Made by a program: the position numbers and the translations under genes. From assembly GCA_030613055.1 (NCBI GenBank), contig JAUWMR010000027.1, positions 1-51,956 on the forward strand: a stretch of 51,956 nt of DNA, written 5' to 3'. Numbering within the stretch: the first letter of the stretch is position 1; each line of letters begins with the position of its first letter. The DNA comes from Desulfobacteraceae bacterium. Lineage in GTDB: Bacteria; Desulfobacterota; DSM-4660; Desulfatiglandales; Desulfatiglandaceae. This document shows positions 1-51,956 of this stretch, in pieces. The notes under the pieces are model-generated. The model made no database searches and was not told where the DNA came from. It was given only the letters and a program-made list of their open reading frames with translations.

Positions 1-344
1 AAACTCACCATGAGCTTTTTGCCTAATTCGTCGTCCCCGTGCCCCATGCGGTCATTGGCCACCATGACCATGATCTTTTTCTGTTCTGTTTCAGGACTTT
101 CAACAACAGGCTCTTCAGGAACAACTTCCTCCTGTCTCATACCGATTACGTGAAAGTCGGTTCCCTCCTGCTGCACTGAAACTTCAAGGTTCTGGGATTC
201 CATAAATCGGGAGACATTTTGTTTGGACGCCTCGTTGTCCACCACCACCTTTATGACGTCAGGGTGATCCTTCTCCATTGCTTCTTTTGTCTGTAATACC
301 GGCGCAGGGCAGGCGAGCCCCCGGCAGTCTATTTCTTTTGTCAT
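1..344 (-). CDS. yedF: YedF-type selenium metabolism protein (3' end outside window)
   Basis: The gene runs off the left edge; 114 codons are visible. The ATG at 344 has an AAGGAG ribosome site 6 nt upstream. The N-terminal domain (about residues 1-75) is a TusA/SirA fold with the sulfur-carrier motif CPAP at residues 12-15. An acidic linker follows, then the start of a DsrE-like domain (about residue 90, KKIMVMVANDRMGHG). TusA plus DsrE-like in one chain is the YedF layout, a family that co-occurs with selenium use. It lies 120 bp downstream of selD on the same strand, so co-transcription is likely. A role as selenium or persulfide carrier is inferred from context. Confidence 0.85.
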   Translation of the reverse strand, partial: MTKEIDCRGLACPAPVLQTKEAMEKDHPDVIKVVVDNEASKQNVSRFMESQNLEVSVQQEGTDFHVIGMRQEEVVPEEPVVESPETEQKKIMVMVANDRMGHGDDELGKKLMVS

Positions 345-464
345 TTATTTCTCCTTGTGATCCTTGCTACGCTTCGCTCCGCATTAGAAGTAAGTCCCGC
401 TAGGGCGGGATATGCAGTACAAAAATTTCGTTTACCTTGCTGCCTACTTCTTACTCCTTACTGC

Positions 465-1514
465 TTACTCAACAACTATCTTTCCCTCTGGTTCGGACAC
501 TACGTCTCCGATAATGGCCGCTTCATTGATCCCGTTTTTTTTCAATTCAGCTAACAGATCATCAGCCCTATCCCTGTCCACACAAATCAGCAATCCCCCG
601 GATGTCTGGGGGTCAAATAGAACATCCTGAAGGAGTCGTCCCATAGTGGGATCAAAATTCACCATGCATTCGCGGAACTCGCGGTTATTATAAGTCCCGG
701 CAGGTACAAGACCCATACCGGCATAATCAAGGGTTTGGGGTAGAACGGGTATCTTGTCGCCCATGAGTCTTATCCCGAATGGCGAATCTATAATCATCTC
801 CGCAATATGACCCAAGAGACCAAAACCCGTAATATCAGTGCAGGCATGGACTGGGTAGTTATTCATGATCGCTGCCGCGTCCCTGTTAAGGGTTGCCATG
901 AGCCGGGTGACGGTTTCGATGATCTCGGCAGAGGCGAGGCCACCTTTAATGGCTGTGTTAATGATGCCCGTACCAAGCGGTTTGGTCAGTATCAGTTGAT
1001 CGCCTTGTTTAAGATTCTTCTTTGTAAGTACGCGATCCGGATGAACGAACCCGGTGACGGACAAGCCGTATTTCAGTTCTTTGTCCTCCACGCTGTGCCC
1101 TCCGACGAGGACAACACCAGCCTCTTTCATCTTATCCAACCCGCCCTGGATAATCTGACGGAGTATGGAAATGTCCATCTCCTTTATCGGGAAGGCCACC
1201 AGGTTCATGGCTGTTTTAGGAACACCTCCCATGGCATAGACATCACTCAAGGCATTTGCCGCTGCGATCTGCCCAAACCAGTAAGGATCATCCACAATGG
1301 GCGTAAAAAAATCCACGGTCTGGATAATAGCAAGATCATCGGTGACCTTGTAAACCCCGGCATCGTCAGCATGATCCAAACCAACAAGCACGTTCGGATC
1401 AGTGGGGAATTCAATGCCGCATAATGCCCTGTCCAGGTCCCCTGGAGGCAATTTTGATGCTCACCCTGAGCCTGCAACGGTTTCCGTGAGGCGAAGCGCT
1501 CTTGGGTCGGTCAT
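465..1514 (-). CDS. selD: Selenide, water dikinase, selenocysteine-containing
   Basis: SelD makes selenophosphate from selenide and ATP, the selenium donor for Sec-tRNA and selenouridine. The reading frame starts at ATG 1514 (AGGAG 7 nt upstream) and crosses an in-frame TGA at 1461-1463, codon 18, in the context GSGUASKLPPG. This is where SelD proteins carry the catalytic Cys or Sec. Reading through gives 349 aa, the normal family length. Other family motifs follow in order: DFFTPIVDDPYWFG, ANALSDVYAMGG, GGHSVED, LTKPLGTGI, CTDITGFGLLGH and DPQTSGG. A naive call would begin at the TTG at 1451 and lose the active-site loop. A hairpin just after the TGA can serve as SECIS. Confidence 0.95.
1426..1449 (-). 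promoter_or_regulatory. Candidate bacterial SECIS hairpin of selD
   Basis: Eleven nt after the UGA the mRNA can fold with CCAGG pairing to CCTGG around a GGA loop, extended below by GCCT with AGG(G)C. A small stem with G residues at the tip just 3' of the UGA is what SelB binds in bacteria. The fold was done by eye, not by energy calculation. Confidence 0.6.
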
Positions 1515-1612
1515 TAGTAGTCTCCTTTAATAAAATCGCTGTGCGATTTAATATGATCCCGCTTTCAGCGGGACTATGCCGCTTTCCACCCTACAAATCT
1601 AATTTTTTTTAC

Positions 1613-1680
1613 ATCGTCATTACGAGCCAGAAGGGCGTGGCAATCTTGTCTCGATGAGATTGCGGAGCCTGTTCCGAGCA
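1613..1680. repeat. Dispersed REP-like repeat abutting the broken ybaK
   Basis: The segment contains CGTCATTACGAGCCAG and a short inverted repeat GCAATCT/AGATTGC. It resembles the CGTCATTGCGAG-type palindromic repeats scattered through many Desulfobacterota genomes. It begins where YbaK homology stops, so it marks the point where the gene was cut. The neighbouring 1555-1580 holds another small palindrome, CCCGCTTTCAGCGGG. Confidence 0.55.
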
Positions 1681-1681
1681 A

Positions 1682-2059
1682 AGCATTTATAGCGACCTTA
1701 TCAAATTCCAACAGACCTGCTTCCATAAAAACAGGTAAATTCTATTTTGTCCCAAAAGGACTGATGCCTCCTACCAAATATCCTGTCAAACGTTCTGCAG
1801 TTGAGGTGTTTACCATTGCGGCCCTTTTTACTGAAAAGGCCTTAGCCAGTCTTTTCAGGTCTATGTTTTTCTCTCCCGGCATGAGTACCAGGATATAACC
1901 CTTTTGTCCCAAATCAACAACAAGCGTCTTGATTGTTCTTTCAAGCGGAAAGTCCATGGCTTCGGATGCAAACCGGGCTCCTTTTTCCTCGTGCTTATAT
2001 TCTTTGACTTCAAAATAAATGCCTTTTTGACTAAGGAATTTAATTGCCCGTGTTGACAT
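1682..2059 (-). pseudogene. ybaK: YbaK/EbsC-type aminoacyl-tRNA deacylase, disrupted
   Basis: The ATG at 2059 (MSTRAIKFL) is preceded by AGGA. The frame encodes a YbaK-like start up to GGISPFGTK and then hits TAG at 1742-1744 after 105 codons. Reading past the TAG in the same frame gives NLPVFMEAGLLEFDKVAIN, which continues the YbaK pattern. Homology then stops at about 1682, where the REP-like repeat begins. Family members are usually about 150-160 aa. The gene therefore has a premature stop and has lost its last part. Intact YbaK hydrolyses mischarged Cys-tRNA(Pro). Its place between DUF1858 and selD may be incidental. A shortened protein could still be made, but it lacks a conserved end. 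Confidence 0.75.
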
Positions 2060-2096
2060 TTTCAATCCTGAAATAAGAAAGGCGATATACCCACTT

Positions 2097-2342
2097 TTAG
2101 CCCAAATTAATCGAAGATTCAAGGTCGGCCAAAAGGCCTTCAAGGTCCAAACCATATTTTGCTGCGACATCTTTTATAGGTTCAAAAAGCGCCACACAGC
2201 AGATACATGCACCAGCCTGTTGGTCGTATTGTCTGAAAACGGCCTCTGTCTGCCTGTATTTGGAGACTACATCCAGAACGGTCATCCCTGCATGGATGGA
2301 CTTTGTTTTTTCAGACACAGATTTGCTCACGAATGCCCTCAT
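2097..2342 (-). CDS. DUF1858-type redox-disulfide protein
   Basis: This 81-aa protein has the pattern of the DUF1858 / hybrid-cluster-associated disulfide domain: TVLDVVSKY, a Cys-rich turn ACICC (residues about 46-50), then a PIKDVAAKYGLDLEGLL-like helix. The family normally has CxxC in this turn, and here the spacing gives three Cys close together. The start at 2342 overlaps the upstream gene by 32 nt and lacks a clear ribosome site. An internal ATG at 2285 is possible but would remove conserved residues. Function is not established. Thiol or persulfide chemistry is likely from the Cys motif and from neighbours TusA, DUF3343 and SelD. Confidence 0.7.
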   Translation of the reverse strand: MRAFVSKSVSEKTKSIHAGMTVLDVVSKYRQTEAVFRQYDQQAGACICCVALFEPIKDVAAKYGLDLEGLLADLESSINLG

Positions 2343-3198
2343 TTTTATGGAGAATATCTTTTAAGGCCCGGGGAATATGCCGGATGATCTCTATGACCTG
2401 GGTGGCGGGCGTGGGTTTTGCGTAATGTCCGGCTATACGATTTACCCTGGCGGCAATGACAGTAGCCTCTTTGACCTCGATGCCTGCCGTAATGAGGGCC
2501 GCAACAATGCCGGTAAGTGTATCCCCGGTGCCTCCCATGGCTTCCATAGCCTCTTCAACAGGACTATCAATGGTTGTCTTAATTCCCTTTCTGTTGGCCA
2601 CATAATCCCGTTTTCCCTTGACTAAGAGATAGCGCGAGGCGTTTTTGTGCTCATATGCACGGGCAATTAGTTCCGGTATCCGGTCTTCTTCATGTAATAT
2701 AAACCCCCTGGTGTAAAAGGGGTGCGGTGCCTCTTCATCCGCCAAAAAGGCCAGTTCGCCCACGTCAGGAGTGAACAGATCATATTTAGCGGACTGTCCG
2801 CTCATCTTGGCCGCATACATGAAACCGGCATCAGCAATCAGGACCGGCCGCTGTGCCATCTCGTCAACGGCAAACAGGACCCTGTTATGCCAGTCCACAT
2901 CCGGTTGAAGGTAATGGAACACAATTGAGCTAAAACTGCATTTACCCAGATGATGGGTCAGATATTCATAAAGGCGTCGACTCCCATCTCCCTGCCCGAT
3001 GTCCCCTACAACATACCCGAAGGGAGCAGGCTGATTAAGCACTTCGCATGTCTTGACAGCAGCAGCAAACAGGGCTGGTGTCCCACGGTTGACAGGAATC
3101 CTTTTCCCATCAATACAGACCATATCATCTTCCAGCCTGACTTCCCCGGAAACCAGAGGAAATTCCCGATCGGGAACGGTTCCTACGACAGCGAACAT
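2311..3198 (-). CDS. NAD(P)HX dehydratase / carbohydrate-kinase-like protein
   Basis: This 295-aa protein has the C-terminal ribokinase-like signature of ADP/ATP-dependent NAD(P)HX dehydratases (YjeF C-domain): LFTPDVGELAFL near residue 141 and GGTGDTLTG at 222-230. The first 50 residues do not match that family as I know it, and no YjeF N-terminal epimerase domain is present. The ATG at 3198 has GAGGAG upstream and overlaps the preceding DUF3343 gene by 16 nt, which suggests translational coupling. Sandwiched between DUF3343 and DUF1858 genes, it may act on a selenium or sulfur intermediate rather than on damaged NADH. That is inference. Confidence 0.7.
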   Translation of the reverse strand: MFAVVGTVPDREFPLVSGEVRLEDDMVCIDGKRIPVNRGTPALFAAAVKTCEVLNQPAPFGYVVGDIGQGDGSRRLYEYLTHHLGKCSFSSIVFHYLQPDVDWHNRVLFAVDEMAQRPVLIADAGFMYAAKMSGQSAKYDLFTPDVGELAFLADEEAPHPFYTRGFILHEEDRIPELIARAYEHKNASRYLLVKGKRDYVANRKGIKTTIDSPVEEAMEAMGGTGDTLTGIVAALITAGIEVKEATVIAARVNRIAGHYAKPTPATQVIEIIRHIPRALKDILHKNEGIREQICV

Positions 3199-3740
3199 TT
3201 GCGTCTTGTCTCCTCATAGGCCAACTGAAGTGCGTAGCCACATAGAGTATGACCGATTTCCCGTGGGCTTGGTGCTTCGGTCAGGGATTTTCCGACCATC
3301 TCTTGAGCTAAATAGGGGACATCCGGGCATCCACCCCCTGAAATATTTACGATCTGCATTGTCTCCTTATCAACGGTCAATTTCATGTTGGCCGCCCGGA
3401 TCATCAGATATTTGCCAAAGTCCTTATTCTGGAAGATATTCACGGGTTGCAGCAGGGGGCTGCTGACAGGGACCATTTCCAGGGGTTGAACCCCTGCTTT
3501 CTCGAGCGTCCTCAGGATATTAAGCTCCTCGATCAGGGGAATCTCGATCACCAGGTCACACCCGCTTCGTATCTCAGGCGGCGGCCCCATAACCCGGATC
3601 TTCCATCCCTCTTCATCAAGAACGCTTTCAGCACGGATCACCTCACTGGTGTTTTCAAAAACCAGTATTCCTCGATCACTGTTCTGTCTGCCTGAGGAAA
3701 CTTTCGATTCCTTCCGTTTAAAAATATTTAAGAAAGACAT
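3183..3740 (-). CDS. DUF3343-domain protein, putative Se/S carrier
   Basis: The ATG at 3740 has AAGGAT 6 nt upstream. Residues about 24-90 fit DUF3343: GILVFENTSEVIRAESVLDE, then GPPPEIRSGCDLVIEI with the conserved Cys before the strand. The C-terminal half is a separate domain with the motif ISGGGCPDVPYLA (about residues 132-144) and Cys near the end (HTLCGYAL and a Cys four residues from the C terminus). DUF3343 is annotated as a putative Se/S carrier and associates with selenium genes. The C-terminal part I do not recognise. The protein is 185 aa, longer than minimal DUF3343 proteins of about 80 aa. Confidence 0.75.
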   Translation of the reverse strand: MSFLNIFKRKESKVSSGRQNSDRGILVFENTSEVIRAESVLDEEGWKIRVMGPPPEIRSGCDLVIEIPLIEELNILRTLEKAGVQPLEMVPVSSPLLQPVNIFQNKDFGKYLMIRAANMKLTVDKETMQIVNISGGGCPDVPYLAQEMVGKSLTEAPSPREIGHTLCGYALQLAYEETRRKCSLS

Positions 3741-3927
3741 GATTAATCCTTTGTACAGACCACGTTAAGTGGTTGAGTTGTTAAGCGGTTAAGTTGTTGT
3801 TATTATTTGAATCCATATCGTTTGCCTAAAAATTGGACACTTGATATGATTGAAGATCTAATATGCTAATTTAATCCCGCCTATCTCAGTCGGACTTATT
3901 CTCCAACTCAACGACTCGACGACTCAA

Positions 3928-4155
3928 CTATTTGACAATCTCTTTTGTAAATATAACCCGGTATCCCTCACCCTCTTCTTGAACGTCCTTCACCAGCCAC
4001 CCATTGCTTTGTGCGGCCCGGCTCACGTTCTCTTTGGAAGTATCCGTATCCACCAAAACCACGATTTCCCCCTTAACCACTTTCTTAATTTCGTCCATGG
4101 TCATAAGAACAGGCTGGGGACAAGAAAGTCCTCTTGCATCGACTGTTGAATTCAT
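3928..4155 (-). CDS. tusA: TusA/SirA-family sulfur (selenium) carrier
   Basis: This 75-aa single-domain protein starts at ATG 4155, chosen because AAAGGAGGT lies just upstream; an upstream in-frame ATG at 4212 has no such site. MNSTVDARGLSCPQPVLMTM carries the CPxP motif whose Cys holds a persulfide in TusA. It lies between yedE and the DUF3343 gene on one strand. In this setting it more likely passes selenium or sulfur to SelD or YedF than supports tRNA thiolation. Short repeats (TTAAGTGGTTGAGTTG-like tracts) fill 3757-3927 downstream. Confidence 0.85.
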   Translation of the reverse strand: MNSTVDARGLSCPQPVLMTMDEIKKVVKGEIVVLVDTDTSKENVSRAAQSNGWLVKDVQEEGEGYRVIFTKEIVK

Positions 4156-4389
4156 CTTTATACCTCCTTTATTTTCTGACAGGATTAACCCCGCCATGCG
4201 CGGGGCAGGCATGGATTAACATGATTTTTTTATCCTGTTGATCTTTATTCTTAATCCTTATATTTGCGTTTATTCTCTATTTTCTTGCGCAAGTTTTTCA
4301 TATAAGCTTTCAAAAAAATTAAGCACCATATTGGTATTTACGTATCTTCTCAATATATTGGAGTAAGTGCCCTTGCATACTAAACTTCT

Positions 4390-4457
4390 GGATTCCCACC
4401 TTCGCGGGAATGACAGGCACTTAGCTCACTTCGTCATTCCCGCGAAGGCGGGAATCC
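4390..4457. repeat. Palindromic repeat of the ATTCCCGCGAAGGCGGGAAT type
   Basis: A 25-bp arm at 4390-4414 is matched by its inverted copy at 4433-4457 with one mismatch, separated by 18 nt. It can fold into a long hairpin. The same kind of repeat is common between genes in many proteobacterial genomes. It lies in the 350-bp stretch between yedE and the tusA-like gene and could attenuate or process their transcript. No T-run follows on the minus strand, so it is not a standard terminator. Confidence 0.75.
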
Positions 4458-4505
4458 AAGAGCTATTTCCCATTTATTGAGCTATTACGTATTTACCCTA
4501 CCTCT

Positions 4506-5600
4506 TCAGGTTATTTTTTTTCTCATGGTGAAACCGATAAACAAACAGACTAAAAGTCCGATGATAACGGCGGCAATTCCATAGGGGCCGACTCCTTTCG
4601 GCGAGCTGGCCAGACCAAAGTTATGCGCAAATCCGGCCCCAATAATCATCCCCCAGACAAAGATCGCTGAATCACCATCCCCTTCACCTGCTAAGAAAAG
4701 CTGGCGACCTGGACACCCTCCTGCTAAGGCAAAGGCCAGGCCTGCCAGGACCATACCTCCAAAGTTCCAGATATGCATGGTAGGGGCCACCGGTTGTTTG
4801 ACAAAGCCTGGGTGAAACTGGCCCACGATCAGATTGGTGATAAAGCCAAAGACCAGAAGCGCCAGGAGTCCTGAGAACAGATGTGCCTGGCGAAAAAGTA
4901 TCAGATCCCGGAAAGCGCCCATTGTGCAGAAACGGCTTCGCTGGGCTAAAAATCCAATAGCAAGACCCACAAGCAGGGAAATAATCAGGGCTGCGTGTCC
5001 GGCGCCCGGGCCCTTGAGGCTATAAAACAGTATGCCGCTTTTCGCCTGTCCTTTTATCTGTGGAAATAAAAACATCAATATGAGAAAACCAAGCATGGTC
5101 AAAGGCATCAGCCATCCTACAGATGTGTATGTCTTTTCGGTACGTCCTAAGTTATAACCATTTTTGAGAAAAAGTGTCCCGATCCATATACCGAAAATCA
5201 GACCGGCCAGACCCAGGATCGCGTTTCCATCCCCACCGGCAAGACGTAACAGGGCTCTCCACGGGCACCCCAAAAAGACTAAGGCACCGATCATGGCAAA
5301 GGCACCCAATATGAACCTTACTATTGGAGCAGAACCTGCACGGGGCCGGAATTCCTTAAAAAGATAGGCCGCAATAAGTGAGCCCAAGACAAACCCGATG
5401 ATTTCAGGTCGCATGTACTGCACCACGGCAGCACGGTGTATTCCGATTGCCCCTGCGATATCCCTCTCAAAGCAGGCAACGCAGATGCCCATGTTCCCGG
5501 GATTGCCCAGTTTTTGTAAGAGGGCAGCAAGTATTCCGATAAATGCCCCCACACTGATAATTCCCCAGCGTGTCGATAAAAAGTTCTTCAATTGCGCCAT
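4506..5600 (-). CDS. yedE: YedE-family putative selenium transporter
   Basis: This 364-aa multi-spanning membrane protein has two YeeE/YedE sulphur-transport repeats. Visible marks are GICVACFERDIAG near residue 40, FLGCPWRALLRLAGGDGNA near 109, QRSRFCTMGAFRDLI near 222 and AGGCPGRQLFLAGEGDGD near 295. The paired Cys in both halves would pass the ion across the membrane. The ATG at 5600 has AAAGGAGG upstream. The CPWR...GGDGNA pattern and the neighbouring TusA, YedF and SelD genes fit the YedE selenium-associated subfamily rather than the thiosulfate transporter TsuA. Substrate is inferred. Confidence 0.88.
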   Translation of the reverse strand: MAQLKNFLSTRWGIISVGAFIGILAALLQKLGNPGNMGICVACFERDIAGAIGIHRAAVVQYMRPEIIGFVLGSLIAAYLFKEFRPRAGSAPIVRFILGAFAMIGALVFLGCPWRALLRLAGGDGNAILGLAGLIFGIWIGTLFLKNGYNLGRTEKTYTSVGWLMPLTMLGFLILMFLFPQIKGQAKSGILFYSLKGPGAGHAALIISLLVGLAIGFLAQRSRFCTMGAFRDLILFRQAHLFSGLLALLVFGFITNLIVGQFHPGFVKQPVAPTMHIWNFGGMVLAGLAFALAGGCPGRQLFLAGEGDGDSAIFVWGMIIGAGFAHNFGLASSPKGVGPYGIAAVIIGLLVCLFIGFTMRKKIT

Positions 5601-5713
5601 TTACTTCCTCCTTTCATCAAAGTATCTACATAATATTTTGTGGCTTTTGCTCCCTCCCCTCTCCACGGCGGGAGACCGGGTGAAAAATAATTATGGCTTG
5701 CTATCCGGTCAAT

Positions 5714-5757
5714 CGGTTTGAAGACCGCGGGCGCCCAGCACCATTGCCCCCTTTACC
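5714..5757 (-). other. Possible degenerate tRNA-Sec 5' half
   Basis: On the minus strand the segment begins GGGGGCAATGG and contains CGCGGTCTTCAAACCG. The CTTCAA core with UCA and flanking CGGT/ACCG pairs resembles the anticodon arm of bacterial tRNA-Sec. The loop is one A short of CTTCAAA, the D arm does not pair well, and no TTCGA T-loop follows within 100 nt. It cannot be a functional tRNA as written. It may be a relic or a coincidence. Confidence 0.25.
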
Positions 5758-5829
5758 CCATAAGCGTAAAGTTATTTTGCAAACGTTCATAGGTTGCAAA
5801 AACAACTTAGCGCTTATGCCCCTTTACCC
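5745..5829. repeat. Palindromic insert flanked by direct repeats (MITE-like)
   Basis: ATAAGCG at 5760-5766 and CGCTTAT at 5811-5817 end an imperfect palindrome of about 24 bp per arm (TTGCAAAC with GTTGCAA inside). It is flanked by direct repeats TGCCCCCTTTACCC (5745-5758) and TGCCCCTTTACCC (5817-5829). A palindrome bounded by short direct repeats is what a small non-autonomous element leaves behind. Confidence 0.5.
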
Positions 5830-6130
5830 GGAGTAAGGAAGGCATACATGGCGGACTGAAAACGGTTTGAAAAATGGTAATAATAAGATAATGGAAGGGA
5901 TTAACTGGTTTTCGGCCTGGCCCTGCCTACCGAACCCGGGTAGAATTTATTGACGTGCGTCAGGTAAAGCCGAAAAATAGATACATGGATGAGTTCCTGT
6001 TTGGGATTATTTAAGAATTAGGAAGTCACGTTATTACAAGATATCTGAATATGTCAAACAGGAATTTCCGATACTTTCAGGGCTTAATAAAGGCAAAAAT
6101 GATAGCAACTGTTCACCAGCAAGCGTAGGA

Positions 6131-6198
6131 ATGAATTTATCCGCGATATATTTTATGGCATAAAAGCCTCGGATCGCGGGTAAAACCGCTGCATTCAT
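6131..6198. repeat. Nested inverted repeats
   Basis: Three inverted repeats sit one inside the other: ATGAAT/ATTCAT (6131-6136, 6193-6198), CCGCGAT/ATCGCGG (6141-6147, 6173-6179) and TTTTAT/ATAAAA around GGC (6151-6165). The structure resembles hairpins found at ends of IS200/IS605-type elements, but no transposase is present. It lies 108 bp before the crotonase start and could also act in its 5' leader. Confidence 0.45.
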
Positions 6199-6305
6199 GC
6201 CAAATGAGATACTTTGTTAGCTTGATAAACAGTCCCTTTTCCCATATACTTTTGTAGAAATTGGTAATATCTGTTTTATGCCTCTATCAAAAGTGGAGAG
6301 ATTTC

Positions 6306-7100
6306 ATGGAATATCTTGATCTGATGATTAAAAGGGACGGGGCTGTTGTTGAGGTTATACTTAACCGTCCTGACCTCTTAAACACCATGTCCGTGCGTAT
6401 GCTCAAGGAACTGAAACATGCGGCATTAAACCTTAAGGATGATCCTGATATACGCGTCGTTATCCTGACAGGAGGCCCTAACATGTTCACTGCCGGTCTT
6501 GATCTTAACGATCCCGAGGTAAAAAAAATGCTGTCCGGTAATATAAATGAACGACGTGAACGGGTAGTCTTGGGACCGGAGGCCTGCAGGGCCTGGGAAG
6601 AGATCAGGGCAGTTACTATTGCCGCTATTGAAGGATTCTGTGTAGGCGGCGGTGTCTCCCTGGCGCTTTCATGCGATTTTCGCGTGATGGCACAATCCGC
6701 ATTTATGCGCATCCCGGAGATAGACCTTGGATTGAATTATAGCTGGGGCTCCATCCCGCGCCTGATTCATCTGATCGGGCCGGCAAAAACCAAAGAAATG
6801 ATCTTATTTTGTGAAAAAGTTGCTGCTGAAAAATGCCTGGAGTGGGGGCTTGCAGAGCGGGTGGTTCCGGTTGGATCATCTATAGAAACTGCAAAGGATA
6901 TGGCCCAAAAGATTCTTGAAAAGCCCCCTATCCCGGTTGCCATGACAAAACAGGCCGTAACCAGGATAACCACTGCCCTTGACCGAGCAGGTATTTACAT
7001 GGACGCTGACCAGTTTCTACTCACCACATATACGGAAGATCACAAAGAATGCGTTCGCGCCTTTCTGGACAAAAGGCCCGCGTCCATCAAAGGGAAATGA
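6306..7100 (+). CDS. Enoyl-CoA hydratase/isomerase (crotonase) family protein
   Basis: This 264-aa protein starts at ATG 6306 with GGAG 7 nt upstream. It has the crotonase fold marks: NRPDLLNTMS, the first oxyanion-hole segment FTAGLDL, AIEGFCVGGGVSLALSCDFR, and IPEIDLGLNYSWGSIPRL. Hydratases carry two acids, in GGG-C-E-L and in PE. Here the second (PEIDLG) is kept, but the first is replaced by Ser (GGGVSLAL). Isomerase, dehydration of an unusual acyl-CoA or another crotonase reaction is therefore as likely as simple hydration. No acyl-CoA genes adjoin. Its end overlaps the convergent kinase gene by 61 bp. Confidence 0.85.
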   Translation: MEYLDLMIKRDGAVVEVILNRPDLLNTMSVRMLKELKHAALNLKDDPDIRVVILTGGPNMFTAGLDLNDPEVKKMLSGNINERRERVVLGPEACRAWEEIRAVTIAAIEGFCVGGGVSLALSCDFRVMAQSAFMRIPEIDLGLNYSWGSIPRLIHLIGPAKTKEMILFCEKVAAEKCLEWGLAERVVPVGSSIETAKDMAQKILEKPPIPVAMTKQAVTRITTALDRAGIYMDADQFLLTTYTEDHKECVRAFLDKRPASIKGK

Positions 7101-8629
7101 CCTCCCCCGGGTAAAATCTTCTTTTCCAGGGCGGTAACCTCGGACTCAACATTCCCCGGGATTTCTTCTTCGCAAGCCGGTAGATAGACATGAACCACGG
7201 TTCCGACACCCACCTCTGAATCAATGCTAATGTGCCCGTTGTGTTTATTTATAATAGAATAGGCGGTTGAAAGCCCCAATCCCATGCCCTTTTGAGTTCC
7301 CCTTTTTTTGGTTGAAAAATAAGGGTCAAATATCTTAGACATATATTCATCAGGGATCCCCTTTCCCTGATCTTGAAAAGAAAGCTTTATATATTTTCCT
7401 TCTCGCAGGGGTAAACCCGGGACCGCCTTTTTTGCCTCAATAGCTATATTTTCGCCAAAAACCCGAATTGTCTCGCCCTCAGGCATGGCCTCATCGGCAT
7501 TAGCTGCCAGAGCGTTAATGACCTGGCGCATCTGTCCTTCATCGATTTTAACCTCCCAGAGGTCATCGGAAAAGAAAAATTCGCACCTTACATTTAAACC
7601 GCTGAGCGCAAGGCTGACAGATTCTCTCGCTAATTCCGAGATAGAGACTTTTTTCTTTTTTGGCGCCCCACCTTTGGAAAATGTTATAAATCGCTGTGTC
7701 AACTCCTTTGCCCGAAGAGACGCCTTTTCCGCCTGTTCTAATATTTTGTAGATTTTTTCCCCTGGTTTTGCATACATTTGAGCAAGAGAGATATTTCCAA
7801 TTATCGCGGTCAGGATGTTGTTAAAATCATGGGCAATGCCACCTGCAAGGACCCCCAGAGATTCTAATTTTTGAACCTTTAAAAGTTCCTCTTCCATTTT
7901 CTTACGTTCGGTGATATCCCTAACAAAAAGCGCCACCTTTGCCACGCTTCCCTTCGAATCGAGGACAGGATAAGCAAAGCCGTCATACCAAAATCCCAGG
8001 TGCTCGTATTCAAAACGGATGTGCTTGCCCGTTCGAATCGCTTCATCAACCTTTGACTTTGTGAATCCGCCCGCGTCAGTATGTAACAGATCGAAAAGGT
8101 TCAAGCCCCTAATGTCATCTATGCCCCTCCCAATTCTGCGGGTAGCCGCCACATTCAGATCGAGAACGATACCATCTCCGCCAATTAACAATATAAGGTC
8201 ATCTGTCGGAGCATTCAGAAGCGCTCGTGTCACAGCCTCGCTATCTCGCAATCGCCGCTCCGCCTCTTTGCTATGAAGACCGACTTCAATAGCCGCCCTA
8301 ATTTGCCCTTCTTGAAATGGCTTTACAATATATCCGAAAGGTCCCGCATTTTTTGCCTTTTTTATGAATTCATCGTCAGCATAGGCGGTTAAAAATACAA
8401 CCGGAATATCCAGTTCTCTTTTTATTATATCCGCAGCGGCAATACCATCCAGCTCCCCCGGCATAACAATATCCATCAGGATTAAGTCCGGTCTGAGGTC
8501 TTTGGACATTGTCACTGCCTCTTCTCCTGAAGACGCTATCCCCACAACGTCGTATCCCATTCCGGTCAAACGTTCCTCTAATTGCATGATTATGGGAGCC
8601 TCATCATCCACCGCAATTATTTTGAACAC
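7040..8629 (-). CDS. Response regulator-PAS-histidine kinase hybrid
   Basis: This 529-aa cytoplasmic signalling protein starts with GTG at 8629, preceded by AGGAGG. Order: receiver with phospho-acceptor Asp53 (LILMDIVMP) and the Lys of IVKPF; PAS about 130-245; HisKA with LAGGIAHDFNN; and HATPase with QDQGKGIP and KGMGLGLS. No membrane segment is visible, so the stimulus is cytoplasmic or relayed. Its receiver closely resembles that of the LuxR-type regulator at 9103-10056 ([23 protein letters not shown]), so the two probably arose by duplication. The last 30 residues lie past the kinase core, in the overlap with the crotonase gene. Confidence 0.88.
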   Translation of the reverse strand: MFKIIAVDDEAPIIMQLEERLTGMGYDVVGIASSGEEAVTMSKDLRPDLILMDIVMPGELDGIAAADIIKRELDIPVVFLTAYADDEFIKKAKNAGPFGYIVKPFQEGQIRAAIEVGLHSKEAERRLRDSEAVTRALLNAPTDDLILLIGGDGIVLDLNVAATRRIGRGIDDIRGLNLFDLLHTDAGGFTKSKVDEAIRTGKHIRFEYEHLGFWYDGFAYPVLDSKGSVAKVALFVRDITERKKMEEELLKVQKLESLGVLAGGIAHDFNNILTAIIGNISLAQMYAKPGEKIYKILEQAEKASLRAKELTQRFITFSKGGAPKKKKVSISELARESVSLALSGLNVRCEFFFSDDLWEVKIDEGQMRQVINALAANADEAMPEGETIRVFGENIAIEAKKAVPGLPLREGKYIKLSFQDQGKGIPDEYMSKIFDPYFSTKKRGTQKGMGLGLSTAYSIINKHNGHISIDSEVGVGTVVHVYLPACEEEIPGNVESEVTALEKKILPGGGHFPLMDAGLLSRKARTHSL

Positions 8630-8663
8630 GGTTAGCCTCCTCAGTCTAAGGATTTGAATTCAG

Positions 8664-8960
8664 TCACGACGAGTCTATATCCCCGTTTATTTTGCTCTCA
8701 AAAACCCGCGAACACATAAACCTGACAAACCTCTTTTTAGCCAGAGACAGATATTCCCCGTTATATGAACCAATTTTTCTCCTTCCATTATTATTTATTA
8801 CAGAAAATTTCCCGAAACCGCTTATCATGACGCAATCTCCGTTTTCGAGTGTCTTTTTGATGTTTTCCAAAAGGGATTCAAGAAGTTGTGAGGATTTGTT
8901 TCTGGACAGGTCCAGACGGTTATGGATTGAATCTATGAGGCTGGCTTTGGTAACGGTCAC
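8664..8960 (-). CDS. HU/IHF-family DNA-binding protein, divergent arm
   Basis: This 98-aa protein has the HU/IHF dimerisation body: MTVTKASLIDSIHNRL, then GDCVMISGFGKFSV near residue 42-55. The DNA-embracing arm is unusual: the RNPxTGE motif with its intercalating Pro is replaced by RRKIGSYNGEYLSL, with no Pro at the tip. IHF-alpha-like ends such as RPGQKLK are also missing. It may bend DNA weakly or bind another target. It sits between kinase and LuxR-regulator genes, so it may help that regulator at promoters. The gaps (34 bp and 142 bp) leave open whether it shares their transcript. Confidence 0.8.
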   Translation of the reverse strand: MTVTKASLIDSIHNRLDLSRNKSSQLLESLLENIKKTLENGDCVMISGFGKFSVINNNGRRKIGSYNGEYLSLAKKRFVRFMCSRVFESKINGDIDSS

Positions 8961-9102
8961 TGATTATCGCCTTATAAATTTTGGAATATCTTGTGCTCAG
9001 TAACAAAAACACGCACGCTCTTTTGAAAATCATTATCTACTTTTAAATCACAAAAAGTAAACAGTCAAAAATTATCAGTTCTTTAGCAGGTTAAAACTAA
9101 TA

Positions 9103-10056
9103 TTATGTGAGGGATAAAAGGTAAGACCTGAGGTTGGCTTTTTTATTCTTAAGCCCGAGCTTCTTTCTGATATTGTTTCGGTGAAAACTGATGGTCCACG
9201 TGGTCGAATTCAGCAATTCAGCTATCTCTTTGGTGGTTTTACCCTCCTTTACGAGATTTGCTATTTGAATTTCTGCGGGAGTAAGGCCCAGATATTTAGA
9301 AGCCAACCTCTGTAAAAGCGGCGAAATAATATCATTCAGGTTTGATTCGAGGATATCTATATAGGCCAATTGTTTAGGATCCAATCGACTCTTTTTAACC
9401 CTTTCCAGAAAGGGAAGGACCAGTTCCTTCATATTGAATAAAATCTTTTCTTCAAGCTCCATTTTATCTTCTTCCCTTCTTTTCAGTATGACTTTTAATG
9501 CGGTATTTGTTTCTTCAAGACTGATTTTTTTGATCTTTAATTCTTTCTCTCTTTCTCTCAGCGCCTCCTCGGCCTGCTTTCGGTCTTCTATTTCCTGTCT
9601 CAATTTTTCATTGAGCACCAGCAATTCAGAGGTACGCTCTTCAACCCGTGTCTCCAGCTCATCGTGAGCTTTTCTAAGCTCCTCCTCCATAACCTTTTTA
9701 TACAGGGAAATCTCAATAGCCGCCCTAATTTGCCCCTCTTGAAATGGCTTTACAATATACCCAAAGGGTTCCACATGCTTTGCTCTTTCTATGAGTTGAC
9801 TTTCCGAATAACCGGTCAGAAATATAATAGAAACATCTAATTTTTCCTTAATTTTTTTAGCTGCAGCAATACCGTCCGACTCTCCAGGCATAACAATGTC
9901 CATCAGGATTAAATCCGGTTTGAGGTCTTCGGACATCCTAACCGCCTCTTCACCGGAAGACGCTATTCCCACAACCTCGTATCCCATTGCCGTGATGAGT
10001 TCCTCTAATTGCATGGCAATGATAGCCTCATCATCAACGACCATTATTTTAGGCAT
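9103..10056 (-). CDS. Response regulator, receiver-coiled coil-LuxR HTH
   Basis: The 317-aa protein has a receiver domain (1-120, Asp53 in LILMDIVMP, Lys in YIVKPFQ), a long charged coiled coil (about 120-215), and a C-terminal LuxR/GerE helix-turn-helix: [20 protein letters not shown], then [13 protein letters not shown]. It is probably the output of the kinase encoded just upstream, because the two genes overlap by 8 nt (10049-10056). The long coiled coil instead of a short linker suggests dimer control through the helix. LuxR-type domains with SFHRNNI are common in deltaproteobacterial PAS-containing regulators. Confidence 0.88.
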
Positions 10057-11986
10057 GTCTTGGCTGCTCTTTTAAAATTTTAAATTCGATAAAGATCTCT
10101 GTTCCGTTGTTTCGCTCAATTTTTAATTTTCCACCAAGCTGTTTCAGGACCAGGTTCCTCACTAACCTCAAACCCAGGGTGTCAATTTTATCTATATCAA
10201 ATTCTTCCGGAATGCCAATACCGTTATCCTTGACCTTAACAGAAACGGTATCATCTGAAGGCTGTGACAAAAAAACCTCAATCGTTCCCGCTTTTCCCTC
10301 TTTAAAGGCGTGTTTGAAGGCATTGGATATCAACTCATTCAGGGCAAGGGCACACGGGATCGCCTGCGTTACAGAAAGATAAACGTTGCTGGGTTCAATA
10401 ATTGGGCTAATAGACGCTTCCTTACCGGCATAAAGTCGAGAAAGACTGACAACCAGATCTTTGATATGCCTACCCATATCTATTAAATCCAATCGTTCAC
10501 TTCGATAGAGTTGCGCGTGGATAAGGGACATCGCGTTAATTTTAGCGCTCATATCCTTGCAAAAATAGACTGTTTCTTGATTTGTTGTTCTCATACAGCT
10601 CAAATCGAGCAAGCTGGAGATAAGCTGGAGGTTATTTTTTACCCTGTGATGAATCTCTCTCAGGAGAACTTCCTTTTCTTCGAGGGAACTCTTGATTTGG
10701 TCTTCCACCTGTTTGAGCTGTGTGATATCCCTCCTTACCGACTGAAATTCAATAATGTGCCCTTTTCCGTCTAATATCCCCCTGTCGGTTCGCTGATGCC
10801 ATCGTATCTCCCCATCTGGTGCTATAACACGGTGTTCATAAGTCGCGACAGGATTTTCCCTGCTAAATGAAGCGATCTTCCTTTCCACTGCTTCACGGTC
10901 CTCCTCTGAAATAAGCGGCATAAAGCTGTGACCGATCAGGTCTTCCGGTTTCTTACCAAAATACCGGCAGTAAGCCTCATTAACAAAGGAAAGTGTTCCA
11001 TCGGGCAGAAAACGACAAATCATTTCCGTCTGATCTTCGACAATAGCCCTATAGCGCTCTTCGCTCATCCTAAGCGCCTCTTCCGCCTGCTTGCGGTCCT
11101 CTATTTCTCTCTTCAAATCATCATTCATTTTTGCCAGTTTCAGTGTTCTTTCCCTTACCCTTTTTTCCAGTTCATCATGAGCCTTTCTCAGCGCTTTCTC
11201 TGATCGTTTCCGCTCGGTCACATCATTTAGAATTACAATCTCTGAACACATGTCCCCACCAACAGGTATAACATTAAGCGTAACTTCATGCCCTTTCAAA
11301 TTCAGCGGTGATTCATAGGTTATTTTTTCCGGCTTGCCGTTCATTGCGGCCAGAAGCCCACCTATCCGCTGGTAGTCATCTCCAGTAAAGAGCTCGACAA
11401 ATTTTGAAGCCAGCAATTTCTCCTCAGGTATATTTACAAGGGAAAGGGCGGAGGGGTTAGCATAAACGATTCTCCCCTCGGCGGTTATTTCAAAGATCCC
11501 GTCGGACATTTTCTCCCGAATGATTTCCAAATGTCTTTTTAAGGAGAGCAACTCCTTGGTAATTTCCCGTGGACGCATATCCTTGATTTCCGCCAAGTCG
11601 GCAAACAGGCGTTTTGGAGTTGCAAGGCGAACTTGATCAAGGGCGGCAAAAATGTTTTGAGCCATTTCATTCAACGGCCCCTTGGCTATACATCTGTCAG
11701 CATCCATTTCCACGATATCCGCCTCTTCTTCGGCAGCAATAGCGGAAAGAATAACAATATAGGTTTCTTTTAGCTTCTCTGTTCTCCGAATGATTTTACA
11801 CAGAGTTTTTCCGCTGATATTCGGCATGATTAGATCAATAAATATCACATCAGGCGTGTAGTCCTCCAAAATATCCATAGCAAAAAGACCGTCTTTAGCT
11901 GTTATGACCTCGTGTCCCTCTTTTGTGAGTATTTCGGTCATAAAACGCAAAACAATCTGATCATTATCTACTACCAACACCTTCAT
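10049..11986 (-). CDS. Receiver-PAS-PAS histidine kinase (HisKA_2 type)
   Basis: 645 aa, with no membrane segment. Order: receiver (1-120, Asp51 in VIFIDLIMP), PAS (about 155-265), a coiled coil (265-305), a second PAS with PAC (about 310-430), then a HisKA_2/HWE-like dimerisation helix [20 protein letters not shown] holding the phospho-His. The ATPase domain ([22 protein letters not shown]) ends the protein. The N-terminal receiver makes it an acceptor as well as donor in a phosphorelay. The gene overlaps the LuxR-type regulator gene, its likely partner. Confidence 0.88.
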
Positions 11987-12080
11987 ACTACCTGCTCCTT
12001 TGTAACACTTCAGCTTTCTGAAAAAACTCGATCATGGATAATACAATCCGGCCGGAAGCTGAACCCTTACAGGAATCTGC

Positions 12081-12935
12081 TTATCTTCTGCGTCCAGGCC
12101 TTCTGCGATGCCGAGGCATTTTTTTTATCTTCTTTTGGGGTTTTAAGATCATCTTTGGATGTTGCAGTTTGAATTTATGCCATTTCTTGAGGACCTGCCC
12201 ATGAACCAGTGACCGTTTACCGATTATCTTTTGTAGATTAAGACGCCTTTTGGCGGCCTTGATTTTCAAAAGTGCCACCTTATTCCGGTGAAGCAGCATT
12301 CCCCTTTTAAGGGCGACCGGCCTTAGCGGGCGCCTGTTTATTAGAACCGAAGTCTGGTGCCCTTTTCTTAAAACAACTCCAGACTCACCCGCCAGCTCCC
12401 CTTGCTCATCGAACCCTGTAACGGCAACTTCGCCTTCAAACACACCCACATCCGTTTTTTCAGAATCCGCCGTCTCCACGACAAACTCCGTTCCCCTCAC
12501 GCCAGCGACCATAGTGGGTGTCTCAATATCAAATCTCGATCCGGGGTATGTGAATCTAACTATATTGGATAGTAATCTGCCAATCTTAAGAAATATCGTG
12601 GATTCAATCCTCTTTGTCTCGGAATCAGCGGATAACTCGTCAAGGGCGATTTCTGTATTTTCTTCTACTTTTAGCAAAGATCCATCATCAATGAGAATCT
12701 CTGCAAAAGCGCCGGAGCCGGTTCTTAGCAGATCACCTTCTTCCAGTGGCATATTTTTCTCAACAGGCAACCATACTTCCTCTTCAGGCTTTTGAACAGA
12801 TACATCTCCCAGGAAATCCGTTAGTGTTGCGGAAAAAGCAACCTCCTCCGCCCCATGCACAGGCTGCGATGTAAACGGTCCTAGTGCCATACATATAATA
12901 AACATGGCGAGTAATATGATTTTACTTTTTTTCAT
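12081..12935 (-). CDS. Exported FecR-domain protein with basic tail
   Basis: The start at ATG 12935 (MKKSKIILLAMFI) is preferred because AGGAAGGG precedes it and a signal peptide ending near VHGAEE follows. Residues about 30-190 form a FecR domain: DFLGDVSV, LRTGSGAFAEILIDDGSLL, and TPTMVAGVRGTEFVVE. The remaining 85 residues are very rich in Lys, Arg and His with no recognised domain. In this form FecR domains occur on surface or periplasmic proteins rather than in iron signalling. The basic tail may bind nucleic acid, LPS or an anionic polymer. It is in the same orientation as, but 94 bp beyond, the kinase operon. Confidence 0.8.
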   Translation of the reverse strand: MKKSKIILLAMFIICMALGPFTSQPVHGAEEVAFSATLTDFLGDVSVQKPEEEVWLPVEKNMPLEEGDLLRTGSGAFAEILIDDGSLLKVEENTEIALDELSADSETKRIESTIFLKIGRLLSNIVRFTYPGSRFDIETPTMVAGVRGTEFVVETADSEKTDVGVFEGEVAVTGFDEQGELAGESGVVLRKGHQTSVLINRRPLRPVALKRGMLLHRNKVALLKIKAAKRRLNLQKIIGKRSLVHGQVLKKWHKFKLQHPKMILKPQKKIKKMPRHRRRPGRRR

Positions 12936-13134
12936 TAGGCCCTTCCTATGGCTTTCTGGCCAAGACACTTGTTTGCGGACGAATAAAGGCCGTCATATTC
13001 CAACCGGTCTCCACAGGCCGTCATGGTGCCAGAGCCTGGAAAATGATTCACCAACCGGAAGGATAAGCACCTTCAAGGGTTTCGGCTTTTTCGATTTGTT
13101 ATTGGATTTCTTCATAGAGCCTATACCCTCGCGT

Positions 13135-13887
13135 TCAAGAGACTAAAATGATGAACAAATAAAATATTACTTCCGAAACCTGTTGAGCCGCGCCAAGGCA
13201 GTCTCCGGTATATCCTCCAATCCATTTCACAAAGTATTTACCCATGCCCCATTTGCAAATCACGAGAGGGATAATAACTAAAAAATAAATTACATCTCCC
13301 AATAATAAGACAGGCATTATCCCAAAGAAAGCTGCTACCGCCAATCCTTGCCACGAGATACGGGTAGCAAGCGGTTTTGCCTTACTTACTTCGTTGTCCT
13401 GAACATATGAATGTGTATGCAGGAAAGTCGTGGAAACGAACCGACTCATGCTATGCCCTGAAATCAGGGCCCAGGGAACAAGTTGCATCTTCATTTCATA
13501 AAGCGCGACAAATTTCAGTCCCAACAAAACAATAAGACCAATCGTTCCGTAGACTCCTATTCTCGAATCTTTCATGATTCTTAAAATTTCCTGCTTGTTC
13601 CATCCACCTCCAAATCCATCACAAACGTCTGCCCATCCATCTTCATGAAAGGCCCCTGTGAGGAAAAGCGAAACTACCATGCTGAGTAGTAACGCAACCG
13701 ACATAGGGAAAATCAGAAACCCCAACCAGAAAACAAGTGCGGTTATAGCCCCAACAATCCAACCAATCAGCGGAAAATACATTGCTGATCTATTAAGACG
13801 ATCCTCTGAATATGTGATCCATTTCGGATGGGGAATCCGGGTAAAAAACGTAAGGGCGGTAAAAAAAATACATAGCTGTTCATACAT
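13135..13887 (-). CDS. cobS: Adenosylcobinamide-GDP ribazoletransferase
   Basis: CobS joins adenosylcobinamide-GDP to alpha-ribazole (or its phosphate) in the last steps of cobalamin synthesis, in the inner membrane. The 250-aa sequence shows the family signature GAFHEDGWADVCDGFGGG (about 77-94), with the Asp-rich metal-binding part, then EILRIMKDSRIGVYG, between several hydrophobic helices. No other cobalamin gene adjoins it, and no cobalamin riboswitch is visible upstream. The B12-binding radical SAM proteins elsewhere in the window would need its product. Confidence 0.93.
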   Translation of the reverse strand: MYEQLCIFFTALTFFTRIPHPKWITYSEDRLNRSAMYFPLIGWIVGAITALVFWLGFLIFPMSVALLLSMVVSLFLTGAFHEDGWADVCDGFGGGWNKQEILRIMKDSRIGVYGTIGLIVLLGLKFVALYEMKMQLVPWALISGHSMSRFVSTTFLHTHSYVQDNEVSKAKPLATRISWQGLAVAAFFGIMPVLLLGDVIYFLVIIPLVICKWGMGKYFVKWIGGYTGDCLGAAQQVSEVIFYLFIILVS

Positions 13888-14363
13888 TTTATCTGCTCAC
13901 CTCTGCCTGCTTATTGCTGCTTGCCATGAGATGCGCCCTGCGCGTCGTCTCTGGCAAACGATAGCCCCTGCAGCAGGCAAGTACGAACTCAACACTGATA
14001 CGCACAAGTGCCTAAAGTGATCTAAAGTGCCTAAAATGCCTAAAGTTAATGAATTCTGCTATTTTATATAAATAAATTACTCGTAACCAGGTGTTTAGGC
14101 TGAAGACTGAAGACTGTTAGGGAAAACGGGAATACCGTACATTTTGAAGTCATGTTTGGCGAGAGAATCTACTGTTTCTCGACCACAGCGCCTTAATTGT
14201 GCTTTTCGGACCCCTGGCCCAGACCGATGAACCTTACTGAATTGCCAATAAACTATCATCATTATGAAGATTAGCCTACACTTTAAGGTATCACCGAGTC
14301 GCGACAGGGCGGGCCTTTCAGCCTTCAGTCTAAACAGCTTCAGCCTGACTACGTGTGTAGTCA
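13888..14363. other. 476-bp intergenic region with dispersed repeats
   Basis: Contains one copy of an 84-bp repeat (13999-14083), then a stretch bounded by GGCTGAAGACTGAAGACTG (from 14098) and the partly inverted TTCAGTCTAAACAGCTTCAGCC (about 14326-14347). A long reading frame on the minus strand here has no start signal or family match, so I do not call it. CCCTGGCCCAGACCG occurs here (about 14213) and again near 15348. Confidence 0.6.
13999..14083 (+). repeat. 84-bp dispersed repeat, copy 1
   Basis: Runs from TACGCACAAGTGCCTAAAGT to the tract near ATAAATTACTC and contains AATGAATTCTGCTATTTTA. A near-identical copy lies in the opposite orientation at 27323-27406. Internally it is built of repeated CCTAAAGTG/CCTAAAATG units. 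Degraded units also occur at 15474-15520 and 27205-27245. Confidence 0.8.
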
Positions 14364-15206
14364 TTATTTTATAAATTTTATAGTCAATGGATAAAGATAC
14401 GTGTCACCGCTGTTTGCCTTTACAGAAGCAATGACGACCAGAATAAGATTAAACAGCAGGACAACGGGCAGCAACAAAAAACCAATAAGAGCAAAACACA
14501 AAAAGAATGAAACAATCGTGTATATTGACATGGAAATCTGGAAATTCAGGGATTCCTTGCCATGCTCGTCTACCATTTGAAAGTCATCTCTCTTGATTAG
14601 CCAGATAACTAAGGGGCCTATGATATTGCCGAAAGGAATCCCTATAAACGCAGAAAGGGCCGTCAGATGGCAAAACATACTCCACATACGGGCATCCCTG
14701 TCGCCCGTTCCACTCGCAATATGGCGACGACTATATCCCTCTGAAGCAGGTTGTTCCGTATGCGTTGTCTTTGAGACATTGCGAATTATGATGGGGGCCA
14801 CGAAAAACACAAGTACCCCGAAGGAAAATGGGAAGAACCCTAATATACCGGCGATGAGTGTTCCCATCCAGAGGGACACAAAAGAATCATACTTTATCTC
14901 TTCCGGGCTTTGAGGGTTATAAAAGATTGAGATTGGATCGCCTATTTCATATCGCGGAGGATAGTGACCCGACTTGCAATATATCTTGTGTTCTGTGCCA
15001 TACACATCTACAAATGAATAGACCGGATAATAATGTATTGATCCGTCGCTGGACTTTCGTTCATTCATTTCAAGTACCGTACCTTCAGTACTGACGGCCG
15101 TCTTGAGAAAATTGCTGGTGCTTTTATAGCAGTATGCGCCAATACCCAATGGAATGAATGAACCCAAAATAAAAACAATGCCTATTATCCGCGCTGCCTT
15201 TATCAT
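14364..15206 (-). CDS. DUF3592-DUF4870 membrane protein
   Basis: 280 aa. An N-terminal part with a first membrane helix and a small soluble domain (residues about 30-105: STEGTVLEMNERKSSDG, YPVYSFVDVYG, IGDPISIFYNP) matches DUF3592. After another helix and a short linker, residues about 170-280 match DUF4870: ARMWSMFCHLTALSAFIG, GPLVIWLIKRDD, ESLNFQISMSIY and a final YPLTIKFIK. Both domains occur mostly as single proteins, so this is a fusion. Function is unknown for both. It is flanked on both sides by repeat-filled intergenic DNA, so it is probably transcribed alone. Confidence 0.8.
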   Translation of the reverse strand: MIKAARIIGIVFILGSFIPLGIGAYCYKSTSNFLKTAVSTEGTVLEMNERKSSDGSIHYYPVYSFVDVYGTEHKIYCKSGHYPPRYEIGDPISIFYNPQSPEEIKYDSFVSLWMGTLIAGILGFFPFSFGVLVFFVAPIIIRNVSKTTHTEQPASEGYSRRHIASGTGDRDARMWSMFCHLTALSAFIGIPFGNIIGPLVIWLIKRDDFQMVDEHGKESLNFQISMSIYTIVSFFLCFALIGFLLLPVVLLFNLILVVIASVKANSGDTYLYPLTIKFIK

Positions 15207-15859
15207 TAATACTCCTTCTGATTTAAATTAAACCCTATTCGACGATGTGACTCTTTATGAGTGTAAGTGAACTAAAGTTTGAATGGACTAAAGTAAGTCC
15301 CGCCTTTAGCTGGATTGAGGAATGTACCTTCGGTACTACAACAACCCTGGCCCAGACCGTTAACCACCACTATACACCTCTAAAGCTAAGTCTTGAACGA
15401 GATATTGGCTATAACAAACATACTAACGAGTCGCACTTCCCGATTCCGTCGCGGTCTTGGGACGGGGAGGACGGAATTTAGGCACTTAAGCGCACTTTAG
15501 TTCACTTTAGTCACTTTCTTGCAGGCAGATCCATTTGTCTTCGACCACGCCCAAAGAACTTAAATTTCCAATTCCAATTAAACAAAATATTATTATATCC
15601 TGAAAAAGCGTACAGGGCAAAGAATTAATCAAGAGTTTCAATTCAATCCTGGTCCTTGCGCCTTAAAACAAAAAAAGACATTGGCAAATCAGGCGTGAAC
15701 CAGTATAAATAATTGACAATTTAAAAAGTGATCTCAGTGTAGATCGTTTTATTGGACGAGGCAGGATCATCAACCCTTTTCTTGGGTCCCCAACGAGCCA
15801 GAGGCCAAGATGCTCACTCCTTTGATGGGATCATTTCAAGAACTTACTGAGGCATAACG
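15207..15859. other. 653-bp intergenic region
   Basis: No supported gene. It holds degraded units of the CTAAAGTG repeat family (about 15265-15300 and 15474-15520), the second CCCTGGCCCAGACCG, and AT-rich DNA before the AEC transporter gene. I see no clear promoter or riboswitch. Confidence 0.5.
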
Positions 15860-16786
15860 ATGTCACTCATTATTAACAGTATTTTTCCCGTATTTCTTCT
15901 TATCGCTCTGGGAAGTTTTTTAAAGCGGTTTCAACTCACCAACGATAATTTCCTTAGTACTTCGGATAAACTCATATATTTTATATTTTTTCCGGCAATG
16001 CTTTTTTGGAAAATTGGCGCGCCCGCGTCGCCGACACCGATAGACTGGAAATTGATCCTGGCTGTTTTATCGGCTGTATTTGTCATCTACGCAGCCAGCC
16101 TTTTTTTCGTCAAGATTGCAAAAGTTGCAGACTTTAAGGTAGGTTCATTTTCCCAGTGCTGTTACCGTTTCAATTCCTACGTTGGAATGGCAGTAATCCT
16201 TATCGCTCTGGGAGATGAATCCGTGAGGGAATTCGCAGTAATGATAGGCGTTGCGATCCCATTAATAAATTTCCTGGCAGTTTCCACCCTGATCTGGTAT
16301 TCAGGCAGAGATTATAATACTCAAAAAAAGCTTGGCCTTGTTGTAAGAGCCACACTTTCCAATCCCCTGATCCTTGCGTGTTTTGCAGGTATCCTTTATT
16401 CAAAGCTCCGGCTGCCATTTCCCCGATTCGCAGACAATACCTTCCGTCTGTTGTCCATGGTCACCTTACCAATGGCGCTCATCTCGATCGGCGGATCACT
16501 AAACCTTGCCCAGCTCAAGGGGCACCTGAAAATGTCGATGGTCGCGAACCTGTTCAAACTTTTGCTCTTGCCAGCTACTGGTTATTTCTTCTTGTGTGCA
16601 TATGGTGTTGCGCCAAACCCGTTTAAGGTCGGCATGATCTACTTTGCCCTTCCCACTTCCACAGCAGCCTACATCCTTTCTTCGCAGCTTCAAAGCGATG
16701 TGGATCTGGCCGCGGCAACTATCCTTGTGTCTACGCTTCTCTCAATTATTTCTCTTTCCTTAGTAATGGCCATCTTCGTTGCCTGA
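15860..16786 (+). CDS. AEC-family (auxin efflux carrier-like) transporter
   Basis: This 308-aa hydrophobic protein has about ten membrane helices in two halves. It starts MSLIINSIFPVFLLIALG, typical of the AEC family, with YRFNSYVGMAVI in the middle and PTSTAAYILSSQL near the end. Bacterial members move malate, malonate or similar organic acids. It is convergent with the sigma-54 activator gene (81 bp between the stops). Next to a sulfolactate-type operon, it might export the desulfonated product or exchange organic acids; this is inference. The start ATG has no strong ribosome site. Confidence 0.85.
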   Translation: MSLIINSIFPVFLLIALGSFLKRFQLTNDNFLSTSDKLIYFIFFPAMLFWKIGAPASPTPIDWKLILAVLSAVFVIYAASLFFVKIAKVADFKVGSFSQCCYRFNSYVGMAVILIALGDESVREFAVMIGVAIPLINFLAVSTLIWYSGRDYNTQKKLGLVVRATLSNPLILACFAGILYSKLRLPFPRFADNTFRLLSMVTLPMALISIGGSLNLAQLKGHLKMSMVANLFKLLLLPATGYFFLCAYGVAPNPFKVGMIYFALPTSTAAYILSSQLQSDVDLAAATILVSTLLSIISLSLVMAIFVA

Positions 16787-16866
16787 TATCAGCTATATTG
16801 TAATTATAATTCAGGAATATTATTGCCAATCTCCTGCAGGAGCGGTTTAACAGCGCCATTCTGCGT

Positions 16867-18402
16867 TTACGTATAATTCTTTGGGTCAAGATTATACTTT
16901 TTCAAACGGTATTGGAGTGTGGAGCGAGGCAGGCCTAAAAGCCGGGCCGCACCCTTTTGGCCGCCTACAACACCATGGCATTTGATTAATGCCTGCTCGA
17001 TGTGCCGGATGGCAACTTCAGCTAATGTGTTCAGTCTCTCGGTCGATTCAGGCTCCAGGATAGCATTACTGAACTGGCTAATGCTCATATCGGTAATCAG
17101 CTCTCCTGGCCGGAGAATGACCATTCGTTTGACCAGGTTTTTCAATTCCCGCACGTTTCCCGGCCAATGATACTGACACAAATTTTCAAGGGCCTTCTCA
17201 GTATACACCGGTGCAGGCCGGTTGTGTTTTTTGGCCTCAAGTTCGGTCAGCTTTTCCACCAAAAGGGGGATGTCCTCAGTTCGGTCTCTTAGTGCCGGGA
17301 CATGGATGTTTACGGTATTTAGACGATAGTAAAGATCCTGACGGAATTGACCGGTCTGGATGCGTTTCTCAAGATCTTTATTGGTGGCGGAAATGGCCCT
17401 GAAATTGACCCTGATTGGCCGGCTTTCTCCAACCCGCTCAAACTGGCGGTCTTGTAAAACTTGAAGCAATTTTGCCTGAAGAGTAGAATTCAATTCAGCT
17501 ACTTCATCCAAAAAGACCGTACCATCATTTGCCAGTTCGAATCGCCCAACCCTCCTGGAATGGGCCCCAGTGAAAGCGCCTCTTGCATGCCCGAAAAGCT
17601 CGCTTTCAAAAAGAGAGGGGGAAAGTGCAGGGCAGTTGATTTTTACGAAGAGATTGTCCCTGCGAGAACTCAGGCTGTGAATGTATCGCGCAATATGATC
17701 CTTCCCCGTCCCGGTCCCACCGGTAATCAGCACCGAGGCATCTGTGTCGGCTACCTGTTTGATCAGGCTCATTATTTCTATCATGGGCCGGGAAACGTAA
17801 AAAAAATAATCCTGTTGATAGCTCTCGTAAGCATCAGCCATGAGATATCGTTTCTGGCGAACAAGTTCCGCATTTATACTCTTTAATTCGGTGTATGCAA
17901 GCATGTTGTCCACTGCGATGGCCACCTGCTTCGAAACATATGTAAGTACTTCTATTAATTCGGATATATAATCTGGCGCTTGTTTGAAGGAAAAATGGAT
18001 GCTTCCCAATATACGGTTCCGAATGATCAACGGAAATGCCATTGTCGCTGTAAGTCCGGCATTTACCATTGCCACAATAGAAAAATGGTCAGTGTAACGC
18101 CTCAAGTCATCAATAATAACTGGCTGGCCTGATTGTATAACCATTTGAGCAATTGCGGCCCTGTCTAAAGGACGGCTATCTTTACAGGAAATACCTTCAG
18201 GTTCAATTCCGTCGGCAGTGGTAAAATAACTCAGCGATTGGGACTCGGCATCATAAAGGTTGATGCTGAGGCGATCATGGGGAAAACGCTTCCTGAGTTC
18301 AGTGGCCAGGGCCTGGAAAAGTTCTTCCCTGGTCGTCCGTGTGATAACGGCGTTGTTGATTTCAAGAAGGATTTGATATCGTGTTGTAGGATCCCAGTGC
18401 AT
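16867..18402 (-). CDS. Sigma-54-dependent activator, GAF-AAA+-Fis HTH
   Basis: This 511-aa enhancer-binding protein has a GAF sensor (about 15-170), an AAA+ domain with Walker A TGGTGTGKDH (228-235), the sigma-54 contact loop GAFTGA (275-280), Walker B TVFLDE (295-300) and sensor motifs YYRLN and WPGNVREL. A Fis-type helix-turn-helix (GGQKGAARLLGLPRSTLQYR) ends it. Walker A reads GGTGTGKD rather than the usual GESGTGKE but keeps the Lys. A GAF input suggests direct binding of a small molecule. It is divergent from the suyAB operon, whose promoter region has a sigma-54 site and paired palindromes, its probable targets. Confidence 0.92.
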   Translation of the reverse strand: MHWDPTTRYQILLEINNAVITRTTREELFQALATELRKRFPHDRLSINLYDAESQSLSYFTTADGIEPEGISCKDSRPLDRAAIAQMVIQSGQPVIIDDLRRYTDHFSIVAMVNAGLTATMAFPLIIRNRILGSIHFSFKQAPDYISELIEVLTYVSKQVAIAVDNMLAYTELKSINAELVRQKRYLMADAYESYQQDYFFYVSRPMIEIMSLIKQVADTDASVLITGGTGTGKDHIARYIHSLSSRRDNLFVKINCPALSPSLFESELFGHARGAFTGAHSRRVGRFELANDGTVFLDEVAELNSTLQAKLLQVLQDRQFERVGESRPIRVNFRAISATNKDLEKRIQTGQFRQDLYYRLNTVNIHVPALRDRTEDIPLLVEKLTELEAKKHNRPAPVYTEKALENLCQYHWPGNVRELKNLVKRMVILRPGELITDMSISQFSNAILEPESTERLNTLAEVAIRHIEQALIKCHGVVGGQKGAARLLGLPRSTLQYRLKKYNLDPKNYT

Positions 18403-18502
18403 ATTTGATCTTTTTTGATACGGTTAGAAGTGATGGTGCCTGCTCCAAATTTTCCAGGATCGCCTGCACCGATTATTGAATTTTTATTTTCATAATACCA
18501 CT

Positions 18503-18552
18503 TTTAGGCCCAAAATCAAGCCCAATATTAGGCATGGTGCCCAATATTAGGC
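18503..18552 (+). promoter_or_regulatory. Paired palindromic enhancer sites (UAS) for the sigma-54 activator
   Basis: The near-perfect palindrome GCCCAATATTAGGC occurs twice, at 18520-18533 and 18539-18552, centres 19 bp apart. A half-matching TTTTAGGCCCAAAAT lies at 18503-18517. They are about 100-135 bp upstream of the expected start of the suy operon, the usual distance for activator dimers that loop DNA to sigma-54 polymerase. A Fis-type HTH dimer would read such a site. Confidence 0.75.
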
Positions 18553-18626
18553 GCAAAATACCGATTCCAGGCTGGAGTATTTGCAAATATCACTGAAAAA
18601 CCAAAGCCTTAAGAGAAAATCACTTC

Positions 18627-18644
18627 TCGGCACACACATTGCAT
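18627..18644 (+). promoter_or_regulatory. Sigma-54 promoter of the suyAB operon
   Basis: CGGCACACACATTGCAT has GG at 18629-18630 and GC at 18641-18642, exactly ten bases between, matching the -24/-12 consensus TGGCAC-N5-TTGCA. Transcription would start near 18654, leaving a 75-nt leader to suyA. Its own activator gene is divergent, 225 bp away. Confidence 0.85.
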
Positions 18645-18729
18645 TATCTATTGAATAAGTAATTTATACTGCCTTGCCGAATCGGTATAATTGCAGGGTT
18701 TTCAACACAAAAAGAATGGAGGAAATAAA

Positions 18730-19008
18730 ATGATTCAATTTTTGATTCACGAAAAGACTGACACTGTCGGTGTCGCCACCGTCGATATCAAGGAAGGCGA
18801 ATTAGCAAAGGGACTATACATGGATACTCAAGAGAACATTGAAATGAAAGCCCTTCAAGATATTCCCCTGGGCCATAAAATTGCCTTAAAGGGTCATAAA
18901 ATGGAGAATGCCGTCCTTAAGTATGGCCATGACATTGGAAAAGTCGTAAATGAAATCAAAAAGGGTGAACATGTTCACATTCACAATCTCAAGACAAGGA
19001 GATGGTAA
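18730..19008 (+). CDS. suyA: (2R)-sulfolactate sulfo-lyase, small (SAF-domain) subunit
   Basis: 92 aa, ATG at 18730 after GGAGGAAAT. One SAF/UxaA N-terminal domain: [53 protein letters not shown]. Split SAF and large subunits, with these lengths, match SuyAB, which removes sulfite from 3-sulfolactate to give pyruvate. Altronate and galactarate dehydratases share the fold but are mostly single chains. The downstream suyB starts 2 bp after this stop. The call relies on recalled family sequence and on the importer next door. Confidence 0.75.
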
Positions 19009-19010
19009 AG

Positions 19011-20174
19011 ATGAATGATCGAAAATTTAATGCCTACCGTCGGGAAAATGACCGTGTCGGAATTCGCAATCATGTGCTCATTCTTCCCTTAGACGACCTG
19101 TCAAACGCCGCTTGCGAGTCGGTTGCCAATAACATTAAAGGCTGTATGGCAATTCCCCACGCCTATGGCCGTCTTCAGTTTGGTGAAGACCTTGAGCTAT
19201 TTTTCCGGACTATGATCGGCACTGGTTCAAACCCAAACGTAGCCGCTGTAGTCGTAATCGGTATCGAACCCGAATGGACCAACAGGATCGTTGAAGGTAT
19301 TGCCAAAACGGGCAAGCCTGTAGCCGGATTTTCTATTGAACGTACCGGTGATATTGGGACCGTTGATAAAGCAAGCCGGAAAGCCAAGGAGTTCGTACAC
19401 TTGGCCTCCGAGCTTCAAAAGACCGAATGTTCCTTAGACGAACTTTACGTTTCAACAAAATGCGGGGAATCCGACACAACATCGGGTCTTGCATCAAACC
19501 CGACTGTGGGCAATGTGTTTGACAAACTCGTTGAAATGGGGGCGACGACCTGCTTCGGGGAGACCTCTGAAATTATGGGTGCGGAGCAGTTGTGCAAGGA
19601 GCGAGCCGCCACACCCGAAATCGGCGAAGAATTCATAAGGGTATTTAACGCATACAACGATATCATCCTCAAAAACAAGACTGACGATTTATCGGGGTCA
19701 CAGCCGACCAAGGGAAATATCAGGGGTGGGCTGACTACCATCGAAGAGAAAGCATTTGGCAATCTCCAGAAGATCGGGAAAAAGGCTCGTTATGTGGGTG
19801 TGCTTAAACCGGCCGAGGCCCCTACGGGTAAAGGATTATGGTACATGGATACATCATCTGCTGCTGCCGAGGCAGTAACACTCTGGGCCGCATCCGGTGC
19901 GGTAGTACATCTATTCCCCACAGGCCAGGGTAACATTATCGGCAATCCTATTTTGCCGGTTATCAAGCTATCAGCCAATCCTCAGACATGCCAGACAATG
20001 AGCGAGCATATTGACCTGGACGTTTCGGCTATCTTGAGGGGAGAGATAACATTAGATGAGGCAGGAGACAAATTGATGGATATGATTATCCGGACCTGTA
20101 ATGGCCGCTTGACATCGGCCGAGGCCCTTGGCCACAGGGAATTCGTCCTCACCAAATTGTATATAAGTGCATAA
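19011..20174 (+). CDS. suyB: (2R)-sulfolactate sulfo-lyase, large subunit (UxaA family)
   Basis: 387 aa, ATG at 19011 with AAGGAG 9 nt upstream (an ATG at 19002 would abut that site). Features of the UxaA-type large subunit: [40 protein letters not shown] (about 146-165), [20 protein letters not shown] and [24 protein letters not shown] rather than the CGGSDA of altronate dehydratases favours the SuyB branch. The product sulfite could be reduced by an anaerobe. D-altronate or galactarate as substrate is the main alternative; no sugar-acid genes are nearby. Confidence 0.77.
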
Positions 20175-20371
20175 AAGTGACATTAGACTTTCTTTTGTGT
20201 GCAGGGATGCATCTGAAATATTGATAAAAAATAGATCAGGAACTACTACTTCAATCTTTCAAAGCGAATATCACTGAAAGGGGGTGAGTATTAAAATTTA
20301 AGAAACAACTATTCGTCTTAAAAAAAACCGTATAATATTTTGATTTTGTCTGAACCTAAAAGGAGGATACA

Positions 20372-21400
20372 ATGAAAAGCCTAAAGGTAAAAAAGAATAG
20401 CTTTGTTGCTTGGATTATTATTGCATTGCTGGTAATTTGCTTTACTTCTTCATCGGCGCTTGCTGAAGTGAAGAAAGTGCGTTTGGCGAGGCAATTCGGA
20501 TTAGCCTATCTGCCTTTGATAGCAATGGTGGAATACAAGCTTGTTGAGAAACATGCCAGGGCCGCCGGTCTTGGCGATATTGAGGTCACGCGGGCCAAAT
20601 TCAGTGGCGGTGCAATGATGAATGACGCACTGCTTTCAGGCAATCTGGATTTTGCTGCAGGTGGAATGGGTCCATTGATCAAGATATGGGCAAAATCAAA
20701 AGGAATTTATGATATAAAAGGCGTAGCTGCCCTTGAGTCAATGCCTCTTTTTCTTAATACCATAAATCCTGCTGTCAAATCCATCAAAGACTTGAGCAAG
20801 AAAAATCGTATTGCCCTGGTAGCCGTGAAGGTATCTATTCAGGCAGTTGTCCTGCAGATGGCAGCCTCAAAAGTTTGGGGAAAAAATAACTATACCAAGC
20901 TCGATCACCTTACAGTATCAATGAAACATCCTGACGCCATGGCATCGATGCTTTCAGGAAGAGGTCAAGTCGATTGCCATCTAACAAGTCCGCCATATCA
21001 GTACCAGGAACTTGACGATCCCCGGGTACATAGAGTATTTAGCTCCTACGATGTTCTCGACGGGCCTCACACATTCATTAACATCTATACCAATAGCAAA
21101 TTTCATAAAAAGAATCCTAAGACATATGCCGCTGTCCTTGCAGCCCTTGAAGAGGCGATAGCAATAATTAATAAAGATAAACGCGCGGCGGCCGAACTAT
21201 ATGTCAAGGCCACAAAATCCAAGCTTCCTGTGGAAACTGTCTATAAGATAATTACCGACCCGTCTGTAGAATTCACCACAACTCCGCGAAACACTATGAA
21301 GTTTGCCGATTTTCTACATGAAATTGGCGCAATCAAGATTAAACCAAAAACCTGGAAGGATATGTATTTCAAGGAAATCCATGACAAGTCAGGGAGCTGA
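20372..21400 (+). CDS. ABC importer substrate-binding protein (NitT/TauT type)
   Basis: 342 aa with a signal peptide (cleavage after about residue 31, SSALA) and AAAGGAGG before the ATG. The mature protein starts VRLARQFGLAYLPLIAMVE and has GNLDFAAGGMGPLIKIWAKS, the NMT1/SsuA-like pattern of sulfonate, taurine, nitrate and thiamine-precursor binding proteins. It is followed at 2 bp by the ATPase gene. With suyAB upstream it most plausibly captures sulfolactate or a related C3 sulfonate. The 197-bp gap after suyB holds nothing I can identify. Confidence 0.85.
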   Translation: MKSLKVKKNSFVAWIIIALLVICFTSSSALAEVKKVRLARQFGLAYLPLIAMVEYKLVEKHARAAGLGDIEVTRAKFSGGAMMNDALLSGNLDFAAGGMGPLIKIWAKSKGIYDIKGVAALESMPLFLNTINPAVKSIKDLSKKNRIALVAVKVSIQAVVLQMAASKVWGKNNYTKLDHLTVSMKHPDAMASMLSGRGQVDCHLTSPPYQYQELDDPRVHRVFSSYDVLDGPHTFINIYTNSKFHKKNPKTYAAVLAALEEAIAIINKDKRAAAELYVKATKSKLPVETVYKIITDPSVEFTTTPRNTMKFADFLHEIGAIKIKPKTWKDMYFKEIHDKSGS

Positions 21401-21402
21401 TA

Positions 21403-22239
21403 ATGCCTCAAACATACCAGAAGCCGTTGACAGCCGAGAATTATTCACAAGAGCCACTACTTAATGTCGAAGGTGTTACACTACAGTATAAGACCAAAGA
21501 GCATCTGGTTACCGCGACTTATAAGGTAGGTTTTAAGGTCTTTGATGCAGAGCGGTTTGTTTTGTTGGGACCGTCAGGATGCGGGAAATCGACCTTGCTC
21601 AAGGCTGTTGGCGGTTACCTGAAACCAGTTGAGGGCAAAATAACCCTCAAGGGTGATGTTGTCACAAAACCTGACTCTGGCCGCGTTATGGTGTTTCAGG
21701 AATTTGATCAATTGCTGCCCTGGAAAACAGTCAAGGCGAACGTAATGTTCGCCTTGACAACAAGCGGCAAATTATCAAAAAAGGCTGCCGAAGAAAGAAC
21801 AATGGCTTATATTGAAATGGTAAATTTAACTGACTTTGCCTATACATATCCACACATGCTATCCGGTGGTATGAAACAGCGCGTGGCAATTGCCCGCGCC
21901 ATGGCCATGGAGCCGGACATTCTTCTGTTAGATGAGCCGTTTGCTGCCCTTGATGCCCTGACCCGCAGAAAAATGCAGGAAGAACTCCTTCAACTCGGGG
22001 AAAAAAGCGGGTTCACCCTGCTCTTCGTAACACATTCCATTGAAGAAGCGATAATAATCGGCACACGCATTTTGTTACTATCACCTCATCCCGGGCAGGT
22101 TAAGGCCGAGTTTAATGCTGGCACATTAGGATATGATAATCAGGGGCAGAATGAGTTTAAAGAACTTCTTGGCAAAATTCGCGATATGCTCTTCAGCGAT
22201 GCCGTTGAAGAAGAAACCATAAGCACAAAAGGGTCCTAA
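21403..22239 (+). CDS. ABC importer ATPase (NitT/TauT type)
   Basis: 278 aa. Walker A GPSGCGKST (about 57-65), Q-loop FQEFDQLLPW, signature LSGGMKQRVAIARAMA, Walker B ILLLDEPFAALD and switch His in VTHSIEEA. The N-terminal 20 residues extend beyond the usual start. It couples ATP hydrolysis to uptake by the permease encoded 3 bp downstream. All three transporter genes lie in the order binding protein, ATPase, permease, as in tau and ssu operons with the order varied. Confidence 0.92.
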   Translation: MPQTYQKPLTAENYSQEPLLNVEGVTLQYKTKEHLVTATYKVGFKVFDAERFVLLGPSGCGKSTLLKAVGGYLKPVEGKITLKGDVVTKPDSGRVMVFQEFDQLLPWKTVKANVMFALTTSGKLSKKAAEERTMAYIEMVNLTDFAYTYPHMLSGGMKQRVAIARAMAMEPDILLLDEPFAALDALTRRKMQEELLQLGEKSGFTLLFVTHSIEEAIIIGTRILLLSPHPGQVKAEFNAGTLGYDNQGQNEFKELLGKIRDMLFSDAVEEETISTKGS

Positions 22240-22242
22240 TTT

Positions 22243-23142
22243 ATGGATAACAGCAAAAATGTGGATACCCGGAAAAAGACTTCGCCGTCATTGCGACCTG
22301 AATTTACAAGGGAAATATTAGATACAAGCAAAATAGGCGAAATATTCCAAACCCTTAGTCTGTGGGAAAGAATAAGGGACATAAATGCCGTGCGCAAGTT
22401 ATTTATTCTGTTTATTCTTTTCACTATATGGCAGGTTTATGCAGTGAACGCCGGTAATCCCCTTATGTTTCCAACCTTTACCACTACCGTAGTTGCGCAC
22501 TGGGATGCCTTCGTTCATGGTGGTTTACTCCTGAAAATATGGGTCTCAATACGAGTCCTATTGTTGGGTTACACGGCCGGAATACTGGCATCAGCAATTC
22601 TGACCATCCTGGCTATTACTACGCGCTTCGGTTCAGATCTCCTTGAAACATTAACTGCCATGTTTAATCCTTTACCTGCTATCGCCCTTTTGCCACTTGC
22701 CCTTCTCTGGTTCGGCCTTGGTGATAAAAGCATGGTCTTTGTCTTGATCCATGCCGTAGTCTGGCCGTTATCGCTTAATACCCATTCAGGGTTTACAGGA
22801 GTAAGCCAGACATTGCGCATGGTCGGACGCAATTATGGCCTGTCCGGTTTGCGCTATGTGTTTAAGATTCTTATACCGGCGGCCTTTCCGAGTATCCTGA
22901 CAGGGCTTAAGGTCTCCTGGGCTTTTGCCTGGCGTACCTTGATCGCCGCTGAATTGGTATTCGGTGTTAGTTCCGGTTGCGGTGGCCTTGGCTGGTTCAT
23001 ATATGAAAACAAAAATGAACTCGAGATTGCCTATGTCTTTGCCGGACTGTTTACCGTCATTATAATCGGTTTTGGAGTAGATAATCTCGTGTTCCGTAAA
23101 ATAGAGTCCAAAACAGTACAAAGATGGGGCATGCAGCAGTAA
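22243..23142 (+). CDS. ABC importer permease (NitT/TauT type)
   Basis: 299 aa with about six membrane helices after a 45-residue hydrophilic N terminus. The cytoplasmic coupling loop is present around GRNYGLSGLRYVFKILIPAA, which fits the EAA-loop pattern and contacts the ATPase. It completes the sulfonate-type importer. A 108-bp gap separates it from the hydro-lyase genes, still in the same orientation. Confidence 0.9.
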   Translation: MDNSKNVDTRKKTSPSLRPEFTREILDTSKIGEIFQTLSLWERIRDINAVRKLFILFILFTIWQVYAVNAGNPLMFPTFTTTVVAHWDAFVHGGLLLKIWVSIRVLLLGYTAGILASAILTILAITTRFGSDLLETLTAMFNPLPAIALLPLALLWFGLGDKSMVFVLIHAVVWPLSLNTHSGFTGVSQTLRMVGRNYGLSGLRYVFKILIPAAFPSILTGLKVSWAFAWRTLIAAELVFGVSSGCGGLGWFIYENKNELEIAYVFAGLFTVIIIGFGVDNLVFRKIESKTVQRWGMQQ

Positions 23143-23250
23143 TACAGGCATAATTATTGATACTATCGTTTTCCTGCCCCGGCTTTATATGCGAACTTAT
23201 GATCGAGGCAGAATTTTCTTAATGCGCTGTGAAAGGCAGGATTGTTTACC

Positions 23251-24132
23251 ATGAGAAATTTTGATTATATGATTATTGAGGAGGTGGCAAAAGAGCTTTA
23301 CATTAGAGCCCTCTGTGATCTTCCGCCTGATGTCCGTGTGGCATTAAAGAGCGCTGAAGAAAAAGAAACCAGTCCCACGGGCAAAGAAATTCTCAGAACT
23401 ATGCTCAAAAACGTGGAAATAGCCGATCAAAAAAAGACACTGATATGCCAGGATACCGGTTTGCCAATTTATATGATCAAATTCGGAACAGCTTTTCACT
23501 GGGATGGCGCTGAGATCAAAGACAGGATATATGAAGGAGCGAAAAGGGCAACTGTTGAGTTTCCTTTCCGTGGCAGTTCCACACACCCTGTGACAAGAAT
23601 AAATCCTCAGACTTCGGTCGGCGAGGGGCTTCCAGTTACTTACTTTGACTTTGTCAAGGGGATAGATTATCTGGATATCCTGATGATACCCAAAGGATCC
23701 GGCTCAGAAAATATGAGTTCAATGAAGATGTTTATCCCTGCTGACGGCGTGAGCGCTCTTAAGAAGTTTGTCGTGGACACAGTACTGGAAGCCGGGGGCA
23801 ACCCATGTCCGCCCGGAGTGATCGGTGTGGGGATTGGGGGAACGGCGGATCTGGTATGTCGTCTCGCCAAAGAGGCATTGGCAAGGCCGGTAGGACAGCG
23901 TAATCATGATCCGTTATACGCTGAAATGGAGAAAGAACTGGAAGAAGCGATAAACGCAACAGGGATGGGTCCCATGGGTCTGGGCGGGGATATCTCCACT
24001 CTGGCGGTCCATATAGAAGCGGCTTACACGCATATCACTCAAAATCCGGTGGCCGTAAACACTCAATGCTGGCCCGCCCGAAGAGCAAAAGCGAAAATTT
24101 ATCCGGATGGACGAGTGGAATATGGGCATTAA
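23251..24132 (+). CDS. Class I hydro-lyase alpha subunit (fumarase/tartrate dehydratase type)
   Basis: 293 aa. ATG at 23251 chosen over a TTG 9 nt upstream. Three Cys expected to hold a [4Fe-4S] cluster are present in LICQDTGLP, GGNPCPPG and NTQCWPAR. Other marks: KGSGSENMSSMKMF and GMGPMGLGGD. It forms the catalytic half of a two-subunit enzyme with the next gene. Fumarate hydratase and L-tartrate dehydratase cannot be told apart by eye. Placement at the end of a sulfo-lyase operon leaves its substrate open: fumarate/malate in carbon flow, or a substituted succinate or malate. Confidence 0.85.
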   Translation: MRNFDYMIIEEVAKELYIRALCDLPPDVRVALKSAEEKETSPTGKEILRTMLKNVEIADQKKTLICQDTGLPIYMIKFGTAFHWDGAEIKDRIYEGAKRATVEFPFRGSSTHPVTRINPQTSVGEGLPVTYFDFVKGIDYLDILMIPKGSGSENMSSMKMFIPADGVSALKKFVVDTVLEAGGNPCPPGVIGVGIGGTADLVCRLAKEALARPVGQRNHDPLYAEMEKELEEAINATGMGPMGLGGDISTLAVHIEAAYTHITQNPVAVNTQCWPARRAKAKIYPDGRVEYGH

Positions 24133-24152
24133 TAATAGAGAGGAAAATTAAA

Positions 24153-24752
24153 GTGGCAAACTATCATTTGCAAACTCCCTTTTCAGAAGACGTTATCAGG
24201 CAACTTAAGGTTGGAGATATTGTTCAATTTAACGGCACCCTGTTCGGTCTCAGAGATCTTACGCAGATATATATGTTCGACCAGCGCCATGATCCCCCTG
24301 TAAGCCTACAGGATATGCCTTGTATACATACTGCTCCGAGTTTAAGAAAAGTCGGCAACAGGTGGGAACCTGTTTGTGTGGGAACAACCACCAGCGTACG
24401 TATGGATAGATTTTCACCCCAGCTTATCGAAAAATACGGCGTCAGGGTTATTATTGGCAAGTCAGGGCTCTATAAAAGGAGCCTCGAGGCCATGAAAAGA
24501 TATGGCGCAGTATACATGTCCATCGTAGGAGGAGCAGCAGCGCTGGAAACACAGCAGATAGAAGAAGTGGAAGCCGTCTACTGGGAACATCTTCACCCCG
24601 AGGCACTCTACCAGTTCAGGGTAAAAGAGTTCGGTCCACTCACAGTATCAATGGATTCTCATGGAAATCATAAATATTTCGATGTTATTGCAGAGGCAAA
24701 AAAGAGGCTGCCTGAAATTTATGAAAAACTCGGTATAATAAATACTGCGTAA
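24153..24752 (+). CDS. Class I hydro-lyase beta subunit (fumarase/tartrate dehydratase type)
   Basis: 199 aa from a GTG at 24153 with GAGAGG upstream; TtdB is about 200 aa, so this start gives the expected length. Marks: LKVGDIVQFNGTLFGLRD, CIHTAPSL, GTTTSVRMD, IGKSGL and SIVGGAAAL, followed by WEHLHPEALYQFRVKEFGPL. This is the beta/C-terminal domain that completes the active site. It starts 20 bp after the alpha gene. No intrinsic terminator is obvious in the 148 bp before the convergent gene. Confidence 0.85.
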   Translation: MANYHLQTPFSEDVIRQLKVGDIVQFNGTLFGLRDLTQIYMFDQRHDPPVSLQDMPCIHTAPSLRKVGNRWEPVCVGTTTSVRMDRFSPQLIEKYGVRVIIGKSGLYKRSLEAMKRYGAVYMSIVGGAAALETQQIEEVEAVYWEHLHPEALYQFRVKEFGPLTVSMDSHGNHKYFDVIAEAKKRLPEIYEKLGIINTA

Positions 24753-24900
24753 TCTTCCAATTCTATTGGTAACCCATGGCACATACGTATATCAGTTAAT
24801 CAGGATGTAGATTATCTTAACAAACCTACGGAGAAGGCCAGGAGAAATTGGCCGGCATAATACATGGGAAGCCCCACAAGGCGGTTTAAGAATTCCTTTT

Positions 24901-25623
24901 TCACAATAGATAGTCCGGGTTCACGTTTTTGAGGGCATGAAAGATATTTCCCTTTATCTTTTTGTTTGACATGTAGAATTGCTTGAGCATGTTCTTTATC
25001 TCTTCCCGTTTTGAAGACCCGGCGGTCGGGCAACCCAGATCAATCTCAGGCCAATCCATACTCATGGCGTATCGCTTTATAAGACCCTCATCAACTAAGT
25101 ACAAAGGCCGGATAACAGTCAACTCCCCTTTAAAAAACTCCTGGACCGGAAGCATGGTGCTGATGGAAGCCCCGTAGAAGACATTCAGGAAAAAGGTTTC
25201 GATCAGGTCGTCCTTGTGGTGTCCAAAGGCGAGCCTGTTGCAGCCGAGTTCCGCGGTCATCTCAAAAAGCAATTTTCTTCTAAGACGGGAGCATAAAAAG
25301 CACGGGTTTTCGCTGTTATCCGGCCCATGTGCCTTAGGACCTATATCGCTTTGAATAATCCTGCACTCAAAACCGTGGTCTGAAAAGAAGGTTTCCATCC
25401 GGCCTGCTGTATTGGCCCCGAAACCGGGATCCACATGCACTGCCGTAATCCTGTATTCAATTGGTATGCGTTTAATCCGTTCTCTCAAGAACCAGAGAAG
25501 GACCATACTGTCCCAGCCGCCCGAGACGGCAACCAACACGTGATCACCATCCCGGATCATATCAAGGGTGTAAATCGCCTTACCCATGAGGCGCTTTATC
25601 TCTTTGGCTGCATAATTCGTCAT
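24901..25623 (-). CDS. TtcA-like tRNA 2-thiocytidine/PP-loop ATPase
   Basis: 240 aa. The PP-loop SGGWDS (34-39) adenylates the tRNA base. The usual Lys of SGGKDS is Trp here. CFLCSRLRR (Cys108, Cys111) plus Cys198 in LGCPTAGS give the three Cys that hold a [4Fe-4S] cluster in TtcA. HHKDDLIETFFLN follows the family. TtcA puts sulfur on C32 of several tRNAs. The protein is shorter than E. coli TtcA (about 310 aa) and belongs to a broader TtcA/TilS group, so the exact base is uncertain. It lies 24 bp after yggS on the same strand. Confidence 0.78.
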   Translation of the reverse strand: MTNYAAKEIKRLMGKAIYTLDMIRDGDHVLVAVSGGWDSMVLLWFLRERIKRIPIEYRITAVHVDPGFGANTAGRMETFFSDHGFECRIIQSDIGPKAHGPDNSENPCFLCSRLRRKLLFEMTAELGCNRLAFGHHKDDLIETFFLNVFYGASISTMLPVQEFFKGELTVIRPLYLVDEGLIKRYAMSMDWPEIDLGCPTAGSSKREEIKNMLKQFYMSNKKIKGNIFHALKNVNPDYLL

Positions 25624-25647
25624 TTTTCAATCGTCAACCGTCAATCG

Positions 25648-26307
25648 TCAATCATATTCCCGTTCCCCGAATAACTTCGTCCCGATTCTGACCATATTGG
25701 CCCCTTCTTCCAGGGCCACCCTGTATGAATTGGACATGCCCATGGAGAGATACCTCATCTCAACACCAGGCAGATTCATATCCTTTATTTCATCAAATAG
25801 TTTTTTTGTCTTCTGGAAATAGGGCCGGGCATCTTCAGGGTCCCCGGCAAAAGGCCCCATGGTCATAAGGCCCATGATCTGAACATTTTCCAGCTCCGAA
25901 ATTTCCTTGATTAACGATATGGCATCTTCAGGCAACACGCCCGCCTTTTGCGGTTCTTCACCGCTGTTTATCTCAATGAGCACCAGCATGACCTTTCCGA
26001 TATTAGCACATGCCCTGTCAATCGCCCTGGCAAGCTTGATGGAGTCCACAGTCTCAATCATATCGAAGATCTTGACTGCCTTTTTTGCCTTATTAGACTG
26101 CAAGTGACCTATCATATGCCATTTTGCCTTTTCACCTACTACCTCGAATGCCTTTTCAGCCTCTTGAACATAATTTTCCCCGACTATCTTTAGACCCGCC
26201 TCAACGCTCTCAAGAATCTCCTCAGGTGTCCTTGTCTTGGCGGCTCCAACAAGCTCAACACCCTCCGTCAGTTCTTCTAAAATCTCTTTCACACTATCTT
26301 TGATCAT
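25648..26307 (-). CDS. yggS: YggS/PROSC-family PLP-binding protein
   Basis: 219 aa, single TIM-barrel. The PLP Lys is Lys24 in GAAKTRTPEEI. KIVGENYVQEAEKA, WHMIGHLQSNKAKK, MGLMTMGPF and RYLSMGMSNSYRVALEEGANMVRIGTKLFG follow in family order. These proteins keep free PLP in balance and affect amino-acid pools. It probably shares a transcript with the ttcA-like gene. Confidence 0.93.
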   Translation of the reverse strand: MIKDSVKEILEELTEGVELVGAAKTRTPEEILESVEAGLKIVGENYVQEAEKAFEVVGEKAKWHMIGHLQSNKAKKAVKIFDMIETVDSIKLARAIDRACANIGKVMLVLIEINSGEEPQKAGVLPEDAISLIKEISELENVQIMGLMTMGPFAGDPEDARPYFQKTKKLFDEIKDMNLPGVEMRYLSMGMSNSYRVALEEGANMVRIGTKLFGEREYD

Positions 26308-26514
26308 AACTGTTCTCCTTTAGAAACTTATTGTATAACCCATTCGATATAAACTTTCTATGACCACTTTTTGTTGATGATTTGTGGCTTTCCAGAATCT
26401 TACCAGTACAGCCTTCATTTTCCAAGCTTGAAATATTTTGTGATGAACTATATATTTGATCCGGGAAGATCGCGAATTAAAGAATCATATAATGACATGT
26501 ACGGAGGAGATAAT

Positions 26515-26949
26515 ATGACACATGAAGACAGGGGCCATTATGCCAAGAAGCACCAACCTGACCGTCAGGTACGTCCGGAAATCGCCGAGGCTGTGAAGCA
26601 AAATGCCTCAAAGGGAGAAATATCGTGCGCCGCGGCCCACAAAATTGCGCGATATCAAAATGTGCCCCCGGCAGAGGTGGGATTTACCATAGATTCACTT
26701 GAGATACGTATTGTCAAATGCCAGTTGGGGCTTCACGGCTATCGTCCTGATAAGAAAATTGTTAAGCCGGCAGAAACCGTCTCGCAGGACCTGCAAGAGA
26801 CAATACACGATTCCCTGACGGACGGAAGACTTTCCTGCGCGGCTATATGGGATATTGCCAAAAAGATGAGGATGGCAAGGATGGAGGTCTCCTCGGCCTG
26901 TGAAACCTTAGGAGTTAAAATCTATTCCTGCCAGTTGGGTGCCTTCTAA
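26515..26949 (+). CDS. Unknown protein with a duplicated SCAA...CQLG domain
   Basis: 144 aa, ATG at 26515 behind GGAGGAGAT. Two copies of a roughly 55-residue unit are visible. The first reads IAEAVKQNASKGEISCAAAH...CQLGLHGY (about 22-80), the second LQETIHDSLTDGRLSCAAIW...CQLGAF (about 92-144). Each has SCAA after an acidic-Gly turn, a short helical stretch with IA, and a closing CQLG. The pattern looks like a small helix-turn-helix with one Cys at each end. Two conserved Cys per unit could bind a metal or form a disulfide. I do not recognise a named family. It is monocistronic and divergent from yggS. Confidence 0.75.
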   Translation: MTHEDRGHYAKKHQPDRQVRPEIAEAVKQNASKGEISCAAAHKIARYQNVPPAEVGFTIDSLEIRIVKCQLGLHGYRPDKKIVKPAETVSQDLQETIHDSLTDGRLSCAAIWDIAKKMRMARMEVSSACETLGVKIYSCQLGAF

Positions 26950-27043
26950 TGCTCCGATAGAATCTTTCCGTTGATGACAGGCTAATAGCAGATTTTGGTT
27001 CAACAAATCAATATTTTAACCTGGCCCCATAAACTAAAACCCG

Positions 27044-27082
27044 AAAAAAAGCACCATCCCCTTTACTAAAAGAGGATGGTGC
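27044..27082 (-). terminator. Intrinsic terminator, minus strand
   Basis: Read on the minus strand, GCACCATCC pairs with GGATGGTGC, extended through a U-G pair and CTTT/AAAG to a TAGT loop, and is followed by seven T (27044-27050). It is about 450 bp past the HesB-like stop codon, so it ends that transcript only if no nearer signal acts. Confidence 0.75.
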
Positions 27083-27322
27083 TTGCAAGATTTCTTTAGC
27101 CGTCAATATTCAGTTTTTCAGGGTATCCTTTTCAGTGAAGAATCCACACCTAAAGGACGTGACCTTGATCTGCCCCTGGAAGGGGCTAAAGCACTATAAA
27201 GAAAAAAATGCCTAAAATGCCTAAAGTGTAAAGTGCCTAAAGTTGTGGTACGCCTTCGGCGTGCTATTTTAAAAACAACGCCTCAGGGGTTTGCCCTCTA
27301 TTGCTGGCTAATTGGTATCATA

Positions 27323-27406
27323 GAGTAATCTATTTATCTAAAATAGCAGAATTCATTAACTTTAGGCATTTTAGGCACTTTAGTTCACTTTAGGCACTTG
27401 TGCGTA
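27323..27406 (-). repeat. 84-bp dispersed repeat, copy 2 (inverted)
   Basis: Reverse complement of 13999-14083 with only a few differences by eye (for example AGTGAACTAAAG for AGTGATCTAAAG). The two copies are 13 kb apart in opposite orientation and could support inversion by recombination. Confidence 0.8.
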
Positions 27407-27433
27407 TGAAAGGCAGAGTCGATTGGCTCTGAC

Positions 27434-27485
27434 CCCCGCAATACGCGATCTTCGACATGCCCATCGAAAATCCCGTATTGCGGGG
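27434..27485. repeat. Perfect 12-bp stem hairpin
   Basis: CCCCGCAATACG (27434-27445) and CGTATTGCGGGG (27474-27485) are exact inverted repeats around a 28-nt loop that itself holds TTCGA/TCGAA. No T-run follows directly on either strand. It lies 42 bp from the HesB-like stop codon, so it could stabilise that mRNA 3' end or be a REP-type repeat. Confidence 0.7.
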
Positions 27486-27527
27486 AATGATATGGTTTTT
27501 TAAATCGAAATAAATGGACTGCTCACT

Positions 27528-27842
27528 TTAACAACTACAGGAACTCCCGCACGAAGCGCCCGCAGACATGCTTGAAGAAATGTCAAATCCTGCACCCATA
27601 TAGGAGTTAACATAATCCACCTTTACGGGTTTTATCATTTCATACAATCCCTTCTCAATCATATATGTGATATCCCTGTCATCGAATACTTCATCCTTGT
27701 CTCTTGGCTCATCCAGAGCCATGCCCAGCGAGGGGCCGGATCACCCGCCCTGAGACAGTACAATTCGTATTCCCGGAATTTCTTCCTTGTCTTTTAAGAG
27801 TTCTTTAATCTTCTCGCTTGCCTTTTCCGTAATCTCAAACAT
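27528..27842 (-). CDS. HesB/IscA-like selenoprotein
   Basis: ATG at 27842 behind AAAGGAGG; 104 aa if the in-frame TGA at 27741-27743 (codon 34) is read as Sec. The context LSQGGUSGPSLGMALDEP aligns with GGCSG of IscA/HesB proteins, so Sec replaces the first cluster-binding Cys. The protein ends in a Cys-rich tail (SCGSSCSC), typical of this selenoprotein family. HesB-like selenoproteins are known in anaerobes. A role in Fe-S or selenium handling is presumed. Without readthrough one would call only 64 aa from the downstream ATG. A hairpin lies 19 nt after the UGA. Confidence 0.92.
27705..27721 (-). promoter_or_regulatory. Candidate bacterial SECIS hairpin of the HesB-like gene
   Basis: In the mRNA, TGGCTC and GAGCCA form a perfect 6-bp stem around a TGGAT loop, beginning 20 nt after the UGA. 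A GG in the tip loop is the feature SelB recognises. Confidence 0.7.
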
Positions 27843-28010
27843 ATCTTCCTCCTTTTAACCGTTTCATTTTATTGTTTTCAAACTACAATCTTAGTAACAT
27901 TTTAGCGCTCTGAAAATAGGACAGACAGGGCCGTAGGGATCGTTTTTTTTAAAAGCGCTAACGTGTTACAAAATATAGAGGCAGGATCTTTAGAAAGGTT
28001 ACATTTTTTC

Positions 28011-28661
28011 TCAGAAGGGTTCTTCTGCCAGCCGCTGTCGCAGCCATATCAAAATCTTGTCAAACTCTCTTCCAAGCTCTGCCATAGCCTTTCCACGATG
28101 GCTCACACTATTTTTTTCCCTGGAAGACAACTCTGCAAATGTCTTCTTGAGGGGCGGATAGTAAAAAAGAGGGTCATATCCAAATCCCTGGCCGCCGATC
28201 AAGTCCCTGGTGACAAGGCCATTACAGGTCCCCTCATATATGAGGGCAGGCCCTCTGGGAACGGCAATTGCAAGCACACACATAAAGGTGGCCTCTCTGT
28301 CCTTTACACCTTCCATGGCCTTGAGGAGCTTGAGGTTATTGGTCTGGTCAGTGGCGCCCTCCCCCGCATACCTCGCGGAGTAAACCCCCGGCATCCCATC
28401 AAGAGCCTTTACAATGAGACCGGAGTCATCCGCAAGTGCCGGCAGACCTAAGACCTTTGCTGTAAAGGCCGCCTTCTTGTAAGCATTATCCTCAAAAGTA
28501 TTTCCATCCTCCTCAACCGGGGGAATAGGACCAAAATCCTTAAGACTCCTGATCTCAACGCTATAATCAGCCACAAGACCCTTAAACTCGGAAATCTTGC
28601 CTTCATTCCGCGTGGCCAATACCAGCGGTCTTTCCAGACCCTTTTTACCTGAATTACTCAT
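28011..28661 (-). CDS. rdgB: Non-canonical purine NTP pyrophosphatase
   Basis: 216 aa Ham1/RdgB family: LVLATRNEGKISEFKGL at the start, FEDNAYKKA, ALADDSGLIVKALDG, GFGYDPLFYYPP and VSHRGKAMAEL. It hydrolyses ITP, dITP and XTP to monophosphates, clearing deaminated purines. The gene follows pgi by 10 bp and is almost certainly co-transcribed with it. The 168-bp gap to the HesB-like gene has no visible terminator, so the three may be one operon. Confidence 0.95.
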   Translation of the reverse strand: MSNSGKKGLERPLVLATRNEGKISEFKGLVADYSVEIRSLKDFGPIPPVEEDGNTFEDNAYKKAAFTAKVLGLPALADDSGLIVKALDGMPGVYSARYAGEGATDQTNNLKLLKAMEGVKDREATFMCVLAIAVPRGPALIYEGTCNGLVTRDLIGGQGFGYDPLFYYPPLKKTFAELSSREKNSVSHRGKAMAELGREFDKILIWLRQRLAEEPF

Positions 28662-28671
28662 ACCGGCAGGC

Positions 28672-30183
28672 TCAAATCCTAATCCTTTTTACTTTATTCA
28701 GGTTTTTTTCGATATTTGTCGCGTTTTCCTCAAAACCTGGTTTTCCGATCAATGCGAACATTGCCTGTTTATATGCCTCCACACCGGGCTGGATAAACGG
28801 ATTGTGGCCGAACAGATACCCGGCTATGGCAACTGATCTTTCCATCATATAATAGAACTGCCCTAAGTTATAAGCGTTCCTTTTCGGAATCTCCACTGTC
28901 ATATTTGGAACCCCTCCCTGATAATGGGCGTATGCCGGGCCATCAATCACCTTTCTGTTGACAAACCCCATATCCAGGCCCCTGTCCGAAAGAAAACCAA
29001 GCCCATCTGAGTCTTCATCCATATTAGGAATTGGAATCCGGTTATCGTGCTCCAAGAGCAGCAAAAAGGTTTCGAGGATATTCCTTTCTCCCTGCTGGAC
29101 CGCCTGTCCGTTTGCATGAAGTTTTTCCGAATAGAAAGAGGGGGAAACCCATAAGCCGTGACCATTATGGCCTTCGCTTTCAGGAAATAACTGCTCCATC
29201 CACCTTGCAACAAAAAAAAGAGAGGCGGCATTTGTAGCCACCACTTCGATCTTTTTGCCCTTAAGCCAGGAAACATGTCGTAAGGCAGCATGTACCAGTG
29301 AAGGATTCTGCCAGAAATCATCATTATGTGCGATCCTGTGCATGTTTTTAAAACCTGCCACAAATTCCTCAATATCAATATTGGCCATGGCCAACCCCAC
29401 CAGCCCTACATCCGTTAAGACCGAAAACCTCCCCCCGATGTTATCCGGGATAATGAATGTGCGGTAGCCTTTCCGGTCCGCCATTTTTTTTAAAGCGCCT
29501 TTCACCCTGTCCGTGGTCGCAAGAATCATCCGGTCAGACTTATCACCCCAGTTGTCTTCCATTAACTTCCGGATAATCCTGAATGCAATGGCCGTTTCCG
29601 TTGTAGTCCCGGACTTGGATATGACATTGATGCCGATTCGCTTTCCCTCTAACATATCCAGGGTGTCCCGAAAATAATCCGGGTCCATATTATTGCCCAA
29701 GAAATAGACCTCCGGCGCACCACCCCTCTGTTCCCTGCTCAACTGGTTGAAGTACTGGTGGGTAAGTGCCCGAAACGTAGATTCTATTCCCAGATAAGAC
29801 CCCCCGATACCAAGGGAAACAAAGACATCAATTTCATTAGCAATCTCTTTTGCAACGGTCTTTATCTCGTCTAAATTTTCTCCGCTTATCTCTAACGGGA
29901 GGTTTTGCCAGCCTGTCATTGGGATATCTCCATCACAAATATCCCCTTCGCTATTTTTTAGCATTTGATGCGCCTTCATTATTTCGGGAATCAGCTTATC
30001 CACATCCTCGCGAGTGATAGCTCCTTTGCCCGGCGCATCAAATATATATGTAAGATCCAGGTAAATCCTGTTGGCCGCCCTGAAATCATCCGATTCAAAT
30101 GGCTGCTGTTCCCGCTGTCCCCTTCGAATCTGCTCTTTGATGGTTTCATTTTCTCCTATTTCAATTAGCTTTAATCCTTGCAT
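28672..30183 (-). CDS. pgi: Glucose-6-phosphate isomerase
   Basis: 503 aa from ATG 30183 (MQGLKLIEIG), preferred because GGAG precedes it; an in-frame ATG at 30237 lacks a site. Key family segments: FVSLGIGGSYLG, ISKSGTTTETAIAF, DNIGGRFSVLT and SEGHNGHGLWVS, with YKQAMFALIGKPG near the end. It interconverts glucose-6-P and fructose-6-P. First gene of the pgi-rdgB pair. The 310 bp upstream holds short repeats (CCAATTTCCAATTATC near 30295 and a partial inverse near 30345) and no clear promoter. Confidence 0.94.
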   Translation of the reverse strand: MQGLKLIEIGENETIKEQIRRGQREQQPFESDDFRAANRIYLDLTYIFDAPGKGAITREDVDKLIPEIMKAHQMLKNSEGDICDGDIPMTGWQNLPLEISGENLDEIKTVAKEIANEIDVFVSLGIGGSYLGIESTFRALTHQYFNQLSREQRGGAPEVYFLGNNMDPDYFRDTLDMLEGKRIGINVISKSGTTTETAIAFRIIRKLMEDNWGDKSDRMILATTDRVKGALKKMADRKGYRTFIIPDNIGGRFSVLTDVGLVGLAMANIDIEEFVAGFKNMHRIAHNDDFWQNPSLVHAALRHVSWLKGKKIEVVATNAASLFFVARWMEQLFPESEGHNGHGLWVSPSFYSEKLHANGQAVQQGERNILETFLLLLEHDNRIPIPNMDEDSDGLGFLSDRGLDMGFVNRKVIDGPAYAHYQGGVPNMTVEIPKRNAYNLGQFYYMMERSVAIAGYLFGHNPFIQPGVEAYKQAMFALIGKPGFEENATNIEKNLNKVKRIRI

Positions 30184-30493
30184 GGCATTCTCCGGATGGA
30201 GCACATTTCTATTATAACCAATAACGTAACAGCTCAATATTTCGGGGTATAATATTTACAGCAAAGGGTACGAAGAGACAGAGTACAAAAATATCCAATT
30301 TCCAATTATCAATAACCAATGTCCAATGAAAAACACTTAAAACTTGGAAATTGAGCATTCGATATTGGATATTATCTTACGGTCGCATCCACATTTCTTC
30401 GTGATCTTTGTGGTGATCAATTTCCTTTCGTTTTATGTAGGCGTTGTTATGTACTGAAAGCCCCTGGTTATTGAGAAGATAAGATTTTACTGC

Positions 30494-32353
30494 TTAACGA
30501 AACACTGTCATTTTTCTCCCGGAGACAGTTAGCAAAATTGGTTCATTTTCCAGATCCCCGTGGGAATTAAAAAAGATCATCCCGGTAACACCCGCAAAAT
30601 CCATACACCGTAGCAGTCCTCTCTGAAGCCCCGTCCTCGTACGGACACCTTCGTATTCCATCACGTATTTTATGAGCCTGATCGTATCATATCCAGCAGC
30701 AGCAAGGATCCCGGGGGAAGATTCAAAATTCGCCATGTACCCTCTTACAAATAACTCAACACCCGGTTCGCCTGATCCTTTAAAAAAACCGGAAGGAAAA
30801 ATAGCGCCCTGGACATAATCACTCGCCGTTTCCAACAATTCAGGGGATTGCCAGAGGCTTGTCCCCATCAACAAAACGCCGGTTACATCATGATAAGCTA
30901 ATTGTGGTGCGATCATTGCCACTCTCTGGTAATTATCCGGTATAAAAACTACATCAAAATCAATAATTGGCTCGGGTTCATCGGAGTAGATCTCACCTTC
31001 TTCTTCCTCGTAGGTTCTCATCTCCTCAAGCTTTTCCACGAAAGATGCTGGTCTCGGGTAGTATAGGCCGATCATTTTCTTTATCTCATCCGGGAAATCA
31101 GTATCATCCGGGTTATAGGACTCCACAGCGGTCACGGTCCCGCCTATTTCATCTAAGGTATCCCAGAAAAGGTTCATAAAGAATCGGCCGTAGGTATTGT
31201 CCGGATACAGGATGGCAAATCGCTTTTTTTCCATTTCATATATAGCCGCTCTCACAAGGCTCTTCACCTCTCGTGAAGGCGTTAGGAAATTTCGGAATAT
31301 CATATCCCCTTCTTCAGTGATCCCCTCCTTCTGGGTTATGGTAATAATCGGAACACCCAATTCCTGGGCTTTTCTGGCGGCCTGCCCGGCCGTCCTGGTC
31401 AAAAGGGGGCCAATTACTGTTATCACCTTCTCATTTCTGACCAGATCTTCAAGAGCAGCGACCGCTTTCTCCGGCTCTCCCTCAGTATCTCTGATCAGCA
31501 GTTCCAGATCAAATCCCGGCCTCGTTTCACTGAACATCTCCATACCAAGCTGAATTCCTTTTAAGACCTCCTCGCCGTAAATGGCAAAAGGGCCGCTTAA
31601 TGGCAACAAGCAGCCCACAACGCCAGGTCTGACACCCTTCTCATCCTCCACTCTTTCCAGAAGATCCCTTCCTGCTGAAACCCATGACGGTTTGGATTTA
31701 GACTGAACAAGCCATGATGATACAATCTTCGCCTTTTCCGGCTCATTATTTTTCAGGAATATTGTCGCCATCTCATGGTAGACTTGTGGGGCGGAATCAC
31801 TCAGGTCGGAATATCCGGCAATCCCTTCAAACGTCTCAATCTCGCTGGCCATCAACAGATCTTCCATTTTTTCTTCGAGATATGCCTGACGTTTCAGGTC
31901 CCCGGGGCATTCATTTTTCCCCTTCAGCCAGTAGGCAAATGCCCGTGGATTATCTCCCAGCGCCTTGAAATTCTCCCCCAACAGGATCAGAACCTCTCCT
32001 TTTAGCGAATGCCGGGGGTATTTTTTCAGCCATTTACGAGCATCATCCTTTGAACGAGAGTGTTTTCCAAGGTGTTTGTACGCGCTGGCGATCTGAAACC
32101 GGACAGTTGGCAGTCCGCCATAATAGGGATACTCCCGGGAAACCCTTTCTAAAAGACCTAAGGCTTCTTTGAATTGCTCTTTTTCATAATATGTATTTGC
32201 TGCCTGGTGAAGTGAGGATGCGGACTGCACAGCAACGGCCACCTTTTTTGGCGGGACTCTTTCCGGAACTATAGCCCGGCAGCCCGTCAAAAAAAAGGCT
32301 ATCCCCACCATCACGGTAGGGACAGCCTTATTTAAACAAACAGATCGAATCAT
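30494..32353 (-). CDS. LpoA-like lipoprotein: TPR plus periplasmic-binding fold
   Basis: 619 aa. Lipobox LTGC at residues 20-23 marks an outer- or inner-membrane lipoprotein. Residues about 45-220 are helical repeats (TPR-like: ANTYYEKEQFKEALGLLERV). Residues about 240-615 match the Leu/Ile/Val-binding fold (GCLLPLSGPFAIYGEEVLKG, TVIGPLLTRTA, PDNTYGRFF). TPR followed by this fold is the LpoA architecture, which activates penicillin-binding protein 1A. An acidic EEEEGEIYSDEPEP insert sits within the binding domain. Its ATG overlaps the dnaK stop (TGATG), so it is translated from the dnaK message. Confidence 0.82.
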   Translation of the reverse strand: MIRSVCLNKAVPTVMVGIAFFLTGCRAIVPERVPPKKVAVAVQSASSLHQAANTYYEKEQFKEALGLLERVSREYPYYGGLPTVRFQIASAYKHLGKHSRSKDDARKWLKKYPRHSLKGEVLILLGENFKALGDNPRAFAYWLKGKNECPGDLKRQAYLEEKMEDLLMASEIETFEGIAGYSDLSDSAPQVYHEMATIFLKNNEPEKAKIVSSWLVQSKSKPSWVSAGRDLLERVEDEKGVRPGVVGCLLPLSGPFAIYGEEVLKGIQLGMEMFSETRPGFDLELLIRDTEGEPEKAVAALEDLVRNEKVITVIGPLLTRTAGQAARKAQELGVPIITITQKEGITEEGDMIFRNFLTPSREVKSLVRAAIYEMEKKRFAILYPDNTYGRFFMNLFWDTLDEIGGTVTAVESYNPDDTDFPDEIKKMIGLYYPRPASFVEKLEEMRTYEEEEGEIYSDEPEPIIDFDVVFIPDNYQRVAMIAPQLAYHDVTGVLLMGTSLWQSPELLETASDYVQGAIFPSGFFKGSGEPGVELFVRGYMANFESSPGILAAAGYDTIRLIKYVMEYEGVRTRTGLQRGLLRCMDFAGVTGMIFFNSHGDLENEPILLTVSGRKMTVFR

Positions 32354-34263
32354 CACTTTTTAACTTCCTCAAAATCGGCATCCACTACATCCTCGTCCTG
32401 TGAGGCGCCTGCCTCGGATTCAGGACCGGCAGACCCTTCAGCCTGTCCTTGCTGCTGGCTGGCCTGTGCATACAGGGTCTCGGCCAATTTATGGGACGCC
32501 TGGGTCAATTCATCGGTTAACCTTTTTATCTCTTCTATATTATCACCTTCCATTGCCTTTTTCAAATTCTCAGTGGCCTGGTCAATACTCGATTTTGTAG
32601 TATCATCCAGCTTATCTCCCGCCTCCTTAACCGATTTCTCCGTAGTATAAATCATAGAATCGGCCATGTTGCGGGCGTCCACAAGTTCCTTCTTCTTTTT
32701 GTCTTCCTCGGCATGTATTTCCGCATCTTTAACGAGTTTTTCAATCTCTTCATCACTCAAACCACTGGAAGCCGTAATCTCAATTGATTGTTCTTTCCCC
32801 GTCCCCATGTCCTTGGCAGAGACATGAACGATTCCATTGGCGTCTATATCAAAAGTCACTTCAATCTGGGGAAGGCCCCTGGGGGCAGGAGGAATGCCCA
32901 CAAGCTGAAAGCGTCCGAGGGTCCTGTTATAACCCGCCATCTCCCTTTCCCCCTGAAGCACGTGAATCTCAACGGCAGGCTGGTTATCCGCCGCTGTTGA
33001 AAAAGTCTGGCTTTTTTTAGTGGGGATAGTCGTGTTCTTTTCAATCAGTTTGGTGAAAACACCGCCTAAGGTTTCAATACCCAAAGATAGTGGTGTCACG
33101 TCCAAAAGAAGCACGTCTTTAACATCACCCTTTAACACACCGCCCTGAATGGCGGCACCTACGGCGACCACTTCGTCCGGGTTTACGCCCTTGCCCGGCT
33201 CTTTTCCGAAAATTGCCTTGACCTTTTCCTGGACCTTGGGCATCCTGGTCATACCGCCTACCAGGATCACTTCGTCAATATCACCTGCCTTTAAACCGGC
33301 ATCCTTTATTGCGGTATTACAGGGCCCCACTATTTTTTCGATCAGATCATCAACCAGCGCTTCAAGCCTGGAACGGCTCAGTTTTATGTTGAGGTGTTTT
33401 GGACCGCTGGCATCTGCCGTGATAAATGGAAGATTAACATCCGTCTCCATGGAACCCGATAACTCTATCTTGGCCTTTTCCGCCCCTTCTTTCAGCCGCT
33501 GTAAGGCCATTTTATCATTGCGAAGATCAATGCCCTGGTCCTTTTTGAACTCATCGGCCAGATATTCAACAATCCGCAGGTCAAAATCTTCCCCGCCTAA
33601 ATGCGTATCACCATTTGTCGACTTCACCTCAAAAACTCCCTCACCTATCTCTAAAACAGATATATCAAAGGTGCCGCCGCCTAAGTCAAATACTGCTATC
33701 TTCCGGTCACCCTTTTTATCCATTCCATACGCGAGAGAGGCCGCTGTCGGCTCATTTATAATGCGCTCGACATTTAAGCCGGCAATGCGACCGGCATCTT
33801 TGGTAGCCTGCCTCTGGCTGTCATTGAAATATGCAGGGACTGTGACAACAGCTTCGGTAATTTTTTCTCCAAGATAATCCTCTGCCGTCTCTTTCATCTT
33901 CTGGAGTATCATGGCAGATACTTCCGCAGGGCTATAGTCTTTGCCCCTGATCGATACATGGGCATCCTCGTTGGACGCCTTATTTATCTTGTAGGGAAGA
34001 ACTTTGATATCATTTTGAACTTCCGATGACTGGTGTTTCCTCCCTATAAGCCTTTTAACTGCAAAAACCGTATTCTCGGGATTAGTCACAGCCTGCCGTT
34101 TCGCAGTCTGTCCAACCAACCTCTCCCCGCCGTCGGTAAAAGCTACCATGGAAGGCGTAGTCCTGCTTCCCTCTGCATTTGCAATTACGACGGGATCGCC
34201 CCCCTCCATTACAGCTACGCATGAATTGGTTGTCCCAAGATCAATTCCTATTATTTTTCCCAT
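32353..34263 (-). CDS. dnaK: Chaperone DnaK (Hsp70)
   Basis: 636 aa. [19 protein letters not shown] at the N terminus, [20 protein letters not shown]-like segment near 138-157, [15 protein letters not shown], and a Gly/Gln/Ala-rich tail ending in acidic [11 protein letters not shown]. ATPase domain about 1-385, substrate domain about 390-505, lid after. Downstream of grpE by 84 bp in the same direction; dnaJ is not adjacent. Translational coupling to the lipoprotein gene at its stop is unusual. Confidence 0.98.
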
Positions 34264-34347
34264 CTTCTTGCCTCCTTAAACCCCACGACTCTCTTTTTTT
34301 ATCTTATGATGGGCCCGGTAAAATAACACCGGGCACTCTGCTATTTG

Positions 34348-34962
34348 CTAATCTTTACCCTTGCTCACAACAACCATCGCTGGTCTTATCAATCTCTCAT
34401 TGAGCATGTAGCCCTTTTGAAGCTCATGAAGAACCGTTCCGGGTTCAACATTATCATCCTCCTGCCCAGAAACCGCCTCATGAAAATTAGGGTCAAAGGG
34501 CTCACCAACAGCCTTAACCTCCTCAACGCCATTCTTTTTGAGTGTATCCAAAAGCCCTTTATGCGTCAGTTCAACACCTTCCGCAAGAGCAACGCTTGAT
34601 TTTTTGTCCTGTGAATTCGCAATGGCCTTTTCCAGATTATCCAATGCAGGAAGCAGTTGTTTTATCAGGGTCTCATTGGCATATCGTGCCAGATCCTCTT
34701 TCTCTTTTTGAAACCTTTTTTTCATATTATCCATCTCCGCCTGGGAGCGGATATAAAGATCATAATTATTTCCTGCTGACTCTTGAATTTTCTTAACTTT
34801 TTCAACCAATTGCGCCTTTGTCATCTTTTTAAGGGGAATCTCTTTTCCCTTATGGTTTTCCTGCTCAGTACGATCTTCGGAATATGACTTCAAGTCTCCC
34901 TGAGAATCTTCACTGGCCCTGTTTTGTGCATTTTCATCTTTTACCACACTTACTCTAACCAT
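34348..34962 (-). CDS. grpE: Nucleotide exchange factor GrpE
   Basis: 204 aa. A charged, low-complexity N terminus (about 1-60) precedes a long coiled coil (IRSQAEMDNMKKRFQKE) and a beta domain with EPFDPNFHEAVSGQEDDNVE and GYMLNERLIRPAMVVVSKG. It releases ADP from DnaK. ATG at 34962 with GGGAG upstream. It is the first gene of grpE-dnaK-lipoprotein. No CIRCE inverted repeat is visible upstream, so HrcA control is not supported. Confidence 0.95.
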   Translation of the reverse strand: MVRVSVVKDENAQNRASEDSQGDLKSYSEDRTEQENHKGKEIPLKKMTKAQLVEKVKKIQESAGNNYDLYIRSQAEMDNMKKRFQKEKEDLARYANETLIKQLLPALDNLEKAIANSQDKKSSVALAEGVELTHKGLLDTLKKNGVEEVKAVGEPFDPNFHEAVSGQEDDNVEPGTVLHELQKGYMLNERLIRPAMVVVSKGKD

Positions 34963-35020
34963 ATCTTGCTCCCGTTCTCGGAAGAATTTTTGATCATTTT
35001 TAATAACTTAACTTAGCGAA

Positions 35021-35049
35021 ACGTTAAGCATCCAAAAATACTTTGTCAA
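35021..35049 (-). promoter_or_regulatory. Predicted sigma-70 promoter for grpE-dnaK
   Basis: On the minus strand TTGACA (35049-35044), 17 nt, then TAACGT (35026-35021), 58 nt before the grpE start. An inverted repeat CTTAAC/GTTAAG (35007-35012, 35023-35028) overlaps the -10 box and could be an operator. Confidence 0.45.
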
Positions 35050-35204
35050 GGTTCATTCAGGCAAGTTTTTGACCTGCACGGTTGGCCATTAGCCTTTTGA
35101 AATTAGTGCAATTTTGATGAACTCGTAAAAAGCTATGTGATGCCGGCTGCGGCACTGCAACCGAAAATAACTTGATAGTATATGGAATTTCCTTTTTTTC
35201 AAAC

Positions 35205-35270
35205 GTAGTGCAGGGCTTCAGCCCTGCCTCATAATGGTCCCGCTAAAGCGGGACTAAAGCTCTGCGCTAC
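35205..35270 (+). repeat. 66-bp palindromic element, copy 1
   Basis: Begins GTAGTGCAGGGCTTCAG and ends CTAAAGCTCTGCGCTAC, with the inner palindrome GTCCCGCTAAAGCGGGAC. About 90 percent identical by eye to 36221-36286, same orientation. Terminal inverted repeats of about 17 bp and no coding capacity point to a MITE- or REP-type unit. Confidence 0.8.
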
Positions 35271-35439
35271 AAGTCCGCACCGAAGGTGCGCTAATTTATC
35301 ATTTATATCAAAAGGTTATGATTTAGTTATTTTAAAGTCTTAAAAACTTGTCATTTCGATCACGCCAGAGGCGGGCGAGAAATCTTTGAGGTTTTACTTT
35401 CTATTGATCTGGCAGAGATTAAGCTGGGGCAGTGTGGAT

Positions 35440-36066
35440 CTATTTGGGAGACGTTTTTGACGCTATGATCAGTCTTAATTCGGCCAAAAACAGGGGCGCA
35501 TATTGGCTTGTAAGCCGGCGTGTTTCAGAGTCGTTTGCTCCTGTAGGCTTTATAAACAGGCCATCTGCTCCGGCCTTGAACATGTCCACGGCATCACCGA
35601 TCAGGGACTTCCTGGTGTAAAACACGGCCGGTACGCCAGGGTAGTATTTGCGAACCTGACGAAGATTTGAGAGCCCGTATTTACCGTTTTGACCGATTCT
35701 TGAACAGACCTCCTCAAACATGGATCGCCAGCTATCTACGATAACAAAAAGTCTTTTCAGGTATTCGTTGGTCACGTCCCCTTCAAAGTTATCTAACCCT
35801 TCATAGACATCATCTAATGCCGGGAAACCAGAGACCTTTTCTTTTAACTCCTCTTTTGATGACATATATGGTTCCCGTACATCGCTGTCTTTTCCCCACA
35901 GATCGAGGAGAAAAAGGGCAGGGACGTTCTTGCCCAATTGCTCTTTGGCTTCATTAAAGGTGAATGTCTGAACAAACATTAAATCAGGGGCAGAGGGCGC
36001 AATTTCATTGCGTACAAGATCATGCTCGAATCTTGAATCATCTATAAAACAAATTATTGTTTTCAT
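35440..36066 (-). CDS. Atypical receiver-domain protein
   Basis: 208 aa. The N terminus MKTIICFIDDSRFEH has the acidic pair of a receiver and PALFLLDLWG supplies a possible phospho-Asp near residue 57. About 70 residues rich in acidic and aromatic residues (SSKEELKEKVSGFPALDDVY and on) then intervene before RQVRKYYPGVPAVFYTRKSL and GADGLFIKPTG, which hold the Thr and Lys positions. So the receiver fold is split by an insertion between beta-3/alpha-3 and beta-4. No output domain follows. It could be a single-domain phosphorelay or adaptor protein. It stands alone between repeats. Confidence 0.65.
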   Translation of the reverse strand: MKTIICFIDDSRFEHDLVRNEIAPSAPDLMFVQTFTFNEAKEQLGKNVPALFLLDLWGKDSDVREPYMSSKEELKEKVSGFPALDDVYEGLDNFEGDVTNEYLKRLFVIVDSWRSMFEEVCSRIGQNGKYGLSNLRQVRKYYPGVPAVFYTRKSLIGDAVDMFKAGADGLFIKPTGANDSETRRLTSQYAPLFLAELRLIIASKTSPK

Positions 36067-36383
36067 TTGTTATTTGCTCCCATTCATTAGAAAATACCCG
36101 CGCCCGTCTGCGCCTGCCCGTTGCTTGAATTTCAGGTCCTAACTGCCGTGCCATAATATAAGATGAGTGTAACCTTTTTGCGTGCATTCTCTCTCACCTG
36201 CCTGCCGGCAGGCAGGTAGCGTAGCGCAGAGCTTTAGCCCTGCATCAAAACGGTCCCGCTAAAGCGGGACTAAAGCTCTGCGCTACAAAAAAAGGTTACT
36301 CTCAAATGAGATCATTTTATGCGGCTTTTAAAAAAGAGATCCCCATGTCCCGGTACTGTTTTCAAAGCGCTAAACTATTACAA
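36067..36383. other. 317-bp intergenic region with palindromes
   Basis: Contains a perfect 20-bp palindrome CCTGCCTGCCGGCAGGCAGG (36197-36216) directly followed by the second 66-bp palindromic element. No gene supported. Confidence 0.6.
36221..36286 (+). repeat. 66-bp palindromic element, copy 2
   Basis: Starts GTAGCGCAGAGCTTTAG and ends CTAAAGCTCTGCGCTAC: the 17-bp ends are exact inverted repeats. Same inner GTCCCGCTAAAGCGGGAC palindrome as copy 1, 950 bp away. The two copies bracket the atypical receiver gene. Confidence 0.82.
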
Positions 36384-37280
36384 TTAAATAAGCCTGTGCC
36401 CGGTCAATCTCTCTAAGGCCTCTAAGTACTTCTCTTTTGTCTTCTCAACAATTTCAGATGGCAGTCTTGGTGGGGGAGGCTTTTTAGGCCAATTAATCTC
36501 AAGGAGATAGTCCCTTAAGAACTGCTTATCAAAGCTCTTTTGAGGCCCCCCTGGCCGGTATTCGTCCACAGGCCAGAATCTCGAGGAATCCGGGGTCAAA
36601 ACCTCATCAATCAGGATCAGGCGATCATCTACCATGCCAAACTCAAACTTGGTGTCTGCCACAATAATCCCCTTCTCGGCAGCCAAGGCCCTCCCAAATT
36701 CGTATATTTCAAGACTAATCCGCTTAACCTCCTCAGCGGTTTCTGTTCCCAGGATATCCGCGGCCTTTTTAAAGTTGATATTTTCATCATGTTTGCCGTC
36801 CGGTGCTTTGGTTGACGGCGTAAAAATTGGCTCAGTTAACTTATCCGATTCCCTTAAGCCCTCCGGGAGCATAATTCCACAGATACTCCCGGTTGACAGG
36901 TATTCCTGCCATCCCGATCCAGACAGATAACCCCTGACGATACATTCCACGGGCAAAGGCATCGCCTTTCTGACCAGCATGCTGCGCCCCTCAAGCTGGC
37001 TGATGTATCCCCTGCAGTCTTCTGGATACGTACCAGGATCACTGCTCACCAGATGGTTTTCCACAATAGACTCCAGCTCCTTGAACCAGAACAAGGAAAT
37101 TTTCGTCAGGATTTTCCCTTTATCCGGAATAGGATCATCCATAACAACATCAAACGCCGACATCCTATCACTTGCCACAATCAGCAACAGGTCGTCCACT
37201 TCATAGACGTCTCTTACCTTTCCACGCTTTAAGAGTCTGAGCCCTTCAAAATTGCTTTGCTTTACTATATTGGAATCCAT
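36384..37280 (-). CDS. purC: Phosphoribosylaminoimidazole-succinocarboxamide synthase
   Basis: 298 aa from ATG 37280, with AGGAG upstream; an extension to 37331 has no site. Family motifs: [68 protein letters not shown]. It joins aspartate to CAIR in purine synthesis. The length and the SGSGWQEY segment fit the longer PurC form of about 300 aa found in many proteobacteria. No other pur gene is adjacent. Confidence 0.96.
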
Positions 37281-37362
37281 GTTTTTTCTCCTGAAAGGAA
37301 TTTTCGCTCGTTTTTTCAGGTTGACGTTCATCTTAATGGGCTAAACTATTACCAGATTTTTA

Positions 37363-38778
37363 TCATCGGCTTGTACGGTATCTGTCGAGTCTTCGCATAT
37401 AATCCTTGTAGTACCTCAGCACACCGTTTCGAAATGAGACTGTCTCATCATATGGCGGGATACCTTCGTATTGTTTAATCCGATGAGGCCCTGCATTATA
37501 GGAGGCCAATGCAAGGCTAATATCTCCTTTCTGCATTTTCATCATCGAGGCAAAATACTTGGCCCCGTATTTGATCGCCTTGCGTGGATCCAATCTATCA
37601 TCAGTCCCGTTTTTTAATAGTTCCCTTTTGTAACGTGCGAATAATTCCGTCCGCCTCTTCTTGAATTTCAAAGATTTTTTCATCAGTTCTCTTGCACGTC
37701 TTGCATATTTTAATTTGTTTTCTTCATTTATCACGGATAGGAGTCTAATAGCATTGTTCCTGAGACTTCGTTCACGCCCCATAAAAGTCCCCGCGTCATT
37801 AAAATAGGATGGCATGAAAATACTCTTCATCCCAAGTCCCTTTGCCGTTTGAGGCATGATCTGGGTGAGCCCCACCGCTCCAACCTGCGACACCGCACGA
37901 GGATTAAAACCGGACTCCTGCTTGATCAATGCGGAAAACAGCATAAGATCGACCGGATACCCGGACCCTTTTTGTTTATCAAGTATAGGATGCAGTATTC
38001 CGATGTAGCGTGATCCGGCCCTTCCCAGGGCATAATTCCACGCGGAAAATAAATCTCCCGTACTGACCTCATAGACCCTGTCAAGATCGTACCGGTTGAT
38101 CTTTTTTAAAGACGCCTTTTTCATAAATCCGTTGAATACGTAATTCACAAAACGGATGTTTTCGCTACTTAACGGACCCTTTTTAGGTTTCAGACCATGG
38201 CAGATGTTATAAAAATGACCCAGACCATCCCTCAAGTTGTTGGAAAATCTGGACAGGGTCTCCTTCAGCACATCTTCCAATAGAGCGGAGCACATGTCCT
38301 TTTGCAGTCTCTCATCGTTTTTACTGTTCAACACCGCCTTGTAATCCGCCAGATGTTTTCTGGCAGAGAGAAGCAGTTTATTTCGGGAAACGGCAAGGTT
38401 AGCCACCTTTGTCACATGTTCTCCCGGGAATCTTTCCCTTTCCTGGGTTGCCAGTGCCACAATCGCGTCTTCAAACAGGTCATCAGATCTCTTCAATAAT
38501 GACTTCGCAGCCAAATAGTTTCGATCCATCAAGACCTTAAGGCCAAGTGAGCGCCCGACTTCCGGATTTACCATCAGGACACCCTCTTCTCCCGTGTAAG
38601 ACCCGTCTGACAGGCTTTTTTTATGTAATTTATGGTTATACGCAATAACGCTGTTCTTTAAAATGGAGATATCAGTGCCGGCAAAGGATGGAAAAACAAC
38701 AGCAAATATAGCCAGGAGAAAAAAGGCGAAAATAATTAAAAAAGCAGGTCGTTTGACTTTTCTTCCTTGAAAATTCAC
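37363..38778 (-). CDS. SLT-family lytic transglycosylase
   Basis: 471 aa with an N-terminal membrane or signal segment (about 10-33) and a helical middle part. The SLT catalytic domain follows: FSALIKQESGFNPRAVSQ with the catalytic Glu, GAVGLTQIMPQTAKGLGM, and ALASYNAGPHRIKQY. It cleaves peptidoglycan glycan strands to anhydromuropeptides in the periplasm. An insert of about 70 residues (RNNAIRLLSVINEENKLKYA and a Lys/Arg-rich helix) sits between the two SLT motifs, longer than usual. It follows purC in the same direction upstream of it. Confidence 0.88.
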   Translation of the reverse strand: MNFQGRKVKRPAFLIIFAFFLLAIFAVVFPSFAGTDISILKNSVIAYNHKLHKKSLSDGSYTGEEGVLMVNPEVGRSLGLKVLMDRNYLAAKSLLKRSDDLFEDAIVALATQERERFPGEHVTKVANLAVSRNKLLLSARKHLADYKAVLNSKNDERLQKDMCSALLEDVLKETLSRFSNNLRDGLGHFYNICHGLKPKKGPLSSENIRFVNYVFNGFMKKASLKKINRYDLDRVYEVSTGDLFSAWNYALGRAGSRYIGILHPILDKQKGSGYPVDLMLFSALIKQESGFNPRAVSQVGAVGLTQIMPQTAKGLGMKSIFMPSYFNDAGTFMGRERSLRNNAIRLLSVINEENKLKYARRARELMKKSLKFKKRRTELFARYKRELLKNGTDDRLDPRKAIKYGAKYFASMMKMQKGDISLALASYNAGPHRIKQYEGIPPYDETVSFRNGVLRYYKDYMRRLDRYRTSR

Positions 38779-39282
38779 GAAACCTCCAGTGCGGTAACAG
38801 CATTTATTAACACGGAAGTGACACTTTAGTTTAAAAAACCGATCATCTGTTACAGGGCCGTGGTTTTTTAAAAAGCAAAAGTATTACACATGGAATTTAT
38901 TTGATAAGAACTTCCTTTTTTGTGTGGGGAGTTTAGGGAAATTGGCCTTGTGTGTCAAGAGAAAATGTGTAGCAACATATGGTGTTTAGGGATTGCGGCA
39001 TGGCAGATGCAGTTTTAAGTGTTTAGCAAAAGTCAACATAAGAAACAACTTCCCCTATTTTAGTATTTGTAAACCGTCCCGATATGGTCCACTTTTCATA
39101 TGAACGTTTCTTGGTTAACCAGTTAAGGGCGCATTTCCAGCTTGAATTTACACCCATAAAGCTGAAATTCAAAAAAAGAAATTGATCGTTAACATATTTT
39201 AAAAAGCAAAATCTTTATATGAATTTTCGCTAAACAGAAAAAATATGTTATAAGGGGGCACTTAAAAAAAAAGGTGAATATC
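38779..39282. other. 504-bp AT-rich intergenic region
   Basis: Divergent promoters for the transglycosylase and the two-component genes should lie here. I see an AT-rich tract and a GGTTAACC palindrome near 39113-39120, but no motif I can assign with confidence. No gene supported. Confidence 0.4.
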
Positions 39283-39960
39283 ATGCGCTTACTTCTGGTT
39301 GAAGATGATCTAAAGATTGCCTCCTTTGTTAGGAAGGGTTTGGAAGAGGCAGGTTTTGCCGTGGACCACGCTGCAGATGGTGAAGATGGACTCTCTCTGG
39401 CACTGAATGAGCCTTATGATGTGGCCATAATCGATATCATGCTACCCAAACTGAATGGTTTAACGCTCATTGCGGAACTAAGACGGCAAAAGGTCAATAC
39501 CCCTGTAATCATATTGAGCGCCAAACGCACTGTAGATGATCGGATCAAAGGGCTCCAGACTGGGAGCGACGATTATTTATCCAAACCGTTTTCTTTCTCT
39601 GAGCTTTTGGCACGTGTGCAGGCGCTGATCCGAAGGGCCAGCGGGACCACTGAGCCCACCATCCTTACTTGTGAAGGCCTTACCCTGAATCTTATTACAA
39701 GAGAGGTCAAAAGACGAGATAAAGTCATTGGTCTTCAGCCCAAGGAGTTTGCCCTTCTCGAATACCTCATGCGCAATGCGGGAAGGGTTGTTTCTAAAAC
39801 AATGATCATGGAACATGTTTGGAACTATGATTTTGTCCCGCTAACAAACGTGGTTGAAGCCCGAATATGCATATTGCGCGATAAAATTGATAAGGATTTT
39901 GAGAAAAAACTGATTCAGACTATACGGGGAGCGGGATATGTCCTCAAAGAAGATCATTAA
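39283..39960 (+). CDS. OmpR-family response regulator
   Basis: 225 aa from ATG 39283 (MRLLLVEDDLKIASFV) with AAGGTG upstream. Receiver 1-115: Asp pair 8-9, phospho-Asp51 in VAIIDIMLP, Lys in YLSKPFSF. Winged helix 130-223: PKEFALLEYLMRNAGRVVSK, VWNYDF and RICILRDKID. It resembles CusR/CopR-type regulators of metal or envelope stress. The kinase gene overlaps it by 23 bp. Three 11-bp repeats further downstream, before a radical SAM gene, are its likely target. Confidence 0.92.
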   Translation: MRLLLVEDDLKIASFVRKGLEEAGFAVDHAADGEDGLSLALNEPYDVAIIDIMLPKLNGLTLIAELRRQKVNTPVIILSAKRTVDDRIKGLQTGSDDYLSKPFSFSELLARVQALIRRASGTTEPTILTCEGLTLNLITREVKRRDKVIGLQPKEFALLEYLMRNAGRVVSKTMIMEHVWNYDFVPLTNVVEARICILRDKIDKDFEKKLIQTIRGAGYVLKEDH

Positions 39961-41359
39961 TATTAAAATAGGACATACACTGGCATTCAGGTTATCCCTC
40001 TGGTATGCGGGGATCTTTATTCTTTCATCCATGGTTGCTTTTGTAATCTTTTATAGCATTACTGCTTCCACTATCCAGCGTAGCATGGACCGACAGCTCT
40101 TGAATGAGGTGAAAGAATTTACTTCCTCGTTGGCCCTAAATGGTGTGGAAGAAATTAAGAGTGAGATAGTTCTTGAAGCCGAGTCTGAAGGCATTGATAA
40201 GATGTTTTTTCGTCTGTTAAATGCGAAAGGGGAGCAGATAGCGTCAACAAACATGTCATCCTGGGGAAATGTGGGCATTGGCAAGATTTCATTAGCTCGG
40301 ATAAATGATGGTGAGGGCCCAGTATTCGAAACCCTGACCATCCCTGGACGTCAATTTAAAGCCCGTATCATTTATGGATTAATCGGACCTGAAATGATTT
40401 TACAAATAGGGAAATCTCTTGAGGAAAATACGTTACCGGCAGAACTCCTTAGAGAGATATTCGGGACAACAATAGCGTTTCTCGTGATTGTATCTGCTTT
40501 AGTTGGATGGTTTATGGCCAGGCGTGCCCTATCGGGTGTCGGTGAAGTGACTCGAACGGCACTGGACATAACAAAAGGAGCCTTTGACCAAAGGGCACAG
40601 GTGAGAGCAAAGGGTGACGAAATCGAGCAACTTTCAATTGCCTTCAACAGGATGTTAGACCGTATTCAGGAGCTGGTCACCGGGATGAAAGAGGTGACAG
40701 ACAATATTGCCCATGATCTTAAAACGCCTATCACCAGAATTCGCGGTCTTGCTGAGTCAAACTTAAATACTGGGAAATCCAATGATGGGTGTCAGGATCT
40801 GGCGGCTGACACCATTGAGGAGTGTGATTACATAATGCAACTGATTAACACCATGCTTGAGATTTCAGAAACAGAGTCGGGTGTGGCTGAACCTGCCAAA
40901 AAGGAAGTGGCTATGGCCAAAGTGATCTGGGGTGCCTGTGATCTGTTTCGCCCGATAGCCGAGAATAAAGGTATCAGACTCATCTTTGAAGCCCATAACA
41001 GTGCTTTTGTCTCAGGAGACATTCGTGGTCTTCAAAAAATGATTGCCCATATTTTGGAAAATGCGATCAAGTACACCGACACCGGAGGAACCGTGAGTAT
41101 TTCACTTCATAATGATAACGGACAAATTGTCATTGCCATTCATGATACAGGGATCGGAATTTCCGAGGAAGACCTGCCCCATATATTTAAGCGACTCTAC
41201 CGGTGTGATTCGAGTCGATCCCAGTCAGGCTTCGGACTGGGACTCACTCTCGCCATGGCCGTTGCCCGCGCACACGGCGGTGAAATTACTGCCGCAAGCC
41301 GTCCCGGTGAAGGGAGCATATTTACAGTGATCCTCCCCCGGGCTTCCTATTCGCTTTAA
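39938..41359 (+). CDS. Sensor histidine kinase with HAMP domain
   Basis: 473 aa. Two membrane segments (about 18-42 and 172-195) bracket a 130-residue periplasmic sensor. HAMP follows (GVGEVTRTALDITKGAFDQ), then HisKA with His259 in TDNIAHDLKTPITRIRG and an ATPase domain with LENAIKYTDTGG, IHDTGIGI, and FGLGLTLA. Class and length fit CusS/CopS-like kinases. It is the cognate partner of the regulator encoded immediately upstream. Confidence 0.92.
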   Translation: MSSKKIINIKIGHTLAFRLSLWYAGIFILSSMVAFVIFYSITASTIQRSMDRQLLNEVKEFTSSLALNGVEEIKSEIVLEAESEGIDKMFFRLLNAKGEQIASTNMSSWGNVGIGKISLARINDGEGPVFETLTIPGRQFKARIIYGLIGPEMILQIGKSLEENTLPAELLREIFGTTIAFLVIVSALVGWFMARRALSGVGEVTRTALDITKGAFDQRAQVRAKGDEIEQLSIAFNRMLDRIQELVTGMKEVTDNIAHDLKTPITRIRGLAESNLNTGKSNDGCQDLAADTIEECDYIMQLINTMLEISETESGVAEPAKKEVAMAKVIWGACDLFRPIAENKGIRLIFEAHNSAFVSGDIRGLQKMIAHILENAIKYTDTGGTVSISLHNDNGQIVIAIHDTGIGISEEDLPHIFKRLYRCDSSRSQSGFGLGLTLAMAVARAHGGEITAASRPGEGSIFTVILPRASYSL

Positions 41360-41390
41360 CCCTCCTTTTTCCCCCAACATTACAAAACAA

Positions 41391-41424
41391 TAATCTTCTG
41401 GTAATCTTCCGGTAATCTTCCTGG
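41391..41424 (+). promoter_or_regulatory. Three 11-bp direct repeats, likely OmpR-type operator
   Basis: TAATCTTCTGG (41391), TAATCTTCCGG (41402) and TAATCTTCCTGG (41413) follow each other at 11-bp steps. Tandem repeats with 11-bp phasing are how OmpR/PhoB-type regulators bind. They lie 62-95 bp before the radical SAM start, beside AT-rich GGTATATAGATAAC that could be the promoter core. Confidence 0.65.
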
Positions 41425-41485
41425 TATATAGATAACGCTAAAAATCCCGTGGATTTAACCTTGGGAATGAAAGGTGTGAAACAAA

Positions 41486-42898
41486 ATGAGACATAAAAAC
41501 CCCTTGTGTATATATCCGTATAAGCAGGAGTTGAAAGCCTTTGGTTTTTTACCGCCCATAGGCATTGAGTATATAGCAAGTGCTATTGAAGATATTGTTG
41601 ATAGTGTAAAAATAATTGACTTGAGATATGAAAAGAAGCCGCTATCCTCATTTATAGATAAAAAAACGGATTTGGTATTAGTAAGTTATAATTGGGGTTT
41701 TGAAGAGAGGTTAGTAAAGGATACAATCAATAGCATACCAAAAAATATAACAGTAATATTAGGTGGAAGACATGCAACAGAACATGTTGAGGAACTCTTT
41801 GAAAATATTCCCCGAATAGATGGAATTGTGCGAGGGGATGGTGAGGTGGCCGCAAGGGAAATTGTCCAAAAAGGCATTTCACGTGATATAGATGGACTGT
41901 CATTTAGATTAAATGGCAAGATAGTGCACAACAATAATAGAAGGCTTGAGCCTGTCCGAAGCGATTACTTCCCGGACAGGAAACTTCGTCGTTATAAATA
42001 TATGGTTACATTCGATGAATTTAACTCAGATATTCAGATAGACCTTATTTTGGGATCGAGAGGTTGTCCATTCAACTGCAAGTTCTGTGATTTTAAATTT
42101 AATCCATTAGGGGAGAAGAGAAAGTGGTCATGTAGAACGCCAGAGTCAGTAATATCAGAAATCAAAACCATAGAAGCTGAGGTGATCGGCTTTGCAGACG
42201 ATATTTTTACTGCGGATATGGACTGGGTTGAACGTTTATGTGACCTACTAATTAAAGAAGGCATTAGAAAAAAATATTTGATAAATGCGAGATTAGAAGT
42301 TGCGAAAAGACCCGATGTTCTTAAGAAGATGTATAAGGCGGGTTTCGCGGTGTTTCTGTTAGGAGTAGAGTCCGCTCATGATAAGACCTTAGCATCAATG
42401 AATAAGGGGTTTACTGTTGCAAAAATAAGGGAATATTTTGAGGTATTGAAAAAATTTAATTTTATCTATCATTGTTATTTTATCTTAGGGAATATAGGCG
42501 AAACCAGGGGTGAGATCCTTGATATAATAAAACTCTCACATGAACTTGGCATGGATACGCTTGGCTTATCAATATTAAGGGCCAGCAAATACTCTCCTAT
42601 CAAAGAAATAGTAAAACAACTTGATGATTACCATATTGAAGAAGACTCAGGTAAGGTATACTCTGATATGTTGTCTATTGACGACCTTCAACAGATACGG
42701 AGGGATATATATTCCTCATTCTTTACAATACCAGTGATACTAAGAATATTAAGGAAGTTGATAATACACAGATTTCTTACAATTGGGCGTCTCAGTAAGA
42801 TAATAATACATATAGCAAGGAAAAAGATACAAAAAATGGCCAAAAAAAGGAATTCAACAATCACGATTAAAGAGCTTAAACCAATTCACAAGATTTGA
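41486..42898 (+). CDS. B12-binding-domain radical SAM protein
   Basis: 470 aa. N-terminal cobalamin-binding-type domain (IGIEYIASAIEDIVDSVKII near 26-45, VILGGRHATEH near 90-100, IDGIVRGDGE near 111-120). Radical SAM core with SRGCPFNCKFCDF: Cys194, Cys198, Cys201 hold the [4Fe-4S] cluster. IGFADDIFTADM and LGVESAHDKTLASMNKG follow. The C terminus is basic and helical. Codons look more AT-rich than in the genes at 28-38 kb (many ATA, AGA), which suggests acquisition. It lies downstream of a two-component pair and tandem operator repeats. Substrate unknown. Confidence 0.87.
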   Translation: MRHKNPLCIYPYKQELKAFGFLPPIGIEYIASAIEDIVDSVKIIDLRYEKKPLSSFIDKKTDLVLVSYNWGFEERLVKDTINSIPKNITVILGGRHATEHVEELFENIPRIDGIVRGDGEVAAREIVQKGISRDIDGLSFRLNGKIVHNNNRRLEPVRSDYFPDRKLRRYKYMVTFDEFNSDIQIDLILGSRGCPFNCKFCDFKFNPLGEKRKWSCRTPESVISEIKTIEAEVIGFADDIFTADMDWVERLCDLLIKEGIRKKYLINARLEVAKRPDVLKKMYKAGFAVFLLGVESAHDKTLASMNKGFTVAKIREYFEVLKKFNFIYHCYFILGNIGETRGEILDIIKLSHELGMDTLGLSILRASKYSPIKEIVKQLDDYHIEEDSGKVYSDMLSIDDLQQIRRDIYSSFFTIPVILRILRKLIIHRFLTIGRLSKIIIHIARKKIQKMAKKRNSTITIKELKPIHKI

Positions 42899-42970
42899 CA
42901 CCCAAGCCGAATTCCTTTAATTCATTAGCAAAGGCCAAAGGCAAAAGACGCAAACCATATGGTCTGGGGA

Positions 42971-43084
42971 TCAAGTCTGCCGTTGACTCTTGGTACATTT
43001 ATCTTCTGTTTTTCATAAGTATTTATGCTTCCGTTCCTTAATACATTTTTTTCAGTCTTCTTTTACAGATTCGTGAATGAATTT
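42971..43084 (+). repeat. 114-bp duplicated segment, copy 1
   Basis: Starts TCAAGTCTGCCGTT and includes ATTTATGCTTCCGTTCCTTA and TTTTACAGATTCGTGAATGA. A nearly identical segment lies at 48367-48481 in the same orientation, and its first 14 bp recur at 50699. It ends beside an inverted-repeat end at 43085. Confidence 0.85.
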
Positions 43085-43905
43085 ACCCTAACGTTGTAAA
43101 AGTCGAGGTGCTGCAGATCCGCGGCGTCAAAGGTGAAGTCGTAGTAGTATACTGCGAATCCTTGACAACAAAGAAAATGCGTATTATCGACGACCTAGGC
43201 CGTTTAAAAAGAAAAAAAGTGTTACCCATGTGCCTTGAGAGATTTGTTACCTATCTTCCTTTTACTTCTCCTGGTCTCCATTCGGACTTATTTCGGCGCC
43301 AGCCAGAGCTTTCTTCTTGTCATAGAACAACAGCGATAGCATTACAGGTGTAGTGTAGACGGCGTATTTTCCGCACTTCCTCAGAAACTCACGACGCTCA
43401 TCCCTCTGTCCGGCCCTGTGGTTCAGGTTCATTCGACTTATTTCTATTGAAATCCTTGGAATCGGTAACTGGTTCCGGCATGGGAACCTCCTTTCTCCTG
43501 TTCTTCAGAAACTCTTATGAGCGTATGCAAAGTAAAAAATTCAATAGCTTTTTTTTAAGGTAAAAAAAGTTTTTTGTCAATGGGCATGACATTTCAGGAA
43601 AGCGCCTTCCAGGATGCTGACAGGTTTCTTGCTCCGTCCCAAGCGGGAGAGATTCCTCTATCTACCCGTGAAAGCGCTGTCCTTCTTCCTCAAATTCAAC
43701 AGACCCAATAATGTGTCTCTTCTGGGCCCAAAAACATATTTTTTCAACAAATACATTGAATACTTCGCGCGCCCTCTCGCGAGACCCAGGGCATTGTTGC
43801 TGCATCCCAGTAGCACATAAATCCGTCTGGCCGAAAACGTGCGGAAACCTTGAAGTATAAAGGTTTTTAACAATGCTAACCGTGTTGTTTATGCAACGTT
43901 AGGGT
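43085..43905. mobile_element. Possible element remnant bounded by 12-bp inverted repeats
   Basis: ACCCTAACGTTG (43085-43096) and CAACGTTAGGGT (43894-43905) are exact inverted repeats 0.8 kb apart. The left one abuts the duplicated 114-bp segment, the right one the stop of the next radical SAM gene. Inside lie a frameshifted small gene and no transposase. It may be a decayed element or chance. Confidence 0.3.
43262..43481 (-). pseudogene. Frameshifted small twin-arginine-type protein
   Basis: ATG at 43481 sits behind a strong AGGAGAAAGGAGG site. The frame gives MPEPVTDSKDFNRNK... and stops after 27 codons at TGA, just before DERREFLRKCGKYAVYTTPV in the next frame, which runs to TAA at 43262-43264. 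Removing one G from the GGG near 43403 joins both into a 72-73-aa protein. ERREFLRKCGKYAVYTTPVM with the hydrophobic stretch that follows resembles Tat-type signal leaders of small proteins. It lies between two radical SAM genes, so it may have been the substrate peptide of one. A sequencing error in the G run is possible. Confidence 0.6.
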
Positions 43906-45662
43906 TAACGGGAAAGGGGTCCTGATACGGGAGCGGGCTCGCAGGTAACCCACCGGACTCTCAGGTTTTCAAGCTTCAGGCGGGCCTGATCAGTCTCTTC
44001 CAGTGCAAGGGCTGCCCTGTTTTTTTCGTAAAACGAAGAAGGTTCATAAGTCCACCCATGTGCCAGCCGTTTTTCTTCCTTTTTCAATGATCTGTAAATA
44101 TATCTTCCTGCAAGATTCGCTATTATTTTTGTTTTCCAACCAAATTCTCTGTAAAGTTCATGAAGGAGGGAATCCATTTTCTCTTCCATATGTCTGTCCG
44201 CGGCATACCATTTTTTCATGGCCCAGACTGCCCCCGCATATGTTGTTCTCAGAGATCTAATTTCCCATGCAAACCTATTGCGAATACGCTTATCCGGGTG
44301 TTTTTTGTACCTCTGCCAGCCCTTCAAACCAGTCCTGACTAAACGCCCGACACTGGGACCGTTGACCTCAAAGTCTCTCTGAAAGGCATTGAGAAGAAAT
44401 TGCTCTTCCTCGCCTCCCTTAATATGTTTATGACGGTAATTAAAGCGATACTGACCATGGGCATCTGCCAGGGGAAATTCCGACTCTGAAAGAAGGCTTC
44501 CTTCATTAAGGTGTTTATCATACAAGGGTGTCCCTGGAACTGGAGTATACAACATAAATTGGTGGAAATCCGTATTATGGCTTATGGCGTAATCAATAAC
44601 CCTGTCTATATTTTCAGGGGTATGGTTCTCCATCCCGATAATAGAAGAACCCAGGACACGTATCCCATGAGATTGCAGTGATCGAACCAGAGAATGCGTA
44701 TCAATCCCTTTTAGTTTTCCATACTGGCTATCCTTCCCTTCCAGGCCCATCCAGACCCATGAGACCCCCAACCGTACCAACTGCTCGATGGTATAGGATT
44801 GCAAGGCCTGGGCTGAGCTGAAAACATACAATGACCATGCCTTATTATTTTTCTCCATCAGATCAATTAATCTAAGGGCCCTTTTTCGATGCAGGAGAAA
44901 ATTTTCATCCATGGTAAAAAAAGATCTGACTTTTAGCTTTTCCTCAAGTTGACACATCACGGAAAAAAGCTCATCACCAGTTTCGTAAAAGTTGATGAAT
45001 TTTCCCTTGCCCCCAAACAATGCCGAAGTTGAACAGAAATTACAGCCCATGGGACAGCCCACGGAGGGAAGCAATATTGCGGCGGTATCTCCCGGTTTAT
45101 TCTTAAGGGCAATACCCATGCTTCTTCCCTCAAATCCTGAGTAAGCCAGGGGATGCCTTATGGGGGCCTTTTCATCCTGCCCGAGAAACCTTCGAAACCA
45201 TTTGATACCATCTCCTTTAACGATATAATCAGAATCAATGATCTTATTGATATCACGCTTATTGGAGACGTGCCCCCCAACAACGATCGTTGCCCTGGGC
45301 TGATACATTCGAACAAGCTCGCACATTTTTTTCACTTTTCCCACATTTACAATAATCGAACTAATGCCCACGATATCATATGAATTATCACGGATTTCCT
45401 CAACAAAACGTTCAATGGATGGAAAATCCAAAAGCGTGCAGGGATTATCAATATTGGCTTGAATCAACATCGGCCCGAAGGATCGATGAAACATCCGGAG
45501 GGAAAAGACCCCTTGAACCCGGGTAACCTGGTTTTGATAAAGTTCCATAGGATTGATTTCCCTGCTGCCATATTCATCATCTTGAGCATAGGGCCCGAAA
45601 ACGCTGGATAATAGAACCTTAGCACCTGTCTTCAAACTGTGAACGGGTTGTCTCTTATTCAT
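43905..45662 (-). CDS. B12-binding-domain radical SAM protein
   Basis: 585 aa. Residues about 60-160 form a cobalamin-binding-like domain (YDIVGISSIIVNVGKV, ATIVVGGHVSNKRD, SDYIVKGDG). The SAM core has PSVGCPMGCNFCSTS with Cys203, Cys207 and Cys210, then FFTMDENFLLHRKRALRLID, VWMGLEGKDS and YTPVPGTPLYDKH. The last 170 residues are helical and basic. It is divergent from a kinase-regulator pair at 46.0 kb. Length and layout match uncharacterised radical SAM proteins of the B12-binding class (hopanoid, lipid or peptide modifiers); I cannot pick a substrate. Confidence 0.88.
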   Translation of the reverse strand: MNKRQPVHSLKTGAKVLLSSVFGPYAQDDEYGSREINPMELYQNQVTRVQGVFSLRMFHRSFGPMLIQANIDNPCTLLDFPSIERFVEEIRDNSYDIVGISSIIVNVGKVKKMCELVRMYQPRATIVVGGHVSNKRDINKIIDSDYIVKGDGIKWFRRFLGQDEKAPIRHPLAYSGFEGRSMGIALKNKPGDTAAILLPSVGCPMGCNFCSTSALFGGKGKFINFYETGDELFSVMCQLEEKLKVRSFFTMDENFLLHRKRALRLIDLMEKNNKAWSLYVFSSAQALQSYTIEQLVRLGVSWVWMGLEGKDSQYGKLKGIDTHSLVRSLQSHGIRVLGSSIIGMENHTPENIDRVIDYAISHNTDFHQFMLYTPVPGTPLYDKHLNEGSLLSESEFPLADAHGQYRFNYRHKHIKGGEEEQFLLNAFQRDFEVNGPSVGRLVRTGLKGWQRYKKHPDKRIRNRFAWEIRSLRTTYAGAVWAMKKWYAADRHMEEKMDSLLHELYREFGWKTKIIANLAGRYIYRSLKKEEKRLAHGWTYEPSSFYEKNRAALALEETDQARLKLENLRVRWVTCEPAPVSGPLSR

Positions 45663-46005
45663 AATACTCTCCTGAAATACGATAAAAATTTTTCTCGATT
45701 AAAATAAATATATGATCTATGTTAATAGAGCAGGTAAGGTATGGAAATCAACCGGTGGTCTATCTGTTTTACAAAAGTTTTACAAAGTAATTTTCCGTAC
45801 TTTATTAAGCATATTCAATATACAGAAATGGTCAAATAGTTGAGTGGTCGAGTTGGAAATTTATTGTTTTAAATTCAATAAGTTACAAATATCAAAGTAG
45901 CGAATGTCTCCCGCCACGGCGGGACTAAAAACAAATATGCCCGTGAATTTAACCACTTAACTACTCAACTATTCAACCACTTAACGAGGTCTGATATAAC
46001 AGCCT
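45663..46005. other. 343-bp divergent intergenic region
   Basis: AT-rich, with the small inverted repeat TCCCGCCACGGCGGGA (about 45909-45924) and the tracts AGTTGAGTGGTCGAGTTGG and TTAACCACTTAACTACTCAA that are loosely inverse to each other. Promoters for the radical SAM and kinase genes must lie here. No boxes assigned. Confidence 0.45.
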
Positions 46006-46968
46006 ATGAATCAATCAAAGTGGATATTTCATCCCATCCTTATCCTGATATTCTCAATCGTGGCCCTGGGCACTTCCCTGACCCTGTACATCTATTGGTA
46101 CATTGAAGTAAGCACAGGACTTAAGGCGGTTGTAGAGAAATTCAATCTCGACTCCGGTCAATTCATGGAATCCCATACATGGGTGGTTATCCTTGTATTG
46201 TCTATTCTTGTGGGGATTATCCTGATGGGTATATTCATCATTTTTGTATACAATCAAAAGACATTCCAGCTTTACCGGCTTCAGCATAACTTTATCAATA
46301 ATTTTACACATGAACTGAAAACCCCGGTCACCTCACTCAAACTCTACTTGGAGACATTCATAAAATACGAGCTTTCCCGGGATAACCAGCTCAAGTATAT
46401 TAATTATATGATCCAGGATGTGGACCGGCTCTCAGGCAACATCAACCGTATCTTGAATCTTGCCAGGATTGAGAGCAAAAGTTATGGAGATGATTTTGTA
46501 GCATGTGATCTGGTTTATACCGTTGAGCGGTTTTATAAAAACAACATCCAGCTTTTCAGGGGCTGTGAAATCAATATTGATAATCCATCGAACCGGTCTT
46601 TTTCATACCATATTAGCCCCTCTTTATTTGAGATGCTCCTTATGAATCTATTGACAAATGCAATCAAGTATAATGAATCCGATGTGCCCAGAGTAGATAT
46701 TACATTTGAACCAGGGAAAGAGGAACTGCGCCTCCGTTTTGAGGACAATGGTATCGGGATTGAAAAACATGAGATCAAAAAAATATTCAGGAAATTTTAC
46801 CAGATTGGTAGTTCGGATAATATGTCGGCCAGGGGCAGCGGGCTTGGTCTTTATCTAGTGGATAGTATCGCCCGCATCCATAAAGGAAGGGTTAAGGCTG
46901 AAAGCAAAGGAGACGGCAAGGGATCGATTTTCACCCTGATCCTGCCCTTTAAGAACCTTAATTCTTAA
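46006..46968 (+). CDS. Sensor histidine kinase
   Basis: 320 aa. Two membrane helices (about 9-30 and 59-81) bracket a 28-residue loop, then HisKA directly: NNFTHELKTPVTSLKLYLET with His102, and the ATPase domain with MNLLTNAIKYNESD, FEDNGIGIEKHE, ARGSGLGLYLV. It has no HAMP or PAS, so sensing is within the membrane or via a partner. The regulator gene follows 30 bp downstream. It is divergent from the 585-aa radical SAM gene. Confidence 0.92.
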   Translation: MNQSKWIFHPILILIFSIVALGTSLTLYIYWYIEVSTGLKAVVEKFNLDSGQFMESHTWVVILVLSILVGIILMGIFIIFVYNQKTFQLYRLQHNFINNFTHELKTPVTSLKLYLETFIKYELSRDNQLKYINYMIQDVDRLSGNINRILNLARIESKSYGDDFVACDLVYTVERFYKNNIQLFRGCEINIDNPSNRSFSYHISPSLFEMLLMNLLTNAIKYNESDVPRVDITFEPGKEELRLRFEDNGIGIEKHEIKKIFRKFYQIGSSDNMSARGSGLGLYLVDSIARIHKGRVKAESKGDGKGSIFTLILPFKNLNS

Positions 46969-46998
46969 TTAAGCTGATACAGTTCAAGGTGAGCATTT

Positions 46999-47736
46999 AT
47001 GGAAGATACCGAAAAAAAACGTATACTGGTCATTGAAGATGACGGGCATATAGCGGAGGGCCTGAAACTGAATCTCACGCTTCAGGGGCATAATGTTATT
47101 ATTGCCCCGGACGGGGTTTCAGGGTTACAGAAATGGAAGGAATGGCAACCGGATCTGATAGTCCTGGATATCATGCTTCCCGTTATTGACGGGTTAGCAG
47201 TGCTTAGAAATATCAGGCTTGAGGATGAACGGATACCGATCCTGATACTGTCTGCAATGAGTGCTTCCAAAGATAAGATAAAAGGCCTTTCTTACGGCGT
47301 TGACGATTATCTTTCAAAACCCTTCAACCTGGAGGAATTCTTACTGCGTATAGACAGGCTTTTGACCCGGGTATCATGGTACCGGGGAGAGGATGAACCG
47401 GAAAAAGCAGGCATGTCTCCACTGCCTGATACTTATACCTTTGGTGAGAACAGGGTCGATTTTACTACATCCACTGCCCTTTGTAAACAGGGGAAGGTCA
47501 ACCTGACCGAGCAGGAAGTCAAGCTTTTGAAGCTTTTCATTTCCAGCCGGGGCAAGCCGTTATCACGGAAAAAACTCCTGGAGATAGGGTGGGGTTATGC
47601 CAAAGGTACCACGACAAGGACTGTGGATAATTTTATTGTGCGGTTCCGAAAATATTTTGAGGACAATCCCCATAAACCTGTATACTTTAAAAGCCTCCGG
47701 TCAATAGGCTATATATTTGATCATGATTCCAATTAA
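46999..47736 (+). CDS. OmpR-family response regulator
   Basis: 245 aa. Receiver with Asp14-Asp15, phospho-Asp57 in LIVLDIMLP, and Lys in YLSKPFNL. Winged-helix part about 150-240: LTEQEVKLLKLFISSRGKPLS, LEIGWGYAK, VDNFIVRFRKYFEDN. The output of the kinase encoded before it. Its sequence differs clearly from the regulator at 39.3 kb, so the two modules are not recent copies. Targets could include the divergent radical SAM gene and the small protein gene at 47.9 kb. Confidence 0.92.
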   Translation: MEDTEKKRILVIEDDGHIAEGLKLNLTLQGHNVIIAPDGVSGLQKWKEWQPDLIVLDIMLPVIDGLAVLRNIRLEDERIPILILSAMSASKDKIKGLSYGVDDYLSKPFNLEEFLLRIDRLLTRVSWYRGEDEPEKAGMSPLPDTYTFGENRVDFTTSTALCKQGKVNLTEQEVKLLKLFISSRGKPLSRKKLLEIGWGYAKGTTTRTVDNFIVRFRKYFEDNPHKPVYFKSLRSIGYIFDHDSN

Positions 47737-47802
47737 TCATATGAAAAATCCAGATTAGGGCTTCGGGGAAGCAGTATGGAAATATTTTACAATAGTTCTC
47801 CC

Positions 47803-47831
47803 TTGACCCCCATTGTAACGTTCTCTATTCT
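47803..47831 (+). promoter_or_regulatory. Predicted sigma-70 promoter
   Basis: TTGACC (47803-47808), 17 nt, TATTCT (47826-47831), 70 nt before the ATG at 47901. Confidence 0.4.
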
Positions 47832-47900
47832 AAGAGATATAAAAAAAATAATTTTAAATAATTCGTGTGTCCCGTTATTCCTTTGATAAGGAGCTAAACT

Positions 47901-48344
47901 ATGAACAATCACGTGGAGGAAAAACATCCAAACTCCATTGTTAAACGAATATTGAAAGTAATAAAATTACTGGTCGTTGTATTATTTGTCATAGCAGGTG
48001 CGTTTTTCCTGTTTGCTAACCTCGTCAATGCGCCCAACAAAGGGCGTATCGATAAGGCGAATCAGGAAAATTGTGAAAAAATCATAAAAGGTCTTTCCTC
48101 ATACAAGCAAACCACTGGGCAGTACCCTGTAAGTCTTGACAAACTAATACCAGAGTATCTTTCAAAAATTCCTCTTGAAACAATGTATGATGAAGACACC
48201 GGGAGACCTTTTGCTTATAATATTGAGGATGATGGACGCATTTTCAGTCTAAAGTATACTGAAGCTCCATTCGGATCCTTGCCTTCTGATTCTTATTTTG
48301 AGTATAGGTCTGATAAAGGTTCATGGACCCAAAATTACTGGTAA
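47901..48344 (+). CDS. Membrane-anchored pilin-like small protein
   Basis: 147 aa; AAGGAG before the ATG. One membrane helix (about 20-43, after a basic N terminus) and an outer domain: NCEKIIKGLSSYKQTTGQYP, LIPEYLSKIPLETMYDEDTG, PFAYNIEDDG and a final WTQNYW. The xYPxSLDxL...P.D..TG pattern resembles the soluble part of GspG-type pseudopilins, but there is no prepilin cleavage motif, so it is not a classical pseudopilin. No secretion genes adjoin. Function unknown. Confidence 0.7.
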   Translation: MNNHVEEKHPNSIVKRILKVIKLLVVVLFVIAGAFFLFANLVNAPNKGRIDKANQENCEKIIKGLSSYKQTTGQYPVSLDKLIPEYLSKIPLETMYDEDTGRPFAYNIEDDGRIFSLKYTEAPFGSLPSDSYFEYRSDKGSWTQNYW

Positions 48345-48366
48345 GAAACAGGAAAATATTTGGAAG

Positions 48367-48481
48367 TCAAGTCTGCCGTTTACTCCTGGTATATTTATCT
48401 TCTGTTTTTTCATACGTATTTATGCTTCCGTTCCTTAATACATTTTTTTCAGTCTTCTTTTACAGATTCGTGAATGATTTA
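48367..48481 (+). repeat. 114-bp duplicated segment, copy 2
   Basis: Matches 42971-43084 with few changes (for example TTTACTCCTGG for TTGACTCTTGG). It directly abuts and slightly enters the radical SAM fragment at 48460-48819, whose 3' end it seems to have replaced. Confidence 0.85.
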
Positions 48482-48819
48482 ACTTTGCATGCCCCAGACG
48501 TGTGCTGTTTCTCATCAACAGTTTGAATTGATATATCAAGTTCGTCCAACTTGGAATTTATGAGGTCATCAACTATCCCGTCATTAAGCAAGCTTCCGTT
48601 TGTTGTTAGAACAATGTGTAAATCCTTCCGTTTTGCATAGTCCACGGCATCGGCAAGCCTGGTGTACAGGAACGGTTCCCCTAGAACATGGAGAGCGATG
48701 CGGCCCGCAAGTCCTTCACTCGAAACCTCGTCAATGATTTCCTTGAATAGAGAAAAGAGCAACCCGTGCATAAATATATTGAATTGTATCAGGTAAATTA
48801 GAAAAATGATGACTGTCAA
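48460..48819 (-). pseudogene. Radical SAM protein fragment
   Basis: Residues from about LFSLFKEIIDEV through RIALHVLGEPFLYTRLADAV, RKDLHIVLTTNGSLL and LDELDISIQT are the middle of a radical SAM/SPASM-type core. The CxxxCxxC motif that should precede it is missing: upstream codons are hydrophobic and unrelated (MTVIIFLIYLIQ). The end is cut after about 100 residues by the 114-bp repeat. Intact relatives are 300-400 aa. It is a remnant flanked by duplicated DNA. Confidence 0.75.
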
Positions 48820-49188
48820 GTATTTTAACGATTTATCAACCGTTTCTTTGGGACAGTGGCAAGATCAAAACCATGACTAATTTTAATGAATCCCAAAAAA
48901 ATATAGGCGTTTTTTTTAACTTGGCTTGGAGACAAAGAGCCCCAAATTTTGAGCATAAATGAGATTGATCTTGGAAAACATTAGATCGGTTTTGAAAAGT
49001 GAAGAGGTGGACGTCCCCTTTTATTATAACGTAATTGTGTAATTTTAATTGCATTTATGTATACCCAATTACATAACGAAAATTCCAATCTCTCAACTGA
49101 AATAAAAAAGCCGAGGCCATTTACTTGTAACCCTTTAATATTTAAGCAAATATCAAAAAGACGATTTTGTTTTATAAATTGCCTAATT
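48820..49188. other. AT-rich intergenic region
   Basis: About 370 bp with no supported gene. A minus-strand frame here (near 48840-49050) has no ribosome site or family match. The DNA is very AT-rich compared with the 28-38 kb part. Confidence 0.4.
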
Positions 49189-49206
49189 TTGGCATTTTTT
49201 TTGCAT
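49189..49206 (+). promoter_or_regulatory. Sigma-54 promoter of the riboswitch/PEP-CTERM unit
   Basis: TTGGCATTTTTTTTGCAT has GG at 49191-49192 and GC at 49203-49204 with ten bases between. The start would be near 49216, just before the riboswitch. PEP-CTERM genes are often under sigma-54 and a dedicated response regulator; that regulator gene is not in the window. Confidence 0.8.
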
Positions 49207-49224
49207 TAATATAACCACCATGAT

Positions 49225-49293
49225 AAGGCAAAACCCATTGTGAAATGGGGGCGGAAACCTACGGATCTTAAAATGAGATGACCGGGTTGCCTT
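49225..49293 (+). ncRNA. Cyclic-di-GMP (GEMM-I) riboswitch aptamer
   Basis: AAGGCA (49225-49230) pairs with TGCCTT (49288-49293) as P1. CCCATT-GTGA-AATGGG forms the P1b/P2 hairpin with a GNRA tetraloop. GCGGAAACCTACGG matches the conserved GACGCAAAGCC-type core, and ATCT/AGAT closes the third arm. The base before CAAAA is G, as in c-di-GMP binders; the cAMP-GMP variant has a change there. Confidence 0.87.
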
Positions 49294-49318
49294 GGGAAAA
49301 GTAACCCGGCTTTTGTTT
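49282..49318 (+). terminator. Riboswitch expression platform (intrinsic terminator)
   Basis: CCGGGTT (49282-49288) and AACCCGG (49303-49309) form a stem followed by CTTTTGTTT. The left arm overlaps the 3' side of aptamer P1, so ligand binding should prevent the terminator: an ON switch. Confidence 0.75.
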
Positions 49319-49524
49319 AAAAAAAAAGAGTAAAAGAAATTTGTCTTTAAACCAAATAATTTTTACAAATATCATTATATTTTATTGCGCTTTTGCCAGG
49401 TAAGCTTATTATCTCAAATTTAGGGTATTAATAAAAGTAATATACTGAAAAAAACTTAACAACGATAATTTTGGTTAGTATAAACTGTATTGTTATTTAT
49501 CTTTAATAAAATAAAAATCTTGGA

Positions 49525-49647
49525 CTGACCAAAACGAAGCGAACGTTCAATATCATATGTCTGGCCATGCTCTTATCGATGGTTTTCGCAAATAGCATTG
49601 GTGCTATGACGTTTCGATTTGGCGACACGGTTTATTATTGGGAATGA
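49525..49647 (+). pseudogene. Orphan signal-peptide-like reading frame in the leader
   Basis: From CTG 49525 the frame reads TKTKRTFNIICLAMLLSMVF and on through ANSIGAMTFRFGDTVYYWE to TGA at 49645-49647. It has basic, hydrophobic and small-residue parts like a secretion signal. There is no ATG before it (first in-frame ATG 49567) and no good ribosome site. It looks like the decayed start of another exported protein, 7 nt before the next ATG. A leader peptide is the alternative. Confidence 0.45.
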
Positions 49648-49654
49648 TGAATTA

Positions 49655-50563
49655 ATGGAAGTTCGTAAACGACAAAACCTGATCATAATTGCAGTCTTGG
49701 CTGCGATTGCCTTAATTTGTGCGCCAAATTCCTCTACGGCGGCCACAATCGACGGTATTGTCACCTCTGGTGAATACAGCAATGGCATTATCTACGATGT
49801 CGACCTCGGATACATGTCTGATGGAAATTGGGTGGATGTTGATGCGGATGGAAAGCTCTATCTAGATTGGAATACGATCAACCAACTTGCCGTGGCTTAT
49901 GAAGTTCCGATTGGCATCAACGATAACTATTTTGGCACCAGTTCTCAACTGCATCCTACGGCGCCATGGCCCGGAAGCGGTCGTGACTATGGCGCCTTAG
50001 AGGCCAGTGACATGGCACGGTTTGAATTTCAAGACGATATAGGGGGCGTGCTTCTCACTTTTCAAATGGATTATTTTCGTGATCCCAACCTGCCTGACCA
50101 AACTGTAGGGCAAGGAAAGGATAAATACCAAATTGATACCACAAAGAATTCTTTTGTTATGTTTGGCGGCAGTACTACCATATACAATCCCGGAACAGCA
50201 GAATTTGATAATACGATATTCGATATGGCCACTTCATTGATGTGGAATTACTCAACAGGTGGTTATACATTTGATGATGCGGATCAGAATTCGCCAACAC
50301 CCGACGATCCCAATTACGTGGGCAAAATAATTTATGAGTTCCTGATTGATACCACCGACTTCAACGGTTTCGGATTGTTACTGGCGGACTCCCATCATTC
50401 ACCATCAAAACTTGAAATAGAATCGTTTAGCCCCCCGCCTGATACGCCGTATGACCCGCCTCCAATCCCCGAACCTGGCACTATTTTTCTCCTGGGAACC
50501 GGTCTTATCGGTGCCGGGTTAACCTGCCGCAAAAGATTTAGGAAATTAAGGACAACCCTATAA
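49655..50563 (+). CDS. PEP-CTERM-sorted exported protein
   Basis: 302 aa from ATG 49655 (MEVRKRQNLIIIAVLAAIAL). Signal peptide ends near SSTAA. The mature part is acidic with aromatic, Asp/Asn-rich segments (GEYSNGIIYDVDLGYMSDGN, DYFRDPNLPD) and no known catalytic domain. The C terminus is classical: IPEPGTIFLLGTGLIGAGLT followed by CRKRFRKL, with PEP motif, helix and basic end. Exosortase cleaves such tails. Expression appears doubly controlled by sigma-54 and a riboswitch. No exosortase or EPS genes are in the window. Confidence 0.9.
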   Translation: MEVRKRQNLIIIAVLAAIALICAPNSSTAATIDGIVTSGEYSNGIIYDVDLGYMSDGNWVDVDADGKLYLDWNTINQLAVAYEVPIGINDNYFGTSSQLHPTAPWPGSGRDYGALEASDMARFEFQDDIGGVLLTFQMDYFRDPNLPDQTVGQGKDKYQIDTTKNSFVMFGGSTTIYNPGTAEFDNTIFDMATSLMWNYSTGGYTFDDADQNSPTPDDPNYVGKIIYEFLIDTTDFNGFGLLLADSHHSPSKLEIESFSPPPDTPYDPPPIPEPGTIFLLGTGLIGAGLTCRKRFRKLRTTL

Positions 50564-50713
50564 TCTCCTGTCAAGATAATAATGAATAACGTGTAAAGCG
50601 TGTTCTGATCAACAACCAACAAAAGGGACTTCTGATCAATTCATCGGGATAACGTTTTGCAATGGATTTCAGGACATCCAGGCACGACCTTGGCGGTCAA
50701 GTCTGCCGTTGGG

Positions 50714-51718
50714 TTATTTTAACCAGGCCTCTTTACCACTCAGAAAATTAAAGAGCCTGTCAGCTATAATCATGTTTCCTTTTTTGTTGGGATGCGGATC
50801 TTCCATTGAAACCCAGAATGTTGCGGCATCACGATTCTTGAAATTTTCCAATAAGTCTATAAAAAATATTTCACGATGTTCCTTGACTATTCCATCCAAA
50901 AACTTACGCACCATTTTAAATTCATTTGACTTGAAATTATGGAATTCAGGGATATTCATCAGAATAAATGGAATTGAGTTCTGATTCGCGATTCCAATCA
51001 TTTCCTTTATTGCATTTCTGGCATTCTTTCTTAATTTTTCGTCCTGGTACAGGCCTGAATAATATTGTTTGTAATTATTTCCCTTGCGATATTTCAGCTT
51101 GACATATTTATCGAAAAGGAAACTATACAAATAAACGCTCTTCTTAATCAAATGGCCTATCCCGGACGAATAAGGTGTTTTTTCGATATCATTGATATAG
51201 TATGCAAGTATGATTATGTCCGGTTCAAGTTTCATTAGTTTCTTTAATGTCGCCAACTCGCATAGGGAATTGTAATTCCCTACTCCACCATTTATTACTT
51301 CGAAACTTGAATTTTCTTTATAATATTTGTTTAACTTAGTCTCAAGTATTTGAGCAAATGTATCACTAAAATCCACTCCCCAGCCCATTGTAATTGAATC
51401 TCCCAAAACCAGTATTCTTTTTACGGAACGAGGCTTTGGTATCATGTACTCCCTGTCGGCCCTTAACCCTAATGTATTTGTCGTTATCCGAACACCGTAG
51501 AGACTACTTGTATTATTCGGAACATGCTCATGGCTCAGTCCCGGATATGAAGATACTCTTTTTAATTCGGATGAGTATCTCCACATTTCAGTATTGTAAT
51601 TTGAATAAAGCGGATAGGATACTCTTAGGGCTATCTCAATAACGCAAAACAAAACAATCAGGGTAATAATAAAAATGCAAAAACCCCTGATGTCGATCTT
51701 TCTGCTGTTTTTATTCAT
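50714..51718 (-). CDS. Membrane-anchored SGNH/GDSL hydrolase
   Basis: 334 aa. One N-terminal membrane helix (about 11-31). Block I ILVLGDSITMGWG holds the catalytic Ser. Block II is VINGGVGNYNS (Gly) and block III YYINDIEKT (Asn). The Asp-His pair is in EDPHPNKKG near the C terminus. Such proteins remove or add O-acetyl groups on cell-surface glycans. Convergent with the PEP-CTERM gene and AT-rich, it fits a surface polysaccharide role. The segment 50699-50712 between them again carries TCAAGTCTGCCGTT. Confidence 0.85.
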   Translation of the reverse strand: MNKNSRKIDIRGFCIFIITLIVLFCVIEIALRVSYPLYSNYNTEMWRYSSELKRVSSYPGLSHEHVPNNTSSLYGVRITTNTLGLRADREYMIPKPRSVKRILVLGDSITMGWGVDFSDTFAQILETKLNKYYKENSSFEVINGGVGNYNSLCELATLKKLMKLEPDIIILAYYINDIEKTPYSSGIGHLIKKSVYLYSFLFDKYVKLKYRKGNNYKQYYSGLYQDEKLRKNARNAIKEMIGIANQNSIPFILMNIPEFHNFKSNEFKMVRKFLDGIVKEHREIFFIDLLENFKNRDAATFWVSMEDPHPNKKGNMIIADRLFNFLSGKEAWLK

Positions 51719-51956
51719 ATTAAGATCCAGGGTAACACTTTATTTTTTTTTGGGACAACATCCCACATTTGTTAATTTGCAATAGTTAATTGTAACTACT
51801 CAGGTTATTTAGGCTGAAGGTCCCGCGGAACGCGGGATTAGTAAAGGGCTGAATCACAGATAACGACTAAGTGCTGAGGACTGAGGACTAAGCCCGCCCG
51901 CCGTCCTGCCCCGATAGCGGGATCCTCCATAGGCGGATAAATCTACGCTTCACTCC
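51719..51956. other. Intergenic right end of the window
   Basis: No gene supported. A GGTCCCGCGGAACGCGGGATTA palindrome (about 51819) and TTTAGGCTGAAG like that at 14093 show further dispersed repeats. Confidence 0.4.

Follow-up and report, generated by a model that had tools for sequence, protein, structure and literature searches.

A gene of the IscA/HesB family in the window analysed here (a whole stretch of 51,956 nt from a Desulfobacteraceae bacterium) almost certainly reads an in-frame TGA, its codon 34, as selenocysteine (Sec), and we lean towards the fuller reading in which the resulting selenoprotein also serves the organism as its A-type carrier of Fe-S clusters and uses Sec as a ligand. 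In the literature, HesB-like selenoproteins as such go back to 2005 or earlier; they appear in papers of 2005 and 2006 and in reviews that came later, according to excerpts of these (PMC1088965, PMC1794560, PMC9312934, PMC13188914), and in an excerpt of another paper their function is described as not clear (PMC11097638). The family is already catalogued, and the window gene adds one more HesB-like selenoprotein to it. What is new here is that the gene is the sole A-type homologue found in its genome, that canonical carriers look rare in the phylum (22/394 genomes), and that the C-terminal cysteines are shifted relative to IscA. A literature search on the family name NF038090 found no paper, and none was found that joined HesB, Fe-S cluster, selenoprotein and Desulfovibrio.

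The preliminary description of this DNA had placed the TGA exactly at the Cys of a GGCSG motif, within an ORF whose 104-aa product ends in SCGSSCSC, and all of this was borne out (Table 1). With TGA translated as U, the product reads MFEITEKASEKIKELLKDKEEIPGIRIVLSQGGUSGPSLGMALDEPRDKDEVFDDRDITYMIEKGLYEMIKPVKVDYVNSYMGAGFDISSSMSAGASCGSSCSC, the motif round Sec34 being QGGUSGPSLGMALDEP and the C-terminus GASCGSSCSC. No intrinsic terminator was seen directly 3' of the gene, and the nearest one on the same strand lies at 27084-27049.

Table 1. Features of the Sec-containing gene and of its surroundings, in window coordinates.
Feature	Position	Strand	Details
Sec-containing IscA/HesB-family gene	27528..27842	(-)	104 codons + TAA; translated with TGA=U
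Sec codon 34 (TGA)	27743-27741	(-)	sole in-frame TGA; at the conserved Cys of GGCSG
Start ATG; stop TAA	27842; 27530-27528	(-)	ends of the 104-aa ORF
Shine-Dalgarno-like AGGAGG	27853-27848	(-)	5 nt ahead of ATG; read from the sequence
SECIS hairpin TGGCTC-TGGAT-GAGCCA	27721-27705	(-)	6-bp stem; loop GG at 27714-27713
C-terminal Cys tail CGSSCSC (Cys98, Cys102, Cys104)	27531..27551	(-)	
rdgB (XTP/dITP diphosphatase)	28011..28661	(-)	NF011397, 273 bits, cut-off 234; 28/123 loci
pgi (glucose-6-phosphate isomerase)	28672..30237	(-)	NF010697, 465 bits, cut-off 443; 13/123 loci
192-aa ORF (orf192)	26371-26949	(+)	no Pfam/NCBIfam match; 24/123 loci
yggS-family PLP protein	25648..26307	(-)	TIGR00044, 177 bits, cut-off 106; 18/123 loci
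TtcA-like PP-loop protein	24901..25623	(-)	best NCBIfam TtcA, 184.6 bits, below cut-off 272; 18/123 loci
selD	465-1535	(-)	in-frame TGA in N-terminal motif, GSGUASK

Among 99 genomes searched for relatives, the gene's own included, 59 held a member above the cut-off of the NCBIfam model NF038090, and exactly one in-frame TGA was present in 58 of the 63 such matches, the remaining five having none. Across the phylum an over-cut-off member was found in 170 of 394 genomes, and most family matches, among the matches listed, again carry one in-frame TGA. A pool of 189 fetched sequences, which includes SelB, tRNA and similar loci without a family member, yielded 202 family matches (200 of them above 60 bits); once genes identical over 150 nt had been merged and those with less flank left out, 155 distinct genes could be compared at the codon-34 site, where TGA occurs in 120, TGC or TGT in 35, and no other codon at all. 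This 120:35 ratio of Sec to Cys is not a population frequency, because loci were picked from the match lists starting with the best and sampling across families. The 14 loci from one contig scan are likewise unusable for the frequency of Sec, because the scan favoured Cys forms, Sec copies being found there only beside Cys copies; this bias is probably due to a pattern back-translated from C. One relative, strain NaphS2 (contig ADZZ01000159.1), has Cys at the site and GCG GTG where Sec genes have GCT CTG. A tblastn search of plasmids returned no match, and the 28 stretches found in viral contigs included no relative.

That the TGA is instead a true stop, an assembly error or the mark of a pseudogene, so that only 33 aa or a 64-aa form starting at Met41 would be made, has next to no probability in our view. 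The preliminary description had named relatives that stop at this site and use only the 64-aa form as the case that would overturn the Sec reading; what was found is that residues 1-33 are conserved at the protein level and that, among the 155 genes compared, relatives without TGA always have Cys. Between the window gene and 25 relatives the median pN/pS is 0.14 upstream of the TGA and 0.27 downstream, and over 32 closer pairs the values are 0.22 and 0.36. Judged by these ratios, the protein is under purifying selection on both sides of the TGA, and therefore the 64-aa-only alternative is out. The retention of TGA at codon 34 phylum-wide and the replacement of Sec always by Cys also speak against a stop, as does the conservation of the hairpin with its double changes, described next.

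In bacterial Sec decoding, SelB delivers Sec-tRNA(Sec) to a UGA that stands ahead of an mRNA hairpin. The window gene has, as had been pointed out from its letters, a 6-bp stem with a GG loop 19 nt 3' of the TGA, which agrees with the bacterial pattern of a hairpin close 3' of UGA with a G in a small apical loop. Taken by itself this hairpin is weak evidence, and its unremarkable folding is the one point that suits a true stop: a single-sequence fold of 56 nt is not unusual (z -0.88), the same 6 bp and GG arose in 402 of 20,000 random synonymous recodings, and a hairpin of any kind with 6 bp or more and a G in its loop arose in 4,786 of 20,000. A scan of the window against Rfam found no Sec element. 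The comparison of relatives is another matter, as the inner 4 bp and GG loop are kept in 117/120 Sec genes versus 2/35 Cys genes (Fisher p 7e-28, although Fisher values overstate independence here, the sequences being related), and on this ground a chance hairpin was rejected. Of the three exceptions among the Sec genes, L066 and L183 have another hairpin and L073 has the usual one shifted by one codon. The Ala codon of the hairpin is GCT in 106 of the 108 Sec genes with Ala and in 7 of 24 Cys genes, and the loop Leu codon is CTG in all 118 Sec genes compared and in 13 of 29 Cys genes, whereas at a control Leu, four codons further upstream, just 57 of 111 Sec genes use CTG. By this comparison the hairpin-forming codons are frozen, even though synonyms would spare the protein. 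GCT goes with GAG in 106 Sec genes and GTT (Val) with GAA (Glu) in 11, a change of a C-G to a U-A pair; Val GTT always stands with Glu GAA and not GAG, and therefore the base pair is restored, while the mismatched GCT with GAA occurs in no Sec gene and in three Cys genes. A quick protein tree places at least three changes in this pair, affecting both sides each time, and the covariation amounts to few independent events (three on the best tree, one on supported branches). As comparative evidence, the joint conservation of TGA, hairpin and flanking protein is overwhelming.

The host genome (4.26 Mb in 97 contigs, 95.6% complete) has the machinery for Sec decoding, with matches to SelA (622 bits), SelB (392 bits) and tRNA-Sec (71.7 bits). 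Its selenophosphate synthetase, SelD, is probably itself a selenoprotein, judging from the in-frame TGA in its N-terminal motif. The preliminary description had put the gene far from the selenium island, and selD there is indeed about 26 kb off. SelB was found in 355 of the 394 phylum genomes; at least seven genomes with the TGA form (G046, G093, G122, G172, G185, G212, G218) had no SelB match at E 1e-60, of which incomplete assemblies may be the cause.

With respect to family, the protein matches NF038090 (IscA_HesB_Se) over its full length with 123 bits (cut-off 85), and Pfam PF01521 with 35.9 bits (cut-off 26.3). The same NCBIfam model was matched at E 0.001 by 33 of 33 aligned relatives, Sec or Cys stands at the GG(U/C)xG position, and no difference was found that would set the window gene apart from other members. 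The earlier reading as a HesB/IscA-like selenoprotein with Sec for Cys is supported by these scores and by the comparison of relatives; as to the exact family, the protein belongs to NF038090 and not to TIGR01911 (HesB_rel_seleno), where it scores 42.3 bits and the cut-off is 66.35. TIGR01911 is, in excerpts of two reviews, the model given for HesB-like selenoproteins (PMC9312934, PMC13188914). It belongs to the same homology group, and the U-x-G-P motif listed in the excerpt of PMC13188914 is also present in the window protein; the model has 92 positions, and the Cys tail falls beyond it. Scores to IscA, SufA and ErpA (39.9, 47.5 and 45.5 bits) stay far below the respective equivalog cut-offs of 150.6, 136.2 and 117.

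An AlphaFold2 model built from 17 sequences (pLDDT 82) resembles structures of IscA and SufA. In Foldseek the predicted model matched 1r94 at E 4.9e-7 with probability 1.00, and the TM-score over the query was 0.74 to 1r94 and 0.71 to 1x0g, an IscA with a [2Fe-2S] cluster; the DsrR structure 2k4z was also among the matches (E 2.7e-4). The predicted fold is that of IscA/HesB, i.e., of A-type carriers, and the window protein shares with IscA, SufA and ErpA both this predicted fold and the position of the first ligand Cys. In canonical A-type carriers one internal Cys and two in a CGC motif serve as the three ligands, and the window protein departs from this set: the internal Cys is replaced by Sec, and only one Cys of CGC is aligned. 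In a profile alignment to the Aquifex protein 1nwb, Cys98 falls on the second Cys of CGC and Cys104 on a final Cys, Cys102 stands as an extra Cys at a Phe position, and nothing in the window protein matches the first Cys of CGC; its tail, CGSSCSC, does not preserve the canonical CGCG. Cys98 is nevertheless invariant in the 33-sequence alignment, where Cys102 and Cys104 are conserved at 90% or more. Since tail residues 95-104 have pLDDT below 50, no ligand geometry can be read from the model. Sec34 would sit at the Fe-S binding position, a placement drawn from homology, and because the tail is shifted relative to IscA, the ligand set would be Sec34 plus a rearranged tail.

From these features we infer cluster binding, Sec as a ligand, a carrier role and a scaffold partner. 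The mRNA hairpin would recruit SelB with Sec-tRNA(Sec), giving the 104-aa selenoprotein; a scaffold, for which the genome has three IscU/NifU_N matches and one SUFBD_core match as candidates, would supply this protein with an Fe-S cluster or with iron, which it would bind through Sec34, Cys98, Cys102 and Cys104 and hand on to client enzymes. Counting against a carrier, apart from the altered tail, no gene for Fe-S assembly is found among the five scanned neighbours or among those that recur in relatives. In an excerpt of PMC11097638, an unpublished remark states that an M. maripaludis mutant in a HesB-like selenoprotein fixed nitrogen normally.

The same residues could instead serve a thiol/selenol redox protein built on the IscA fold and carrying no cluster, in which Sec34 and a tail Cys would form a selenenylsulfide and reduce peroxides or disulfides. 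We hold this to be unlikely. The Cys-rich tail is displaced relative to IscA, the family is common across a phylum in which canonical carriers seem scarce, and an excerpt of PMC13188914 states that the majority of uncharacterized selenoproteins in prokaryotes are regarded as redox proteins; all this would suit such a protein. The protein has, however, no UxxC or CxxU motif, and its structural matches are to IscA and SufA and to no redox folds. In the alignments, moreover, Sec occupies the position of an IscA Cys that we take to be a cluster ligand. A third reading, which we find quite improbable, is a sensor or chaperone for metal, selenium or sulfur, comparable with DsrR, a protein of the same fold; it would bind soft metals or persulfide and no Fe-S cluster. 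The match to DsrR and a neighbourhood with no tie to Fe-S assembly are in line with it, and a selenol with three thiols would make a strong soft-metal site; yet a carrier would account equally well or better for the conserved Cys/Sec and for tail cysteines that are almost universal, and no resistance or transport gene recurs nearby in the named neighbour clusters.

In favour of a carrier, the window gene is at the default threshold the sole PF01521 match in its genome, so no second carrier was seen at the search sensitivity used. A PF01521 threshold of E 1e-12, which excludes the window gene itself (E 2.1e-6), gave matches in 22 of 394 phylum genomes; these we take to be mostly canonical carriers, which on this count look rare in the phylum. 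An over-cut-off NF038090 member was present in 4 of these 22 genomes (G167, G408, G424 and G440) versus 166 of the 372 others (Fisher p 0.015, the counts being read from match lists and the genomes being related), and therefore the family seems as a rule to be the sole A-type-fold protein where it is present, a status checked at the permissive threshold for the window's genome. An excerpt of a 2009 survey reports A-type carriers to be absent from many Delta-Proteobacteria (PMC2682760), yet this carrier-fold family is present in 170 of the 394 phylum genomes; the survey presumably passed over the Sec genes because of the TGA. That a selenoprotein with a selenolate and a rearranged three-Cys tail as ligands replaces IscA/ErpA as the sole A-type carrier of anaerobes across much of the phylum is a tentative extension that we rate as doubtful. 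If true, nature would have an Fe-S carrier with selenium as a ligand, which may have escaped notice through the truncation of Sec genes at TGA by gene callers. Should Sec prove to be a cluster ligand, the reason for selenium in a carrier would become visible in this family.

The genes round the selenoprotein gene point to no particular process. It had been described as close to pgi and rdgB, and both are the next genes upstream. The order pgi, rdgB, the gene itself, orf192, yggS and the ttcA-like gene is found mostly in the window's family and in two families of its order, and pfk, near a HesB-like gene in 15 of 123 loci, and clpB are neighbours in other families; the names pfk, clpB and argJ are our presumptive assignments from the sequences. 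A fixed partner pathway was rejected because the neighbours are lineage-bound, and the recurring neighbours look like lineage synteny with no shared pathway. Elsewhere in the window, a c-di-GMP-I riboswitch (49218-49294, plus strand, 42 bits) precedes an ORF at 49619-50563, with what we take to be a PEP-CTERM-like C-terminus.

The fetched loci include 16 distinct places (L002, L078, L079, L081, L082, L131-L133, L145, L146, L148, L153, L175, L184-L186) where a Sec copy adjoins a Cys copy on the same strand, in either order, and such tandems could be pairs for selenium-replete and selenium-starved conditions. The only use of the word 'tandem' in the excerpt of PMC9312934 is in the title of a reference. 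Two Cys genes, in L076 (938-1249) and L080 (10001-10309), retain the inner stem of the SECIS and the GG loop, and appear to be relics, as after a recent change from Sec to Cys; an excerpt of PMC1794560 indicates that SECIS-like relics had been described for a HesB-like gene in 2006. Second copies in two genomes (L069 and L070, from G029 and G037) have Cys at the site and a short C-terminus without the usual Cys tail.
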